Shown piece by piece: positions 1 through 64,000 of a DNA stretch of 64,000 bases; within the stretch, counting starts at the first letter, position 1; each line of letters opens with the position of its first letter. The notes beneath the pieces were generated by a model, which ran no database searches, had not been told where the DNA came from, and worked only from the letters and a program-made list of their open reading frames with translations. The position numbers and the translations under genes are program-made. This stretch comes from Glutamicibacter sp. JL.03c (GTDB lineage Bacteria > Actinomycetota > Actinomycetes > Actinomycetales > Micrococcaceae). Location: positions 2,666,001 to 2,730,000 of the forward strand of contig NZ_CP107575.1 of the NCBI RefSeq assembly GCF_025854375.1, read 5' to 3'.

Positions 1-525
1 CGCGCCCAGCGGCTCATCAAGCAGGAGCACCTGCGGGCGGTTGACCAGCGCGCGGGCCAGGGCCACGCGCTGCTGCTGGCCGCCGGAAAGCTGTGCCGGC
101 TTGCGGTTGGCCAGATGGATGAGCTCCACCAGTTCCAGTCCGGCTTTGGCCTTGGCTATCGCCTGCTTGTCCTTTGTGCGCTTGAGCCCGAAGGCCACGT
201 TCTCCAGTACCGACATGTGCGGGAATAGCGCGTAGGACTGGAAGACCGTGTTGACCGGGCGGCGGTGGCTCGGCAACGCGGTCACATCCTGCCCGCCGAT
301 CGAAATGCTGCCTTCGCTGGGCGCCTCCAGGCCCGCGATCATGCGCAGGGTCGTGGATTTGCCGCAGCCCGAGGGGCCGAGCAGCGCGAAGAAGGTGCCG
401 GAGGGAACCAGCAGATCCAGCTCCTCGACCGCGGTGAAGCTGGCGAACCGCTTCGAAAGGCCCGAAAGGTGCAGATCAGCCCCCGCGGTCGCGGTATTCT
501 CAGTTCGTTCTGCCAATGTAGTCAT
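1..525 (-). CDS. ABC transporter ATP-binding protein, polyamine type (partial)
   Basis: This is the N-terminal 175 residues of an ABC ATPase; the rest lies beyond the left edge. It would power import of putrescine, spermidine or a similar cation. The Walker A motif GPSGCGKST is at about residues 50-58, followed by the Q-loop VFQSYALF, the signature LSGGQQQR, and a Walker B that ends at the edge as LLLDEPLGA. The ATG at 525 lies 32 bp downstream of the binding-protein gene on the same strand, so the two are probably one operon with permeases further left. The PotA/FbpC-like group is clear, but the substrate is inferred from the neighbouring binding protein and aminotransferase. Confidence 0.9.
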
Positions 526-557
526 ACCCCTATCACTTCCTGAAAATTCGCTCTGGC

Positions 558-1784
558 CTAGGCGCCGATCGCGTCTTGGAACTGCGAGCTCAGCGTGGAT
601 TCCTCATCTGCATCCAGCGAGCGGAAGACGTGCGCGTTGGCCAGGTCCTCGTCGGTCGGGAAGATCAGCGGGTTTTCCATCAGCTCCGGGTCGATCTTCT
701 CCATCTCCTCCTTGGCGCCGGCCACCGGGCAGATGTAGTTCACATAGGCGGCGACCTCGGCGGCCACGGCCGGATCGTAGTAGAAGTCCATGAGCTTCTC
801 CGCGTTGGTCTTGCGCGGGGAGGCTACCGGAACCATCAGGTTGTCGCTCCACAGGGTGCCGCCGGCCTCCGGGATCACGAACTCCCACTGGTCGTCGTTC
901 TCGAAGTTCATCTGCACCAGGTCGCCTGACCACACGATGCCGGCGATCGCGTCTCCGGAGATGAAGTCCTGCTTGTAGGAGTTGCCCTTGACCTGGCGGA
1001 TCTGGCCGTTGTCGATGTTCTGGCGCAGCACGTCCGCGGCCGCGCCGAATTCCGACTCGCCCCACTCTCCTGCCAGGTCCACGCCGTTTTGCAGCATGAG
1101 CAGGCCCATGGTGTCGCGCATTTCGTCGAGCACTGTCACGCGGCCCTTCAGCGCCGGATCCCAGAGGTCTTCCACGCTCTTCAGGCCCTTCGGGAAGGCC
1201 TTCTTGTTCCAGGCGATGCCCGCGTAGCCGGTCTGCCAGGTCAGCGAGTGCTTGCGTCCTGGATCGAAGTCGACATTCTGCAGGCTGGGCAGCAGGTTGG
1301 CCGAGTTCGGGATGTTATCCAGGTTCAGCTCCTGGGTGTAGCCCTGGCGGATCAGGCGCCCGGCCATCCAGTCGGTCAGGGTGATGATGTCCTGGCCGAT
1401 GTCCTGGCCGGACTTCAGCTGGCCTTGGACCTTGCCGTAGTAGGAGTCGTTGCCGTCGATGTCTTCGGCGTAGTTGACCTTGATGCCGCTCTGCTTGGTG
1501 AAGGCGTCCAGGGTCGGGTAGGTCTTCTTCTTGTCGTCGTAGTCCAGGTACAAAGTCCAGTTGGCCCAGTTCACGGTGGGGTCGGACTCGGAAACGTCGG
1601 TCACCGATACCTCGGACTTGGTGCCGCTGGAGCCGCCGGTGCCGCAGGCTGCCAGCAGTCCGGTCAATCCCAGGGCACCGGCGGTGGACAGCACAGATCG
1701 GCGGGAAAAGCTTCGTTGGCCCATGGCCTGGACCAGTGCGCGAATTTGTGGATCTTGGGGTAGACGTCGTTGCGAGTGCGACAT
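558..1784 (-). CDS. Polyamine-type ABC transporter substrate-binding lipoprotein (PotD-like)
   Basis: This 408-residue extracytoplasmic binding protein would capture putrescine or spermidine for the ATPase encoded just downstream. The N-terminus has a twin-arginine motif (SRRSVLS), a hydrophobic stretch and a lipobox LLAAC near residue 47, so it is probably Tat-exported and lipid-anchored. The mature part has the family's type-2 periplasmic-binding fold signatures, for example VNWANWTLYLD, DIITLTDWMAGRLI and YVNYICPVAGA. It is the first gene of a leftward operon. The 214 bp up to the divergent Lrp-type regulator must hold both promoters. Substrate specificity is inferred and not visible in single residues. 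Confidence 0.9.
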   Translation of the reverse strand: MSHSQRRLPQDPQIRALVQAMGQRSFSRRSVLSTAGALGLTGLLAACGTGGSSGTKSEVSVTDVSESDPTVNWANWTLYLDYDDKKKTYPTLDAFTKQSGIKVNYAEDIDGNDSYYGKVQGQLKSGQDIGQDIITLTDWMAGRLIRQGYTQELNLDNIPNSANLLPSLQNVDFDPGRKHSLTWQTGYAGIAWNKKAFPKGLKSVEDLWDPALKGRVTVLDEMRDTMGLLMLQNGVDLAGEWGESEFGAAADVLRQNIDNGQIRQVKGNSYKQDFISGDAIAGIVWSGDLVQMNFENDDQWEFVIPEAGGTLWSDNLMVPVASPRKTNAEKLMDFYYDPAVAAEVAAYVNYICPVAGAKEEMEKIDPELMENPLIFPTDEDLANAHVFRSLDADEESTLSSQFQDAIGA

Positions 1785-1998
1785 GGCATCCGTCCTAACA
1801 TTTGCGAAATGTGAGCTGGCACATACGGAAAGTGATGTCGTTCATCCTGTCAGCAATGCAAAAGCCAAACAAGACCTGAACAAAAGATTCCCCAGATATT
1901 TAACGAATCAGAAACGAGAAACTTACAAAAATACCCCTTTCGCAACTGAATCAGTGGCTGTAGGGTCGGTTCAAAGCCCACAGACCTAGGAGGTCGAT

Positions 1999-2466
1999 AT
2001 GACGTTACCCTCGCACTCAGCACAGGCCATCGACGAAATTTCCAAGGAGATCATCGAGCAGCTGCAGGAAGACGGGCGCCGTTCCTATGCCGCCATCGGC
2101 AAAGCAGTCGGACTGAGTGAAGCAGCCGTACGCCAACGCGTGCAGAAGCTGGTCGAGAGTCGCGTTATGCAAATCGTCGCAGTCACCAACCCGTTGGAGC
2201 TGGGGTTCACCCGCCAGGCCATGATCAGCGTCGTCGCGAACGACGACATCAGCGGCACCGCCGATCGCATCGCCGAACTGCCCGAAGTGGACTACTGCCT
2301 GGTCACCACCGGAACCGCCGACATCCTCGCCGAGGTCATCTGCTCAAGCGATGAAGACCTGCTGCGCGTGATCGGGGCGATCCGCGGGATCGACGGAGTG
2401 CTCAGCACCAATACCTTCACCTACCTTTCACTGAAAAAACAGGAATACAACTGGGGAACACGATGA
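1999..2466 (+). CDS. Lrp/AsnC family transcriptional regulator
   Basis: This 155-residue DNA-binding regulator has an N-terminal winged helix-turn-helix (about residues 14-60, IIEQLQEDGRRSYAAIGKAV and on) and a C-terminal RAM ligand-binding domain (about 70-145). A strong Shine-Dalgarno AGGAGGT lies 6 bases before the ATG. Its stop overlaps the next start as ATGA, so it is translationally coupled to the class III aminotransferase. It is divergent from the polyamine uptake operon. I infer that it senses an amine or amino acid and controls both sides, as Lrp-type regulators beside catabolic aminotransferases often do. Confidence 0.92.
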   Translation: MTLPSHSAQAIDEISKEIIEQLQEDGRRSYAAIGKAVGLSEAAVRQRVQKLVESRVMQIVAVTNPLELGFTRQAMISVVANDDISGTADRIAELPEVDYCLVTTGTADILAEVICSSDEDLLRVIGAIRGIDGVLSTNTFTYLSLKKQEYNWGTR

Positions 2467-3842
2467 ACACACCACGTGGTACCGATCGCCAGCAGGCCGC
2501 TCGCGATCACCTTTGGATGCACATGGCCCGGCACTCCGGGATCTCCCAAGGCGCGCAGGTTCCGATCATTGCGCGCGGCGACGGGCACAAGATCTATGAC
2601 GACGCCGGCCGCGAATACTTCGACGGGCTCGCCGGCCTGTTTGTGGTCAACGCTGGGCACGGGCGCGCCGAACTAGCTGAGGCCATGGCGAAGCAGGCCG
2701 AGAAGCTGGCTTTCATGCCGCTCTGGTCCTACGCTCACGAACCCGCCATCGACCTGGCCGAACGCCTGGCCAGCTACGCGCCGGGCGATTTGAACCGCGT
2801 CTTCTTCACCACCGGTGGCGGCGAAGCGGTGGAGTCGGCCTTCAAGCTGGCCAAGCAGCACTTCAAGATGAAGGGCAAGCCGGGCAAGACCAAGGTCATC
2901 TCGCGCGCTCTGGCCTACCACGGCACCCCGCAGGGAGCCCTGGCCATCACCTCGCTGCCTGACATGAAGACCCCGTTCGAGCCGCTGGTGCCAGGCACCT
3001 TCCGCGTGCCGAACACCAACTTCTACCGGGCACCTGAAATGTTCGCGGAGAACGAGAAGGACTTCGGCCTCTGGGCTGCGGAGCGCATCCGCGAAGCCAT
3101 CGAATTCGAAGGCCCCGATACCGTGGCCGCGGTCTTCCTGGAACCGGTGCAGAACTCCGGCGGCTGCTTCCCGCCTCCCCCGGGCTACTTCGATCGGGTG
3201 CGGGAAATCTGCGACGAATACGACGTGCTGCTGGTCTCCGACGAGACCATCTGCGCCTTCGGGCGCATCGGCTCGATGTTCGCCTGCAATGACTTCGGCT
3301 ACGTGCCCGACATCATCACCTCCGCCAAGGCGCTGACCAGCGGCTATGTCCCGCTGGGCGTGATGGTCGTCTCCGACAAGCTGTTCGAGCCCTTCACCAA
3401 GGGGGATAACACCTTCTACCACGGCTACACTTTCGGCGGCCACCCGGTCGCTGCCGCGGTGGCGATGGCCAACCTCGATATCTTCGAACGCGAGGGCCTG
3501 AACGATCACGTGAAGAACAACGCCGATGCCTTCAAGGCGACGCTGGGCAAGCTGACCGACCTGGACATCGTTGGCGATGTGCGCGGGGCTGGCTACTTCT
3601 ACGGGATCGAACTGGTCAAGGACAAGAGCACCAAACAGACCTTCAACGACGAGGAGTCCGAGCGGCTGCTGCGCGGCTACCTCTCCCCTGCCCTATGGGA
3701 GGCCGGGCTGTATTGCCGTGCGGACGATCGCGGAGACCCGGTCATCCAGCTGGCGCCGCCGATCACCATCGGGCAACCGGAGTTCGATCAGATCGAGTCG
3801 ATCCTGCGCACGGTGCTGAAAGAGGCAGCCAGCAAGATCTAG
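2463..3842 (+). CDS. Class III aminotransferase (putrescine/omega-amine:pyruvate type)
   Basis: This 459-residue PLP-dependent fold-type I enzyme moves an omega-amino group to pyruvate or a 2-oxo acid. The Schiff-base lysine is Lys289 in SAKALTSGYVPLGV. The PLP-phosphate and cofactor-ring motifs TTGGGEAVESAFKLAK and LLVSDETICAFGR are also present. The start overlaps the regulator stop by four bases. Its place beside a polyamine importer suggests putrescine, cadaverine or a related diamine as donor, giving an aminoaldehyde. Beta-alanine or 4-aminobutyrate are alternatives. The aminobutyraldehyde-type dehydrogenase at about 24.7 kb could take the product further. Confidence 0.88.
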   Translation: MNTPRGTDRQQAARDHLWMHMARHSGISQGAQVPIIARGDGHKIYDDAGREYFDGLAGLFVVNAGHGRAELAEAMAKQAEKLAFMPLWSYAHEPAIDLAERLASYAPGDLNRVFFTTGGGEAVESAFKLAKQHFKMKGKPGKTKVISRALAYHGTPQGALAITSLPDMKTPFEPLVPGTFRVPNTNFYRAPEMFAENEKDFGLWAAERIREAIEFEGPDTVAAVFLEPVQNSGGCFPPPPGYFDRVREICDEYDVLLVSDETICAFGRIGSMFACNDFGYVPDIITSAKALTSGYVPLGVMVVSDKLFEPFTKGDNTFYHGYTFGGHPVAAAVAMANLDIFEREGLNDHVKNNADAFKATLGKLTDLDIVGDVRGAGYFYGIELVKDKSTKQTFNDEESERLLRGYLSPALWEAGLYCRADDRGDPVIQLAPPITIGQPEFDQIESILRTVLKEAASKI

Positions 3843-3846
3843 TGCT

Positions 3847-3877
3847 TATGGCCCGCGGGTGCAACCTGCGGGCCATA
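3847..3877 (+). terminator. Hairpin after the aminotransferase
   Basis: A perfect 10-bp inverted repeat (TATGGCCCGC with GCGGGCCATA) starts 4 bases after the stop codon, and a few inner pairs extend it. There is no long T-run, so this is a weak intrinsic terminator or an mRNA-stabilising hairpin. Confidence 0.6.
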
Positions 3878-4008
3878 AATCTGCAAGTCAGCGTCATATG
3901 AAGCACCCTATCTTCACGTTTTTTCGCTCAATTGGTGCTTTGTGTCATAGGCCACTACTCTGTGGTCTAGGGCGATGTAGATCGCCTTGGGAAGATGGCA
4001 GGAAGCTC

Positions 4009-5067
4009 ATGACTTTGGAACCGACCAGAATCAGGCTCGCGCGGGAACGCGCGGCTTTGAGCCGGTCTGCCCTGGCCGCGTCCTTGGGCATCTGCGAGCG
4101 GGAACTGGCCCGGGCGCCGGAGCGGCTGGGCAATGACCTGGCTGACGCGCTCGGATGCACCCCGCGTTATTTCCACCTGCCTGCTGCCAATGGCATCGAT
4201 ACCGAACGCATTTTCTTCCGCAGTCCCCGGCGAACCAGCACCGCGCAGAAGCGGGCCGCTGCCGCTGTCGGCCGCACCGGCGTGGAGCTTTACCGCCTGA
4301 TCACGCAGAACTTCGCCTTGCCAGCCACCGAGGTGCCGGATCTGTCCGGATTTTCGCCGGTTGATGCGGCCGGGCAATTGCGCCTGGATTGGGGCCTGGG
4401 CTGCGGGGTGCTGCCCGATGTGCTGCACCTGCTCGAATCCCGCGGGGTGCGGGTGCTGAGCCTGCCGCCTGAACTCGATGCGGTGAAGACCTTCAGCTTC
4501 TGGGAGGATTCCCAGGCCTACATCTTCCTGGCCTCCGGGTCCGCGAAGGCCCGCCGTTTTGCCCTCGCCCACGAATTGGGGCACTTGCTGCTGCATTCAT
4601 CGCTGGGAGCAGGCAGCGAACAGGTAGCGGCCGCGGAACTGGAAGCCGATCACTTTGCCGCCCAGCTCCTGCTGCCGGCATTATCCTTGCAGATGCGGAT
4701 TTCCAATTCCCTGCAGATCCCGCAGCTGCTCACGCTCGAAGAACATTTCGGGGTGCCAGCCACGGTGATCCTGGCTCATAGCCGGGCCAGCGGCTTGCTG
4801 GGCGAAAAGGCCTACTGCTGGCTCTCACAGGAGATCGCGTTCGAAGCGCCGGCACCGGTAGAGCCGGTCACCTCCCGGGTCTTCTCGCTGGTCTTCCCTT
4901 CGCTGCAGCTGGAGCATCGGGCCAGCACCTCGGTGATCGCCCGCGAGCTGGGACTGCGCGAGGAGCACATCCATGAGCTGACGTTTGGGCAGGCCTTCGT
5001 CGTGCTGGGCGGCCAGAACCAGCAGGAGCCCGGCGAAATCCATCGCGGGCACCTGCGCGCGTTGTAG
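4009..5067 (+). CDS. XRE-type HTH / ImmA-IrrE metallopeptidase-like regulator
   Basis: This 352-residue protein has an N-terminal helix-turn-helix (about residues 5-60, RIRLARERAALSRSALAASL) joined to an ImmA/IrrE zinc peptidase domain. The zinc motif HELGH is at residues 188-192, with the downstream acidic ligand in ELEADHFAAQLLLP. Family members cleave repressors or act as short-chain acyl-CoA or stress regulators. The open frame continues upstream to 3859, but the upstream residues look non-coding and the ATG at 4009, preceded by GGAAG, gives the normal family N-terminus. There is no phage-like neighbour, so a chromosomal stress or metabolic regulator is more likely than a phage or ICE switch. 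No target is evident. Confidence 0.85.
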   Translation: MTLEPTRIRLARERAALSRSALAASLGICERELARAPERLGNDLADALGCTPRYFHLPAANGIDTERIFFRSPRRTSTAQKRAAAAVGRTGVELYRLITQNFALPATEVPDLSGFSPVDAAGQLRLDWGLGCGVLPDVLHLLESRGVRVLSLPPELDAVKTFSFWEDSQAYIFLASGSAKARRFALAHELGHLLLHSSLGAGSEQVAAAELEADHFAAQLLLPALSLQMRISNSLQIPQLLTLEEHFGVPATVILAHSRASGLLGEKAYCWLSQEIAFEAPAPVEPVTSRVFSLVFPSLQLEHRASTSVIARELGLREEHIHELTFGQAFVVLGGQNQQEPGEIHRGHLRAL

Positions 5068-5077
5068 CCAGCGCCCT

Positions 5078-6796
5078 TCAGGGCTCGACGATGTCAACGT
5101 CGAGCTGCCCTGCGCGCCATTGCGCGGTCATCCGCTGTGCCAGGTCCTCGGCGGCCAAAGCCTCTTCCGGCGTCATGAAATAGGTGTTGATCCGCAATTG
5201 CTGGTCGGGGTCCAGATCCGGCGGGAGCAAGACCATGGGCCGGCAGCCCGGGATTTTCACCGCGTGGAAGAGCCCGCAGTGGCGTTCTACGTGATGGACC
5301 GGGCAACACAGGGATGCCGAATGGATGTCGGTGCATCCGCCCTTCTCCCACGCGTCAAGATGGTCCAGTTCGCAGCGTTCGACGGGCATGGCGCAGCCCG
5401 GGTAGGCGCACCCGCGGTAGGCGGCGCGGATCGTCCGGCCCTGCGCCTTGGTGAACAGGCGCTGGGTTCGGCCCAAGTCAAGTGGCAGGGATCGGCCGTT
5501 GAGGATGACCGGGTAGATTCCGGCGTTGCACATGGCGGCGCGCAGTTCGCCCGGCGAGAAGCCGAGGCCCGAGGAGCTGACGGCATAGCGCGGCGCGCCA
5601 CTGAGCATTTTCTCGTAGTCCAGAATGATGCTGACTTGAGCGGTGGCCAGGCCGGCGCGGTTGGACTCCGCTGCGTTGTTCGCTCGGTGGTCTTTGAGCA
5701 GTAGTGCCATGAGGCCGATCAGCCGGCGCCGTTCGGGTTTCAGGTCTTCCCATGCGGGGGCTGGTTCGCCGGCAGCACCTGCGGTTCCGGCGGCATCCGG
5801 TTCGGCACCGGCCTCGGGGTCGGGTTGTGCGTCGGCGTCAGGTTCGGCGCCGAGGTCGGGATCCGGGCCGGGCGGGTCGGTATTGCCCTCGCGAGCCCAG
5901 TCGGGCTTGGTGGCTTCATCGTCCCAGCCCTCGCCCGGATCGCCGGTGAATTCACCCTCAGCTTCCTGCAGCCCCTGGCGGTCCCCGGCCTGGGTGGCCG
6001 GGTTGCCGGTGCTGGCGAAATGGGCCTCGATCGCCGCGGCTTGGGAAGGCAGAACGCGCAGGATGTATTCGATCAGCCCGCGGCGGGTGCCCCGGCGGAA
6101 CAGGCCGACCTCGTCCAGCAGCGCTTTGAGCGGACGCTTGCCGGCCTTGACCTGGGCGACCATGGTGGCGATGTGCTTGCGCGCGGATTTCGGTTCGCTG
6201 TGCATCAGCTGGCGGGCGTCGGACTGCAGGCGCTGCTTTTGTTCGGCGCCGGCCGCACCCGCCGGCAGGTCCTTGCGGGTGGAGTGCAGCTTCAGCGCGG
6301 TGGCGGCCAACAGACGCGGATCGAGGGCGGGATCGGCGAAGTCCTCGGCCAGATCCTCGAGCCAGGGTTCGGTGGGCGCCCCGGACTCATCCACCCCGCC
6401 GATCAGGCAGTCGGCCTGGATGAGCCGGTCGTGGGCGGTGCTGCGCGGAATATCCAGCCAGTCCTGCATGAAGGAGCGGGCCGAGCGGAAGGCGGTGCGC
6501 CCTGCGGTGGTGCGGCCTTCAGCGGCGGCGAAGTGGTCCATGGTGGGATCGGCGCCGGCCTGGGCGGCGGCGTGCAAGGAGGGCTGGTCGAGCTTGTGGG
6601 CACCGGTGCGGCGCAGCGCATGGGCGGCCTCGATCTGCGCGCGGGATTGCCCGGCACCCAGCGTTTCGAGCAGCAGGCCGAAGCATGCGGCATGGCCGGC
6701 GGAGAGTCCCGGGTCGCTGAGCGCAGCGGTAGCCGCGGCGAGAAGTTCGCTCGCGGCGGCCAGATTGGCCAGGGCTTGGGCGGTTGCTGTGCTCAT
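5078..6796 (-). CDS. DUF222 domain / HNH endonuclease signature protein
   Basis: This protein of about 572 residues has the DUF222 (13E12-type) domain in its N-terminal half and a C-terminal HNH motif. The HNH part is seen as CAYPGCAMPVERCELDHL followed by CCPVHHVERHCG. Between them lies an acidic Pro/Asp/Glu/Ala-rich linker (roughly residues 290-350). Such proteins occur in many copies in actinobacterial genomes, and their function is not established; a nuclease role is assumed from the HNH fold. The ATG at 6796 is preferred. An in-frame GTG five codons upstream (6811) is possible, and neither has a convincing ribosome site. It converges on the ImmA-type gene with only 10 bp between the stops. 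Confidence 0.88.
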   Translation of the reverse strand: MSTATAQALANLAAASELLAAATAALSDPGLSAGHAACFGLLLETLGAGQSRAQIEAAHALRRTGAHKLDQPSLHAAAQAGADPTMDHFAAAEGRTTAGRTAFRSARSFMQDWLDIPRSTAHDRLIQADCLIGGVDESGAPTEPWLEDLAEDFADPALDPRLLAATALKLHSTRKDLPAGAAGAEQKQRLQSDARQLMHSEPKSARKHIATMVAQVKAGKRPLKALLDEVGLFRRGTRRGLIEYILRVLPSQAAAIEAHFASTGNPATQAGDRQGLQEAEGEFTGDPGEGWDDEATKPDWAREGNTDPPGPDPDLGAEPDADAQPDPEAGAEPDAAGTAGAAGEPAPAWEDLKPERRRLIGLMALLLKDHRANNAAESNRAGLATAQVSIILDYEKMLSGAPRYAVSSSGLGFSPGELRAAMCNAGIYPVILNGRSLPLDLGRTQRLFTKAQGRTIRAAYRGCAYPGCAMPVERCELDHLDAWEKGGCTDIHSASLCCPVHHVERHCGLFHAVKIPGCRPMVLLPPDLDPDQQLRINTYFMTPEEALAAEDLAQRMTAQWRAGQLDVDIVEP

Positions 6797-6868
6797 GGAC
6801 CCAGCGTGCACTCTGGTGCGCAGGGTGGACCGGTGCCGGGATCGAACTGTGGATAGGCCGGCGCAGGC

Positions 6869-8395
6869 CTATCCGTGCATGCGGTACCAGAGCAGCGCCA
6901 CTTGCAAGCTGGCGCGGGATTCAGCGGAGTCCAGCACCACGCCGAGCTTGGCTTCGAGCTTGGCCAGCCGGGCGTACAGGGTGGGGCGCGAGAGGTAGCC
7001 GGCCTTGGCCAGCGCGGACTTGTTGCCGCTGTGCGCGAGGTAGAGCTCGAGCAGGTCGAGTGCGGGTTCATCGATGGGGTTCAGCAGCGAGGCGAGCTCC
7101 GCGTGGGCGAAGGCGCGCATCCGGGCGTCGCTGCCCATGGCCGAGAGCACCCCGCGCAGGCGCAGGTCGGCGAAGCGGTAATAGGGCCGGGCGCGGGTGG
7201 GCAGATTCGGGACGATTTCCGCGACCTGCGCGGCCTGTTCCAGCCCGGTGATGGCGGCACCCAAGGGCCCTTCGGGGCCCACGCCGATGGCGACCGGCGC
7301 GGTGAGCTGTTCGGCCAGGCGCCGGGTGAAGCCCTGCAGGGTGGAGTCCACCAGTTCGCGGGCCCGCACCGGCAGCAGCAGCGAGAGGTAGCCGGGTTTG
7401 AGCAGGCCGGCGAGGATGCCCAGGTGCAGCGAGTCGGCGAGCTGATCGAGCTCCTCCAGCAGCGCGCGGTCCGCCAGCTGGGTTTCGGTGGCGCTGGCGG
7501 CCGCGGAGGTGGAGATGACCACCGGGGCATAGTAGGCGGCCGGGGCCAAGCCCAGGGCCTGGGTGCGGATGGCGAGCTCCTTGTCGCTGTAGCTGTGTCC
7601 GGCGGCCAGTTCGTGCAGGGTGGCGGTGCGGGTCTGGTAGAGCAGTTCGCGTTCGTCGCGCCCGGAGAGCCGGGCGATGGTCAGTGCCTGGCCGGCGCGT
7701 TCGAGGATCAGCGCGGCCCGGTCATCGTCGGCCAGCTCGGCCGGGACGATCAGCCGTCCCCAGCGCCGGCGGGCGGCGCCCACCGGGGTCTGCAGCCAGT
7801 TCTCCGTCCCGGTGGCACGCCCCGTGTGCTCCAGGTAGCCGACAAATTTGGAGCGGTTGATCCAGTTTTCCAGGTGCGCATCGGCGTGGGCGAGCACGCG
7901 GTGGCGGACATCTTCGAGCACCACCGGGGCGGACAATAAGCCGGCGGTGCGCGAGACGATCTGGGCTTCGTCGGCTTCGGTCAGCGAAAGCTCGGTGTAG
8001 ATTTCGTGCACGGAGCGCGAGAATTGCACCGCTTCGAGCTGCTGGGCCACCAGCAGCTGGTGGATGACCTCGGTGATCGCCACAAAGCGGGTGCGCCGGC
8101 GCAGCACGATCACCGGCAGGCCCAGATCTTCGACGCCAAGCACGCTTCCGCTGGTGTCCTCGATGATCACCCCGGAGGCGCCGGCGGCGCGCAATGCGGT
8201 GATGAACCCCGGGACATCGTGCACATTGCGCAGGGTGGTGAGCACCAGTTCGCGGCCCAGCAGCAGTTCGGTGTTCTCGCTGGATTCGGTCACGTGCACC
8301 CAGCGCAGTTCGGCTTCCAGCCCTTCGGCGCAGAGCACCTGCGGGTCGCCGGCCTGCACCACGGGCAGCTGGAGGACCTCGTTCACCGTCAGCAT
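6869..8395 (-). CDS. PucR family transcriptional regulator
   Basis: This 508-residue regulator has an N-terminal PucR sensor domain (LTVNEVLQLPVVQAGDPQVL at the start), a GGDEF-like middle region and a C-terminal PucR helix-turn-helix (NKSALAKAGYLSRPTLYARLAKLEAKLG). Relatives control purine, allantoin, 4-aminobutyrate or other nitrogen-compound catabolism. It is divergent from the semialdehyde dehydrogenase and aminotransferase operon, which is the obvious target. A dyad in the shared 117-bp promoter region is listed separately. Confidence 0.9.
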   Translation of the reverse strand: MLTVNEVLQLPVVQAGDPQVLCAEGLEAELRWVHVTESSENTELLLGRELVLTTLRNVHDVPGFITALRAAGASGVIIEDTSGSVLGVEDLGLPVIVLRRRTRFVAITEVIHQLLVAQQLEAVQFSRSVHEIYTELSLTEADEAQIVSRTAGLLSAPVVLEDVRHRVLAHADAHLENWINRSKFVGYLEHTGRATGTENWLQTPVGAARRRWGRLIVPAELADDDRAALILERAGQALTIARLSGRDERELLYQTRTATLHELAAGHSYSDKELAIRTQALGLAPAAYYAPVVISTSAAASATETQLADRALLEELDQLADSLHLGILAGLLKPGYLSLLLPVRARELVDSTLQGFTRRLAEQLTAPVAIGVGPEGPLGAAITGLEQAAQVAEIVPNLPTRARPYYRFADLRLRGVLSAMGSDARMRAFAHAELASLLNPIDEPALDLLELYLAHSGNKSALAKAGYLSRPTLYARLAKLEAKLGVVLDSAESRASLQVALLWYRMHG

Positions 8396-8424
8396 TTTTA
8401 CACTCCGTCATCGATCGTCCTTAA

Positions 8425-8471
8425 ATCATGACATAGTGCTGGTGTTCCAGGTCACCGCTATGGCCCATGAT
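8425..8471. promoter_or_regulatory. Interrupted dyad between pucR-type gene and mmsA
   Basis: Two inverted half-sites face each other: ATCATG-A-CATAG on the left and CTATG-GCC-CATGAT on the right, about 21 bases apart. They lie in the divergent promoter region, so this is a candidate operator for the PucR-type regulator. The pairing is visible in the sequence; the binding is inferred. Confidence 0.35.
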
Positions 8472-8512
8472 GAATACAAGCCCGATGAAAGACCGTGAAA
8501 GGAACACCCGCG

Positions 8513-10015
8513 ATGAGCACCACGCTGACCGACACCCTGCAGCACTGGATTAACAACGCCGCCTACGGCGCTGATGAGCGCACCGGCAAGATCTACAACC
8601 CCGCCACCGGCGAGGTCACCCGCACCGTGCAGCTGGCCTCCAAGGCCACCACCGAACTGGCCATCGCCGCCGCGGCCGAGGCCTTCCCGAAGTGGCGCGA
8701 CACCTCGCTGGCCCGCCGCACCGCCATCATGTTCAACTTCCGCCAGCTGCTGGCCGAACGCAAGGGCGAATTGGCCGCGATCATCACCGCCGAGCACGGC
8801 AAGGTGCTCGACGACGCGCTGGGCGAGGTCGCCCGCGGCCTGGAAGTCGTCGAACTGGCTTGCAACGCGCCCTACCTGCTCAAGGGCGAATACTCGCAGA
8901 ACGCCTCCACCGGCGTGGACGTGCAGTCCCTGCGCCAGCCGGTCGGCGTGAGCGCGATCATCTCCCCCTTCAACTTCCCGGCCATGGTCCCGCTGTGGTT
9001 CTTCCCGGTGGCCATCGCCGCCGGCAACGCGGTGGTGCTCAAGCCATCGGAGAAGGACCCGACCGCAGCGATCTGGCTCGCCCAGCTCTTCGCCGAGGCC
9101 GGCCTGCCCGACGGCGTGCTGAACGTGGTGCACGGCGACAAGGAATCGGTGGACACCCTGCTCACCGATCCGCGCGTCAGCTCGGTCTCCTTCGTCGGCT
9201 CCACCCCGATCGCCCAGTACGTGTACTCGACCGGCACCGCGCACGGCAAGCGCGTCCAGGCCTTCGGCGGAGCCAAGAACCACATGCTGGTGCTCCCCGA
9301 TGCCGATCTGGATCTGGCCGCCGACATGGCCGTGAACGCCGGCTTCGGTGCGGCCGGCGAGCGCTGCATGGCGATCTCCGTGGTCGTGGCGCTGGAGTCG
9401 ATCGCCGATGAATTGGTGGCCAAGATCGCCGAGCGCGCCCAATCGCTGCGCGTGGGCGACGGCACCCGCGGCTGCGATATGGGCCCGCTGATCACCGGCG
9501 AGCACAAGGCCAAGGTGGCCGGCTACATCGAGGCCGGCGTTGCCGCCGGAGCCGAGCTGGTCATCGATGGCCGCGCCGGCACCGTGGATGCCGAGGGCGA
9601 AGGCTTCTTCCTGCACCCGACCATGTTCGATCGTGTCGGCACCGACATGAGCATCTACACCGATGAGATCTTCGGCCCGGTCCTCTCGGTGGTCCGCGTC
9701 GAGTCCTTCAACGAGGGCATCGACCTGATCAACTCCTCGCCCTACGGCAATGGCACCGCGATCTTCACCAACGACGGTGGCGCCGCCCGCCGCTTCGAGG
9801 ACGAGATCCAGGTGGGCATGGTCGGCGTGAACGTGCCGATCCCGGTGCCGGTGGGCTACCACTCCTTCGGCGGCTGGAAAGCCTCGCTGTTCGGGGACCA
9901 GCACGCCTACGGCCCGGAGGGCTTCAAGTTCTTCACCCGCAACAAGGTGGTCACCAAGCGCTGGCTGGATCCAAGCCACGGCGGCATCAACCTCGGCTTC
10001 CCGCAGAACGACTAG
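8513..10015 (+). CDS. mmsA: Methylmalonate/malonate semialdehyde dehydrogenase (CoA-acylating)
   Basis: This 500-residue aldehyde dehydrogenase of the MmsA/IolA group turns methylmalonate or malonate semialdehyde, NAD and CoA into propionyl- or acetyl-CoA and CO2. The catalytic cysteine is Cys285 in FGAAGERCMAIS. Family motifs include SPFNFPAMVPLWF and the C-terminal FFTRNKVVTKRW. The ATG at 8513 is chosen because AAAGGA lies 9 bases before it; an upstream in-frame GTG at 8495 has no such site. The aminotransferase gene follows 7 bp later. Together they fit beta-alanine to malonate semialdehyde to acetyl-CoA, though valine or inositol breakdown is not excluded. Confidence 0.92.
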   Translation: MSTTLTDTLQHWINNAAYGADERTGKIYNPATGEVTRTVQLASKATTELAIAAAAEAFPKWRDTSLARRTAIMFNFRQLLAERKGELAAIITAEHGKVLDDALGEVARGLEVVELACNAPYLLKGEYSQNASTGVDVQSLRQPVGVSAIISPFNFPAMVPLWFFPVAIAAGNAVVLKPSEKDPTAAIWLAQLFAEAGLPDGVLNVVHGDKESVDTLLTDPRVSSVSFVGSTPIAQYVYSTGTAHGKRVQAFGGAKNHMLVLPDADLDLAADMAVNAGFGAAGERCMAISVVVALESIADELVAKIAERAQSLRVGDGTRGCDMGPLITGEHKAKVAGYIEAGVAAGAELVIDGRAGTVDAEGEGFFLHPTMFDRVGTDMSIYTDEIFGPVLSVVRVESFNEGIDLINSSPYGNGTAIFTNDGGAARRFEDEIQVGMVGVNVPIPVPVGYHSFGGWKASLFGDQHAYGPEGFKFFTRNKVVTKRWLDPSHGGINLGFPQND

Positions 10016-10022
10016 GAGCATC

Positions 10023-11390
10023 ATGAGCGAGCAAATGACCGAAGAAATCACCGGCGAGCAGATCGCCGCCGGCAAGCGCGCCTATGAACTGGATCGGGAG
10101 CATGTGTTCCATTCCTGGCAGGCGCAGGGCCCCTTTGCCCCGATGACCATCCTGAAGACCGAGGGCTCCTATGTGTGGGATGGCGAGGGCAATAGGCTGA
10201 TCGACCTCTCCAGCCAGCTGGTGAACACCAATATCGGGCACCAGCATCCCAAGGTCATCGCCGCCATCCAGGAGCAGGCGGGCAAGCTGGCGACCATCGC
10301 GCCGCAGCATGTGAATGACGCGCGGTCCGAGGCGGCCCGGCTGATCGCCGAGCACACCCCCGGCGAGCTAGACAAGATCTTCTTCACCAATGGCGGAGCG
10401 GATGCGGTGGAGCATGCGGTGCGCATGGCCCGCCTGCACACCGGCAAGCACAAGGTGCTGTCGGCCTACCGCTCCTACCACGGCGGCACCCACCTGGCGG
10501 TGAATATCACCGGGGACCCGAGGCGTTTCGCCTCGGATCATGCCAGCGACGGCATCGTGCACTTCTTCCCTGCCTACCCGTACCGTTCCTACTTCAACTC
10601 CAGCACGCTGGAGGAGGAGACGCAGCGGGCGCTGAAGCACCTGGAGGATACGATCCTGCTCGAAGGCCCGGGCACCATCGCCGCGATCATCCTGGAATCC
10701 ATTCCGGGCACTGCCGGTATCTACCTGCCGCCTCCCGGATACCTCCAGGGGGTGCGCGAGCTGACCAGAAAGCATGGCATCGTGTACATCGCCGATGAGG
10801 TCATGGCCGGATTCGGGCGCAGCGGCGAATGGTTCGCGGTGAACCACTTTGACGTGGTCCCGGATCTGCTCACCTTCGCCAAGGGCGTGAACTCCGGTTA
10901 CGTACCACTGGGCGGAGTGGCCATCAGCCCGGAGATCTTCGAGACCTTCCGCGAGAACGTCTACCCTGGCGGGCTCACCTACTCGGGCCACCCGCTGGCC
11001 TGCGCCGCCGCGGCGGCTACCATCACCGCGATGGAGGACGAGGGGATGGTGGAGAACGCCAAGCGGCTGGGTGAAGAAATCATCGGCCCGCGCCTGGCGC
11101 AGTTCGCCACCGATCACCCATCGGTGGGCGAGGTGCGCGGCACCGGGGTGTTCTGGGCAATCGAGCTGGTGAAGAACCGTGAAACCCGTGAACCGCTGGC
11201 CGCCTACGGTGGCAGCAGCCCGGAAATGAACCAGGTGATCGGTGCGGCGAAGAAGGCTGGCCTGCTGCCGTTTGCCAACTTCAACCGGCTGCACGTGGTT
11301 CCGGCGATGAATATCGAGGACGAGGTGCTCATCGAAGCACTGGATCGGCTGGAGCAAGCGCTGATCGTGGCCGATAGCTTCGTCGAGTAG
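10023..11390 (+). CDS. Class III aminotransferase (omega-amino acid:pyruvate type)
   Basis: This 455-residue PLP enzyme is in the same family as the one at 2.5 kb but clearly divergent in sequence. The Schiff-base lysine is Lys287 in TFAKGVNSGYVPLGG, and the motif YIADEVMAGFGRSGEW holds the PLP-ring aspartate. A Shine-Dalgarno AGGAG overlaps the mmsA stop region, so the two genes form an operon. The pairing with MmsA points to beta-alanine or 3-aminoisobutyrate as amino donor. 4-Aminobutyrate is an alternative, but that would need a succinate semialdehyde dehydrogenase instead. Confidence 0.88.
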   Translation: MSEQMTEEITGEQIAAGKRAYELDREHVFHSWQAQGPFAPMTILKTEGSYVWDGEGNRLIDLSSQLVNTNIGHQHPKVIAAIQEQAGKLATIAPQHVNDARSEAARLIAEHTPGELDKIFFTNGGADAVEHAVRMARLHTGKHKVLSAYRSYHGGTHLAVNITGDPRRFASDHASDGIVHFFPAYPYRSYFNSSTLEEETQRALKHLEDTILLEGPGTIAAIILESIPGTAGIYLPPPGYLQGVRELTRKHGIVYIADEVMAGFGRSGEWFAVNHFDVVPDLLTFAKGVNSGYVPLGGVAISPEIFETFRENVYPGGLTYSGHPLACAAAAATITAMEDEGMVENAKRLGEEIIGPRLAQFATDHPSVGEVRGTGVFWAIELVKNRETREPLAAYGGSSPEMNQVIGAAKKAGLLPFANFNRLHVVPAMNIEDEVLIEALDRLEQALIVADSFVE

Positions 11391-11398
11391 CAACCATG

Positions 11399-11439
11399 CT
11401 GGCAGGATGGCGCAAGCCATCCTGCCAGTTCTCTTTTTG
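11399..11439 (+). terminator. Strong intrinsic terminator-like hairpin
   Basis: The stem is CTGGCAGGATGGC paired perfectly with GCCATCCTGCCAG over a GCAA tetraloop, followed by TTCTCTTTTT. It starts 8 bases after the aminotransferase stop and ends only 10 bases before the next start codon, inside that gene's leader. Confidence 0.9.
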
Positions 11440-11449
11440 CGGGAGGACA

Positions 11450-12811
11450 ATGATGACTTCACCAACCAGCGAACAGCTGCTGGCCACCCATCCACGGGCT
11501 TCGACAGCTCCGGATGATCGGGCCCGGGCCAGCGTGGATCGCTCGGGGTTCATCCCGCAAAGCTTTGCCGACGGGGTGATTTTCGCCCAGGACATCGATG
11601 ACGTCGTGTTGGCCATGAAGCTGGCTTCCGAGCATGGAGTAAAGATCGTTCCGCGCGGGGCCGGCACCGGGTTGGCCGCGGGTTCCTGCGCGCAGGCTGG
11701 CGAGGTGGTGCTGGATCTGTCGGCGATGAACCGGATCCTTTCGCTGGACCCGGTGCAAGGCATCGCAGTGGTCCAGCCCGGAGTCATCAATGCGGCCGTC
11801 AACCAGGCGGCCCAGGAGCACGGGCTGTTCTACGCGCCGGATCCGGCCAGCACCGCCATCTGTTCCATCGGCGGCAACATCGCCACCAATGCCGGTGGCA
11901 TGTGGTGCGCCAAGTACGGGGTCACCCGCGAATCGGTGCTCGGCTTGCTGGTGGTCCTGCCTGATGGGCAATTGCTGCGCACCGGACGGCGCACCATCAA
12001 GGGCGTGGCAGGATACGACATGAATGCGCTGTTGATCGGTTCCGAGGGGACCCTGGGCATCGTGGTCGAAGCCACGCTCCGGTTGCGCCCGAGACCGATA
12101 CACACTGCTACCCTCATTTCCTATTTTCCGGATGAGGCCGCCGCCGCATCGGCTGCTTCGGCAGTGATCGCGGCCGGGCTGACTCCCTCGGTCCTGGAGC
12201 TGATGGATGGCAAGACCCTGGGAGCGGTGGATTCGGCGCTTGGCACCGACCACCACAGCCGTGGCGGGGCACTGCTGCTGGCCCAAACCGATGGCTACGG
12301 CGCCCACCTGGAAATGCAGGCCTTGCAAGTCGCCATCGAGCCGCTGGCCGGGCACAGCGAGCTGGCCCAAGACCCGCAGCATGCCGAAGCCCTGGTCGAG
12401 GCGCGGCGCCAGGCGATCCCGAGCATGGAAAAGCTCGGCACCGTGTCCATCTGCGATATCGGAGTGCCACGAAACCGGCTAGCCGAAGCCATTGCGGGAC
12501 TGCAACGGATCGAGGCCGAACGCGGTGTCTCAATTTTTGTCATCGCGCACGCCGCTGATGGAAACTTGCACCCCATCATCGTTGTGCCCGAGGGGCAGTC
12601 CATCACGTCAGCAAGTCCCAAGGCTGCCTTGGCCGACATGTTCTATCTGGCCAAGGACCTTGGTGGCACCTTGACGGGCGAACATGGTATCGGCCTGCTC
12701 AAGCAGGATTGGTTGCCAGAGGAAGTAGGCGAAACCTCCTTGCAACTGCAGCGTCGGCTGCGTGCGGTCTTCGACCCGCAGGGAATCTTGAATCCAGGTA
12801 AGGCGATTTAG
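11450..12811 (+). CDS. FAD-linked oxidase, GlcD / D-lactate dehydrogenase family
   Basis: This 453-residue flavoprotein has an N-terminal FAD_binding_4 (PCMH) domain, seen as PRGAGTGLAAGSCAQAGEVVLDL and GGNIATNAGGMWCAKYGVTRE. Its C-terminal FAD-oxidase domain carries HAADGNLHPIIV and the family end motif GEHGIGLLKQDWL. Such enzymes oxidise 2-hydroxy acids such as D-lactate or glycolate. The ATG at 11450 sits just after GGGAGGA; a second ATG follows directly. There is no partner iron-sulfur subunit nearby, which fits the single-subunit type. It follows the terminator at 11399, so it depends on read-through or its own promoter. Confidence 0.88.
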   Translation: MMTSPTSEQLLATHPRASTAPDDRARASVDRSGFIPQSFADGVIFAQDIDDVVLAMKLASEHGVKIVPRGAGTGLAAGSCAQAGEVVLDLSAMNRILSLDPVQGIAVVQPGVINAAVNQAAQEHGLFYAPDPASTAICSIGGNIATNAGGMWCAKYGVTRESVLGLLVVLPDGQLLRTGRRTIKGVAGYDMNALLIGSEGTLGIVVEATLRLRPRPIHTATLISYFPDEAAAASAASAVIAAGLTPSVLELMDGKTLGAVDSALGTDHHSRGGALLLAQTDGYGAHLEMQALQVAIEPLAGHSELAQDPQHAEALVEARRQAIPSMEKLGTVSICDIGVPRNRLAEAIAGLQRIEAERGVSIFVIAHAADGNLHPIIVVPEGQSITSASPKAALADMFYLAKDLGGTLTGEHGIGLLKQDWLPEEVGETSLQLQRRLRAVFDPQGILNPGKAI

Positions 12812-13378
12812 CCTGTCCACGATCTACTGGCTTGTGTAGGTCAATTACATGGAGGGGTTTCTGAAGACTGATCCTAGTGCTCCCCCATATTGCCGGGTGT
12901 TACAGTCATCTTTTTCCTGCTCTGCATCCCGTTGCTCATCCACGGCCTGATCCGAAGGCGGAAATTTTCGTTCCTGCGGATGGCGGACAAACATGTTCCG
13001 TGCGCTCGTCCGCCCGAACCGGACTGATCATCTCTTCCCTGGCCGCGAAGTTGCTGGTGGCCTGCCTCGTTGCCGGGCCCAGCGGCCACGACCGGGCCAT
13101 GGTTAACCTGCCGGCCCATGTCAAGCGCGAGCTCTCCCCCACCGAGGTGGAGATCCGCTTCTGGACTGGGTTTTCGGCGGTGGCAAAGATTTCGTGGCCC
13201 GATGGCTCAAGCGATGAACCGGGCACCATTTCGCTGGAGGATGGCTATCGGCCGGTGATCAATGAAGCGCGACGTAATGATCAGCTTCCAGTGAACCCGG
13301 ACACCAGTAGTGAACGGAGGTATGAAATACTGATCAACAGAGCATTTACTGCCGTTAGCTTATGGGAGGACAACAATA
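12812..13378. other. 567-bp stretch without a convincing gene; possible decayed coding region
   Basis: No intact, family-like gene is seen here. One plus-strand frame (about 12881-13029) gives a hydrophobic segment VIFFLLCIPLLIHGLI followed by RRRK and soon stops. A second plus-strand frame, open from about 13000 (GTG) to past the HtaA-type start, gives a segment with coding-like codon use (LPAHVKRELSPTEVEIRFW). The switch between frames could mean a frameshifted small membrane protein gene, or two unrelated spurious frames. Neither has a good ribosome site. Confidence 0.35.
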
Positions 13379-13855
13379 ATGACGGGAAATGGTGCGCCAG
13401 TTGGCGATCCGTTCCAGCCGCATCTGGAATGGGGTCTGAAGGCCTCGTTCGTGGGTTATATTTCTTCCCTCGCTGATGGACGCATCGAAGCGAGCAATGG
13501 TGTTTGGCAGGCGGGCAACTCGCTGGTCTTCCCTGCTTCCCCGGCCACGGATGTTCCCGATAACGAGGTCTGGTTCAATGGACAGGTTTCATTCTCCGGG
13601 CACGGAGGCATGATGAAGCTCGACCTGATCGAACCGCGCGTGGAAAACCATGATGAAACCATCACGCTGACCATTGGAACCGCCACTGGCCGTGTTGCCA
13701 TTGCCGAACTGACCGAAACCGCCGTCTCACGGGCATTCGGTTTGGTCAAGACCCGCTTCTCTGCGGTGCTCACCGAAGCCGGTTCGCAGTTGTTCAACGG
13801 ACAGTACCCAGCGGGCCAGGCGCTCGAAGACCTTGAAGTAGTCCTTCGCGGCTGA
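13379..13855 (+). CDS. HtaA-domain protein (heme-binding family)
   Basis: This 158-residue protein is almost entirely one HtaA domain. The opening LEWGLKASFVGYI, the central NGQVSFSGHGGMMKLDLIEPRV and the closing LTEAGSQLFNGQYPAGQALEDLEVVL all match the family pattern. In Corynebacterium, HtaA domains bind heme at the cell surface. This copy lacks a signal peptide, lipobox and membrane anchor, and no heme transporter lies beside it, so it looks cytoplasmic or truncated. GGGAGG lies about 12 bases before the ATG, supporting the start. The role is unknown; a heme-related function is a family-based guess. Confidence 0.75.
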   Translation: MTGNGAPVGDPFQPHLEWGLKASFVGYISSLADGRIEASNGVWQAGNSLVFPASPATDVPDNEVWFNGQVSFSGHGGMMKLDLIEPRVENHDETITLTIGTATGRVAIAELTETAVSRAFGLVKTRFSAVLTEAGSQLFNGQYPAGQALEDLEVVLRG

Positions 13856-13918
13856 TCAGCTCCCACAGCTGAAGCCAGCGGCTTAGAAACTTTCACGTAT
13901 ACAAGAACCAGATCGCTC

Positions 13919-14083
13919 ATGAACCCGCTAGAACCAAACGCGTTCGAACTCATCGTTTTCTATATCGTTCCGGTGCTCTTTGTCGTGGGGCTAACCTTCA
14001 CGATCATCTTCATTGCCCACACGCGAAAGTCGACTTCCTTTGAGTTCGAATCAGATGACAAGCACGAGGCGAACGACGAGTAG
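13919..14083 (+). CDS. Small single-pass membrane protein
   Basis: This 54-residue frame starts with ATG 63 bp after the HtaA-domain gene and ends just before a strong terminator. It has a short polar N-terminus, one hydrophobic segment (about residues 10-33, LIVFYIVPVLFVVGLTFTIIF), then a charged tail rich in Asp, Glu and Lys. This layout, with the terminator directly behind it, supports a real small gene, possibly in one transcript with the HtaA-domain gene. I see no clear Shine-Dalgarno site. I do not recognise a family. Confidence 0.5.
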   Translation: MNPLEPNAFELIVFYIVPVLFVVGLTFTIIFIAHTRKSTSFEFESDDKHEANDE

Positions 14084-14101
14084 CCGTTGGAAACTTAAGA
14101 A

Positions 14102-14141
14102 AAGTGATGCCAGCACCAAATTATTGGTGCTGGCATCACTT
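14102..14141. terminator. Bidirectional terminator hairpin
   Basis: A perfect 18-bp stem (AAGTGATGCCAGCACCAA with its complement) closes over an ATTA loop and is flanked by A- and T-rich bases on both sides. It lies between the small membrane gene and the converging dehydrogenase gene and can serve both. Confidence 0.9.
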
Positions 14142-14176
14142 GTTTCATGACGCAGAAGAATCACGCCAATATGCGG

Positions 14177-14989
14177 CTACTGGCGCGAGAACTCCGAAGC
14201 GCGAGCCACCTGCTCATCGCTCAATGAATGCCCGGTGTACTTCTCGAACTGGGCCGCGGCCTGCAAGGCAATGACTTCAGCGCCGGTAATCACCGGCTTG
14301 CCTGCCTTCTGGGCGGCAAGGATCAGCGGGGTCTGGCTGGGGAAAGCGACAACATCAAAAACAGCGTCGGCAGCAGCGATGTGCTCGTCGGAGAATGACT
14401 GCACCTCGGCCTGCACTCCATCCATGCCCAACGGCGTGACGTTCACCAGGATCTGGTGGCCAGGTGCTGGATCTGAGACAACAGACTCATAGCCGTATTT
14501 CTGGGCCAGCTCTTGACCGGCTTTTTCGTTCCGGGCCAGCACGGTGAGATTTTCGAAGCCAGCATCCCGGAACGCTGCGACAACGGCCTTGGCCATTCCT
14601 CCGGATCCGCGGACCAAGACGCTGTAGCTCGCATCCAGCTCGTGGCGCTTGATGAGCGTCGCGATTGCTTCAAAATCAGTATTCGAGGCCACCAGCCGGC
14701 CTTCGGTGTTCACGATGGTATTGACCGAGTCGATGGCAGCGGCCGAAGGCTCGATCTCATCAACCAGCTTCATCACGTCCTCTTTAAAAGGCATGGACAC
14801 CGAGCATCCGCGAATGCCCAAGGCGCGAACACCGGCAATTGCTCCAGCAAGGTCCTCGGTGGAGAAGGCCTTGTAGATGAAGTTCAGCCCGAGTTCTTCA
14901 TAGAGGTAATTGTGGAAGCGGGTCCCGATATTTGAAGGTCGCCCCGACAGCGAGATGCACAGGGACATGTCTTTATTCAAGATCGGCAC
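14177..14989 (-). CDS. Shikimate 5-dehydrogenase-like protein (AroE family)
   Basis: This 270-residue protein has the AroE fold. The N-terminal substrate domain has SLSGRPSN and MPFKED with the catalytic lysine. NTDF follows with the matching aspartate. The NADP-binding domain is LVRGSGGMAKAVVAAF. The glycine-rich loop is RGSGG rather than the usual GAGG, which marks the non-canonical actinobacterial AroE-like group, so quinate or another cyclitol may be the true substrate. A GTG start at 14989 is preferred because GGAG lies 8 bases upstream; ATG 14968 is the alternative. No aromatic-biosynthesis genes are adjacent. Confidence 0.85.
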   Translation of the reverse strand: MPILNKDMSLCISLSGRPSNIGTRFHNYLYEELGLNFIYKAFSTEDLAGAIAGVRALGIRGCSVSMPFKEDVMKLVDEIEPSAAAIDSVNTIVNTEGRLVASNTDFEAIATLIKRHELDASYSVLVRGSGGMAKAVVAAFRDAGFENLTVLARNEKAGQELAQKYGYESVVSDPAPGHQILVNVTPLGMDGVQAEVQSFSDEHIAAADAVFDVVAFPSQTPLILAAQKAGKPVITGAEVIALQAAAQFEKYTGHSLSDEQVARASEFSRQ

Positions 14990-15129
14990 GAATATTTCTC
15001 CAAATCTAGTTCGCAGTTCACCACCCAATATACGTGTCCGAGTTCTAGAAATTGTTCACATGCACGCTCGATGACATCGTAACGAGCGCCCCTTTTGCTG
15101 TCCTGGCCATTTCGATAAGCTCGGGTTCC

Positions 15130-15540
15130 ATGAGCATGGATTTGGAAGCAGGACCCTTCTATCACGGCACCAAAGCGGAGCTGGGCCCCGGTGATTTGTT
15201 ATCTGCAGGATTTCCCTCGAACTATCGCCCCGAAGTCATCATGAACCATATCTATTTCACGGCCTTGCCTGACGGTGCGGGATTAGCCGCTGAAATCGCG
15301 GCACTGGATGGAACGCCTCATGTTTATGAAGTGGAGCCGACGGGCGATTTCGAAGATGATCCGAATGTCACGGACAAGAAGTTCCCGGGCAATCCCACCA
15401 GATCGTACCGCAGTGCCAGTCCGCTCAGAGTCGTCCGCGAAATCCAGGATTGGAAGCGGCTGCCGGCCCAGGAGCTGCAAGGCTGGCGAGACCGCATCGC
15501 GGCCATCAGAGCTACCCCGAAAGGCGAAATCATCAATTAG
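15130..15540 (+). CDS. arr: NAD+:rifamycin ADP-ribosyltransferase
   Basis: This 136-residue enzyme would transfer ADP-ribose from NAD+ to rifamycins and inactivate them. It has the family hallmarks: GPFYHGTKAELGPGDLL (His in FYHG), HIYFTAL (Tyr), and VEPTGDFEDDPN with the catalytic Asp, then KKFPGNPTRSYRS. The length is close to the usual 138-142. ATG 15130 is taken as the start; ATG 15136 is equally possible, and the ribosome site is weak. No mobile element or integron flanks it, so it looks like an intrinsic chromosomal copy. Resistance itself is not shown by sequence. Confidence 0.88.
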   Translation: MSMDLEAGPFYHGTKAELGPGDLLSAGFPSNYRPEVIMNHIYFTALPDGAGLAAEIAALDGTPHVYEVEPTGDFEDDPNVTDKKFPGNPTRSYRSASPLRVVREIQDWKRLPAQELQGWRDRIAAIRATPKGEIIN

Positions 15541-15550
15541 GGCCAATGGG

Positions 15551-15599
15551 AATCGGCGGTGCCCAAGGACCCGGAAAGGGACCGTGGACACCGCCGATT
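15551..15599. terminator. Hairpin between convergent arr and aldehyde dehydrogenase genes
   Basis: AATCGGCGGTG pairs with CACCGCCGATT across a loop of about 27 bases that holds a small inner CCC/GGG pairing. It sits between two convergent stop codons, so a shared terminator is likely, although the T-runs are short. Confidence 0.55.
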
Positions 15600-15609
15600 T
15601 CATGGGCTC

Positions 15610-17022
15610 TTAGCCCTTGATGATTTGGGGCTGGGCCAGGGATTTCAGCCCGTCAATGCCGAATTCCAGGCCATAGCCCGATTGCTTGGCGCCGCCGAAT
15701 GGAATGCGCGGATCGATGGTGCCGTGGGAGTTGATCCACACGGTCCCGGACTCGATCTGGGCTGCGACTTCCAAGGCCTTGGCCCGGTCGCTGCTCCAGA
15801 CCGAAGCGCCGAGGCCCACCTCCAAGGCGTTGGCGTGCTCGACGGCTTCCGCGCTGTCCCTGACCTTGATGATCGGCAGTGCCGGTCCGAATTGCTCCTC
15901 GGTCACCAAACGATTATCCGCAGCGATGTCAGCGATGAGGGTGGTGGGATAGAAGTATCCCTTGGCCTGTTCATCAGGGTTCGCGCCGAGCAGAACCGTA
16001 GCACCGGAGTCCACAGCGTCTGCGACCAGCTCGGCCACGATGTCGTACTGTGCCTTGTTCTGCAGAGGGCCCAAGACATTGTTTTCGTCCAGGCCGTTGC
16101 CCATCGGCATGGCCTTGGCTACCGCGGTGAGCTCGGTGCACACCTCGTCGTAGATTGCCTCCGGGACGTAGAGACGCTTCAACGCGGCGCAGGTCTGGCC
16201 TGTGTTGATGAACGCGCCCCAGAACAAGTCCTGGGCAATCGCTTTCGGGTCGGCATCCTCCAGCACAATGCCTGCGTCGTTGCCACCCAGTTCCATGGTC
16301 AGCCGTTTGACCGTATCGGCTGAAGATCGAATGATCGCCTTGCCAGTCCGGGTGGAACCGGTGAACATGATCTTGGCGATATCCGGATGGCTGGAAAGCT
16401 TCTCGCCGACCTCGCGTCCACCGGCGACAACATGCAGGACATCGGCGGGCAGGACCTCATTGAGGATGTGCACCAAGGCGAGAACCGATAGCGGAGTGTA
16501 TTCGCTGGGCTTCATCACCACGGTGTTGCCCATGCGCAGGGACGGGGCCAGCTGCCAGATGGAAATCATCATGGGCCAGTTCCACGGCCCGATCGCGCCG
16601 ACAACACCCAGGGCACGGTAGTGCTTGGCGGCATAGGTTTCGCCGTCATCCACGACGACTTCGGGTTCCACGTCGTAGGCGGTGGCAGCCCGCAGCCAGG
16701 CAGCGGCGCTTCCTACTTCGAATCGGGCATTGGGCCCGTTCAGCGGTTTGCCCTGTTCGCGCGAGAGCAGTTCGGCCAGGGCCTCGGCGTTGGCTTCGAT
16801 ATTGTCGGCCGCGGCGTTGAGCAAGCGCTTGCGTTCTTCATGGCCGAGTTTGTCCCAGCCTGGTTGCGCTGCCTTGGCCGAAGCCACGGCCGCATCGAGG
16901 TCCTCGGCGGTTTGCTCGGCGACCCGGCCCACGAGTTCTCCGGTGGCCGGATCGTGGATTTCGGTTCCGCCGGTTGCGGGTTGGATGGCGGCTAGCAGTT
17001 CTTGGGCGTTGGCGAATGCCAT
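15610..17022 (-). CDS. NAD(P)-dependent aldehyde dehydrogenase (FeaB-like role inferred)
   Basis: This 470-residue aldehyde dehydrogenase oxidises an aldehyde to its acid. Motifs seen are IGPWNWPMMISIWQLAP, the cofactor site FTGSTRTGKAI, the general-base region LELGGNDAGIVL (MELGGNDAG), and the catalytic cysteine in NTGQTCAALKR. AAGGAG lies before the ATG. It is the last gene of a leftward series with an APC permease, an AraC regulator and a TetR regulator, opposite a copper amine oxidase. I infer that it removes the aldehyde made by that oxidase, as FeaB does for phenylacetaldehyde. The substrate is not proven by sequence. Confidence 0.88.
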   Translation of the reverse strand: MAFANAQELLAAIQPATGGTEIHDPATGELVGRVAEQTAEDLDAAVASAKAAQPGWDKLGHEERKRLLNAAADNIEANAEALAELLSREQGKPLNGPNARFEVGSAAAWLRAATAYDVEPEVVVDDGETYAAKHYRALGVVGAIGPWNWPMMISIWQLAPSLRMGNTVVMKPSEYTPLSVLALVHILNEVLPADVLHVVAGGREVGEKLSSHPDIAKIMFTGSTRTGKAIIRSSADTVKRLTMELGGNDAGIVLEDADPKAIAQDLFWGAFINTGQTCAALKRLYVPEAIYDEVCTELTAVAKAMPMGNGLDENNVLGPLQNKAQYDIVAELVADAVDSGATVLLGANPDEQAKGYFYPTTLIADIAADNRLVTEEQFGPALPIIKVRDSAEAVEHANALEVGLGASVWSSDRAKALEVAAQIESGTVWINSHGTIDPRIPFGGAKQSGYGLEFGIDGLKSLAQPQIIKG

Positions 17023-17046
17023 GGTGCAACTCCTTTGTGCAGCTAT

Positions 17047-18477
17047 TTATGAAACGGACAATTCTGATGCTGGTTGGCTTTCTCGCCGGCCTAGTCGGAC
17101 AACGGCCGCGGCCAATGATCCGAGCAATCCCGGGACGATCACGATGCCTTGAAGGACGAAGCCCAGAACTCCTGGGTCCTCCACGCCAAGCAGGATATCG
17201 AAGTTGATGATGATCTGGACGAATACGTAGAACAACGCGATGCCCGAAATCAATGGCGCGATCACGCGCGTGATCAGCGAGTCATTCGCTGCGTGCCGAG
17301 CGAAATACCCGATGACCGCGAAGGACGTCAGGGCCATGAGCAGGACCAGACCGAAAGCAGCGGAGTTGGTCATCCACGTGAACATGGTGAACACGATGTA
17401 CATGGGCTCTTGCCCGCGCGATGCCACGGCGAAGGCCACGATCACGATCAGCCCGAGCAAGGACTGGGCCAGTGATCCGGCGATGGGCGCGTGAGTCCTC
17501 CGGGAAGTTACGGCCAGGAATTTCGGCAGCGCGCCGCCGCGTCCCATGGAGTAGAAGTACCGGGCGATGACGTTGTGGAATGCCAGCAATGCCGCGAAGA
17601 GGCTGGTGATGAATAGGATGTTCGACAGGTCCACAAACCAGGTGGGAGCATGGGCCGCGAAGAAGACAAAGAGCAGATCTGGACCGTTTTCGGCTGATGC
17701 TGCGATGACGTTGTCCGCTCCTTCCCCGACGGCGACGGCGAACGCGGAGAAGGCGTAGAAGCACGCGATGATGATGATCGCGATCATGGTGGCGCGTCGG
17801 GCGGTACGCTGCGGGTCCTTGACCTCTTCGTTGTAGATGGTCCCGGATTCGAAGCCCATGAACGCCGCGATGGTGAATGCCACGACTGCGCCCATGCCCG
17901 GGGCAAGGGCATCGGAGAGGTTGAAAGCGGCTTCGGGTTGCGGGGCCTGGGGGGCCAGGGCAAAGGCCATGATGTTATAGACGATGACCACAAGGAATTC
18001 GGCGGCAACGATAATCCCGAGGACTTTCACGGAGAAATCCACGCGGTTCAGGCCGAGGAATCCGACGGCCGCCCACGCGACCAGGGCCGTGACCCACCAG
18101 GGCATGGCTGTATCGAAGGTGGCGTTGAGGAAGGACGAAGCCGCGAATCCGAACATCCCATAGATGCCGATTTGCATGAGGTTGTAGCTCACCAAAGCCA
18201 CCATCGCAGCGCCGACTCCCGCGATGCGCCCGAGCCCTTCGGCCACATAGGCGTAGAAGGCTCCGGCATTGGGAATGTGCCGGCTCATGGCGGTGTAGCC
18301 GATGCTGAAGATGAGGAGCACCGCGCCGATGAGCAAGAAGGACAGCGGTACCGAGCTCATGCCGGTCACCGCATAGTTGGTGGTGACGCCGCCGGCAACT
18401 GCGGTCAAGGGCGCGCTTGCGGCAATGATCATTACCACCAAAGCTGGCACGGTGAGCGTGCGTTGTTCCAGTGCCAT
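17047..18477 (-). CDS. APC superfamily amine/amino acid permease
   Basis: This 476-residue integral membrane protein has about 12 hydrophobic segments. The APC N-terminal motif appears as ALVVMIIAASAPLTAVAGGVTTNY, and a conserved cytoplasmic-loop region as FMGFESGTIYNEEVKDPQRTARRAT. It is 24 bp upstream of the aldehyde dehydrogenase on the same strand, so the pair forms an operon. I infer that it imports the amine that the nearby copper amine oxidase uses. An amino acid or ethanolamine substrate cannot be excluded. Confidence 0.88.
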   Translation of the reverse strand: MALEQRTLTVPALVVMIIAASAPLTAVAGGVTTNYAVTGMSSVPLSFLLIGAVLLIFSIGYTAMSRHIPNAGAFYAYVAEGLGRIAGVGAAMVALVSYNLMQIGIYGMFGFAASSFLNATFDTAMPWWVTALVAWAAVGFLGLNRVDFSVKVLGIIVAAEFLVVIVYNIMAFALAPQAPQPEAAFNLSDALAPGMGAVVAFTIAAFMGFESGTIYNEEVKDPQRTARRATMIAIIIIACFYAFSAFAVAVGEGADNVIAASAENGPDLLFVFFAAHAPTWFVDLSNILFITSLFAALLAFHNVIARYFYSMGRGGALPKFLAVTSRRTHAPIAGSLAQSLLGLIVIVAFAVASRGQEPMYIVFTMFTWMTNSAAFGLVLLMALTSFAVIGYFARHAANDSLITRVIAPLISGIALFYVFVQIIINFDILLGVEDPGVLGFVLQGIVIVPGLLGSLAAAVVRLGRRESQPASELSVS

Positions 18478-18569
18478 TCGTTCCCCCAGAGAAATAGATT
18501 GTGCTCTCTTCAGGATCTACGCTGCGGGTGGATTCGCATTGTCATTGGGTGCAGGCTCATTGTTCCCCT

Positions 18570-18585
18570 GCGCACAGCTGTGCGC
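18570..18585. promoter_or_regulatory. Perfect 16-bp palindrome upstream of the permease
   Basis: GCGCACAGCTGTGCGC is an exact palindrome without a spacer. It lies 7 bp past the AraC-gene stop and about 92 bp upstream of the permease start. The absence of a loop and T-run argues against a terminator and favours an operator for the permease-dehydrogenase operon. Confidence 0.45.
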
Positions 18586-18591
18586 CAGATC

Positions 18592-19515
18592 TCACTGCTC
18601 TGCTCGGTACTTGCCTGGAGTACGGCCGAATTCCTTGGAAAACATGCGGCTGAATCCCGCCGCGTCGGCGACACCCACTCGGGCACCGATGGCCTGGGCT
18701 GAGAGTGTGGAGAGCAACGGGTCGCGCAGCAATCGCGAGGCCTCTGTCAGGCGGCGGTGTCGGATCAATGCCGCGACGCTACGGGGCTGGCGCTCGAACA
18801 GAGCATGGAGGCTGCGGACCGAGATGAAATGCGCGGCGGCGATTTGCGCTGGCCCCAAGTCGGCATCGCCGAGGTGGGCGTCGATGTAGCTGGTGATCTT
18901 TTCGCGTTGCCGGGTTTTTGTGTCGCCGGTGCTTTCTGTTCCCAGGACTCCGCCGAGCGCGGTGGCCAGCAGGTCCACAGTGTTGCGCGCCAAAGGGTAT
19001 CCCCCGTGTTCGTCCCATTGCGGGAGATTGGCGCCGAGGTGTTCCATGAGCGGAGCCACAGTGCCGGAGAGCGGATGATTGCCCTTGAGCGCCAAGGCCG
19101 TGACTTGTCCGACTTGCTGGGGTGAAAGCTTGAACTGTTGATGCGGAATGAGCGCAACGACGACGGTGGCCGGCTTGTCGAAGGCCAAGGTGTAGGGGCG
19201 CTGGGTGTCATAGATGGCAAGGTCACCGGGTGACAGCACGGTTTCACGCCCGTCCTGTATCAGCAGTCCATAGCCTTCGATCTGGTAGGAGACCTTGTAG
19301 AACTCGCCGTCTCCGCTATTGGTCAGGTCCATGGTTCGCTGCACGGCATGAGGCCTTGCATGGATGCGCATCAAGCCTATGTCGCCGAGCATGTTGACTC
19401 CGAGGGATGCGGCGAAGTGGCCGCCGGTCACTTGTTCACTGCGCAGCTGAACGAAGGCGTCAGAGATGAGCCGTGACCACGCGGTAAACGAGTCGACGTG
19501 CTGGATTTGATACAT
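18592..19515 (-). CDS. AraC family regulator, FeaR-like
   Basis: This 307-residue activator has an N-terminal AraC-binding-2 (cupin-like) domain, with GEFYKVSYQIEGYGLLIQDGRE near its middle. The C-terminal double helix-turn-helix (about residues 205-305) ends in the typical GVADAAGFSRMFSKEFGRTPGKYR. FeaR, the activator of amine oxidase and phenylacetaldehyde dehydrogenase genes in enterobacteria, has this layout. The gene sits between the permease operon and a TetR gene, on the same strand as both. I infer that it activates the amine oxidation genes on either side. Confidence 0.88.
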   Translation of the reverse strand: MYQIQHVDSFTAWSRLISDAFVQLRSEQVTGGHFAASLGVNMLGDIGLMRIHARPHAVQRTMDLTNSGDGEFYKVSYQIEGYGLLIQDGRETVLSPGDLAIYDTQRPYTLAFDKPATVVVALIPHQQFKLSPQQVGQVTALALKGNHPLSGTVAPLMEHLGANLPQWDEHGGYPLARNTVDLLATALGGVLGTESTGDTKTRQREKITSYIDAHLGDADLGPAQIAAAHFISVRSLHALFERQPRSVAALIRHRRLTEASRLLRDPLLSTLSAQAIGARVGVADAAGFSRMFSKEFGRTPGKYRAEQ

Positions 19516-19626
19516 GCGTTCCCTCCCCCATAATGCCTTTGATTGTGCAAGGCATCACACCTGAGGGTACGCTCGGCCGCGCGGATTGTCACTATTTTCT
19601 GCAAGCCGAGAATAACCTTGAACCCG

Positions 19627-20214
19627 CTACCGCATCAGGATTGCGAGCAAATCCAGCTGGTATTTAAGCTGCTGTTCCAGCCGTTGCGCCGTGTTAACCT
19701 CGGCATCCAGGACGCTGCTGGCCTGGGCTCCCATGAGGAAGTTGATCATGGAGTCCCGCGCCATTTGAGTGCGTGCATCGCTGTCATCAAGGATTTCCCG
19801 CAGCCATCCATCGAGCATGGTGCGCCATTGATCCATCGTCGACGCATTGACGTCCGCGAGCTTGGAATCCCCCAGGGCAAGGTGCCAGAAATGAACGGCG
19901 ATGCGGGCTTCGTTGCGCCGGAGCTCATCGAGCGGGAGAACCTCGCGGGCGAAGGCTTCGATCGCATCCAGTCCTTGGAGGCCATTGGCCTTCTTGTAGA
20001 TTCGTTGATTCGTCGCATCGGCAACAAAATTGAAGGTCGCGGTCAAGAGCGCATCACGCGTTGGGAAGTAGGGCTTCAATGCTCCATTGGCGTAGCCCGC
20101 GGTGGCTGCCAAGTCACGCAGATTCAGCTTCTCAATGCCCTCCCTGGCAATGAATCGCCAGGTGACCTCTACAATCTCTCGGCGGCGCTGGTCATGATCA
20201 ACGATTTTCGGCAT
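19627..20214 (-). CDS. TetR family transcriptional regulator
   Basis: This 195-residue repressor has an N-terminal helix-turn-helix (about residues 10-55, EIVEVTWRFIAREGIEKLNLRDLAATAGYANGAL in outline) and a helical ligand-binding C-terminus. It is divergent from the copper amine oxidase gene, with 123 bp between starts. The most likely target is that promoter and its own. It lies 111 bp upstream of the AraC-type gene. Confidence 0.9.
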   Translation of the reverse strand: MPKIVDHDQRRREIVEVTWRFIAREGIEKLNLRDLAATAGYANGALKPYFPTRDALLTATFNFVADATNQRIYKKANGLQGLDAIEAFAREVLPLDELRRNEARIAVHFWHLALGDSKLADVNASTMDQWRTMLDGWLREILDDSDARTQMARDSMINFLMGAQASSVLDAEVNTAQRLEQQLKYQLDLLAILMR

Positions 20215-20263
20215 GCCTCAAGAGTATCGATTTTTATCTATTTCGCTTCAAAGGGTTGCGCCA

Positions 20264-20273
20264 CGGTGCACCG
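20264..20273. promoter_or_regulatory. Palindrome in the tetR/amine oxidase divergent promoter
   Basis: CGGTGCACCG is a perfect 10-bp palindrome about midway between the divergent starts at 20214 and 20338. It is a candidate TetR operator. A nearby TGATGTAGATCACA has a CRP-like right half only. Confidence 0.35.
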
Positions 20274-20337
20274 CTCCGTATTCTCTACACTCATAGAATA
20301 ATAATTGATGTAGATCACACCCAAAGGAGCCCGACTG

Positions 20338-22260
20338 ATGACCAGCACGGCGACCACTGATTTCACCTTGCTCACCGAAGAAGAAATCGCTTTGGCCAAA
20401 GAGCTCCTGGTGGAGAATGAACTCTTCGGCGAGAACACCCGCATGGCCTACCTGGGACTCGAAGACCCGCAGCTTTCACGTCCGGGACGCTTTGTTCGCG
20501 TCATGCTTTTGGACAAGCTCTCCAACTCACCGCGAGATATCGTGCTGGACCTCAGTAATCGAAGCGTGGTGTCGGCACTCGACATCGATCCATCCAAAGT
20601 CGGCCAAATGCCGGTGCTGCTAGAGGAATTCGAGATGGTTGAGTCGATCCTGGCCAGCGATCCCCAGTGGAAGGAAGCCCTGGCCAAGCGCGGCCTCGCA
20701 CCGGAGCAGGTCCGCGTGGCCCCGCTGTCCGCTGGCGTCTACGAAGACGAGTACCCTGAAGAATCGGGACGGCGCATTTTGCGCGGCTTGGCTTTCCGAC
20801 AGGACTTCGCCGAGGACTCCGCATGGGCCCACCCGGTGGATGGGCTCGTGGTCTACATCGACACCATCGCCCAGAAGGTCGATCGTCTCCTTGATCTGCA
20901 GATCGTTCCAGTTCCCGAATCCCACGGCAACTACACCGACCCGGAGCTCACCGGGCCGGTGCGCACCACGCAGAAGCCAATTGAAATCACGCAGCCTGAA
21001 GGAGCCAGCTTCACCGTCGATGCAGGCAACCATGTCCAGTGGGAGAAGTGGACGCTGGATATCGGCTTTGATATGCGCGAAGGCCTGGTGCTCTACAACA
21101 TCGCGTTTAATGACAAGGGTGTTGACCGCCGCATTCTGGACCGGGCATCCATCGCGGAAATGGTGGTTCCCTACGGCGACCCGTCACCGGTGCGCAGCTG
21201 GCAAAACTACTTCGACACCGGCGAATACCTCATCGGCCGGCTCGCGAACTCGCTCGAACTCGGCTGCGACTGCCTGGGCGAAATCCACTACATCTCCCCC
21301 GTCGTCACCGACGCGGACGGCAATGCCCAGACGATCACCAACGGCATCTGCATGCACGAGGAAGACGCATCCATCCTTTCCAAGCACGCCGATGACTGGT
21401 CCGGTGTCAAGTACACCCGACGCAACCGCCGCCTGGTGATCAGCTTCTTCACCACCGTGGGCAACTACGACTACGGCTTCTACTGGTACCTCTACCTCGA
21501 TGGCACCATCGAATTCGAAGCGAAGGCCACCGGCATCGTCTTCACCTCGGCGATGCTCGACGATCGCTTCGCCTCCGAAATGGCACCGGGTTTGGGCGCT
21601 CCATTCCACCAGCACATCTTCGGCGCGCGTCTGGACTTCGCCCTGGATTCCGGCCCTAGCCGAGTCATCGAAGAAGAGGCCGTGCGTCTTCCCATCAGCA
21701 AGGACAACCCGCGCGGAAACGCCTTCACCCGCAGCCACACGGTCCTGTCCACCGAGCAGCAAGCGGTGCGTGATAACAACCTTTCCGCCGGGCGCACTTG
21801 GGTAGTCACCAACCCCGAGTCCAAGAACTACCTCGGCAAGCCGGTAGGCTACAAGCTCATGTCCCAGGGACTGCCAACCCTGTTGGCCGCGGAGGGCTCA
21901 TCGATCCACCGTCGCGCAAAATTCGCTTCCAAAGCACTCTGGGTCACGCAGCGCGATGCAGCGCACCGCTACCCCACCGGCGACTTCGTGAACCAGAACC
22001 CCGGCGCCGATGGCATTGGCTCATGGATTGAAGACGACAAGAATATCGACGGCGCGCAGATCAGCCTCTGGCACACTTTCGCACTGACCCACTTCCCGCG
22101 CACCGAGGACTGGCCGATGATGCCGGTGGATACCGTGGGCTTCACCCTTCGCCCCGAAGGATTCTTCGACCGCTCCCCGGTACTCGATGTCCCGGCACCG
22201 GCCCAGCATGGTTGCTGCTCAACCAAGGCATCCGATGGTTGCTGCGGCAATAACGCCTAG
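20338..22260 (+). CDS. Copper-containing primary-amine oxidase (TPQ type)
   Basis: This 640-residue enzyme oxidises a primary amine to aldehyde, ammonia and hydrogen peroxide. The cofactor tyrosine that becomes topaquinone is Tyr377 in TVGNYDYGF. The catalytic base is Asp293 in YFDTGEYL, 84 residues earlier, the same spacing as Asp298/Tyr382 in the Arthrobacter globiformis enzyme. The copper ligands are HQH in [12 protein letters not shown] and a later His in [20 protein letters not shown] precedes the ATG. The C-terminus is unusual, with two Cys pairs ([16 protein letters not shown]). It is divergent from the TetR gene and flanked by permease and aldehyde dehydrogenase genes. Phenylethylamine or tyramine is the likely substrate class. 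Confidence 0.95.
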
Positions 22261-22663
22261 CGCTACCCGGCGGCTGATCCCTGCACATCGTGTGCTCGGA
22301 TTGGCCGCCTTGGGATTGGCTTTCGCGCACGTCCTCGGCTTGGTGGCAACGGCGCATCCTTTGGGTTGGACGCTCACTTTGCTTCTCATGGCCCTCTGGT
22401 GCACCAAATGCGCTTGGGGCGTGTGGCACGGGGCACCGGCGCAAAAGCTGCTGATCATGAGTGCCGTGATGGGCATGCTCCATGTTGTCATGGCTGTGGG
22501 CATGCCGTGGCTGGGCGAGCATCACCACACGGCCGGCGGGCATTCAGCGGCGCACGGACTTCCCATGCTGCTCATGGCGTGCGCTGAATTCACCTTGATG
22601 TTCTGGGCGGCCATCCTTTGTCATATTCAGCGCCAGAAATCATCCTTTTCTCCCAGCTATTGA
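22235..22663 (+). CDS. His-rich multi-pass membrane protein overlapping the amine oxidase gene
   Basis: This protein of about 142 residues has four hydrophobic segments: [18 protein letters not shown], then [29 protein letters not shown] and a last one near [18 protein letters not shown] His-rich loop [15 protein letters not shown] sits between segments three and four. The ATG at 22235, with AAGG 8 bases before it, makes the gene overlap the oxidase 3' end by 26 bp, which points to coupled translation. I do not recognise a characterised family, though DUF5134-type proteins look similar. The His-rich loop and the linkage suggest a role in copper supply to the oxidase; this is inference. Confidence 0.7.
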
Positions 22664-22688
22664 CAGGGGAATACCCGCAAGATTAGAT

Positions 22689-22704
22689 ATGTAATGAATT
22701 ACAT
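22689..22704. promoter_or_regulatory. AT-rich operator-like palindrome
   Basis: ATGTAAT-GA-ATTACAT is a perfect dyad with 7-bp arms, placed 166 bp upstream of the FAD oxidoreductase start. It resembles a GntR- or MarR-type operator for the following three-gene operon. No regulator gene is adjacent. Confidence 0.45.
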
Positions 22705-22713
22705 TCAATTTTC

Positions 22714-22799
22714 GGGTCTCTTGCTGAGAAGAGGGATAAGCCTTGATCGCCGCCTGGCTCTCAACTGGCATCCTGTGTGCCCAGCTCACCGCAAGACCC
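22714..22799 (+). promoter_or_regulatory. Structured leader of unknown class
   Basis: GGGTC-TC-TTGC can pair with GCAAGACCC 66 bases later, giving a 9-bp closing stem with a two-base bulge. An alternative local hairpin (CTCTT over GCTGAG with AAGAG) competes with it. The element lies between the palindrome and the start of the FAD oxidoreductase gene. I could not match it to a known riboswitch core. Confidence 0.3.
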
Positions 22800-22870
22800 C
22801 AAGGACCCATGGTTGTTCCATTGGCTTGATAGCACCCTGACCGCTTGGCTATCGACACAGGAAAACACCC

Positions 22871-24316
22871 ATGAGCACCCAGCATCAAATCACCTTTGAC
22901 CGCCACGAAGCAGAAGTCCCCTCGGCCCTCATCGCCGAATCGCTGAAGAACGCAAAGCACACCAGCTACTGGCTGGACAATGAAGATCGCCCGCAACCCC
23001 ACGCCGCGCTGCACGGGAGGATCACCGCAGAACTGCTCATCGTCGGCGGCGGCTATACCGGTTTATGGACAGCCTTGCAGGCTAAGGAACGCGACCCGCA
23101 GCGACACGTTGTCCTCATCGAAGGCCAGCGCATCGGGTGGGCAGCATCCGGTCGCAACGGAGGATTCTGCGAAGCGTCCCTCGTCCACGGCGAGGCCAAC
23201 GGGGAGAACCACCTCCCCAAGGAGAATGCCTTGCTCGCCGAACTCGGCGCGCAGAACCTCGATGAATTCGAAGCCACCGTCCTTAAGTACTCGATGGACG
23301 TCGACTTTGTCCGCGAAGGAGCCGTGAGCGTCGCGACCGAATCCCACCAGGTGGCCTGGGCTGCCGAAGAGGCCGAAGCCTCCGGCGTGGATTACCTTGA
23401 TGAGCATCAAGTCAAGGCGGTCATCAACTCACCGGATTTCCTCGCCGGGGCCCTGGACAGTAAGTCCACAGCGCTGGTGCATCCCGCCAAATTGGCGTGG
23501 GAGCTTGCCCGGGTTTGCCGGGAGCTGGGCGTGGAATTCTACGAGCACACCCAGGCGGTAGAAATCTCCGATGCCGCTGGCAAGGTCGAGATCCTCACCG
23601 CCGACGGGCGGATCCTCGCAGACCGAGTCGCCTTGGCAACCAACGTGTTCCCATCCTTGCTCAAGCGCCACCGAGCGCGCATCGTCCCGGTCTACGACTA
23701 CGCCCTGATGACCGAGCCCTTGACCGAGGAGCAACGCACAGCCATCGGCTGGGACCGGATGGTCGGGCTGGCCGATATGAATAATCGCTTCCACTATTCG
23801 CGGCCCACCATCGATGCCGACGGGAATTTCCGGATCCTCTACGGCGGCTACGACGCCATCTACCATTTCGGCCGAAAAGTCCGTTCAAGCTACGACAGCA
23901 ACCAGGCCACTTTCGAGAAGCTGGCCGCGCACTTCTTCGGCAGCTTCCCGCAGCTGACCGGCGTGAAGTTTTCGCATGCCTGGGGCGGCGCCATTGATAC
24001 CTGTTCCCGATTCTTCTCCTTCTTCGACCTCACCCATGGCGGCAAGGTCGCCTACTGCGCTGGGTTCACCGGGCTGGGTGTCGGGGCCACCAGATTCGGA
24101 GCGAAGGTCATGCTGGATCTGCTCTCCGGAGAGAAGACCGAGCTGACAGAACTGGAATTGGTACGCACCAAGCCCATCGCCTTCCCGCCCGAGCCCGCAG
24201 CATGGCTGGGCGTCAAGATCATGACAGACCATCTGGTCAAGGCCGATCACAACGAAGGCCAACGCTCGGCCTTCTTGAAGCTCATGGACAAGATCGGAAT
24301 GGGGTTCGATTCCTGA
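22871..24316 (+). CDS. FAD-dependent amine oxidoreductase (DAO / PuuB-like)
   Basis: This 481-residue flavoprotein of the D-amino-acid-oxidase superfamily has an N-terminal dinucleotide site ELLIVGGGYTGLWTALQAKE. The motif GQRIGWAASGRNGGFCEASL follows, and the C-terminal FAD contact is AYCAGFTGLGVGATRFGAKVM. Family members oxidise amines such as gamma-glutamylputrescine or secondary amines to aldehydes. It opens a three-gene operon whose next gene overlaps it by one base. The final gene is an aminobutyraldehyde-type dehydrogenase, so putrescine or a related amine is the likely substrate. The exact substrate is open. Confidence 0.88.
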   Translation: MSTQHQITFDRHEAEVPSALIAESLKNAKHTSYWLDNEDRPQPHAALHGRITAELLIVGGGYTGLWTALQAKERDPQRHVVLIEGQRIGWAASGRNGGFCEASLVHGEANGENHLPKENALLAELGAQNLDEFEATVLKYSMDVDFVREGAVSVATESHQVAWAAEEAEASGVDYLDEHQVKAVINSPDFLAGALDSKSTALVHPAKLAWELARVCRELGVEFYEHTQAVEISDAAGKVEILTADGRILADRVALATNVFPSLLKRHRARIVPVYDYALMTEPLTEEQRTAIGWDRMVGLADMNNRFHYSRPTIDADGNFRILYGGYDAIYHFGRKVRSSYDSNQATFEKLAAHFFGSFPQLTGVKFSHAWGGAIDTCSRFFSFFDLTHGGKVAYCAGFTGLGVGATRFGAKVMLDLLSGEKTELTELELVRTKPIAFPPEPAAWLGVKIMTDHLVKADHNEGQRSAFLKLMDKIGMGFDS

Positions 24317-24684
24317 TGACCGGCTTTGACTCCCAGCCCACCAGCGACGAACTGCTGGAGCTTCCGATCACCCACCATCCGATAGACACAGCGCAACGCA
24401 TCGAAGGCCAGGTTCCGGCAACCACCGGGTTCCAACAGCTCAGCACCCTCGGAGAAGCTGAAATCGGCGTTTGGGAAATGTCGCCGGGCGCCATGCAGGA
24501 CATCGAAGCCGACGAGTACTTTGCCGTGCTGTGCGGCCGCGGGAAACTGCAGATCCTGGCCGACGACGGTACCGTGGCCCAGGACATCACGCTGGCTGCT
24601 GGCACGTCCCTGCGGCTGGCTTCGGGAATGCGCACCCGGTGGACGGTGGCCGAAACTTTACGCAAGATCTACTTCACCCTCTGA
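24316..24684 (+). CDS. Small cupin (DUF861-type)
   Basis: This 122-residue single-domain cupin has the beta-barrel pattern of the DUF861/EutQ-like group, with GVWEMSPGAMQDIEADEYFAVLCGRGKL in the centre. The start overlaps the preceding stop as TGATG, and the next gene follows 20 bp later. The usual metal-binding His residues of cupins are mostly replaced, so it may bind a ligand or act as an accessory rather than an oxygenase. Such a cupin between an FAD amine oxidase and an aldehyde dehydrogenase is recurrent in related bacteria, to my knowledge without a proven role. Confidence 0.75.
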   Translation: MTGFDSQPTSDELLELPITHHPIDTAQRIEGQVPATTGFQQLSTLGEAEIGVWEMSPGAMQDIEADEYFAVLCGRGKLQILADDGTVAQDITLAAGTSLRLASGMRTRWTVAETLRKIYFTL

Positions 24685-24704
24685 ATTTCCGCAGGAGAAT
24701 CATC

Positions 24705-26198
24705 ATGGATTTCTACAACCCATCTTCCGGGCACCAATTCATCAATGGCCAGCAAGTGCTGGGCCAGGGTCCGAAAATTCAACGGGTCTCCCCTGCCACG
24801 GGTGAACCGCTGCTCGACGTTGATACCGCCAGCATCGAACAGGTGGATCAAGCGGTGCAGGCCGCAGCCGCCGCCTTCACCAGCTGGTCCGCGTTGACCC
24901 CTGGCGAGCGTTCGGACCACCTCTTGGCCTTCGCCCGCGAACTGCAGCTGCATGCCGATGAGCTTGCCGAAGTGGAAACCGCGCAAACCGGCAAGAGCAT
25001 CCGCATGTCCACGGAATTTGATGTCCCCGGAACGATCGACAATGTGAACTTCTTCGCTGGCGCGGCGCGGAACCTGCAGGGGTTGGCTGCCGGTGATTAT
25101 GCAGGCAACACCACCTCGATGATCCGCCGTGAAGCCATTGGCGTGATCGGCTCCATCAGCCCCTGGAACTACCCGCTGCAAATGGCCGCGTGGAAGGTTC
25201 TTCCTGCCATCGCCGCTGGCAATACCATCGTGCTCAAGCCCAGCGAACTCACCCCCGGCACGTCGATGCTCTTCGCCAAAGCTGCCACGGATGCGGGCCT
25301 GCCCGACGGAGTCATCAACGTGGTTTGCGGCGATGGGCCGGTCGTCGGAACCAGCTTGGTACGCCATCCGCTGGTCAAGATGACCTCGTTCACCGGGTCC
25401 ACCGCAGTCGGCCTGAAGATCATGTCGATGGCCGCCGAGCGAGGCAATCGTGTTCATCTGGAGTTGGGCGGCAAAGCGCCGTTTGTCGTCTTCGACGATG
25501 CGGATATCGAGGCCGCAGCCCATGGTGCGGTAGCCGGGTCCACGATCAATTCGGGCCAGGACTGCACGGCCGCGACCCGTGCCTACGTGCACTCCTCTGT
25601 ATTCGAGAAGTTCACCAACCGCGTGGCGCAGCTGATGGATGCCATGGTTGTCGGTGATCCAAGTGATCCGCAGACCGATATGGGTTCACTGATCAGCCAG
25701 GCGCATCTTCAGAAGGTGTCCGCGATGGTGGATCGGGCCCGGCAGGATGGGGCCCGAGTGCTAGCCGGCGGACGCCACGAGGATCGGGCCGGCTTCTACT
25801 ATCGGCCGACGCTGATTGTGGGGGCCGCCCAGGATTCGCAGATCGTGCAGAACGAAGTTTTCGGTCCGGTATTGGTGGCATTGCCGTTTGAAACGGATGA
25901 TCAGGCCATTGAGCTGGCCAATGACACGCCTTACGGGCTGGCAGCGAGCGCCTGGACCAAGAACGTCGACCGGGCGATGAGGGCCAGCGCCCAGATCCAG
26001 GCCGGTTGCGTGTGGATCAATGAGCACATCCTCATCGTTTCCGATATGCCTCATGGCGGCTACAAGGCCTCAGGCATGGGCAAGGATATGAGCCAGTATT
26101 CCTTCGATGAATACACCAACGTGAAGCACGTGATGATCTCCCATGATCCGCAGCCTCATCGGCAGTGGCAGGACACTATATTCAAAGAGCGGTCGTAA
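24705..26198 (+). CDS. Aminobutyraldehyde-type aldehyde dehydrogenase
   Basis: This 497-residue NAD-dependent dehydrogenase is of the PatD/betaine-aldehyde group. Motifs seen include GSISPWNYPLQMAAWK, FTGSTAVGLKIM, HLELGGKAPFVVFDDAD, and the catalytic Cys in NSGQDCTAATRAYV. GCAGGAG lies 8 bases before the ATG. As last gene of the operon, it would turn the aldehyde made by the FAD oxidase, for example 4-aminobutyraldehyde, into the acid (4-aminobutyrate). It ends 5 bp before the stop of the converging gene, so no separate terminator fits between them. Confidence 0.9.
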   Translation: MDFYNPSSGHQFINGQQVLGQGPKIQRVSPATGEPLLDVDTASIEQVDQAVQAAAAAFTSWSALTPGERSDHLLAFARELQLHADELAEVETAQTGKSIRMSTEFDVPGTIDNVNFFAGAARNLQGLAAGDYAGNTTSMIRREAIGVIGSISPWNYPLQMAAWKVLPAIAAGNTIVLKPSELTPGTSMLFAKAATDAGLPDGVINVVCGDGPVVGTSLVRHPLVKMTSFTGSTAVGLKIMSMAAERGNRVHLELGGKAPFVVFDDADIEAAAHGAVAGSTINSGQDCTAATRAYVHSSVFEKFTNRVAQLMDAMVVGDPSDPQTDMGSLISQAHLQKVSAMVDRARQDGARVLAGGRHEDRAGFYYRPTLIVGAAQDSQIVQNEVFGPVLVALPFETDDQAIELANDTPYGLAASAWTKNVDRAMRASAQIQAGCVWINEHILIVSDMPHGGYKASGMGKDMSQYSFDEYTNVKHVMISHDPQPHRQWQDTIFKERS

Positions 26199-26203
26199 AT
26201 CGC

Positions 26204-27322
26204 TTAAAGGCCTGAAAGCAGCTGGTTCAGTTTCTTCGTAGCCATCCCGGGTTCGGTGGTGGCGAAGAAGTAGAGGGCCAGCTGTTTTTGCTGCCCGGCG
26301 ACGCCGCTGGCTGCCAGTTTCGCGGCGCGCTCCGCCAGCCCGTTGGCGTTGCCCAAGTGCTGTTCACCGGGCAGTCCATCGCGCAGCTTGCTGGGTCGCT
26401 CGGCAGCGAGCAGCAGCGGGATATTCAATGCGACAGCGTCATAGGCCATGGCTGAGGTGTCGCAAATGGCAACGTCTGCCCAGACCAGCGACTGTGAAGC
26501 ATCCTTGACCGGGTCAATGGTCGATTCAAATCGTGCCTGCAAGGAGGCGACAGCTTTTTTCGCTTCGGCCGAGATGTCGCCCGTCTTGGGATGGGGACGG
26601 AAGCGCACCTCGAAACGGTCATCATTAACCAGCTGCGCGAGGATCCGCTCGCCCAGCCTGATGACCGAGGAGTAGGCCATCGCTTCGGAGTCGCCCTCCC
26701 ATGTTGGGGCATAGAGGACTCGGATTTTTTCCGATGGTCCTTCCAGCTCCAGGGAATCGAGCTGGGGGCGACCGATCTGCACCAGATGGGAGGCATCGAA
26801 TCGCGAAATGTTTTCCATGATGCGCTCTACCGCTGCCGGCCCGGCGACGCAGGCGTAGTCATAGGCTTTGAGCTGGTTTGAAACCATTGAGGCTTTTTCG
26901 CTCTCGCCATGATTCAGGTGTATATGCGCTGGGCCGTTGAAGCGCAGCATGGTGAAATTGCGCTGGGCATTGTTCACGTAGCTGATCGATTGGGTGTTCC
27001 ACTCGCGGAGCTTGGATTCGATGTGTTCCATGGAACGAGTGAATAATACCGGCAGAGTGCTGGCGCCCAGCGCTTGCCGCGCGCTGAGTGAATCCATCAG
27101 CACCAGGCCGATGCGCAGGCCTTGTCGGGCCATACGCTCAAAGGTCCCCAGCCAGACGCCTAATTGGTAGAACTGGCCGGGGCCTTCGGCAAAGAAGAGA
27201 ACATGGTCGGCTTGTTGTATTTCCCGTTGGTTCTGGACGATTTCGGCTCGCACCGATCGCTCTGCGATTAATGAGCGTGCTTTACCTGTCGCCTGAGTCA
27301 GTTGGGAAGGAATCAATGCCAT
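26204..27322 (-). CDS. CDP-glycerol glycerophosphotransferase family protein
   Basis: This 372-residue protein resembles TagF/TagB-type enzymes that add glycerol phosphate to teichoic-acid chains at the inner membrane face. Hallmarks are HLNHGESEK (HxxHG), VLYAPTWEGD, RFRPHPKTGD and the late ADVAICDTSAMAYDAV. It has no obvious transmembrane segment and would be peripheral. It stands alone without other wall-polymer genes, so the polymer is unknown. The domain signature is clear; the precise reaction is inferred from the family. Confidence 0.82.
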   Translation of the reverse strand: MALIPSQLTQATGKARSLIAERSVRAEIVQNQREIQQADHVLFFAEGPGQFYQLGVWLGTFERMARQGLRIGLVLMDSLSARQALGASTLPVLFTRSMEHIESKLREWNTQSISYVNNAQRNFTMLRFNGPAHIHLNHGESEKASMVSNQLKAYDYACVAGPAAVERIMENISRFDASHLVQIGRPQLDSLELEGPSEKIRVLYAPTWEGDSEAMAYSSVIRLGERILAQLVNDDRFEVRFRPHPKTGDISAEAKKAVASLQARFESTIDPVKDASQSLVWADVAICDTSAMAYDAVALNIPLLLAAERPSKLRDGLPGEQHLGNANGLAERAAKLAASGVAGQQKQLALYFFATTEPGMATKKLNQLLSGL

Positions 27323-27342
27323 ACGTGTAGTCTACGTACCTC

Positions 27343-28347
27343 TTAGCCGTTGACCGCGGAACCCAGGTTCGAAATGTTGGATTTCATCCAATCCAAGTAG
27401 CTGGAATCATCCTGAATGGTTTCTGAGAAGTCGACGACTGGCACCTTGCCGGATTCTGCATTTTTCTTCAGAGCCTTGGTTTCATTTCCCTCGGTCTGGA
27501 TGTTGTAGGCCAGGATGTCGCTCTGGCCGTTGACCAGTAGGTCCTGGGCTTTCTTCAACGTCATTGGTGCAATGCCTTCGCCTTCTTCGATAGCCTCGCT
27601 CAGCCCCTCTGGAGTGGTGTTCTCCATGCCGGCGTCATCGAGCAGATGGAACGGGACAGGCTCGGTCATCACGAACTTCTTGCCTTCCAGCTTGGCGTCG
27701 CTGAGCTGGGTCTGGAGCTGCTTGATCCCTGCGTTGAACTCATCGGCGTTTTTTGCATACTGCTGGGCGTTGGCCGCATCAGCCTTGCCAAAGGTGTCCG
27801 CTAGTTCATCAGCGAGTGCAGACATCGAGTCCAGGTCATACCAGATGTGCTCGTTGTAGCCGGCGTGATCATGGCCTTCATGCGCTTCTTCGTCAGCGTG
27901 CTCAGCGTGCTCTTCAGCGCTTTCGCCTTCATGCGCCTCTTCATCCTCATGCTCTTTGGCAATAGGCGAAGTATCCACGGCGTGGATCAGCTGGACATTC
28001 GAGGCTTGGTCACTGGGCAGGGACTGGACCAGCGAGTCCATGAACTGGTCGTATCCCCCGCCGTTGGCGAGAACGACGTTCGCTTCTGACACGGTGAGCT
28101 TGTCACGAGTCGTTGGCTCATAGGAGTGCGGATCCTGGGCAGCCGAGGTGATGATCTCGCTAACACTGACTTTATCGCCGCCCACGGCACGGGCAACCTG
28201 ACCATAGACGTTGGTCGTTGCTACCACCTTGACGGCAGAGGTGTCGCCTTCACTTGCTTCGCTGCCGGTGCTCGCACAACCGGCGAGGATCATGCCCGCC
28301 GCTGGTACGGCAACGGCCATGGCAAGCAATGAGCGATACTTCTTCAT
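27343..28347 (-). CDS. Zinc/manganese ABC transporter substrate-binding lipoprotein (ZnuA-like)
   Basis: This 334-residue cluster A-I binding protein captures Zn2+ or Mn2+ outside the cell. The signal peptide ends in the lipobox ILAGC. The family motifs ATTNVYGQVARAVGG and DPHSYEPTTRDK are present. A long His/Asp/Glu-rich loop (about residues 135-175, with EHEDEEAHEGE and EGHDHAG) then leads into NEHIWYDL. That loop is typical of zinc-specific members. The ATG at 28347 has GGAG upstream. No partner ATPase or permease is beside it, which makes it an orphan; it is 69 bp behind a YibE/F gene on the same strand. Confidence 0.88.
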   Translation of the reverse strand: MKKYRSLLAMAVAVPAAGMILAGCASTGSEASEGDTSAVKVVATTNVYGQVARAVGGDKVSVSEIITSAAQDPHSYEPTTRDKLTVSEANVVLANGGGYDQFMDSLVQSLPSDQASNVQLIHAVDTSPIAKEHEDEEAHEGESAEEHAEHADEEAHEGHDHAGYNEHIWYDLDSMSALADELADTFGKADAANAQQYAKNADEFNAGIKQLQTQLSDAKLEGKKFVMTEPVPFHLLDDAGMENTTPEGLSEAIEEGEGIAPMTLKKAQDLLVNGQSDILAYNIQTEGNETKALKKNAESGKVPVVDFSETIQDDSSYLDWMKSNISNLGSAVNG

Positions 28348-28416
28348 TCTGGTTCTCCATCCAAACAAGATTGCTATTGAGAACAATTCTACATTACTTT
28401 TGAGAACCGTTCGCAC

Positions 28417-29685
28417 CTAGGCGTCTGCGTTGGCGGCAAACAGGGATCGTTTGCCGTGCGCTCCGCCGGTACCGGTTGCCTTGACCACCATGACTGCTAT
28501 AGCCGTGGTCACCGGAATAGCCAGTACCAATCCAATAGAACCAATCAGGATCCGAATAACTTCCTCAGCCATCTCCCCGGAGCTCAAGGTCACACCAAAT
28601 CCCTGGTTGCTCATGGCCGCAATCGCCAAGATCGGCAAGGCAGCACCGGCGTAGGCGAAGGCAATGGTGTACACCGTGGAGGCGATATGGTCGCGGCCGA
28701 TGCGCATCCCGCGGAAGAACAATTCCTTCGCCGATGCCTTAGGCGAGGTTTCAGCCAACTCCCACACCGTGGCGGACTGGGTAATGGTCACATCATTGAG
28801 CACGCCCATGCCGCCAACGAGCACACCGCAGATCAGCAAGCCAGGCAGGGAGATCTGCGGGGCCACGGTGGCCAGGGTCATCGACGATTCGTCATTGGCG
28901 CCGGTGAGCGCCGCGGCATCTGTCAGCCACAGGGCAAGGGCCGCGGTAACTCCCAAACCGAACAGCGTGCCCAGCAGCGCGGTGGATGTCTTGGCATTAA
29001 GACCATGGGCAAAATACAAGGCCACGAACATGATGGCCGTGGCACCGGTCAGGCCGACCACCACCGGATTTCCGCCTTCAATGAGCGCGGGAACCATGAA
29101 GAAGATCATGAAGGCGATGCCGCCGACCAGGCCGATCACCGCGCGGGCGCCACGCCAGCCAGCCACTAGCACCACAACCACCCCATAGGCAATGGCCAGT
29201 AGGGTCATCGGCAGTGTCCGGACAAAGTCAACAAAAACATAGGGGCTTCCGCTGGTGGTATCGACCTTCGAAAGATCCAGGTAGCGCAAGGTATCACCCG
29301 GGCGGACATCTCGCGATTGCAGCATTTCCGGCGGAATCTCCATCTGGATTTCCGCTCCGCCAGAGACCGGCATGACGTAGGTGACAGTGCATTCCAGCGT
29401 CTTGCCCCCGACATCAGCCAATCCCTCGGAGGAAGGGCAGGTTTCCATGCCGCTGCGGGTGACCGTGCCTGTGGCCATGGTGGCGCCTCCGGCAGTATCC
29501 ATCGAGCCGTCGAGGGCGAATTTGTCGTAGGTTCCCTTAGGCCACAAGGCAATGACCATGACCAGGGCCAGCACGCCAATCGGTGCGAGCAGGGCCCACA
29601 GTATTATCGAAGCGCGACGCCGGCGCCTGGGATCTTGCAATATCGGTTCGTCATGGTGATGGTGGCCCACTGGGTCTTGCTCCAA
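28417..29685 (-). CDS. YibE/F-like membrane protein
   Basis: This 422-residue protein has one N-terminal transmembrane segment, an extracytoplasmic region of about 120 residues (containing ETCPSSEGLADVGG and RPGDTLRYLDLSKV), then about seven hydrophobic segments. GLVGGIAFMIFFMVPAL and GVLNDVTITQSATVWELAETSPKAS are typical YibE/F motifs. The family is of unknown function. It is upstream of the zinc-binding lipoprotein gene with a 69-bp gap, so the two may be cotranscribed. Confidence 0.85.
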   Translation of the reverse strand: MEQDPVGHHHHDEPILQDPRRRRRASIILWALLAPIGVLALVMVIALWPKGTYDKFALDGSMDTAGGATMATGTVTRSGMETCPSSEGLADVGGKTLECTVTYVMPVSGGAEIQMEIPPEMLQSRDVRPGDTLRYLDLSKVDTTSGSPYVFVDFVRTLPMTLLAIAYGVVVVLVAGWRGARAVIGLVGGIAFMIFFMVPALIEGGNPVVVGLTGATAIMFVALYFAHGLNAKTSTALLGTLFGLGVTAALALWLTDAAALTGANDESSMTLATVAPQISLPGLLICGVLVGGMGVLNDVTITQSATVWELAETSPKASAKELFFRGMRIGRDHIASTVYTIAFAYAGAALPILAIAAMSNQGFGVTLSSGEMAEEVIRILIGSIGLVLAIPVTTAIAVMVVKATGTGGAHGKRSLFAANADA

Positions 29686-29805
29686 ATCAATAAAGGCGAA
29701 TCGTCTGCATCAAGTCTAAGAGCACTTCGGAGGCAACCTTGGGATGATCGATAAATCCTCCGCAAGGTTCATGTCGCCCGGGGCGATCAGCGAGAGAATT
29801 GAGCT

Positions 29806-30978
29806 ATGAGCTCGCCACACTATTTGCCTCCCCCTGCGCCCGGAGCCGATCAGGAGCAGTCTTTTGCTTTCCATCGGCTCATGCGCCGAAACCTCGACTA
29901 CCGGTGGTGGCGCCCGCTGGCCTTCGCCGGAACCGGGCTGGGATTTTTTGTCGCATCATTCATCGTCGTCATGCTGATGATCTTCATCGTGGCCATGCTC
30001 AATCCGGCTACGTGGGCGGCCGATGCCAGTGGCTCGCCTGACGCTGTATTGGCCGAGGCAGACCTCGACATGACCTCGCCAATCGACTTCTCCATAACCA
30101 TGGCGTCATTGATCATCATGATTCCGGCGGTCTATCTGGCGTATCTGTTGCTGGGCTCAAAGCCCGTCGGCCAGTTGGTTTCCGTGGCCGGAAAATTGCG
30201 TTGGCGATGGTTCGGATTGGCCATTGGCGCTAGCGCGTTGCTCTTCGCCGGGTACTTCGCCTTGAGCTTCGCGCTGTCCGCAGCTGGCGTGGGAGAGCCG
30301 GCAGACTCGGCGCCTATCATACCGCCCGCGGATCCATTGTTCTTCGCGCTGCTGGTTATTCTTCTGACGCCTTTTCAATGCGCGGCCGAGGAACTGGTCT
30401 TCCGCGGAGCATTGATGCAGATCATCGGCAGCTGGCTGAAGCATCCACTCTTTGCCATTCTCCTGCCGGTGCCCTTATTCACCTTTGGCCATCTCTACGA
30501 CGTGTACGGGTTGCTGGATGTGACGGCGTTTGCCATCGCTGCCGGGTACCTCACTTGGCGCACCGGCGGCTTGGAAGCAGCGATGGCGATGCACATTATC
30601 AACAACACCTTCTTGTTCCTGCTGGGCGCCATGGGCCAGATTGATTTGAACGCGACCGGGTCTGGACCGATGTCGCTAGCCTTCTCTGTGATCTTCACGG
30701 CGCTTCTGACGTTTGTCTTGGTGAAACTGGCCGACAAGAAGAATGTTGCACGTATTGCCGGTCCAATTCCCGCAGCTGCACAACCGCCCCTGTTGCAGCC
30801 GTGGCCGATGGCTCATCCGATCTACCACCCGAACCAGGCCTACTGGGCTCCGCCAATGGATGCCGCCGCGCCGCCAGTTCCAGCGCCGTACCCCCAGGGT
30901 TTCCCGCCAGCCGACGGGTACCCTCCAGCGCCTCCAGCTGACCCATCACCGAACGCCGGAGACAGCAGCGACCGATAG
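29806..30978 (+). CDS. CPBP family intramembrane metalloprotease
   Basis: This 390-residue membrane protein belongs to the CPBP/Abi family (type II CAAX-protease-like). Catalytic motifs are EELVFRGALMQ (EExxxR), FTFGHLYDVYG (FxxxH) and MHIINNTF (HxxxN), set in about eight transmembrane segments. The C-terminal 70 residues are Pro/Ala-rich and disordered. In bacteria, such proteins are linked to bacteriocin immunity or membrane stress; the target here is unknown. The region upstream is divergent with the YibE/F gene (120 bp). Confidence 0.88.
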   Translation: MSSPHYLPPPAPGADQEQSFAFHRLMRRNLDYRWWRPLAFAGTGLGFFVASFIVVMLMIFIVAMLNPATWAADASGSPDAVLAEADLDMTSPIDFSITMASLIIMIPAVYLAYLLLGSKPVGQLVSVAGKLRWRWFGLAIGASALLFAGYFALSFALSAAGVGEPADSAPIIPPADPLFFALLVILLTPFQCAAEELVFRGALMQIIGSWLKHPLFAILLPVPLFTFGHLYDVYGLLDVTAFAIAAGYLTWRTGGLEAAMAMHIINNTFLFLLGAMGQIDLNATGSGPMSLAFSVIFTALLTFVLVKLADKKNVARIAGPIPAAAQPPLLQPWPMAHPIYHPNQAYWAPPMDAAAPPVPAPYPQGFPPADGYPPAPPADPSPNAGDSSDR

Positions 30979-30993
30979 CCATGACTTGAGACG

Positions 30994-31055
30994 AGACTAG
31001 GGGTTCTTGCCACGATCTTGTCGTGGCGAGAACCCCTAGTCTTCTCGATTTCTTT
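30994..31055 (+). terminator. Intrinsic terminator after the CPBP gene
   Basis: A 22-bp stem with a single G-T wobble (AGACTAGGGGTTCTTGCC on the left) closes over TCTTG and is followed by TTCTCGATTTCTTTTT. It separates two convergent genes and may work in both directions. Confidence 0.9.
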
Positions 31056-32186
31056 TTAAGATTTCTCCCAGCGCAACAGGGCCGCAATGCCCGCGCCGTC
31101 CGGAATCATCGAATCAGGGACATACCGGATCGTCGCATCGGTAAGGGCTGTGGCCCGCAGGAGCACTTCCGGCGCCGGCCATTCACCGGCCACCAGCTCC
31201 GCATGGTCATCGCCTTCCTGATGAGCGATCCACGGTTCCGCCCTCAGCGCACGCAGGGTGTGCTCGTCCTGGTACTGGCCCACGAGCACCGTTTCAGCCT
31301 GCGCCGACTGCAACGCGGTCACCACCTCGTCGAGACCCACTGCCAACAGCGATCGTCCGTTGCCGGACTGGGCTGCGACCTTGGCTTCCAAGTCGGCCAG
31401 CGCCTTGGATTTCACATCTTCGACCATCTTGCTGATCTGGGCGTCTACCTGCTTTGAATCTGCACCGCCTGTCCTGGTGTGCGAGTCGATGACATCCACG
31501 TAATCGCGCAAGGCCGCTGGCATCTGGGCGATGACAGCCTCGCGAGCCTTGATATCCCCCGAGATAACTATCAGGCGAACGTAATTCTCAGCGGACATCT
31601 TCTTGATCAGCTCGGCGACTTCATCTGCGTTCCTGCGCACCATTTCATCGGCGGCCGCCTGGGCCTTGGGCTGGTCATATTCGCCAGGAACCTTGCGGGC
31701 GTGGTGGATTTCCTCCGGGAGGCCAACAATCCCCTGGCTGGCGATGCGCTCACGTGACGTCGTGTTGTACAGGTGCACTTCGCCCCCGTCCTTGCCGACC
31801 TCCGCGACGAGGTAGGAGAAGGAGCCTCCGCGTGCGCGGGCCAACGCCGTGAAATTCGGGAAAGGTCCAACATCCACCGATGGGCTCTGGACCTTGAGAC
31901 CTGGAATGATTTCGTTCAGTACCACTTCACCATCGTGGACGGCGACGAAGCGCGCAACCGGTGCCCTGAGTCCTTCAGCAGGTTCCAGCACTCCTGTCAG
32001 GGCCTGGACATCTGCGGCCTGGGCTTGCTGGGATTTAAGCAATTTGGCGACGTCGTCGGGAAGCCGGTCAGCTGCTTCTTGGGCTCCTGTCGTGCCCAGT
32101 GAAGCATCCACGAGAGCGGTGCTCCATGAACCATTCCTTCGGTAGAGCGAAGCGTCGATTCCATTAGAATCCGCGCGTAGTGCCAT
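31056..32186 (-). CDS. eRF1-like protein (baeRF / Vms1-type)
   Basis: This 376-residue protein resembles the bacterial eRF1-like (baeRF) proteins, related to Vms1-type peptidyl-tRNA hydrolases and Mycobacterium Rv2629. It has the central domain LIVISGDIKAREAVIAQMPAALRDYV and the late YVPDSMIPDGAGIAALLRW (nucleic-acid-binding L7Ae-like end). The eRF1 GGQ catalytic tripeptide is not visible. GGGAG lies 6 bases before ATG 32186; the frame extends six codons further to GTG 32204 without a good site. A role in ribosome rescue or dormancy is a family-based guess. Confidence 0.78.
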   Translation of the reverse strand: MALRADSNGIDASLYRRNGSWSTALVDASLGTTGAQEAADRLPDDVAKLLKSQQAQAADVQALTGVLEPAEGLRAPVARFVAVHDGEVVLNEIIPGLKVQSPSVDVGPFPNFTALARARGGSFSYLVAEVGKDGGEVHLYNTTSRERIASQGIVGLPEEIHHARKVPGEYDQPKAQAAADEMVRRNADEVAELIKKMSAENYVRLIVISGDIKAREAVIAQMPAALRDYVDVIDSHTRTGGADSKQVDAQISKMVEDVKSKALADLEAKVAAQSGNGRSLLAVGLDEVVTALQSAQAETVLVGQYQDEHTLRALRAEPWIAHQEGDDHAELVAGEWPAPEVLLRATALTDATIRYVPDSMIPDGAGIAALLRWEKS

Positions 32187-32326
32187 GCTGACTCCCTTCC
32201 GCACGCGACCCTTGGCCGCGTTGCGACTAGATCCGTGGGACTAACCTAACATCACTATTCAGCGGCTGGAAGAGTTAACCAGAAACTAACTCGTGATTTG
32301 GAAGAAATCAGCATGGCGGTAGCAAT

Positions 32327-33436
32327 TTACCAGCGGCCGCGCCAGTACTGCGGAGGGTGCGATTTCTCTGCTCCAAGCAGCCCGGCGGCGTGATTTGGCC
32401 ACTGCGGATTGCCCAGGGCGGCCCGTCCAATGCTCACGCCATCGGCCTGGCCCGAAACCACGATATGTTCGGCCTGGATCGCGTCGGTGATGACTCCTAC
32501 CGCGGTGACAAACGCGTCTTCAGGTAGCGCCTGCTTGACCGCCTGCGCCAGCGACACCTGGTAGCCGGGCCCGGTTGGGCCATGGAATGCGCCGATGCCC
32601 GCACTGGAAAGATCAAAGGCACGGACACCAAGCTCATACAATTCTTGGGCAAGCCTGACCGTATCGGCAATGCCCCAGCCTTCTTCGACCCAGTCCTCGC
32701 CGGAGAAGCGGATTCCCAGCGGCTTGTGGGCCGGCCAAACAGCCGAGATGGCCTGGACGATCTCGCGCAGGTATCGGGTGCGATTCTCGACGCTGCCGCC
32801 ATAGTCGTCGGTGCGCTTGTTGGTCAGCGGAGAGAGGAACTGGTGGATCAAGTAGCCGTGGGCCGCGTGGATCTGGATCAGATCAAAACCTGCAGCATCG
32901 GCACGCTGTGCGGCAGCGGCCCAATCCTTGACCGAAGCAGCGATTTGCCCGGTGCTCATTTCCGTTGCCGGCTTCAAATCGAACAGATCGCTCGGCGTGG
33001 AAGTAAAGGTCTCCCAACCGCCGTCGTCCTCGCTGATGCTGCCGAGCTTTCCAGCTTCTTCCAGCTCCTTGAGCCATCCGTAGGTGGATGCTTTCGCCCC
33101 AGCGTGGGCCAGCTGGACACCGGCCGCTGCCCCGTGGGAGCGGATGTATTCAGTGATGGGCTTCCATGCCTCGACCTGCTCGTCGTTCCACAATCCAGCG
33201 TCGCGATCAGAAATCCGGCCTTCGGCGGCTACCGCAGTCGCCTCGGCGATGACCAGCGAGAAACCTCCGTGGGCCATGGATCCCAAATGGGCTAGATGCC
33301 ACGAGGTTGGAACGCCATTGCGATCATTGATGGCGTACTGGCACATGGGCGGCAGCACGACCCGATTTCGAAGCTGAAGTCCCTCGCCGCTCTTGGTCGG
33401 GATGGTTACTGGGCTGAATAACTTGCTTTGTGGCAT
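32327..33436 (-). CDS. NADH:flavin oxidoreductase, YqjM/OYE type
   Basis: This 369-residue FMN enzyme of the Old Yellow Enzyme family reduces activated C=C bonds with NAD(P)H. Seen are the N-terminal LRNRVVLPPMCQYA (the Cys-containing YqjM-type start), the active-site pair in HAAHGYLIHQFLSPLTNKRTDDYGG, and GIRFSGEDW. The C-terminal phosphate-binding region is VSIGRAALGNPQW. The Cys in PPMCQY is typical of the thermophilic-like YqjM class. It stands alone with its own promoter region, so its in vivo substrate is unknown; xenobiotic or oxidative stress roles are usual. Confidence 0.9.
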   Translation of the reverse strand: MPQSKLFSPVTIPTKSGEGLQLRNRVVLPPMCQYAINDRNGVPTSWHLAHLGSMAHGGFSLVIAEATAVAAEGRISDRDAGLWNDEQVEAWKPITEYIRSHGAAAGVQLAHAGAKASTYGWLKELEEAGKLGSISEDDGGWETFTSTPSDLFDLKPATEMSTGQIAASVKDWAAAAQRADAAGFDLIQIHAAHGYLIHQFLSPLTNKRTDDYGGSVENRTRYLREIVQAISAVWPAHKPLGIRFSGEDWVEEGWGIADTVRLAQELYELGVRAFDLSSAGIGAFHGPTGPGYQVSLAQAVKQALPEDAFVTAVGVITDAIQAEHIVVSGQADGVSIGRAALGNPQWPNHAAGLLGAEKSHPPQYWRGRW

Positions 33437-33498
33437 ACCTAGTACGACGTTGAAGCCGCCAATATTATTCCGCCCGGCAACTTCATCCGTTCAGCTCA

Positions 33499-34854
33499 CT
33501 AGCCGAGAACGAGCACTGCCACCGACAGGTAGACGATTAATCCCGCGGCATCGACAAAGGTGGAAATAAAGGGATTGGAAAACACCGCCGGATCGGCTTT
33601 GAAGAACTTCCCGAGGATCGGCATGGCTCCCCCGACGCCGGCAGCGATGCTGCACAACGCCACGAGCGTCATCCCGATGACTATTCCGACTTCCAGTTCA
33701 AAGACCACGCTGGTAACGAGGAAACCGATAGTTCCAAGGCACAGTCCAAGCATCGATCCAATGCGCACTTCCCTGAACAAGACGCGGCCCAGATCGCTCA
33801 CCCGGACATCGCCCATGGCCAAGGCCCGAGTGACGGTGGTCGCCGCCTGATTGCCGGTATTCCCTCCAATGCCGACAACCAGCGGGATGAACAAGCTCAA
33901 AACCACCATGGACTCCAAGGTCTGCTCGAAAGTGGCCAGCACCTGCACGGTGAGGATGGCCCCTATGGCAAGGACCAGCAGCCAGAGCACACGTGCTCGC
34001 ACCATTTTGACCAGCGGAGTTCCGAGGTAAGGACGGTACAACGGCTCGGAGCCCGCGCTTCTCGCGGTGCGTGATTCCTCAGCGTCTTGCAGCAGATCCA
34101 TGGCTTCGCCCAGTGGCAATACGCCAATCAGCCGTCCTTCGTTGTCAAGCACTGGCATGAGATCCAGAGGGCGCTCAACAGCGCGGCGAGCTGCCTCGGT
34201 GTCTGGCTGTGATGCCTGGGCGGTGGGAACCTCAAAAGCGATGCTCGAGATAAGCAGGTCCTGTGGCTGTCCGATGAGATCAGCTAGCCGCACTGCACCG
34301 ATGAATCGACGGGTGCGGTCAACCACCATGATGAGGTGGCAGTGTTCGGTTGCTCTCAGCTGCGGGGTGATGCGGTTCAGGGCCTGCCCGACGGTCAGTT
34401 CGGGATGCGTGGTAATGAACTGGGTGGACATCACCCGTCCCGTGCTTGAATCGTGATAGCCAAGCAGCACCCCGGTCGCCTTGCGCTGCTGCTTGTCCAA
34501 CCCGGCAAGCAGCCGAGTGGCGACGGCCGCTGGCAGCTCATCGAGCAGGGACACCCTATCCACGGGTTCCAGCGCCGCGAAAGCCTCGATCACGGTTGCC
34601 TGCTGGAGGGTCTCGATAAGTTCTGCTTGTACCGGGGCATCGAGGTTCTGGAAGAGCTCCAAGGAGCGGTCCTTGTCCAGCATGCGATAGAGCTTCGCGG
34701 CGTCGGCGATTTCCATGGCTTCAAACTGCTCGATGAGCCGCCCCAGTTCCAGGCCCCGCAAGGTGGTCGCTAGACGCTGGAAATCCCCTGTTGCGAGGCA
34801 GTGGCGGATTTCCTGAGAAGTAGTTGAAAAGTCTACGTATTCGAAGGTGAACAT
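33499..34854 (-). CDS. mgtE: Magnesium transporter MgtE
   Basis: This 451-residue Mg2+ channel has an N-terminal superhelical domain, then two CBS domains (RVMSTQFITTHPELTVGQAL and PLDLMPVLDNEGRLIGVLPLGEAMD). The C-terminal pore has five transmembrane segments with GIGGNTGNQAATTVTRALA, the conserved pore-lining motif. CBS and N-domains act as a Mg2+-sensing gate in characterised members. The gene has an unusually long upstream region (416 bp to the next gene) containing a candidate leader peptide. Confidence 0.93.
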   Translation of the reverse strand: MFTFEYVDFSTTSQEIRHCLATGDFQRLATTLRGLELGRLIEQFEAMEIADAAKLYRMLDKDRSLELFQNLDAPVQAELIETLQQATVIEAFAALEPVDRVSLLDELPAAVATRLLAGLDKQQRKATGVLLGYHDSSTGRVMSTQFITTHPELTVGQALNRITPQLRATEHCHLIMVVDRTRRFIGAVRLADLIGQPQDLLISSIAFEVPTAQASQPDTEAARRAVERPLDLMPVLDNEGRLIGVLPLGEAMDLLQDAEESRTARSAGSEPLYRPYLGTPLVKMVRARVLWLLVLAIGAILTVQVLATFEQTLESMVVLSLFIPLVVGIGGNTGNQAATTVTRALAMGDVRVSDLGRVLFREVRIGSMLGLCLGTIGFLVTSVVFELEVGIVIGMTLVALCSIAAGVGGAMPILGKFFKADPAVFSNPFISTFVDAAGLIVYLSVAVLVLG

Positions 34855-35035
34855 GATTATCGTCCAAACGGTTCGTTGTACGCAGATTCAAGTGCTCGCA
34901 AGCAACTGCCCACCGTTCTTCACCCCATTAATTGGATGATAAATCAGTCAGTGTTTGCGTGCATGAAAATGCGCATGCCAATAGCGGGTAGGCTACGAAC
35001 TCGCCGAATGTGCAGTTGTCCCGGTGCAGGAGAAA

Positions 35036-35104
35036 TCAGCTGGCGCGCGAAAAGATGATCTGGTGAGCTCGCAGATAGATAGATCGACCAGAACTGCCGT
35101 CCAT
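35036..35104 (-). CDS. Candidate 22-residue leader peptide upstream of mgtE
   Basis: A near-ideal Shine-Dalgarno AGGAGGT lies 8 bases before an ATG that opens a 22-codon frame beginning MDGSSGRSIYLRA and ending in TGA. The stop is 181 bp before mgtE, on the same strand. The ribosome site is part of GGTGAGCT, which can pair with AGCTCACC inside the frame (35062-35069 with 35107-35114), so translation and folding exclude each other. This resembles an attenuation leader. The peptide shows no run of a single amino acid, and no terminator hairpin is evident downstream. Confidence 0.45.
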   Translation of the reverse strand: MDGSSGRSIYLRAHQIIFSRAS

Positions 35105-35215
35105 GTAGCTCACCTCCTAGGAATCCGAAAACATGGATTCATGCTTCGTACAGTGCCAGTTCTATCAGAAACCCGATCCGAATAGCCAACAACAAGGGCA
35201 CATCTCACGTTAAAT

Positions 35216-35252
35216 GGCTTCGGGAGGCCGGATCTTCCGACCTCCCGAAGCC
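35216..35252 (-). terminator. Terminator of sdaA
   Basis: GGCTTCGGGAGG pairs perfectly with CCTCCCGAAGCC over a 13-base loop. It lies 19 bp beyond the sdaA stop. On the minus strand ATTTAAC follows it, a weak T-run. Confidence 0.8.
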
Positions 35253-35270
35253 CCAGGCATTAGCCAGCGG

Positions 35271-36680
35271 CTAGCATTCGACCACGTTGACGGCCAATCC
35301 GCCCATCGCGGTCTCCTTGTACTTGTCGCTCATATCCTTGCCGGTTTCACGCATCGTGATGATCACTTCATCGAGGGTGACGTGATGTTCACCGTCACCC
35401 ATCAGGGCCATCTTCGCGGCGTTTACAGCCTTGGACGCAGCAATAGCATTGCGCTCGATGCATGGGATCTGCACCAGGCCGCCAATGGGATCACAGGTCA
35501 AACCCAGGTTATGCTCCATGGCGATCTCAGCGGCATTCTCTACCTGAGCCGGGGTTCCGCCCAGGACTTCAGCCAGGCCGGCAGCGGCCATCGACGAGGC
35601 TGAGCCCACTTCGCCCTGGCAGCCGACCTCCGCACCGGAAATAGAAGCCTGCTCCTTGTAAAGCACGCCCACCGCGCCGGCGGTCAGCAGGAAGTTCACG
35701 ACAGCATCGTGCTTCTCTTCTTCATTCCAGTACTTGGCACCAGGGGCATAGTGGGTAGCGTAGAACAAGACTGCGGGGATGATGCCAGCAGCTCCGTTGG
35801 TCGGCGCGGTAACTACGCGGCCGCCGGAAGCATTTTCCTCGTTCACTGCCAAGGCGACCAGGTTGATCCATTCCTGCCAATACACAGGATCACGGTCCTT
35901 GTCCTCCTTGCGCAGGCGCTCATGCCATTCCGGCGCGCGACGGCGCACCTTGAGCCCGCCGGGCAAAACGCCAGTACGCTCCAAAGCCGAATCCTTGCAG
36001 TCTTCCATCACCTGATAGATGTGGATCAGGCCTGAACGGATCTCTTCGCGGCTGCGATAGGCCAGCTCGTTGGCCATCATGATCTCTGCAATGGATTTGC
36101 CGGTGGACTGCGAATGTTCCAGCAACTGGGCTGCGGTGGTGAAGGGATAAGGCTGTTGCTGCAGCTTCTCCTCCAGGTTCTTCTCGATGCGCTCCTCGGC
36201 ACCTTCACGCACGATGAAGCCGCCGCCGACGGAGAAGAACGTCTCATTGACCAGCTCATTGCCCTGGGCATCCACAGCAACGAACTTCACGCCATTGGTG
36301 TGGCGCGGCAGCACGGTCAGCGGGTGCTGGATCATGTCGTTCACCGAGTAGTCCAGGTCTTTGCGCTGCCCTAGCTGGGCTGCCAGCCGCAGAACGCCGG
36401 TGCTTTCCATCTGAGCCAGTCGCTCATCGACCTGGGAAGGCAGAACCGTTTCGGGTTCGAATCCCTCGAGACCCAGCATGATGGCGGTGAAAGTTCCGTG
36501 CCCGCGACCAGTCGCGGCCAGAGAGCCGTAGACATCGACCCGGATACTATCCAGGGCATCCATCTTCTCTTCACGGAGTACTTGGGCGATGAACGCGTGC
36601 GCCGCACGCATTGGCCCCACGGTGTGGCTGGAGGAAGGTCCAATGCCAACCGAGAAAAGATCGAATACGCTTACCGCCAT
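35271..36680 (-). CDS. sdaA: L-serine ammonia-lyase (iron-sulfur type)
   Basis: This 469-residue single-chain L-serine dehydratase turns serine into pyruvate and ammonia. It has the N-terminal beta domain [21 protein letters not shown] and the catalytic alpha domain. The 4Fe-4S cysteines are in the regions [19 protein letters not shown] and [21 protein letters not shown]. The length fits the fused one-chain form. It stands downstream of the glycine-cleavage and glyA operon but behind its terminator, so it is its own unit. Functionally it drains serine made from glycine by GcvPTH and GlyA. Confidence 0.95.
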
Positions 36681-36813
36681 GGCGGGTCACATCCTTAGAA
36701 CGTCGGCAATCCGGGAGCTAGCTGCCGGAAAGATGGTGTGGTGTGCAAAGGGATCATCCTTGCATCGGGGCATCCGCACAGCGTGGGGTGGACTTCTGCG
36801 GATGAAAGACTGC

Positions 36814-36849
36814 GGGCCCGAAAAGCGAATGTTTCCGCCTTCCGGGCCC
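36814..36849 (-). terminator. Terminator of the gcv-glyA operon
   Basis: GGGCCCGAAAAGCG and CGCCTTCCGGGCCC pair over an 8-base loop with two G-T-type wobbles. On the minus strand it follows the glyA stop by about 18 bases. A small hairpin CGCCA/TGGCG precedes it. Confidence 0.7.
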
Positions 36850-36867
36850 CATCGCCACAAGATGGCG

Positions 36868-38190
36868 CTACTCGGAAACCTTGGCCAGATCCGGATACAG
36901 CGGATGGGCTTCAGCCAGCGTCAGCACCCGGTCCTTCAGCTCTGGCAAGACCGAAGTATTGCCATCAGCGCCAGCGATCAACGCCTGGGCGATGATCTCG
37001 GCAACTTCAGCGAACGCTGCCTGAGAGAAGCCGCGGGTTGCCAGCGCCGGGGTGCCGATGCGCAGACCCGAGGTGGTCATCGGCGGGCGTGGATCGAATG
37101 GCACCGCGTTGCGGTTCACCGTGATCTCCACCTGCGCCAGCAGATCTTCGGCCTGCTGCCCATCGAGCTCCGAGTTGCGCAGGTCCACCAGGACCAGGTG
37201 CACGTCGGTGCCGCCGGTCAGCACGCTGATGCCCTTGGCCGCCACATCGTCCTGGGTCAGGCGCTCGGCCAGGATCCTGGCACCAGCCAGGGTGCGCTGC
37301 TGGCGCTCCTTGAACTCTTCGGAGGCGGCGATCTTGAAGGCCACGGCCTTGCCTGCGATCACGTGCTCCAGCGGGCCGCCCTGCTGGCCCGGGAAGACTG
37401 CGGAGTTCAGCTTCTTCGCGATCTCGGCATCGTTGGACAGGATGATGCCGCCACGAGGACCGGCAAGGGTCTTGTGGGTGGTCGAGGTGACCACGTGGGC
37501 GTGCGGCACTGGCGATGGGTGCAGGCCTGCGGCGACCAGGCCAGCGAAGTGGGCCATGTCCACGAACAGGTATGCGCCGACCTTGTCAGCGATTTCGCGG
37601 AAGCGCTTGAAGTCCAGCTGGCGCGGGTAGGCCGACCAGCCGGCCACGATCATCTTCGGCTGGTGCTCCACAGCGAGGCGCTCGACCTCGTCCATGTCCA
37701 CCACGTTGGTTTCCTCGTTCACGCCGTAGGGAACGATGTTGAACAGGCGGCCGGAGAAGTTGATCTTCATGCCATGGGTCAAATGCCCGCCGTGAGCCAG
37801 GTTCAATCCGAGCACGGTGTCGCCGGGGCGGACCAGTGCGTGGTAGACCGAGGCGTTGGCCTGGGCGCCGGAGTGCGGCTGGACGTTGGCGAAGTTCGCG
37901 CCGAACAGTTCCTTGATGCGCTCGATGGCCAGGGTCTCGATGACGTCGACTTCTTCGCAGCCGCCGTAGTAGCGGCGGCCCGGGTAGCCTTCGGCGTACT
38001 TGTTGGTCAGTACCGAGCCCTGGGCCTGCATGACGGCCTGGGCGGTGTGGTTCTCCGAGGCGATCATTTCCAGGCCGCGCTGCTGGCGGGCCAGTTCGGC
38101 GTCGATGCGCTGCGCCACCTCCGGGTCCAGGGATGCCAGCGACTGGGTCAGGGATGCTGGTGCTAGGGATTCAAAAGTCTGGTTGCTCAT
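36868..38190 (-). CDS. glyA: Serine hydroxymethyltransferase
   Basis: This 440-residue PLP enzyme interconverts serine and glycine with tetrahydrofolate. The PLP lysine is in [16 protein letters not shown]. Other hallmarks are [35 protein letters not shown] and the tetrahydrofolate-site region. Its ATG shares the A of the gcvH stop codon (38190), so it is tightly coupled as the last gene of the riboswitch-controlled operon. Here it can use the methylene-tetrahydrofolate made by glycine cleavage. Confidence 0.97.
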
Positions 38191-38570
38191 TACTGGACGT
38201 CTCCACCGTTTGCGCTTGCGTAGTCTACTGCCGAAAGCAGCGGGCCTTCTTCGGTCACTTCTACGGTGAACAGCCAGCCGGCACCGTAGGGGTCTTCGTT
38301 CAGGATTGCCGGGTTGTCAACGGCCTCATCATTGACGGCAACCACGGTGCCGGTCACTGGCGAGTACAGGTCGGAAACCGACTTGGTGGATTCCACCTCG
38401 CCACAGGTTTCGCCGGCGCTGACGGAATCGCCAACCTCAGGCAGGTCCACGTAGACCACGTCGCCCAAGGCGTCTGCAGCGATCTGGGTGATGCCGACCT
38501 TGGCGGGGGACGATGCGTCGATCCACTCATGTTCTGCCGAGTAGCGTAATGACGAAAGAACTTTACTCAC
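38190..38570 (-). CDS. gcvH: Glycine cleavage system H protein
   Basis: This 126-residue lipoyl carrier shuttles the aminomethyl group between the P, T and L proteins. The lipoylated lysine is in [18 protein letters not shown]. The N-terminal [10 protein letters not shown] and the late [15 protein letters not shown] are typical. It lies 60 bp behind gcvT and overlaps glyA by one base. L protein (lipoamide dehydrogenase) is not in the window. Confidence 0.97.
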
Positions 38571-38630
38571 GGTATTTCCTCTCCCAAGGGAATAAGCGGG
38601 CGAATGGCTTGGCCCTACTGATGTTTAACG

Positions 38631-39758
38631 TTACTTGGCTCGCGTGTAGAACGGCAGTTCGACGACGACAAATGGCAAAGTCTTACCGCGCAGATCAACC
38701 TCTAGCTCGGTGCCGACTTCACTGTATTCTGCATCCACATACCCCAGGGCTACCGGGTAGCCGAGGGTCGGAGATGGCTGTCCTGAGGTGATTTCACCAA
38801 CAGCGGCCCCATCCTTGACGATGGCGTAGCCACCGCGTCCGGCGCGCTTGCCCAGGCCCTTCAAACCAACCAGCTTGCGTGCCGGGGTCTGTTCCCTCAG
38901 GGCTTCCAAGGCCGTTCGACCCACGAAGTCTTCTTCCTTCTTGAAGGAGACCACAGGGCCAAATCCCGCATCAAATGGGGTGCGTTCCAGGCTCAGCTCG
39001 TTGCCGTACAACGGCATGCCGGCCTCCAGGCGAAGCGAGTCGCGGGCGGCCAGGCCGCACGGAACCAGCTCGTGATCCGCACCGATGTTGATGATCTTGC
39101 TCCACAGTTCAGCGGCGTCTTCGTTTTCGATGATCAATTCGAAGCCGTCTTCGCCGGTGTATCCTGTGCGCGCCAGCAGCACGTTGATACCGCCGAGCAC
39201 CAGATTCACCGCTGCGTAATATTTCAGTTCTGTGACGCTCTGGGCGGTCCGCTCATCGGCGGCGAGCTTGCCCACAATGGCTTCGGAATTCGGTCCCTGG
39301 ACCGCGATCAGGGCCTGGCGTTCCGAAGCGTTATCCACCTCGACGTCGAATCCGGCGGCGCGCTCTTGAAGGGCCACTGCCACGACCTCGGCGTTGCCGG
39401 CGTTGGGGACAACCAGGTACTTTTCTTCTTCCAGGCGGTACACGATCAAGTCATCGATGATCTTGCCTTCATCGTTGAGGATCAGCGAGTACTTGGCCTT
39501 GCCCACCTTCATGATGGTGAAGTTGCCGGCCAGCGCGGTGTTCAACGCCGTGCCAGCCTGTGGACCGGAAAGGTATACCTCGCCCATATGGGACAGGTCG
39601 AACAGGCCTGCGGTGGAGCGGACGGCCTTGTGCTCTGCCAGTTCCGAGCCGTACTTCAGCGGCATATCCCAGCCGCCGAAGTCGGTGAAGTTCGCACCGA
39701 GTTCTGCATGCTGGGCATGCAGGGCGGTGTGCTTGAGTTCTTGGGTGGTCTCAGTCAT
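38631..39758 (-). CDS. gcvT: Glycine cleavage system aminomethyltransferase (T protein)
   Basis: This 375-residue folate enzyme releases ammonia from the H-protein-bound aminomethyl group and forms methylene-tetrahydrofolate. Motifs are FTDFGGWDMPLKYGSELAEH near the start, FDLSHMGEVYLSGP, and RTGYTGEDGFELIIE. The late region GEITSGQPSPTLG is also conserved. It follows gcvP by 12 bp on the same strand, as part of the operon behind the glycine riboswitch. Confidence 0.96.
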   Translation of the reverse strand: MTETTQELKHTALHAQHAELGANFTDFGGWDMPLKYGSELAEHKAVRSTAGLFDLSHMGEVYLSGPQAGTALNTALAGNFTIMKVGKAKYSLILNDEGKIIDDLIVYRLEEEKYLVVPNAGNAEVVAVALQERAAGFDVEVDNASERQALIAVQGPNSEAIVGKLAADERTAQSVTELKYYAAVNLVLGGINVLLARTGYTGEDGFELIIENEDAAELWSKIINIGADHELVPCGLAARDSLRLEAGMPLYGNELSLERTPFDAGFGPVVSFKKEEDFVGRTALEALREQTPARKLVGLKGLGKRAGRGGYAIVKDGAAVGEITSGQPSPTLGYPVALGYVDAEYSEVGTELEVDLRGKTLPFVVVELPFYTRAK

Positions 39759-39770
39759 CTCAAGGTCTTC

Positions 39771-42617
<2,847 letters not shown>

Positions 42618-42684
42618 GGTGCTGGAGTCTCCACGGGGATCTGTCTTGGCGCATGCCAAAGGAAGGACGCTTTGCCTCCCCATC

Positions 42685-42880
42685 CCTGTTGCACAACCTG
42701 AGAGTTTTACACGTCCGGCCAACTAAGCCGGGCGCTTGCACCTTCGGTGAGCCGGGTCTGGCCGGCTACTTTCCAGAGTTGCCTCGTGATGGCGGTACGG
42801 GGGCCTGAGAGTTTCCTGGGGAGGAATTGCTCCTACGGCGCCCGTCCATGGTGTGAACGGGACTCTCCCGCCATCCGTCT
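42685..42880 (-). promoter_or_regulatory. Tandem glycine riboswitch
   Basis: On the minus strand two gcvT-type aptamers lie in tandem just upstream of gcvP. The first runs from GGGAGAGTCC through GCCGTAGGAGCAA to CAGGAAACTCTCAGGC. The second has CACCGAAGGTGCAAGCG and AAAACTCTCAGG. In each, the CTCTCAGG end strand and the GGTGCAA-type core are conserved. The two-aptamer layout is the classic glycine sensor that turns on glycine cleavage genes when glycine is plentiful. It should control the whole gcvPTH-glyA operon. Confidence 0.95.
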
Positions 42881-42981
42881 ATGGCGCGCACTGCCGGCCG
42901 GAGACCTGCAGCACACGACCATGTTACCTGCCACGCGCAGAACATCAAAGACGCCCCGGCAGAAAAGCCGTCACAAAACTT

Positions 42982-43770
42982 CTAGTGAGCGTCGGCCGAG
43001 AGCTGCACGTACTGGGGATACTTCGCTGACAAGGAATCTCCCGAGGAGGTTCCGGTCAATCGGCGCCTGATCCACGGCACCAAATGCTCGGTGGCCCAGC
43101 CCAGTTCCTCCTTGAGCTTTTCGCCCCGGGAGTTCACGGCCAGGTCAGGCAGAACCGGCGCCAGGATCCTCTCGGCCCAGTTGCCCTCGGTGACCCGGTG
43201 CTCGCCCAGCACATTGAGCACCTTGGCGGCCATCAGCGCATGGCCCAGCTCGTTCATGTGCAGGCGGTCCGCCGCCCAGTAGCGCGGGTCGGAGAATTCG
43301 CGCCAACGCCAGTAGTCGGCGACGATCGCCCCGTGCTGGTCGGCGATCTCGCGCACCTTCTCGTTGTAGATCGCGGTGCGCGGACGGGTCTTGGAGAACA
43401 GCGGGGACTCGACGGTATCAAAACCGGTGAACAGCATGACGGTGCTGCCGGCCTCGGCGAAGCGGCGGACCATGCCTTCATAGCCGTGCATCAGGGCATC
43501 GAGATCAGCGGTGGGGCGCAGGATGTCATTGCCGCCGGCGTAGATGCTCACCAGGTCCGGGGCCAGCGAAAGCCCCTGGTCCAGCTGCTGGTTGATGACC
43601 TGGCCGATTTTCTTGCCGCGCACCGCGAGGTTGGCGTACTCCCAGTCCCCTTCAGCGCTGAGCACCTCGGCGACGCGGTCGGCCCAGCCGCGCACCTGGT
43701 TGGGGCGGGCAGCGTCGACATCGCCGACGCCCTCGGTGAATGAATCACCCAATGCCAGAAATTTCTTCAC
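42982..43770 (-). CDS. SGNH/GDSL hydrolase
   Basis: This 262-residue esterase/lipase-type hydrolase has block I FLALGDSFTEG with the nucleophile Ser, block III IYAGGNDILRP, and the closing RLHMNELGHALMA with the catalytic His (block V, DxxH-like). There is no signal peptide, so it is cytoplasmic. It lies 48 bp downstream of a beta-lactamase-family gene on the same strand; the two may form an operon. The substrate is unknown. Confidence 0.87.
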   Translation of the reverse strand: MKKFLALGDSFTEGVGDVDAARPNQVRGWADRVAEVLSAEGDWEYANLAVRGKKIGQVINQQLDQGLSLAPDLVSIYAGGNDILRPTADLDALMHGYEGMVRRFAEAGSTVMLFTGFDTVESPLFSKTRPRTAIYNEKVREIADQHGAIVADYWRWREFSDPRYWAADRLHMNELGHALMAAKVLNVLGEHRVTEGNWAERILAPVLPDLAVNSRGEKLKEELGWATEHLVPWIRRRLTGTSSGDSLSAKYPQYVQLSADAH

Positions 43771-43818
43771 TTCAATCCCACTTCGTATTTCTGCTGTTCG
43801 TGCGTTGCCCTGGTGGGG

Positions 43819-44979
43819 CTAGTTGGATTTCGCCCTGGCGTTCTTCGCCAGGATCAGCTGGCGCGCCAATTGGCTCAGCTGCACCCCGGTGGAGGTGTCC
43901 TTGGGTCCCTCATTGCGTGAAGGGATGAAGCCGAAGCCCAGCTGGTAGGCGGGGTCGGCAAAAGCCAGAGAGGAGTTCGCCCCGTCATGCCCGTAGGCGA
44001 AGATGGATCCGTAGTTGTTGCGGGCGGTCGCCTTCATGAAGCCCAGGGCGAAGGCCTGCAGCAACCCACTGGTGCGGTCGTGGCCGTAGACCAGTTCGGT
44101 GGAGACCTGCGCCCAGGTGTCGGCATTGAGGAACCCGCTGGCGGCACCCAAGGATGGCACCGTGCCGAAGGATGCGGCGTAGATGGCGGCCAGGCCCTGG
44201 GCGTTGGCGACCCCGCCCATGGAGGCCGGCCCCAATTCGCGCACCTGCGCTGCATTGGCCAGTTCATGCCAGTTGTAAACCGGGCCATCGGCCAGCGCGA
44301 ATCCGGAGGCGGAGTTCACGGCCAGGCCGGCCGGGGAGAACGGGTCGAAGAATTCGGCCGGGGCATCGACTGCGGGCAAGACGTCGCGGTAGCGGGATTC
44401 CAGCGAGGGATCCTGTCCGATATAAACATCGACACCCAGCGGCTTGCGGATGCGCTCTTCGAAGACTTCCTTCAGTTCCTTGCCAGTGACGCGGCGGACC
44501 AGTTCTTCCATGAGCACGCCCATGGTGATGGCGTGGTAGCCCACGATGTTCTGCCCTAGCGGCCAGATGCTTGGCATGGAAGCCAGGATCTTGGCGTATT
44601 CGGCGGAGTCCAGCAGGATCTGGCTGGGCACTCCCCCGGGGACGCCGAGCACGCCGGCCTGGTGGCTGAGCACTTCGCCGACGCTCAGCGCGCTCTTGCC
44701 GCTGGCGCCGAATTCGGGCCAGTAGGTGGCCATGGGTGCGCTCGGGTCGATCAGCCCGTCTTGGACAAGCAGTGCGACAACGAGAGCGCCCAGCCCCTTG
44801 GTGCAGGAGAAGACGCAGGTGAGCGCATTGCCTGAAAGGTGTTCGCCCACGCTGTGGCGGAGGACCAGTTCCCCGCGGTGATAGATCGCCAGCTGGGCCG
44901 AATAGTTTTCCTCTTCGGCAGCCCGGGCTTCGAGCGCCTGGGCCAATGGCGCGAAATCTTCGCTGATCACCGAGTCCAT
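43819..44979 (-). CDS. Beta-lactamase-family serine hydrolase
   Basis: This 386-residue protein is of the class C beta-lactamase/EstB esterase type. The SxxK motif is SCTK in CVFSCTKGLGALVVALL, the Tyr motif is near NIVGYHAITMG, and the third motif region is AYGHDGANSSLAFADP. No signal peptide is visible, so a cytoplasmic esterase is more likely than a beta-lactamase. It precedes the SGNH hydrolase gene on the same strand. Confidence 0.85.
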   Translation of the reverse strand: MDSVISEDFAPLAQALEARAAEEENYSAQLAIYHRGELVLRHSVGEHLSGNALTCVFSCTKGLGALVVALLVQDGLIDPSAPMATYWPEFGASGKSALSVGEVLSHQAGVLGVPGGVPSQILLDSAEYAKILASMPSIWPLGQNIVGYHAITMGVLMEELVRRVTGKELKEVFEERIRKPLGVDVYIGQDPSLESRYRDVLPAVDAPAEFFDPFSPAGLAVNSASGFALADGPVYNWHELANAAQVRELGPASMGGVANAQGLAAIYAASFGTVPSLGAASGFLNADTWAQVSTELVYGHDRTSGLLQAFALGFMKATARNNYGSIFAYGHDGANSSLAFADPAYQLGFGFIPSRNEGPKDTSTGVQLSQLARQLILAKNARAKSN

Positions 44980-45242
44980 CTACATCCTTAAACTGCTTGC
45001 CGCTTTTCAACCAACCCTAGTCGTAATTCACGCGAATCTCGATCGGCGCGACTCGACATCCCTTCCAGCATATCCGTACGTCAAGTCACAGGTTCAGGGC
45101 GCTTTGACCGCTTATCTCCTGATTGATGCCGTTCGACTCGTGATACTGTGAGCCAACCCAGAAGGCGGTTTGCCGACCTAAGGTGCAACAACTAAATTTG
45201 TCATGCTTGCCACCAATATTTGAAGGAGATGATCTCGATCGC

Positions 45243-46694
45243 ATGACTGTGGATAGTGACACGCCAGTACCCAAGAGCCAGGATGCAGAACTCAAGCGGG
45301 TGATCGGCCCCAAGCTGCTGCTGTTCCTCATCATGGGCGATATCATCGGCGCAGGCATTTTTGCTATTACCGGCAAGGTGGCAGGACAGGTCGGCGGCGC
45401 AGCATGGCTGCCCTTCCTGGTTGCCTTCGCCATCGCAACCCTCACCGCATTCAGCTACCTGGAACTGGTGACCAAATACCCCCATGCCGCCGGCGCTGCA
45501 CTCTATGTGCACAAGGCTTTCGGCATCCATTTTGTCACCTTCATCGTGGCCTTCACCGTGGCTTGTTCTGGCATCACGAGTGCCGCCACATCGGCGACCC
45601 TGGTGGGGCAAAACCTGCTGATCGGCTTCGGCCAGTTCATTGACGGTGTGCCAACCACCCCTCAGGCGGGGATGTGGGCAGCCATTATCATCATCGTGAT
45701 CCTTGCCCTGATCAACCTGCGTGGCGTGGGCGAGAGCGTGAAGTTCAATCTGGTGCTGACGATCGTTTCGCTGGCCATCATGGCCGTGATCATCGGCATC
45801 GGTTTCGCTGTGATCGCTTCCGGCCAGGGTGATATCAGCCGCCTGGTGGTCTTCGAGACCCCGTCGGACCGCAGCCTGTTCGCCGCGGTGACCATGGGTA
45901 CCGCCATCGCGTTCTTCGCAATGGTCGGCTTCGAGGACTCGGTGAACCTGGTGGAAGAGACCAAGAACCCGAACAAGATCTTCCCGAAGATCATGCTCAT
46001 CGGCTTGGGCTTGTGCGCGGTGATCTACATGCTGGTGGCCATCACCGTGATCATGGTGATCCCCACCGGCGACCTGCTGAATCCGAAGAACCCGGATGCC
46101 GGCATCCTTCTGGACGTGGTGCGCATTGGCGCTCCGAACATCCCGATCGATACCATCTTCCCGTTCGTGACCGTCTTCGCGGTGGTCAATACCGCGCTGA
46201 TGAACATGCTCATGGCCAGCCGCTTGCTCTACGGCATGGCTCGCCAGGGAGTGCTGCCGCAGTTCCTGGGCAAGGTGCATTCCACTCGACGCTCCCCTTG
46301 GGTAGCGATCCTGTTCAGCACCGCTTTGGCGATTGCCCTGGTGGCTTATGTGAACCTGGATAGCGAGAACGGCATTGTCGGTTCCCTCGGTGGCACCACC
46401 GCACTGCTGCTGCTCTGCGTCTTCGCGGTAGTCAACGTTTCGCTGCTGGTCTTGCGCCGCGAGAAGGCGCCCGCCGACGCCTTCCGAGCACCGACCATCA
46501 TCCCGTTTCTGGGCGTGGTCTTCTGCCTGTTCCTCGCCGGTCCGTGGGCACGTTCCCGCGCCGACTGGGTGCAGTACGAAATTGCCGGCCTGCTGCTGGT
46601 GATCGGCGTGGTCCTCTGGGCAGTGACCTGGCTGGTCAACCGCATCAACTACAAGAAGGGCAACATCGAAACGCGCCCTGGGCACTACGAATAA
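45243..46694 (+). CDS. APC superfamily amino acid permease
   Basis: This 483-residue integral membrane protein has about 12 transmembrane segments. GPKLLLFLIMGDIIGAGIFAITG is the conserved first APC segment, and AMVGFEDSVNLVEETKNPNKIFPK the cytoplasmic-loop motif of the CAT-like branch. GAAGGAG lies 15 bases before the ATG, a long spacing; the frame is open back to 45183 without a better start. It stands alone with a terminator behind it. The substrate is probably an amino acid, perhaps cationic; the sequence does not settle it. Confidence 0.88.
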   Translation: MTVDSDTPVPKSQDAELKRVIGPKLLLFLIMGDIIGAGIFAITGKVAGQVGGAAWLPFLVAFAIATLTAFSYLELVTKYPHAAGAALYVHKAFGIHFVTFIVAFTVACSGITSAATSATLVGQNLLIGFGQFIDGVPTTPQAGMWAAIIIIVILALINLRGVGESVKFNLVLTIVSLAIMAVIIGIGFAVIASGQGDISRLVVFETPSDRSLFAAVTMGTAIAFFAMVGFEDSVNLVEETKNPNKIFPKIMLIGLGLCAVIYMLVAITVIMVIPTGDLLNPKNPDAGILLDVVRIGAPNIPIDTIFPFVTVFAVVNTALMNMLMASRLLYGMARQGVLPQFLGKVHSTRRSPWVAILFSTALAIALVAYVNLDSENGIVGSLGGTTALLLLCVFAVVNVSLLVLRREKAPADAFRAPTIIPFLGVVFCLFLAGPWARSRADWVQYEIAGLLLVIGVVLWAVTWLVNRINYKKGNIETRPGHYE

Positions 46695-46707
46695 GTAGTA
46701 GCAGACG

Positions 46708-46752
46708 AAGCTGTGGTCCATCGGGAATTCCCGGTGGACCACAGCTTTTTTG
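46708..46752 (+). terminator. Intrinsic terminator after the permease gene
   Basis: AAGCTGTGGTCCA pairs perfectly with TGGACCACAGCTT, the inner CGGGAATTCCCG extends the stem, and TTTTTT follows. It lies 13 bp after the stop. Confidence 0.93.
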
Positions 46753-46774
46753 ATCGTGATTCCGGCGTTGGCCG

Positions 46775-47689
46775 CTAGGCCTGCTGCTGGAAGGTCTCCT
46801 GGCGGAAGCGCAGCTTCCAGCCATTGGCGCCTGATTGCCACCATGAGGAGACCACGAGCACCCGGGCGTCGGCCTGCGTCATGCGGTAGGCCAGCAGGAT
46901 GATTTCGTCGCTGATTTGTCGGGTGGCCAAGACCTGCATGTCCCCGGTGCTGGGCAGGGCGGATCCGGCATCCAGAAGGGCTGAGATGCTGGCGACATCA
47001 AGCAGGCCGCCGTGCCGGGTCACTTCTTGATAGCTCGGGTGCAAAAAGTCCTTGAGCTCGGTGAAATTGGTGCGGATCTGCGGGTCGAGGAACCCCAGTT
47101 CCAGCTCGTACACGGTGGCCGCTAGGTCAGCTCCTGGAGCTGCGGCGGCCGGTGCGGCCGGGACTGGCGCCTCGGCTTCGGCGGCCGGAGCCTTGGCGGG
47201 GGCGGCAGCAGCTGGGCGGGCGCCGCCGGTGTAGCCAGGGCCTGCATCTGGTCTGGTTCCCTGCTGATGGGCGGTGGCTGCGGCACGAGCGTGGTCGTCG
47301 GCGGCTTCGTTCAGCTCGTGGCCTGCGTGCCCCTTGACCCATTCAAAGGTGTACTTCCGGCCCTGGATCGCGGCGTCGAGTTCCTTGAGGATGTCCTGGT
47401 TGAGCACCTGCTTGCCGTCGGCCTTTTTCCAGCCGCGCTTCTTCCAGCCGGGCATCCATTTGCTGATGCAGTTGATGGCGTACTGCGAATCGCAGAGGAT
47501 TTTCAGTTCTTCATCTGGCAGGTGCGCGGTGGAACGGAAGAGCTCGAGGACGGCTTGGAGTTCGCCCATGTTGTTGGTTCCGTGGTCCCAGCCTCCTGCG
47601 GCCCAGTTCTCTTCATCCACGTACCAGGCCCAGCCGGCCGGTCCCGGATTGCCGAGGGCGGATCCATCTGCAGCAGCAATGATCGTCAT
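46775..47689 (-). CDS. rnhA: Ribonuclease HI fused to an NTF2-like domain
   Basis: This 304-residue protein removes RNA from RNA-DNA hybrids. The N-terminal RNase H domain (residues 1-150) has the four acidic catalytic sites in AADGSALGNPG, NNMGELQAV, CDSQYAI and NEAADDHA. An Ala/Pro-rich linker (about 150-190) leads to a C-terminal domain (about 195-304) with the pattern of the DUF4440/SnoaL-like NTF2 fold. That extra domain is unusual for RNase HI and has no known role here. It converges on the permease gene. Confidence 0.9.
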   Translation of the reverse strand: MTIIAAADGSALGNPGPAGWAWYVDEENWAAGGWDHGTNNMGELQAVLELFRSTAHLPDEELKILCDSQYAINCISKWMPGWKKRGWKKADGKQVLNQDILKELDAAIQGRKYTFEWVKGHAGHELNEAADDHARAAATAHQQGTRPDAGPGYTGGARPAAAAPAKAPAAEAEAPVPAAPAAAAPGADLAATVYELELGFLDPQIRTNFTELKDFLHPSYQEVTRHGGLLDVASISALLDAGSALPSTGDMQVLATRQISDEIILLAYRMTQADARVLVVSSWWQSGANGWKLRFRQETFQQQA

Positions 47690-47797
47690 GGTTTAATCCT
47701 GCCATGGTGCAGGCCCTTGATTGGTTCTTCGATCAGGCCATGTCGCCACCGGATCCATGGCAGTCTTCGCACCAGCTGCCGAAGCACACTGGCTACC

Positions 47798-48112
47798 ATG
47801 GGTGGCGTGAAGAATTTCTTGCCATTATCAGCGTCCCTGGCCCTGATGCTCACCGCCTGTTCTGGTCCTTCCACCGATGAGCTGCGGGAGAAAGATCCCG
47901 AAGGCTACGCCGCGTGCATCCATCTGGGCGGCGGGCTGGACGCTGCGCAAGGGGTGGGCGAGACCAATCTCCAGAAGGCGGCGGCTCATGCCGCGCAATC
48001 GGCCACCGCGCAGCTGCGGGCCGTCGTTGACATTCAAAAGACGGAAACCCCTGGGATCACAGACCTTGATGGGTTCAAGGAGGCTTGTGAAGCCCAGGGG
48101 TTCGACTACTAG
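47798..48112 (+). CDS. Small putative lipoprotein
   Basis: This 104-residue protein has a short signal peptide with a lipobox (LMLTAC) and a helical mature part rich in Ala, Asp and Glu (EGYAACIHLGGGLDAAQGVGE). A GTG three codons later (47807) is an equally good start. It overlaps the 3' end of the converging reductase gene by 4 bp. I do not recognise a family. Confidence 0.6.
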   Translation: MGGVKNFLPLSASLALMLTACSGPSTDELREKDPEGYAACIHLGGGLDAAQGVGETNLQKAAAHAAQSATAQLRAVVDIQKTETPGITDLDGFKEACEAQGFDY

Positions 48113-49218
48113 GCCGGGTACATCGGGTTATGCCCGGCCTGTACGCGCTCTTTGGGACGCACTTCATCCGGCGCGGTGCCATCAAGCCATGGACCGGTCT
48201 CGGCTAGCTGCTCGCGTTCCGGGGCTTCGAGCCAGTTCTCCAGCGCCGGGCCTTGCGGGATGATCTGCGTTGGATTGATATCTTCATGGACCACGTAGTA
48301 GTGGGCCTTGATCTGCTCGAAGTCGATGGTGTCGCCGAAGCCTGGCATCTGGAACAGATCTCGTGCGTAGCCCCAGAGGTTGGGCATCTCGATGAGCTTG
48401 TTGCGGTTGGCCTTGAAGTGCCCGTGGTACACCGGGTCAAAGCGGACCAGGGTGGTGAAGAGGCGCACATCCGCTTCGGTGATGTGATCGCCCATGAGGA
48501 AGCGGCGGGTGGACAGGCGTTCTTCGAGGAAGTCCAAGGTCTCGAAGAGCCGGTTGTAGGCGTCGTTGTAGGCGTTTTGGCCACCGGCGAAGCCAGCGCG
48601 ATAGACCCCATTATTGACCTCGGTGAAGATGCGCTTGATCAGCGGCAGCATTTCTTCGAGCTGGTCGCTCGGGATGAGGTTGGGTGCCCCCTCGCGGTGG
48701 AATTGCTTCCACTGGGTTGAAAGATCCCAGGTGATTTGCGGGTAGTCGTTGGTCACGACTGCGCCGGATGGGATATCCACGATGGCCGGGACGGTGATTC
48801 CGCGCGGGTAGTCGGCAAAGCGCTTGAAGTAGTTCTCCTGGATGCGTTCGGTGCCAAGCACCGGGTCTTTGCCTTCGGGATCCAGATCGAATCTCCAGCT
48901 GCGAGCATCATGGGTCGGGCCGGGCAGGCCGATAGACAGCGCGTCTTCCAGGCCCAGCAACCGGCGAACGATCAGCGTGCGGTTGGCCCATGGGCAGGCA
49001 CGGGCTGCGACCAGCCGGTAGCGTCCGGCTTCAACTGGCCAGAGCTGGGCGCCTTCGGAGACTCCGGCATCCGGGTGGCCGATTTTGCTGTTGTTGTTCT
49101 CGCTGCTGTATCTGGCCGGGTTGGTATCCGCAACGATCCGGTCCTGGATGTAGTTGGTATCCCGGGTGAATTCTCCGCCGGTGACATAGGCACCCTTGGT
49201 CGAATAATCCTCGCTCAT
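48109..49218 (-). CDS. Glutathionyl-hydroquinone reductase-like protein (GST xi class)
   Basis: This 369-residue thioredoxin-fold and GST-fold protein resembles YqjG/PcpF-type reductases that remove a thiol from hydroquinone adducts. The active Cys is in RACPWANRTLIVRRLLGLE, and the later GAVVTNDYPQITWDL and GDHITEADVRLFTTLVRFDPVYHGHFK are typical. GGAGGG lies right before ATG 49218. Actinobacteria use mycothiol, not glutathione, so the true thiol partner is probably different. It is divergent from a MarR gene with a perfect operator. Confidence 0.9.
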   Translation of the reverse strand: MSEDYSTKGAYVTGGEFTRDTNYIQDRIVADTNPARYSSENNNSKIGHPDAGVSEGAQLWPVEAGRYRLVAARACPWANRTLIVRRLLGLEDALSIGLPGPTHDARSWRFDLDPEGKDPVLGTERIQENYFKRFADYPRGITVPAIVDIPSGAVVTNDYPQITWDLSTQWKQFHREGAPNLIPSDQLEEMLPLIKRIFTEVNNGVYRAGFAGGQNAYNDAYNRLFETLDFLEERLSTRRFLMGDHITEADVRLFTTLVRFDPVYHGHFKANRNKLIEMPNLWGYARDLFQMPGFGDTIDFEQIKAHYYVVHEDINPTQIIPQGPALENWLEAPEREQLAETGPWLDGTAPDEVRPKERVQAGHNPMYPA

Positions 49219-49376
49219 CTTTTCCCTCCATGATCCGTCATGCCGAATACGCTCACGTGCTCCCCTACCGACCCTATGGCAAGTGCCGGCGGTTGAACAT
49301 GGCCGCCAGATAAAGGATCTGATTGACACGTCACCATATATTGCAAAATTCAACTCTACACGAGATGATTGATGCG

Positions 49377-49393
49377 TCAACAAAATTTGTTGA
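49377..49393. promoter_or_regulatory. MarR-type operator palindrome
   Basis: TCAACAAA-A-TTTGTTGA is a perfect palindrome with 8-bp arms around one central base. It is 31 bp upstream of the MarR start and 158 bp upstream of the reductase start, in their shared promoter region. The size and form match MarR-family operators. Confidence 0.7.
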
Positions 49394-49424
49394 TCCACAG
49401 GATTCCAAAAGGTGAGAAAAGAAC

Positions 49425-49910
49425 ATGAAGAGCGATGAGACCCGCTGGCTGACCGAGAGCGAGCAGGACCTCTGGCGCACCATCCGCGAATTCCTTTGGC
49501 TGTTCCCCAGCGCAATGGACCGCCAGCTGGTGCGCGATTCCCAGATGCAATCCGGGGAATACTCTGTTCTGGCAGTGCTTTCCGAAGCATCCGATCCAAG
49601 TCTACGGCCTGCCGACGTCGCCCAGGTGCTGCGCTGGGATCGCTCGCGCCTCTCCCACCTGTTGCGACGCATGGAAGGCAAGGGCCTGATCAGCCGCTGC
49701 TCCGATGAAACCGACGGGCGCGGACATCAAATCGCGCTGACCGATCTCGGAAGGGAAACCATCGAAAACGCGGCGCCAAGCCACGTGACGTTCGTGCGCG
49801 AAACCCTCTTTGATTCCTTGAATGCCACCGAGCGCCGCGCATTGGAAACCGCGCTGCCCAAGATTCTTGAATCCATCGAGCAACACGGCTTCAAGGACAC
49901 CAGCTGCTAG
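49425..49910 (+). CDS. MarR family transcriptional regulator
   Basis: This 161-residue winged-helix repressor has the DNA-binding core LRPADVAQVLRWDRSRLSHLLRRMEGKGLI and the wing SDETDGRGHQIALTDLG. It is divergent from the hydroquinone-reductase-type gene and probably represses it, responding to a quinone or phenolic ligand, by analogy with MarR proteins near detoxifying reductases. It overlaps the converging ABC gene by 4 bp at its stop. Confidence 0.9.
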   Translation: MKSDETRWLTESEQDLWRTIREFLWLFPSAMDRQLVRDSQMQSGEYSVLAVLSEASDPSLRPADVAQVLRWDRSRLSHLLRRMEGKGLISRCSDETDGRGHQIALTDLGRETIENAAPSHVTFVRETLFDSLNATERRALETALPKILESIEQHGFKDTSC

Positions 49911-51751
49911 CCGGCTTGTGAGGCCAGCTCGCTGTTCTGCACCAACCGGGCGAAGCGCCCGCCCAGGGACACCAGCTCATCGAAGGTGCCAGCCTCGGCG
50001 ATCTTCCCGTCCTCCAGCACGACGATATGATCCGCTCGCATCACCGTGCTCAAGCGGTGGGCTATGAGCAGGGTCGTGCGGCCAACCGCGAGCTCATCCA
50101 AGGCTTGCTGAACCAGCGCCTCGGTCACGGTATCCAGCGCGCTGGTGGCTTCATCCAGCACGAGGACCTTCGGCTCGCGCAGCATCGTTCGCGCAATGGC
50201 CAGGCGCTGCTGCTCGCCGCCCGAGAAGCGGTGGCCTCGCTGCCCGACTTCGGTGTCGATCCCCATCGGCAAGCCGCGAATCAGATCAGCGATTTGTGCC
50301 GCTTCCAAGGCTTTCCATAATTGCTCTTCGGTTGCTTCGGGTGCTGCCCACAACAGGTTGGCGCGCACGGTGTCGTGCAGCAGATAGCTTTCCTGGGCCA
50401 CCACCGAAACCACCGAGGCAATGCCCTGCGGGTCATATTCCTTGAGGTCCACGCCGTCGAGCAGCACCTGCCCGGATGTCGGATCCAGCAATCGCGGCAG
50501 CAGCGAGCCGAGGGTCGACTTGCCCGAACCAGTGGCGCCGACCACCGCGGTCATGGTGCCGGCCTTCAGGGTCAGATCCAGCTGATCCAGCGTAGCCTTT
50601 CCCGCCTGCGGGTAGCGGAAGCTGACATCGAGCAGCTGGACTTCCCCGATGGCACGGGCTGGATCGATATGCTTGGCGTCAGCTGCTACCGGCAGTTCCT
50701 GGTCCGTATCAAGGTATTCGAAGACCCGGCTGAACAGCGCCATGGCCGAAACCCACTGCACCGAGAGCTGCATCAGCCCCATCACCGGGCGGAAGATGCC
50801 GGCCTGCAGGCCGGTGAAGGCCACCAGGGTGCCGATGCTCATGCCATCGCCGGTGACCGGCAGCCCGGCAGCCAGATACAGCGCTGCCGGAATGGCCGCG
50901 AAGATGATGCTCATGGTGGCCATGCGCCAGCGGCCTGCCAGCGCGCTTTTCATTTCAAGGTCAATGAGCTTGTGGCTGGAATCCGCGAAGGCTTCGGCAT
51001 CGGCAGGACCGGTGCCCATGATCTTGGAGAGGCGAACCCCGGAGATGCTCAGGCGTTCTTCGATCAGGGATGTCAGAGTCGACATTTCGCGTTGGCGCTT
51101 GCCGGTAACCGCGCGGCGCAGCTTCGCGGTTTGCTTGGCCAGCAGGATCGCTGGCGGGAAGACGATGAGGGAGATCAGGCTGAGCTTCCAGGAAATGGCC
51201 ACCATGGCCACCGCAGTGGCCACCACGGTGGTCAGGTTCGAGGCGATGCTCGTTGCCGAGTTGGTGATCACCGACTGCATCTGCCCGACATCATTGATCA
51301 GCCGCGATTGCACATCCCCCGAGCGCGAGTTGGTAAAGAATCCCAGCGATTGCTTTTGCAGGTGGGTGAAGAGCCCGGTGCGCAACCGGTGCATGACACG
51401 CTGGCCCATCAGGGTGGCCCGCCAGGTCTGCAGGACTTCCAGCACGGCGGTAGCCAGCGCGATCAGCACCAGCCCCCCGGCGCCGAAGACCAACAGTCGG
51501 AAATTGGACTGCGGTATCGCGACATCAATGAGTTCGCGGACGATGAAGGGCTGCGCCAGTCCGATGACGGACGAGGCGACGATCAGCAGCACCACGGCAA
51601 TCACGGAACCCAGGTGCGGGCGGAACAGGGATGCGACGCGTTTGAGGGACACCGGATGCTCGGCCAGCCATTGCTTGTCCTGGACGGCATCTTTCATTCG
51701 CCCTGAACCGGCTCCACCGCCTGGATGTCCAGGCATTGAATTCACACTCAT
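49907..51751 (-). CDS. ABC exporter with fused permease and ATPase domains
   Basis: This 614-residue half-transporter works as a homodimer or with a partner. The six-segment permease is in residues 40-345 and the ATPase in 370-600. Walker A is GATGSGKSTLG, the signature SGGEQQRLAIAR, Walker B VLVLDEATSALD, and the switch His is in LIAHRLSTV. AAGGAGGG precedes ATG 51751; the frame extends to 51781. It is divergent from a MarR gene 104 bp away, so it is likely a drug or lipid exporter under MarR control. The substrate is unknown. Confidence 0.92.
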   Translation of the reverse strand: MSVNSMPGHPGGGAGSGRMKDAVQDKQWLAEHPVSLKRVASLFRPHLGSVIAVVLLIVASSVIGLAQPFIVRELIDVAIPQSNFRLLVFGAGGLVLIALATAVLEVLQTWRATLMGQRVMHRLRTGLFTHLQKQSLGFFTNSRSGDVQSRLINDVGQMQSVITNSATSIASNLTTVVATAVAMVAISWKLSLISLIVFPPAILLAKQTAKLRRAVTGKRQREMSTLTSLIEERLSISGVRLSKIMGTGPADAEAFADSSHKLIDLEMKSALAGRWRMATMSIIFAAIPAALYLAAGLPVTGDGMSIGTLVAFTGLQAGIFRPVMGLMQLSVQWVSAMALFSRVFEYLDTDQELPVAADAKHIDPARAIGEVQLLDVSFRYPQAGKATLDQLDLTLKAGTMTAVVGATGSGKSTLGSLLPRLLDPTSGQVLLDGVDLKEYDPQGIASVVSVVAQESYLLHDTVRANLLWAAPEATEEQLWKALEAAQIADLIRGLPMGIDTEVGQRGHRFSGGEQQRLAIARTMLREPKVLVLDEATSALDTVTEALVQQALDELAVGRTTLLIAHRLSTVMRADHIVVLEDGKIAEAGTFDELVSLGGRFARLVQNSELASQAG

Positions 51752-51824
51752 GGACCCTCCTTCGCCATTCTCTTCACCCAAAGAATAACAGAGGCTACCT
51801 CACTATGTGGTTCCATCTTGAAAT

Positions 51825-51838
51825 TGTTCCGAAGAACA
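51825..51838. promoter_or_regulatory. Operator-like dyad between ABC exporter and marR
   Basis: TGTTC-CGAA-GAACA is a perfect 5-bp dyad with a 4-base spacer, 17 bp upstream of the MarR start and about 75 bp before the exporter start. It is a candidate MarR operator, weaker than the one at 49377. Confidence 0.4.
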
Positions 51839-51854
51839 CACTATTCTTAACACC

Positions 51855-52313
51855 ATGCAGAACGATGAGTCCAAGCCTGACTTGGCAGATCTTTTCCTCC
51901 GCGCATCACGCGTCATTCGAGGCCGCTGGAGGGAAAGCCTGATCCCGATGGGAATCACCCCGCACCAGTCGCGAGTGCTGAGCCTGCTGGGCCATGCCGA
52001 AGACGAAGGCCTGCGCAATTCCCAGCTCGCCGAGCGCCTGCACATCGCTGCCCGCTCCACAACCGAAGTTGTCGACCAGCTGGAGGCCAAGCAGCTGGTG
52101 GTCCGCACCCCGGATCCAGCAGACCGCCGCGCGACGCTGATCGCGCTGAGCCCCAGCGGCCGGGCACAGCTCGGAGAAATGTCCCAGCTGCGCCGCGACA
52201 GCATGGCCGGATACTTCGAAAAGCTCTCAGCCCCAGACCGCGAAGAACTCACCCGGCTGCTCGAAATCCTCGACCAGGAAAATCCCCGCCAGCCGCGCCA
52301 CGGGTGCAAATAG
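51855..52313 (+). CDS. MarR family transcriptional regulator
   Basis: This 152-residue winged-helix protein has the DNA-binding region LRNSQLAERLHIAARSTTEVVDQLEAK and the wing DPADRRATLIALSPSG. It is divergent from the ABC exporter gene and probably represses it. Its own stop is followed by about 100 bp that reach the converging fusion gene. Confidence 0.9.
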   Translation: MQNDESKPDLADLFLRASRVIRGRWRESLIPMGITPHQSRVLSLLGHAEDEGLRNSQLAERLHIAARSTTEVVDQLEAKQLVVRTPDPADRRATLIALSPSGRAQLGEMSQLRRDSMAGYFEKLSAPDREELTRLLEILDQENPRQPRHGCK

Positions 52314-52420
52314 CCCGGGGCCACCGGCACAGGTCCACAGGCACAAGGCGACGGCCGGGTCAATCACCAAGTGGTTGACCCGGCCGTCGCCTTCGTTCTG
52401 CGCCGAGGCGCAATGGGTAT

Positions 52421-54325
52421 TTAGTTCTCGGTTTTTCCGTGGCGCCAGTAGCCCATGAATGCTACTTGCTTGCGGTCGATGCCCGCCTCGCGAACGAGGT
52501 AGCGGCGCATTTCCTTGACCGTGCCCGCTTCGCCAGCGACCCACGCATAGAACGGTGCCTTGTCGGCTTGCCCGGTCTCCCACAGGATCTGCGCGTCAAC
52601 GTCGATATCTTCCGGCTCGGCATTGGTATGCACCACGCCGGCCGCCGGAATGGCCACCACCTGGCTCAGCGCAGTGCGCAACAGCTCGCCGTGCGGATGG
52701 CTGCCTCGGGTCAGCCACTGCACGGATACCCCTGAACGGGTCGAGGCGCCGAGGATGTCGGTGGTTTCCGGGACCTCGATCAGCGCGTGCCCGGTGACAT
52801 GCGAAGGCAGGGATTCGAGGATCGCGCAGATGGCCGGGGCCGCGGTTTCATCTCCGGCCAGCACGATGCGGCTTGCCTCGCCTGGACGGAATTCGATGCC
52901 GCCATAGCTGGCATCATTCAGGAACTTGTTCGGGCCCAGCAGCAGCAGCTGGTCTCCGACCTGCGCGCGGTCGCCGAATTCGGTAGCCGGTCCGCCCTGC
53001 AGCTTCCCATCCACCACATGGCCATGCATCACGAAGTCGATATCCAGTTCCGCGGTGAGCCCGCTGTTATCGCGGTGCCCGGCCTCGCGGAAGGCGCGCA
53101 CCGTGTAGGTGCGCATGTAGCCGCGGGTATCCGGATCGATGGACAGCCAGCGCTTGTACCAGCCTTCCTGCTCCGCGGGGCTGGTCATCGCCTGCGGGCG
53201 CATGGAGGCGATTTCCTCGGTCAGCGCGCTGCCGCCAGCTGGCGGCAGCAACAGCTTGATGCGCATATCCAGCGGATGGCTATTGGTCCCGAAATAGTCC
53301 AGGTCCTTGCCGCTGACGGTCAGGCGGCGGAAGGACGGCGAGAGCTCCTGGCGCTTGACCACGGTGGTATCAAAGGCCAGGGTTGGCACATGCTCATAGG
53401 CCGGGCGGGCGTCCTTGGCGGCATCGGAAGCGGACTGGTTGCCATCCGCCGGAGCGCTTGCCGCGTCCGCGGCAGGCTCCAGTGCCTGCGGTGCGCTGCG
53501 GAAAATCCCCTTGGAAGCCAAGACTTCTTCGGTGCGCAGCACACGGTGCCGGCCGATGGGCAGCACCAGCGGAGTGCCGCCGACCGGGTCGGGGATCACG
53601 CGGCTTGGCATGCCGAAGACATCCTTGACCGTCTTCTCGGTGACCACTTCATTCGGGTGCCCGGCCGCGTAGATCTTGCCGTGGCGCAGGGCCACCAGGT
53701 AGTCGGCATAGCGGGCAGCGAGGTTCAAATCGTGCAGCACGATCACCACGGTGATGCCTCGGCTGCGGTTCAATTCGCTGACCACATCCAGTACTTCGAG
53801 CTGATGGGCGACATCCAGGAAGGTGGTTGGCTCATCGAGCAGCAACAAGTCGGTTTCCTGGGCCAGTGCCATGGCGATCCAGACGCGCTGGCGCTGTCCT
53901 CCGGAAAGCTCGTCGACCGCGCGGTCGGCCAGCTCGGTGGTTCCAGTCAGTTCCATGGCGCGATTCACCGCCGCCTCATCCTCGGCGGAGAACCGCTTGA
54001 ACAGGCCCTGGTGCGGGTAGCGGCCGCGGCTGATCAGCTCGCGGGCGGTGATCCCGTCCGGCGCGGTAGGCGACTGCGGCAGCAACCCCAGGGTCTTGGC
54101 GACTTCCTTGGCCGGCTTGGAATGGATATCGGCGCCATCGAGCAGCACCTGGCCGCCTGCGGGCTTGAGCAGCCGGGACAGGGCGCGCAGCAGCGTGGAT
54201 TTGCCGCAGCCGTTGGCTCCGACGACGATGCTCACCTGCCCGGTGGGGATATCCAGCGACAGCTCGTCGACGATGGTGACCTTGTCGTAGGCCAAGGTCA
54301 GATCGCTAGCCTGCAAAGTGGCCAT
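52421..54325 (-). CDS. Fusion: siderophore ABC ATPase plus siderophore-interacting reductase
   Basis: This 634-residue chain joins two proteins that are usually separate. Residues 1-260 are a FecE/FepC-type ATPase with Walker [10 protein letters not shown], signature [15 protein letters not shown], Walker [13 protein letters not shown] and the switch His in [28 protein letters not shown]. An Ala/Asp/Ser-rich linker (about 275-315) follows. Residues 320-634 are a ViuB/SIP-type FAD reductase with RTYTVRAFR, the FAD region [17 protein letters not shown] and the C-terminal [12 protein letters not shown]. It closes a leftward operon behind two FecCD permeases. It would both energise uptake and reduce ferric siderophore in the cytoplasm. 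No frameshift or stop lies between the parts. Confidence 0.9.
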
Positions 54326-54328
54326 GGG

Positions 54329-55417
54329 TTACGCCCCGTTTCCAGTTGAGTTGGCGCGCACCAGAATCCAGATCAGGAAGGGTGCGCCGAATGCGCCGGT
54401 GATGACACCTACCGGCAGTGCAGTCTCTGCGAACAAGTTCGCGGCGAAGAAGTTGGCAACGATGACCAGGGCAGCCCCGGTCAGTCCGGCCAGCGGGATG
54501 TTGATCGGCCCGCGGCTCAGCGCAGCGCTGATCGGCCCGGCCAGGAACGCCACGAAGGCCAGCGGGCCGGTAATGGCAATGGGCAACGCCCCCATGGCGA
54601 CAGCGACAAAGACCAGCAGCACCCGGGCCCAGGGCACGTTCACGCCCAGGGCGGCCGCGGAGTCCTCCCCCAGCTCCAGCATTTTCAGCTGGCGCAGGAC
54701 GAAAGGCAGCAGCAACGCCCCGAGGGCACCGAGGGTGATCAGGAGAACCAGGGCGCTGTTCCAGTTGCTGGAGGACAGCGAACCGGTCAGCCAGTGCATC
54801 ACATCGCTGGCGGTATTCACTTCGGCCTGGGTCAGCAGGTACTGGATCAGGGCCTGGAGCATGGCGCCGATGGCCAGACCGGCCAGGATCAACCGCGGCC
54901 CGGTGCGCTTGCCGGAGGCCGAGAGCCAATAGATCAGTGCCGCGACCACCAGTCCGCCGGCCAAGGCAAAGGCGTTGAGCTTCCAGTCCGTGTAGCCCAG
55001 GGTGATCATGGCCAGCACCGCCGCAGCCGATGCGCCGTAGCCCACGCCGATCACATCCGGGCTGGCCAGCGGGTTGCCCAGCCAGCGCTGGAAGAGGGCC
55101 CCGGAGATGCCCAGCCCTGCCCCGGCCAAGGCTCCCACGGCCACCCGCGGGAGCCTGTCGGACATGATGATGAAGCTGGTGCCGGGGACCTTCTGCCCGC
55201 CCAGCACCTGCAGCACTTCGGCCGCCGGCAGCCGATCCCGGCCCCAGAACAGGTAGGCGGCAATGGCCAGGACCAGGACCAGGGACATCCAGAGCACGGT
55301 GCGCGCCACCCGGTTTTTCCGCACGGCAACTCTGCCCTGGGCAGGCTGTGGCGCCGCTGTCACTTCAGGCTCGGTTGGCTGGCTCATTGCTGCTCGTGTC
55401 ATTTCGCTCGTGCTCAC
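54329..55417 (-). CDS. FecCD-type iron siderophore permease (second)
   Basis: This 362-residue permease has about nine to ten transmembrane segments and the motifs GAGLGISGALFQRWLGNPLASPDVIGVG and ANLFAETALPVGVITGAFGAPFLIWIL. A GTG start at 55417 overlaps the previous stop as GTGA, so it is coupled to the first permease. The next ATG is 55402. It pairs with that subunit to form the membrane channel for ferric siderophore. Confidence 0.9.
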   Translation of the reverse strand: MSTSEMTRAAMSQPTEPEVTAAPQPAQGRVAVRKNRVARTVLWMSLVLVLAIAAYLFWGRDRLPAAEVLQVLGGQKVPGTSFIIMSDRLPRVAVGALAGAGLGISGALFQRWLGNPLASPDVIGVGYGASAAAVLAMITLGYTDWKLNAFALAGGLVVAALIYWLSASGKRTGPRLILAGLAIGAMLQALIQYLLTQAEVNTASDVMHWLTGSLSSSNWNSALVLLITLGALGALLLPFVLRQLKMLELGEDSAAALGVNVPWARVLLVFVAVAMGALPIAITGPLAFVAFLAGPISAALSRGPINIPLAGLTGAALVIVANFFAANLFAETALPVGVITGAFGAPFLIWILVRANSTGNGA

Positions 55418-56463
55418 AGGCTCACCGACTTCATGCCGCTGCGCATCATCAGGATAAACAGTGGTCCGCCGATCATCGCGCACATTACGCCCACCTGGAT
55501 TTCGCTCGGCGGCGCGATCACACGTCCCACGGTATCAGCGACCAGCAGCAGCACCGGCCCGGCCAGCAGGCTGCCGGGCATCAGCCAGCGGTAGTCGGAT
55601 CCGACCAGCAGGCGCACCGCATGCGGGATCATCAGGCCGACAAAGGCGATGGGTCCTGCCACCGCGGTGGCGGTGCCAGCCAGGATGACCACGCCGATGG
55701 ATCCGAGCAGCCGGGCACGGCCCAGGTTGAAGCCCAGGGCGGTGGCGGTGTCATCGCCCATGGAGACCGCATTGGAAACCCGTGCGGTGGACAGCAGGAT
55801 CAGCGCGCCGATGGCCACCATCGGGATGGCACCGAGGAAGGTGTCGATCGGGGTGCTGGAGAGCGAACCGATCTGCCATTTGCGGAAGCGGTCCAAGGTG
55901 GAATCCGAAACCATCAGGATCGCGTTGGTGATCGCCCCGACGCCGACCGCCATGGCCGCGCCGCCCAGCGCCAGCTTGATCGGGGTGGCTCCGTCGCGCC
56001 CGACGTTGGCCACCAGGTAGACCAGGGTCATCACCACGGCGGCACCGATAAAGGCGGCCATCATGATCCCGGTCAGCGAGCTGACCCCGAAGAAGGCGAT
56101 CGCCAGCACCACGCTCATGGCCGAGCCGGCGTTCAATCCCAGGATGCCGGTATCGGCCAGCGGGTTGCGGGTCAGGCCCTGCAGCCCGGCTCCGGCCAGG
56201 CCCAGTGCCGCGCCGACCACGAGGGCGCCCACGGTGCGGGCGAAGCGCGAAGCCACCACGCCCTGGTCCCCGTTATTCGCATCAAAATGCCACAGGGCGT
56301 CCCCCACGGTGGACAGCGAGACCGGGCGCGCGCCAAAGAGCAGCGACGCGGCCACGGCCAGGACCAAGAGCACCGAGAGGACCAGGAAGGCGCCGAGCTT
56401 GCGCGGCAGCCGGGGGCCTGCGCCCGCCGGGGTTTGGCGCGTCGTACTTTCAGTCGCGGTCAT
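55414..56463 (-). CDS. FecCD-type iron siderophore permease (first)
   Basis: This 349-residue membrane protein has the FecCD hallmark GLAGAGLQGLTRNPLADTGILGLNAGSAM and the C-terminal LIPHAVRLLVGSDYRWLMPGSLLAGP. It is the first gene of the transport operon, followed by the second permease and the ATPase-reductase fusion. Only 20 bp separate its start from the divergent MBL gene, so its promoter must lie inside that gene. No iron box is seen near this start. Confidence 0.9.
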   Translation of the reverse strand: MTATESTTRQTPAGAGPRLPRKLGAFLVLSVLLVLAVAASLLFGARPVSLSTVGDALWHFDANNGDQGVVASRFARTVGALVVGAALGLAGAGLQGLTRNPLADTGILGLNAGSAMSVVLAIAFFGVSSLTGIMMAAFIGAAVVMTLVYLVANVGRDGATPIKLALGGAAMAVGVGAITNAILMVSDSTLDRFRKWQIGSLSSTPIDTFLGAIPMVAIGALILLSTARVSNAVSMGDDTATALGFNLGRARLLGSIGVVILAGTATAVAGPIAFVGLMIPHAVRLLVGSDYRWLMPGSLLAGPVLLLVADTVGRVIAPPSEIQVGVMCAMIGGPLFILMMRSGMKSVSL

Positions 56464-56483
56464 TGGTTCCTACACTCATTGCT

Positions 56484-57278
56484 ATGGCACATCTTTCCTC
56501 GCCCACCGTCATCGCTCCCGGCATCGCGGTGCTCACCGCCGATAATCCCTCGGAAATGACGCTGGATGGGACTAATTCCTATTTGCTGTTCGACCCGGCA
56601 TCTTCGACGCTGCAGCCGGGCACCGACGTGGTGCTCATCGACCCCGGACCCGAGCTTCAGTCGCACCTGCAGGCGCTGGCCCAGTTCGAGATCCAGCTGG
56701 TGCTGATCACCCACCGCCATGCGGACCACACCGGCGGCATCGACCGCCTGCGCCAGCTGGCCGCCGCCCCGGTGCGGGCCAAGCTCGCCGAGCACTGCCG
56801 GGATGCCCATCCCCTGTCCGACGGCGAGATCATCACGGCCGCCGGAGTTCAGATCCAGGTGCATTGCACCCCGGGCCACACCTCGGATTCGGTGTGCTTC
56901 ACCGTGGATGGGCCGCATCTGTTCACCGGAGATACCGTGCTGGGCCGCGGCACCACCATTCTGGAGCATCCGGACGGGACGCTGGCCGACTACCTCGACT
57001 CGCTTCACCGGCTGCTGGGCCTGCCGGATATGCCCTTGCATCCAGCGCACGGGCAGCAGCATGAAACCTCGCATCAGCTGCTGCGCGCCTATCTGGAGCA
57101 TCGGGAATCCAGGCTGGATCAAGTGCGTGCTGCCCTGCAGAAACTCGGCAAGGCCGGGGCGGACGCGACCCCAGCCCAATTGCTGGAGTTCGTCTACCCC
57201 GACCTGGATCCGCGCCTGGTGGGCGCGGCGAGCCGATCGTTGGAAGCGCAGCTGCACTATCTAGCGTCGAATCGCTAG
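56484..57278 (+). CDS. MBL-fold metallo-hydrolase (LACTB2/RNase-like)
   Basis: This 264-residue metallo-beta-lactamase-fold protein has the metal motif THRHADHTGG, the later His in HCTPGHTSDSVCFTV, and the Asp in FTGDTVLGRGTTIL. The C-terminal helical region (LQKLGKAGADATPAQLLEFVYP) is that of the LACTB2-like winged end. Relatives are nucleases or glyoxalase-like thioesterases. It sits between the siderophore permease and binding-protein genes, but on the opposite strand, so a role in iron uptake is not implied. Confidence 0.85.
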   Translation: MAHLSSPTVIAPGIAVLTADNPSEMTLDGTNSYLLFDPASSTLQPGTDVVLIDPGPELQSHLQALAQFEIQLVLITHRHADHTGGIDRLRQLAAAPVRAKLAEHCRDAHPLSDGEIITAAGVQIQVHCTPGHTSDSVCFTVDGPHLFTGDTVLGRGTTILEHPDGTLADYLDSLHRLLGLPDMPLHPAHGQQHETSHQLLRAYLEHRESRLDQVRAALQKLGKAGADATPAQLLEFVYPDLDPRLVGAASRSLEAQLHYLASNR

Positions 57279-57281
57279 CGG

Positions 57282-58340
57282 CTACTTGGCCGCTGCTGCG
57301 TTTTCAGCAGCCTTCACGATCTTTGGAACCACGGTGTCCAAGGACCATTCCAGGGACAGCGGCGAAGCTGCCGAAATGGCCAGGGTGGCTTCATCGGTGC
57401 CTGGCAGGGCCAGCGCGTCGTTCTTCACGGCAGGGATCTGCCCGTAGAGCGGCTGGGACTTCACGATGTCCTTGGTGGTGTTTCCGGCGATGGCCGAGGA
57501 GAAGACGATGTCAGAATCCCACTCGTTGACCTTTTCCGGGGAAACGGTGAAGAAGAAGGTGTCCTTGGCGGCGTTCTTCTGCACGTAGTCAGCCTGCGTC
57601 ATGCCCAGTGCGGTAAGGAAGCGCGGGCGGGTGTCGCCTTCGGAGTAGACGTAGGCGGTATCCGGTGCCGAGAGGTCGGCGGCGATGAAGCTGGTGTCCT
57701 TGAGCACTGGGTTCTCTTCGCCCACCTTGGCCAAATCGCCCTCGATCTTTTCGATCAGCGCGTCGGCTTCTTCTTCCTTGCCCAGCATCTGGCCGGCGGC
57801 TTCGGTGACGTCCTGCCAGCTGGTCAGGTAGTTCGGCTCAATCGGGCCGACGACCGGGGCGATTTCCTGCAGCTTCTCGTACTGTTCCTTCTTCAGGCCC
57901 GAGTAAGGGGCGAAGATGACATCCGGCTTGGTCTTGGCAATCGCGGTGTAGTCGGGATCATCACCGGTGGCGAACTGCACTGGCGCCTTTTCGGAGCCGA
58001 TGGAAGCGTCCAGCTTGGCCAGCGCTTCATCCTTCCACGCAGTCGAGTTGTTCTCGTTCTGGCCGTAGGCGTCGGTGTCCATGCCGACCGGCACGGTATC
58101 AAGGGCCAGCAGGGTGTCGGCGTTGACCCACGAGATGGTGGCGACGCGCTCTGGGGCCTTGTCGATGGTGGTTTCACCATAGATGTTCTTGATGGTGACC
58201 GGGGTGAAGTCCGCTGCGGACTTGGCCGATGCATCCGCCGAGGAATCTGCGGAGTTGCTGGCTGAACCGCAGGCGGTCAGGCTCAACGCGAGGATTGCGG
58301 TGGACGCGGCGAAGATCCCGGCGCGACGTGAAATTTTCAT
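57282..58340 (-). CDS. Iron siderophore ABC substrate-binding lipoprotein
   Basis: This 352-residue FecB/FepB-type binding protein captures ferric siderophore outside the cell. The signal peptide ends in LSLTAC. The family's IKNIYGETTIDKAPERVATISWVNADTLLAL opens the first lobe and TKPDVIFAPYSGLKKEQYEKL continues it. The C-terminal helix ends VVPKIVKAAENAAAAK. It is separated from its permease operon by the MBL gene. A strong IdeR/DtxR-type box lies 50 bp upstream of the ATG, so it should be repressed by iron. Confidence 0.92.
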   Translation of the reverse strand: MKISRRAGIFAASTAILALSLTACGSASNSADSSADASAKSAADFTPVTIKNIYGETTIDKAPERVATISWVNADTLLALDTVPVGMDTDAYGQNENNSTAWKDEALAKLDASIGSEKAPVQFATGDDPDYTAIAKTKPDVIFAPYSGLKKEQYEKLQEIAPVVGPIEPNYLTSWQDVTEAAGQMLGKEEEADALIEKIEGDLAKVGEENPVLKDTSFIAADLSAPDTAYVYSEGDTRPRFLTALGMTQADYVQKNAAKDTFFFTVSPEKVNEWDSDIVFSSAIAGNTTKDIVKSQPLYGQIPAVKNDALALPGTDEATLAISAASPLSLEWSLDTVVPKIVKAAENAAAAK

Positions 58341-58389
58341 GGGTCGGTGATTCCAGACTATGCGAGGTTCTGTAAACATGTCGGCCTGA

Positions 58390-58408
58390 ATAGGTTAGGT
58401 TTACCTAT
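58390..58408 (-). promoter_or_regulatory. IdeR/DtxR-type iron box
   Basis: ATAGGTTAGGTTTACCTAT matches the IdeR/DtxR consensus TTAGGTTAGGCTAACCTAA at 15 of 19 positions and is nearly palindromic. It lies 50 bp upstream of the siderophore-binding protein gene, where bound repressor would block transcription when iron is plentiful. Confidence 0.85.
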
Positions 58409-58531
58409 CCGAGCCGTATGCCACAATACGCGGTGGGCCCATCAATACGCAACACGGAACGTATCTAATCACCGATCCAGAAGTGAAGCTAACCACACAT
58501 GGGCCACTTCCAGCCGTTTTGACCTCGGATT

Positions 58532-59857
58532 TTATTCTCTAGTCGCTAGCAATCGACCCGGATTAGCCACCGTAATTGACGCGCGCACCAGTGCTACTCC
58601 AAGTAACACGACGACAATAACGGTGATCACGGTCAACGGGCTGAAGATCACGGCCATGCCCGCCAGCGGCAGGACCAGAACGGTGGAGGCGACGGCAAAA
58701 GCAACGGACGCCGCCAGCGCCGGAATCATCAGCGACTTGATTCGCGCCGTGTTCATGGTCCCCCACTCCATGCCCAAACGATGCAGGCCGGAATAGAGTT
58801 CAGCGCGGTCAAAGGTGCCCGCACTTTGCGCAATGGCCGAAGACGCGGCCACGCAGATGAAGGTGATTGCCAGGGTCACCAGAACGCCGGTCAAGATATC
58901 GCCAGGCAGATAGTCATACCAGCTGTTGCTGGATTCCTGGGCCGGAGAGCCCTTCATCATTGCCGCCCCGCTGCCGCCAACCACAGCCACGAAGGAAGCC
59001 ATTGCCACACCGGAGACCTGCCGCCAGGACTCTGCAGGATTTTCCAGGATCATCCGGGCGGCCAGCAGCTGTTGCGGAGTCTCGGCTTTTTTGAGCTTGC
59101 TCTGCCCCACCTTGGACACCAGATACGGTCCCACAAGATTCAGCACCAGCAAGCCAAGGCCGAAACCGATGATAATCACCGCCAGCATCGTCGCGATGCC
59201 CTGGGCCACCATTCCGAGATTGGAGAAGACCAGGCACAGGAGCAGGACGCCGCCCACGGTGATCACCGCGCGCAGCCAGCTAGGCACGGGGACACGGCGA
59301 CGCGTGGCCACTGCCAAGGGAGTGATCATGAGCTTGCGCAGGCCGGCTGCCGCGCTGAGCGCCGAGAGCACAATGACTGCGACTACTGCAATCGCCAGGA
59401 CCCAGACCGGCAGATAGATGGCCATTCCGATAGGCGCACCCTGGAATGGGATCAGTGATGCCGCCGGAGCGCACGCCAAGTAGAGAACCACGCCGGCGAG
59501 CGCGCCAGCCAAGGCCGTCCCGGCTGCCTGCGTGATGGCCACCAGGCTGATCTGTGGACCGGTGGCACCCAGCAGGCGCAGCGAGGACAGCGCCCGATCA
59601 TTGGCTCGCGCCGAGAGCCGGGCGGCGGCGGAGCCGAGGACCATCAGCGGCACAACCAGCAGCACCACGGCCAACCCGGCAAGGGGCAGATAGGCGCCCT
59701 GCGCTTCTGCCTCGAAGCTGGTGAATGAGTAGGCGCCGCCCAGGACAATCAGCAGGATCGCACTGACCAGGGCATAGGCGCTGACGGTCAGGATCTGCGG
59801 AGCCCGTCGGGATTTGGCAGGCCGTCCGAGCAGCCAGGCAAGATGCAGGATGTTCAT
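58532..59857 (-). CDS. FtsX-like ABC permease
   Basis: This 441-residue membrane protein has two FtsX-like domains, each starting with a predicted cytoplasmic helix: SAAARLSARANDRALSSLRLLGATGPQ and FDRAELYSGLHRLGMEWGTMNTARIK. About eight hydrophobic segments follow these. Its ATG overlaps the end of the ATPase gene by four bases (ATGA), so the two genes form a transporter. Such pairs export peptides or lipids or act in bacitracin-like stress responses; no sensor kinase is nearby. Confidence 0.87.
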   Translation of the reverse strand: MNILHLAWLLGRPAKSRRAPQILTVSAYALVSAILLIVLGGAYSFTSFEAEAQGAYLPLAGLAVVLLVVPLMVLGSAAARLSARANDRALSSLRLLGATGPQISLVAITQAAGTALAGALAGVVLYLACAPAASLIPFQGAPIGMAIYLPVWVLAIAVVAVIVLSALSAAAGLRKLMITPLAVATRRRVPVPSWLRAVITVGGVLLLCLVFSNLGMVAQGIATMLAVIIIGFGLGLLVLNLVGPYLVSKVGQSKLKKAETPQQLLAARMILENPAESWRQVSGVAMASFVAVVGGSGAAMMKGSPAQESSNSWYDYLPGDILTGVLVTLAITFICVAASSAIAQSAGTFDRAELYSGLHRLGMEWGTMNTARIKSLMIPALAASVAFAVASTVLVLPLAGMAVIFSPLTVITVIVVVLLGVALVRASITVANPGRLLATRE

Positions 59858-60594
59858 CGCACTTCCCCGCCCATTGCGCTGGTGCCACGGCGGCTGTCGC
59901 TGACCAACTGGCCGTCATGCAGTTTCACCACACGGTCGCACTTGGCTGCCACCGAAGGGTCATGGGTCACCATGACCAGGGATTTGCCTTGGCCGACAGT
60001 GCAATCCAGCAGGGTATCAAGCACCTCGGTGCCGGTGGCGGAATCCAAGGCGCCGGTGGGTTCATCGGCAAAGACCACCATGGCGCCGGTTACCTGAGCT
60101 CGGGCGATGGCTACTCGCTGCATCTGCCCGCCGGAGAGCTGTCCGATGCGCCGCTGCTCCAGGCCCGCCAGTCCCAGCGCGGCCAGTGCCTGGCCAGCGT
60201 GGGTGATGGCAGTTGAGCGCGGGGTGCCGTTGATCATTAACGCCATGGCCACGTTTTCTTCAGCGGTGAGTTCTGGAATCAGCAGGCCCGATTGGAAGAC
60301 GAACCCGAAACTCTGGCGTCGCAGCTTGGTCCGCGCCTTGTCGGCGAGCTGTTGGATGTCTACCGGCTGCGTTCCCGGCAGGCTGAGCATCAGGCTTCCC
60401 GCGTCAGCAAGCTCGATGCCGGCCAGCGCATGGAGCAGGGTTGATTTGCCGGAACCTGACGGGCCCATGATCGCCAGGGATTCGCCGAAGGAGATGTCGA
60501 GGTTGACGCCGTTCAAGGCGGTGGTGGAGCCGAAGCTCCGGCACAGGTTCTGGGCATGGAGGACCGGTGGATGACCAAAGGAATTTTCAAGCAT
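59854..60594 (-). CDS. LolD/MacB-type ABC ATPase
   Basis: This 246-residue ATPase has Walker A GPSGSGKSTLL, signature QLSGGQMQRVAIARA, Walker B VVFADEPTGALDS and switch His VMVTHDPSVA. The DEPTGALD form is typical of MacB/LolD ATPases that work with FtsX-like permeases. Its stop overlaps the permease start. It has its own promoter region opposite the small thioredoxin-fold gene. Confidence 0.9.
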   Translation of the reverse strand: MLENSFGHPPVLHAQNLCRSFGSTTALNGVNLDISFGESLAIMGPSGSGKSTLLHALAGIELADAGSLMLSLPGTQPVDIQQLADKARTKLRRQSFGFVFQSGLLIPELTAEENVAMALMINGTPRSTAITHAGQALAALGLAGLEQRRIGQLSGGQMQRVAIARAQVTGAMVVFADEPTGALDSATGTEVLDTLLDCTVGQGKSLVMVTHDPSVAAKCDRVVKLHDGQLVSDSRRGTSAMGGEVR

Positions 60595-60723
60595 GCTTCA
60601 ATGTTTTCAATATGGTCCCCCGCGCACATCGGCGCGCAGGGCGAAGTCGCTCCTGGTCAGGGTCATCCCATGGTAGGAGCGCCGCCGTCTCGAACCAGTA
60701 CTCCAGGAGTTCTTGAACAGCCC

Positions 60724-60984
60724 ATGAAATTGGAACTGTATACGCAGCCCTTCTGCGCTGGGTGCATCCGCACCCGGCAAACCGTGGCGCGTGCCCAGAA
60801 GCTCCTGCCTGATCTGCAGGTGGAGGAAGTCAATGTGGTTGAGCAGGTTGAGCGCGGCGAGGAATTGGGCATCACCAGCACCCCGGTGATCAGGTTGCTG
60901 CAAGGTGAAACCGAAAAATTCCGGGCCAGCGATACGCCCACGCTGCCCCAGCTTTTGACGGCCATTGCCCGCGCCAGCGACTAG
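60724..60984 (+). CDS. Small thioredoxin/glutaredoxin-fold protein
   Basis: This 86-residue protein has the redox motif CAGC in MKLELYTQPFCAGCIRTRQTVA, the cis-Pro in ITSTPVIRLLQG, and the length of a one-domain glutaredoxin/NrdH-like or thiosulfide-type protein. It may act as a mycoredoxin-like reductant, though the motif is CxxC with Ala-Gly rather than CxYC. ATG 60724 is best supported by the fold; an upstream in-frame ATG at 60670 adds an unlikely tail. Confidence 0.8.
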   Translation: MKLELYTQPFCAGCIRTRQTVARAQKLLPDLQVEEVNVVEQVERGEELGITSTPVIRLLQGETEKFRASDTPTLPQLLTAIARASD

Positions 60985-61048
60985 TCTCACGTGAATCCAG
61001 AACCCGAGATGCACGGCTCTGCCGTGTTTATGGGGAAGAATAGATCAA

Positions 61049-61693
61049 GTGATAACTGTGCCAGGTGTTGAACATGAGTGTTTCCAGCGTGTCTTAGCTG
61101 ACTCATCCAATCGCATCGAATGGCTCAGGGCACGAGCGCAGGGCATCACGGCCACCGACGTCGCCAAGCTCTCCACCGAGAAGTCCATCAAGAACGCCGC
61201 CTGGGACAAGCTCTACGGCAATGGATTCTCCGGCAATCCCTACACCGACCACGGCCGCAAACGCGAACCGGTCATCGCGGCATGGGTCCAAGAGAACTTC
61301 AATATCTTTCCTTCCTCCCAGCTGTTCCACGCACAGCATTCCAGACTTCACCTGGCTACCCCCGACGGCCTGGGCTTTGACGCATCAGGGGCTCCGGTTT
61401 TGTCGGAAATCAAAACCACCAACAAACCCTTCAAGAAGATCCCCAAGAACTACCTGCGCCAGATCCTCTGGCAGCAACATGTCATTGGCGCTGAACGCAC
61501 GCTGTTCGTTTGGGAAGAGCACCAGGATTTTGTACCGGTCCGCGCCGTTCCCGAGTACCTGTGGGTAGAGCGGGATGATGATTTGATCCAGGACTTGATC
61601 GACAAGGCTGAAGCCCTGATCACCGCTTTGCGCGAGGCGACCGCGAGGCAAGAGCGCTATAACGATTACGGGCCTGCCGCCCTGCGCCTCTAG
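61049..61693 (+). CDS. YqaJ-type viral recombinase/exonuclease-family protein
   Basis: This 214-residue protein has the YqaJ nuclease fold (lambda-exonuclease-like). Motifs are WLRARAQGITATDVAKL at the N-terminus, HGRKREPVIAAW with the conserved Glu, DGLGFDASGAPVLSEIKTT with the Asp and Glu-X-Lys, and YLRQILWQQHV with the Gln. The GTG start has GGGGAAG 10 bases upstream. No recombinase partner or phage gene is close, so it is a chromosomal copy of unknown role. A terminator follows. Confidence 0.82.
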   Translation: MITVPGVEHECFQRVLADSSNRIEWLRARAQGITATDVAKLSTEKSIKNAAWDKLYGNGFSGNPYTDHGRKREPVIAAWVQENFNIFPSSQLFHAQHSRLHLATPDGLGFDASGAPVLSEIKTTNKPFKKIPKNYLRQILWQQHVIGAERTLFVWEEHQDFVPVRAVPEYLWVERDDDLIQDLIDKAEALITALREATARQERYNDYGPAALRL

Positions 61694-61713
61694 ATTCTTC
61701 GATAACCGCAAAG

Positions 61714-61760
61714 ATCCTCGGGAACCATCAACGTCGAATGATGGTTTCCGAGGATTTTTT
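61714..61760 (+). terminator. Intrinsic terminator after the YqaJ-type gene
   Basis: ATCCTCGGGAACCATCA pairs with TGATGGTTTCCGAGGAT with one wobble, over an 8-base loop, followed by TTTTTT. It separates two convergent genes. Confidence 0.9.
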
Positions 61761-61782
61761 GCGTTGCCGTCAACGGACCTGG

Positions 61783-62877
61783 CTAGGCAGGAGTGGTGGG
61801 TACGATCCGTGGATCAGGCAGGCATTCGGGGTAGCTTTCGAGCAACTCCCCCAACAGCTTTTCGCGGATCATATTCCGCAAGCCCCACAGGTCCCCAGCA
61901 TTGCGGGCAGAGAGGTAAATGGCCACCGTTTGCAGTCCGTTTTGCGCGTCGGTAACGAGCAGCTCGTTGTCGCGGCCATCCCACAAATCCGAGGACTCCA
62001 GCAGCTCAGTGGTGCGCTGACGCAGATAGTCAATCGGGGCGTTGAGCTTGAGTTGCAGGGCCACGTTGCCGGAGATCTCCGTGCTGCGCCGTGACCAGTT
62101 CTCAAATGGAGTCGTGGTGAAGTAGGTGGAAGGCAGGATCATCCGGCGGCCGTCAAGGAGCAGGACAACCACGTAGGACAAGGTGATTTCCTCTACGGTG
62201 CCACGCTCGCCTTCAACCACCACGGTGTCATCCACGCGAATGGAATCGGTGAAAGCCACCTGCAGTCCAGCGAAGACATTGGCCAGCGTGGACTGGACAG
62301 CCAAACCGACCACCACCGAAGCCAAACCAGCTGAGGCGAGCAGTCCGGCGCCCAAGGCCCTGACCTGTTCGATTGTCAGCAGGACGGCTGCCACGGCCAG
62401 GATGCACAGCACTGCGATAAGCACCCGGCGCATCAGGCCAACCTGGGTTTGCACCTTGGCCAGTCGTCGCCCGGGGCCGAATTTCGCTTCGAAGCGGGAG
62501 ATCATGCCGGCTTCGATGACGCGGACCAATTTGATGATGAACCAGGTCAAGAACATCACCAGGATGATGAGGATGACGAATTGCCATGGGTTGTACCAGT
62601 CACGGTTGTGATAGAAGAACGCGAAAGCGGACTTGGCAACGATGGAGGTGATCAGTCCAAAAAATGGAAGGCGGGTGGCCTTCACATCCGCCTCGTCCAC
62701 GCCGATTCGACGCAGGGTGCGGCGGGCGATGGCACTGAATACAAAAGCCAGGATCGCCGCGAAGACCGCGCCGGCCAGAAGCACGGCCCAGAATTGCAGC
62801 GACACGGGCAGGAAGCTGGAAACGCTGATGACTTCCTCGACAGTCTCGTTTAGAGGTTCAACGGGGTTTGGTGACAT
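61783..62877 (-). CDS. MscS-family mechanosensitive channel
   Basis: This 364-residue membrane protein has four to five transmembrane segments. Its pore-lining helix LGAGLLASAGLASVVVGLAVQSTLANVFAGL and the beta-domain opening QVAFTDSIRVDDTVVVEGERGTVEEITLSYV are typical of MscS. It would release solutes under hypo-osmotic shock. The C-terminal domain ends without extra domains. It is divergent from a small Cys-containing frame, 16 bp apart. Confidence 0.88.
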   Translation of the reverse strand: MSPNPVEPLNETVEEVISVSSFLPVSLQFWAVLLAGAVFAAILAFVFSAIARRTLRRIGVDEADVKATRLPFFGLITSIVAKSAFAFFYHNRDWYNPWQFVILIILVMFLTWFIIKLVRVIEAGMISRFEAKFGPGRRLAKVQTQVGLMRRVLIAVLCILAVAAVLLTIEQVRALGAGLLASAGLASVVVGLAVQSTLANVFAGLQVAFTDSIRVDDTVVVEGERGTVEEITLSYVVVLLLDGRRMILPSTYFTTTPFENWSRRSTEISGNVALQLKLNAPIDYLRQRTTELLESSDLWDGRDNELLVTDAQNGLQTVAIYLSARNAGDLWGLRNMIREKLLGELLESYPECLPDPRIVPTTPA

Positions 62878-62893
62878 GCTTAAAGGATGTCAT

Positions 62894-63064
62894 ATGGCAC
62901 TAGATAAATGCTGTGCAGGACCTTGTCCCAAGCCCGAAAACAGCGCGGATTCAAGCGGTCCTGATCACAGTGGATTAGCTACGCTGAAAGCAGGAAGAAC
63001 TACATCGACGCCTGCCGCAGGTTCGTGGGCAGGCGGATGGCGTTTTGCGTGTCCTTGTGCGTAA
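62894..63064 (+). CDS. Candidate small Cys-rich protein
   Basis: This 56-residue frame has AAAGGA 6 bases before its ATG, a very good ribosome site. It starts MALDKCCAGPCPKPE and ends in FACPCA, with five Cys in two clusters and a Ser/Thr/Gly-rich middle. I do not recognise a family. It is divergent from mscS and 32 bp upstream of the PhzF-type gene on the same strand. It may be a real small metal- or redox-active protein, a leader, or chance. Confidence 0.35.
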   Translation: MALDKCCAGPCPKPENSADSSGPDHSGLATLKAGRTTSTPAAGSWAGGWRFACPCA

Positions 63065-63096
63065 CACCCGATCAACCTGATGATTAATGTGCCACC

Positions 63097-64000
63097 ATGC
63101 TAAGTATGAGCCGAACATTTGCTTATCAGCAGGTTGATGTCTTTGCGCCCACTGCGTTTAACGGCAATGGGCTCGGAGTCGTATTCAATGCTGACAGCCT
63201 GTCTGATAATCAGATGCAGCACTTCGCCCAGTGGCTGAATATGGCTGAGACAGTATTCTTCGTCGGCCCCACCCACGAAGAGGCCGACTACGCCATCCGC
63301 ATTTTCACTCCCAGCACGGAATTGTCCTTTGCGGGACACCCGACGCTGGGTGCTGCGCACGCGTGGCTGGAATCCGGTGGGGTGCCTGGCCCGGCCGGCC
63401 ATTTGATCCAGCAATGCGAAGCCGGACTCATTCCTGTTCGAGTGGAACGCGAAAGCACCGACAGCCATTCACGCCGGCTCGCTTTCCTGGCTCCCCCGCT
63501 GACTCGCACCGGCCCGTTGGAGCCGGACGTCCTCCAGTGGGCGATTAGCGGACTGGGGATTCACGAGGATGACGTCGTTGATCACCAGTGGCTGGTCAAC
63601 GGCCCGCAGCCGGCCGGCTTGGTCCTGCGTGACGCTGACGTGGTGCTGGGAATCGAACCTGACTACGAGGCGCTTCAAGGTCTTGAGGTGGGCGTCATCG
63701 GACCCTACACGGCATCGAGCGTAGCCCATGGCGTCTGGCAGCCGCGCGGTTCGCTGTTGCCAAGGGTTTCAGGCACGCGCGAGGAACTGCGGCCGCTGGA
63801 TTCCTCCGATCTGGAACGCTCCGAAGAACGCTTCGGTTCTGTGGTGATGCAGCCTCCAGCCGACTTCGAAGTGCGCGCCTTCGTGGCCGGCGAAGCCGTC
63901 TCCGAGGATCCGGCCACCGGGTCGCTGAATGCCGCCTTTGGCATCTGGCTGACCCAGTCCGGCTACGCCCCGCAACGCTATACGGTGCGCCAGGGAACCC
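63097..64000 (+). CDS. PhzF family isomerase-like protein (partial)
   Basis: This is the first 301 residues of a PhzF/DapF-fold protein, cut by the right edge. Typical motifs are QQVDVFAPTAFNGNGLGVVFNAD with the substrate-binding start, the conserved acidic residue in NMAETVFFV, and SFAGHPTLGAAHAW. The late VSEDPATGSLNAAFGIW is also conserved. In-frame ATGs lie at 63097 and 63106; the second fits the family start better. Most chromosomal PhzF proteins act on unknown metabolites; there is no phenazine cluster here. Confidence 0.88.
   Translation, partial: MLSMSRTFAYQQVDVFAPTAFNGNGLGVVFNADSLSDNQMQHFAQWLNMAETVFFVGPTHEEADYAIRIFTPSTELSFAGHPTLGAAHAWLESGGVPGPAGHLIQQCEAGLIPVRVERESTDSHSRRLAFLAPPLTRTGPLEPDVLQWAISGLGIHEDDVVDHQWLVNGPQPAGLVLRDADVVLGIEPDYEALQGLEVGVIGPYTASSVAHGVWQPRGSLLPRVSGTREELRPLDSSDLERSEERFGSVVMQPPADFEVRAFVAGEAVSEDPATGSLNAAFGIWLTQSGYAPQRYTVRQGT

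Follow-up and report, generated by a model that had tools for sequence, protein, structure and literature searches.

The window analysed here, a stretch of 64,000 nucleotides from Glutamicibacter sp. JL.03c, carries on its minus strand an mgtE gene whose product matches TIGR00400 at 301.5 bits (cut-off 232.75) as well as the Pfam MgtE, MgtE_N and CBS domains; judged by these sequence matches, it is a bona fide MgtE. The gene sdaA ends at 35271, just ahead of a minus-strand region that runs to the mgtE start at 34854 and is the 5' leader of mgtE. Within this leader lies a short upstream open reading frame (uORF) of 22 codons and a stop, with its ATG at 35104-35102 and its TGA at 35038-35036, encoding the peptide MDGSSGRSIYLRAHQIIFSRAS; from the uORF start to the mgtE start is 250 nt (Table 1). 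A preliminary description of this DNA had correctly given the frame, its AGGAGGT Shine-Dalgarno (SD) sequence and its distance from mgtE on the same strand, while the spacing between the SD and the ATG is 7 bases and not the 8 reported there.

Table 1. Features of the mgtE leader and its surroundings, in window coordinates.
Feature	Position	Strand	Remarks
Leader ORF (uORF)	35036..35104	-	22 codons plus stop, MDGSSGRSIYLRAHQIIFSRAS; genus conservation, held length
SD AGGAGGT of leader ORF, part of strand 1	35112..35118	-	
P1 5' arm GGTGAGCT, strand 1, overlapping SD	35107..35114	-	
P1 3' arm AGCTCACC, in-frame anti-SD, part of strand 2	35062..35069	-	
P2 5' arm CTGCGAGCTC, strand 2, overlapping P1 3' arm	35065..35074	-	
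P2 3' arm GAGTTCGTAG, strand 3	34993..35002	-	
P0, possible small hairpin between codons 1-3 and codons 6-9, with a 7-nt loop and a bulged A	35079..35104	-	
Possible strand 4 ACGAACCGTTTGGACG, adjoining mgtE start; may pair with strand 3 (P3)	34861..34876	-	RNAalifold, 9 genus leaders
Conserved TGATAGAACT, candidate extended -10 box of leader promoter	35158..35167	-	5 leading bases invariant, 16 aligned leaders
mgtE, magnesium transporter, 451 aa	33499..34854	-	TIGR00400, Pfam
Strong hairpin 3' of sdaA, between sdaA and mgtE leader	35216..35252	-	by-eye reading

Searches against family libraries give little purchase on this region. An Rfam search of the leader at gathering scores found neither an M-box nor any other family, and at E<=5 it returned only far sub-threshold matches to unrelated families; the loci of six relatives likewise gave no M-box or other RNA family in the leader. 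NCBIfam and Pfam gave no match to the uORF peptide. With a peptide and a leader that both go unmatched in these libraries, such leaders are easily missed. A promoter consensus scan called no promoter at the candidate -10 box, and a terminator scan gave no terminator call at the hairpin beyond sdaA. Two further observations concern the surroundings. Between strand 3 and mgtE, ACGCAAACACTGACTGATTTATC (34938-34960, minus strand) has only two variable columns among nine genus leaders. Elsewhere in the window, a glycine riboswitch aptamer (RF00504, 67.1 bits; 42783-42880, minus strand) precedes, on the same strand, two frames that by eye resemble gcvH and glyA, as well as sdaA.

Within the genus, the uORF accompanies every mgtE ortholog found. 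All 18 genus genomes searched with MgtE gave a match, and 17 of these matches are orthologs over nearly the whole length; G157, which has only a distant MgtE of a second type, falls outside the 17, and the second MgtE of G127 (L027) was excluded from the genus count, its upstream stretch showing no such frame by eye. Each of the 17 ortholog leaders (17/17) holds an SD-led short frame, of the kind expected of a uORF-controlled leader, that starts 248-268 nt ahead of the ortholog match, is 17-22 codons long, has 6-8 bases from GGAGGT to an ATG or GTG and encodes the core M[DE][DG][GS][SPR][SG]RS. In the wider family, a model built from sequence alone on the SD and the opening codons (R2) found matches in 61 of 295 genomes, spread over 6 of 32 genera; in the order it matched 7 of 297 genomes, namely five family members and two weak matches with no MgtE in the stretch fetched. 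An earlier model (R1) had matched 38 of 197 family genomes and, in the class, 2 of 296: the window's own genome and a stretch inside a frame that by eye is glycosyltransferase-like. The weak family matches in G508, G533, G070 and G017 all stand before mgtE, and inspection of 16 further mgtE leaders added the genera g22 and g4, bringing the genera with the uORF to 8 of 32. A strong MgtE (E below 1e-90) was found in 25 of 70 family genomes; 14 of the 25 have the uORF, and in the other 11 it was not seen within 520 nt of the match. In other families, none of the 20 mgtE leaders inspected, best matches first, had an SD-led MD[DE] frame within 520 nt.

A pattern scan returned 34 stretches labelled Glutamicibacter, Paeniglutamicibacter, Arthrobacter (one MAG), one Micrococcaceae MAG and one Sporosarcina scaffold. 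The leader 60-mer of L109 (NZ_JADHDY010000005.1, labelled Sporosarcina beigongshangi) is identical to that of L082, from a Micrococcaceae genome, and either the label looks wrong or the assembly looks mixed. In genus g13, locus L163 has, from about 597, MDDSPSPNISGADRIYSAPASLSR before mgtE, in which GGGGTGGAGT can pair with the in-frame ACTCCGCCCC; three other g13 members that were inspected showed no such frame.

The leaders collected in these ways amount to 52 distinct sequences, of which 16 belong to the genus, 31 come from other genera and have the core, and five are divergent. An MgtE frame lies downstream on the same strand in 52 of the 52, part of these loci having been fetched through MgtE and the others by R1, R2 or the pattern, all three of which are independent of mgtE. 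The exception to this link is a diverged second uORF copy in G. uratoxydans, which stands before another gene. At L165 (G202:C3, about 4967-5100), a diverged second uORF start, MDGEPSRSIC..., lies about 750 bp ahead of the copy in the mgtE leader and precedes a gene whose product resembles, by eye, a VOC/PhnB-type protein.

The stem of eight base pairs that the preliminary description placed at the ribosome site is exact: GGTGAGCT pairs with AGCTCACC, and the 3' arm, the anti-SD, lies inside the frame. Could this helix, P1, be no more than the chance complement of an ordinary strong ribosome site, ahead of a short frame with no function? Single-sequence statistics are weak enough to allow it. 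In the window alone, the P1 duplex has p 0.125 against dinucleotide shuffles, which is not significant, the whole leader folds no better than its shuffles (z -0.51), and 8 of the 52 leaders reach p<0.05 for P1 when tested singly. Because P1 in single sequences is not beyond chance, the weight rests on comparison with relatives, and there the picture is different. The SD complement peaks in the windows that begin at +32, +36 and +40, counted from the ATG's A (-10.0, -9.4 and -8.5 kcal/mol), with the remaining window means for 38 leaders between -3.0 and -7.3 kcal/mol. Leaders pair better with their own anti-SD than with swapped ones, both for 24 leaders below 65% identity (-15.47 vs -13.23; 0/5000 permutations) and for 33 leaders below 80% identity (-15.92 vs -13.91; 0/5000 permutations), although swap tests of this kind overstate independence because related leaders cluster by clade. 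Finally, the mean SD/anti-SD energy of the 52 uORFs is -15.95 kcal/mol, as against -8.65 for 93 other SD-led frames of at least 150 codons from 34 named loci; the 17 SD-led frames of at least 150 codons in the window average -7.54. For position, covariation and frame length alike, conservation goes far past the controls, and a chance complement is for us a very improbable explanation. The check that the preliminary description had proposed, conservation across relatives, thus came out in its favour: SD, frame, frame length and stem are all kept, and the stem covaries.

The length of the frame is itself informative. In 41 non-redundant leaders the uORF has 17-36 codons (sd 4.1), whereas shuffling of the downstream bases gives a mean sd of 27.8, with none of 2000 shuffles as narrow or with so low a maximum. 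The other frames of the same leaders behave otherwise, the +1 frame running from 17 to over 100 codons and the +2 frame mostly ending after 4. So tight a length argues for translation, with a stop shortly past the anti-SD, and the uORF is very probably translated.

What, then, is held within the frame; is it the peptide or the RNA? Compared with the window's clade, L016, L017 and L020 have a 2-nt gap that changes the reading frame but leaves the RNA anti-SD in place, and this indicates that the RNA pairing, the open frame and its length are held, and not the C-terminal peptide. The leader-peptide switch of the preliminary description accordingly stands as regards the frame, the RNA pairing and the held length, but the peptide shows no conservation in its C-terminal half. 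The first codons are another matter. Early acidic residues of the MgtL and mgtQ type are found throughout, with D or E at position 2 in 52 of 52 uORFs versus 15 of 149 other SD-led frames, and [DE][DE] at positions 2-3 in 47 of 52 versus 1 of 149; the window's peptide, like its own clade (MDGSS), has only one such residue. A column-shuffle test for peptide selection gave 1, 1 and 3 of 300 at three redundancy levels, which is not proof of selection beyond the RNA, since conserved columns cluster through P0 too. In P0, a possible small hairpin, codons 1-3 can pair with codons 6-9 (RNAalifold), and this would explain a near-invariant AGTCGATCTA alongside variable loop codons 4 and 5; RNA pairing alone could fix the first codons without peptide selection. 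The pairs of P0 are kept in 29-39 of 39 sequences at eight of nine positions and in 15 of 39 at the outermost. We did not retain P0 as a covarying hairpin, as its pairing is consistent yet includes no double compensatory change, and its stability is not unusual, 35% of 93 ordinary start windows reaching the uORF mean.

The preliminary description had one hairpin. A second helix, P2, absent from that account, would compete with P1, and it is this competition that makes the leader a switch rather than a single hairpin. The predicted arms of P2 are CTGCGAGCTC/GAGTTCGTAG in the window, CTGCGAGCTC/GAGTTCGCAG in L011, CTACGAGCTC/GAGTTCGTAG in L010 and ACGAACTC/GAGTTCGT in L003, and those of L018, CGCGAACCTCCG with CGGGGGTCTCGCG, are unrelated in sequence. 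Across 16 genus leaders, the best P2 partner starts 81-112 nt past the A of the ATG, and the mean P2 profile peaks about 152 nt before mgtE. Support for P2 in the genus comes from duplex energies: 12 genus leaders give -17.35 with their own strands versus -14.32 with swapped ones (0/5000), and control regions give 3922 and 1998 of 5000. For 23 leaders of other genera the values are -22.50 versus -21.07 (13/5000), with controls of 4734/5000 and, for an upstream stretch that is also low, 204/5000. All 31 non-genus core leaders with a wider target reach 4/5000, and the 20 non-genus leaders below 80% identity give a weaker 112/5000. A pair table for the 31 leaders has 11 pairs, 5 of them with compensatory changes, and 307 of 341 cells paired versus 291.4 (sd 2.2) after swapping, with 0/1000 as good, a result favoured by the structure having been drawn from the same alignment. 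An earlier table of 20 leaders had 11 pairs, 4 of them compensatory, and 200 of 220 cells paired (0/1000); these 20 are the 23-leader set plus L056 and L066 and minus L051, L058, L062, L068 and L131, five leaders with strand 3 elsewhere or in another pairing register. RNAalifold on the joined strands of 14 genus leaders returned 3 pairs unrelated to P2, a miss that we think is due to register shifts between clades.

Since P1 and P2 share bases of strand 2, they are mutually exclusive, and the leader is thus predicted to contain alternative helices that include uORF codons. Which of the two is folded depends on the stretch considered: of five genus leaders truncated at the mgtE start, four (L009, L010, L011 and L014) fold into P1, and when early mgtE codons are included the same leaders fold mostly into P2, because those codons pair with the uORF SD. 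Strand 1 (the SD), strand 2 (the uORF codons) and strand 3 together form what we take to be an attenuator architecture.

We think it rather probable that the leader is a ribosome-gated uORF switch in which the choice of P1 or P2 sets mgtE expression, probably in response to Mg2+ and without an M-box. Our confidence is slightly lowered by the weaker P2 result for non-redundant leaders outside the genus and by the dependence of the fold on the stretch. As far as comparison of sequences can carry it, the frame, its length, P1, P2 and the link to mgtE are supported; Mg2+ would be the signal, the early acidic codons would act as a ribosome-stability sensor, and the output would lie at transcription. 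In P1, the anti-SD (codons 12-15) would close the ribosome site of the uORF; in P2, the overlapping codons 11-14 would pair with a strand 62 nt further on, leaving that site accessible. A ribosome that stalls or drops off early in the frame would cover strand 1 and leave strand 2 free, so that P2 would be favoured, and a ribosome reaching the stop codon would pass strand 2 and disrupt both helices. In other words, ribosome start and movement on the uORF would determine the choice of helix and thereby the level of mgtE expression. By analogy, P2 would be the mgtE-ON state, expected at low Mg2+, since the 2:3 helix is the ON state in Salmonella mgtQ and an open uORF is the ON state in the mycobacterial M-box model.

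How would such a switch reach mgtE? RNAalifold on nine genus leaders predicts a 3:4 pairing (P3), by which the mgtE ribosome site might be hidden. Translational hiding of this kind gains no support here: swap tests of P3, strand 3 against the bases before mgtE, gave 313 and 439 of 5000, which is not significant, and in a folding model, moving the ribosome has no consistent effect on the predicted access to the mgtE start. A search for a conserved anti-SD to the mgtE SD gave no clear peak. A scan of the leader found no intrinsic terminator, and the leader has no clear rut-like C>G stretch, with C>G skew only around the anti-SD. Rho-dependent termination as the output is a guess on our part.

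One could instead take the leader for a riboswitch, in which strand 3 and the hairpins before mgtE bind Mg2+ or another ligand and set P1 against P2, the uORF being the output only. Such a device would fit the conserved blocks of nine genus leaders, ACGCAAATACTGACTGATTTATC among them, for which RNAalifold predicts a long downstream hairpin, and it would fit GCACAC...CGTGTG and an SD hairpin in other genera. The leader has no Rfam match, however, the conserved blocks differ from genus to genus, and RNAalifold found no common aptamer-like downstream fold over whole groups, with no common pair shared by 15 genus leaders and only 6 shared by 23 leaders of other genera. We consider a ligand-binding leader quite unlikely.

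The ribosome-gated switch draws its connection to Mg2+ in part from the rest of the family. A search with RF00380 matched 15 of 100 family genomes, with 19 M-box places in all, and gave no match in the window's own genome or in the four other genus members searched; the M-box core is thus indeed missing here, as the preliminary description had stated. An SD-led ORF of 13-38 codons lies 56-131 nt beyond 15 of the 19 M-boxes, and three of the 19 stand before mgtE, in G060 (g4), G017 (g18) and G092 (g21), with the ORFs MDEGPDRSTAAARAALRPS, MDDGPSPAPATTAGQRHPPAPGAAAT and MDDSRSTTWCGSRF..., respectively. The ORF of G060 matches M-box-free uORFs at 25 of 33 bases, and the ORF of G017, compared with M-box-free frames outside its genus, reaches at most 24 of 33. 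Within g18 itself, G017 has an M-box, and G046 and G070 have the uORF before mgtE with no M-box match. Pairing of SD and anti-SD is not general in the M-box ORFs, 4 of 15 reaching p<=0.013, three of those near-identical. Because other genera have a related short ORF downstream of a Mg2+ aptamer, Mg2+ is the likeliest signal here; we infer Mg2+ control of the leader from MgtE itself and from the succession of M-box, short ORF and mgtE in these three genera. Additionally, many short ORFs at the M-box loci L227-L245 are of the type MSSG[DH]..P.PA or MSSGDSSPSPHT, and the M-boxes there precede mgtE (3) and other genes; perhaps there is a wider class of M-box-linked leader ORFs in Micrococcaceae.

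Tentatively, it is possible that the uORF platform, found behind an M-box in other genera of the family, works alone in Glutamicibacter, Paeniglutamicibacter and part of Arthrobacter, the downstream strand replacing the competing strand of the aptamer, and ribosomes slowed or lost at the early acidic codons at low Mg2+ serving as the sensor. A rival account, which strikes us as unlikely, is that what has been conserved is a platform left behind by a lost M-box, and that its uORF and anti-SD now answer a signal other than Mg2+ that alters the initiation or elongation of translation, for instance translation stress, the supply of ribosomes or another ligand. A lost M-box would fit its absence from the window genome and four genus members and its presence before a short ORF and mgtE in three genera, and it would fit the mixed membership of g18 and the bases that the uORF of G060 shares with M-box-free uORFs. 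A change of signal sits poorly with the fact that 52 of 52 uORFs stay with a Mg2+ transporter gene, and it gains nothing from the tests here, which do not separate Mg2+ from other signals.

The uORF mgtQ, in the mgtC-mgtB intergenic region of Salmonella, has, like the uORF described here, a strong AGGAGG, early acidic codons and a Mg2+ transporter gene downstream, and its alternative stems, 1:2 with 3:4 versus 2:3, may be likened to the helix exchange proposed here; destabilisation of ribosomes at Asp2 and Glu5 favours the 2:3 helix, which releases the ribosome site of mgtB (PMC8092293). It differs in belonging to another phylum, in preceding mgtB rather than mgtE, in having 8 codons versus 17-36 here, in lying inside an operon and in that its 3:4 helix hides the mgtB ribosome site, whereas 3:4 is unsupported in the present leader (PMC8092293). 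We claim no homology. In E. coli, MgtL of mgtA shares early acidic residues, a Mg2+ transporter gene and, as is proposed here, a choice of RNA fold by uORF translation, but it has EPDP and controls Rho access, and the present peptides begin MD[DE], MED or MDG (PMC11282234).

The author of the preliminary description knew of no such leader before mgtE in Actinobacteria, and this was too strong: work on mycobacteria describes M-box leaders with a conserved uORF (PMC12810186), and the M-box, short ORF and mgtE found within the same family speak against it as well. In the leader of pe20 of Mycobacterium tuberculosis, an actinobacterial leader of a Mg2+ gene, an exchange of SD, anti-SD and anti-anti-SD gates the uORF as is proposed here, with an M-box aptamer before the uORF; here there is no M-box, and the strand that would free the SD lies downstream of the anti-SD (PMC12810186). 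In the mycobacterial M-box model, an open uORF SD accompanies expression, and mycobacterial M-boxes include a class located upstream of genes like mgtE (PMC12810186). Closer to hand, the Micrococcaceae leaders of G060, G017 and G092 have an M-box, an SD-led MD[DE] ORF and mgtE in a row, and the window genome differs in having no M-box. The mgtE motif of Thioalkalivibrio is also a candidate structured RNA upstream of mgtE, but it is a riboswitch candidate described for that genus only, and the base of its P4 stem contains the gene's SD and AUG (PMC11109978). In the open literature we recognised no report of the present leader; most subscription papers and preprints are outside that coverage. 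A uORF with alternative stems before a Mg2+ transporter gene is therefore known, and what sets the present leader apart is the phylum, the transporter, the absence of an M-box and the position of the competing strand downstream.

If the ribosome-gated switch is true, a group of soil bacteria would control a Mg2+ channel gene by an RNA switch that is read by the ribosome, while relatives in the same family use an M-box before a related ORF. The family would then offer a natural series for the loss or gain of an aptamer with the uORF platform kept, and for the question whether ribosome stability gauges Mg2+ outside the enterobacteria. If the platform does work without an aptamer, it would be a parallel to the enterobacterial mgtQ and mgtL in another phylum and with another transporter family.
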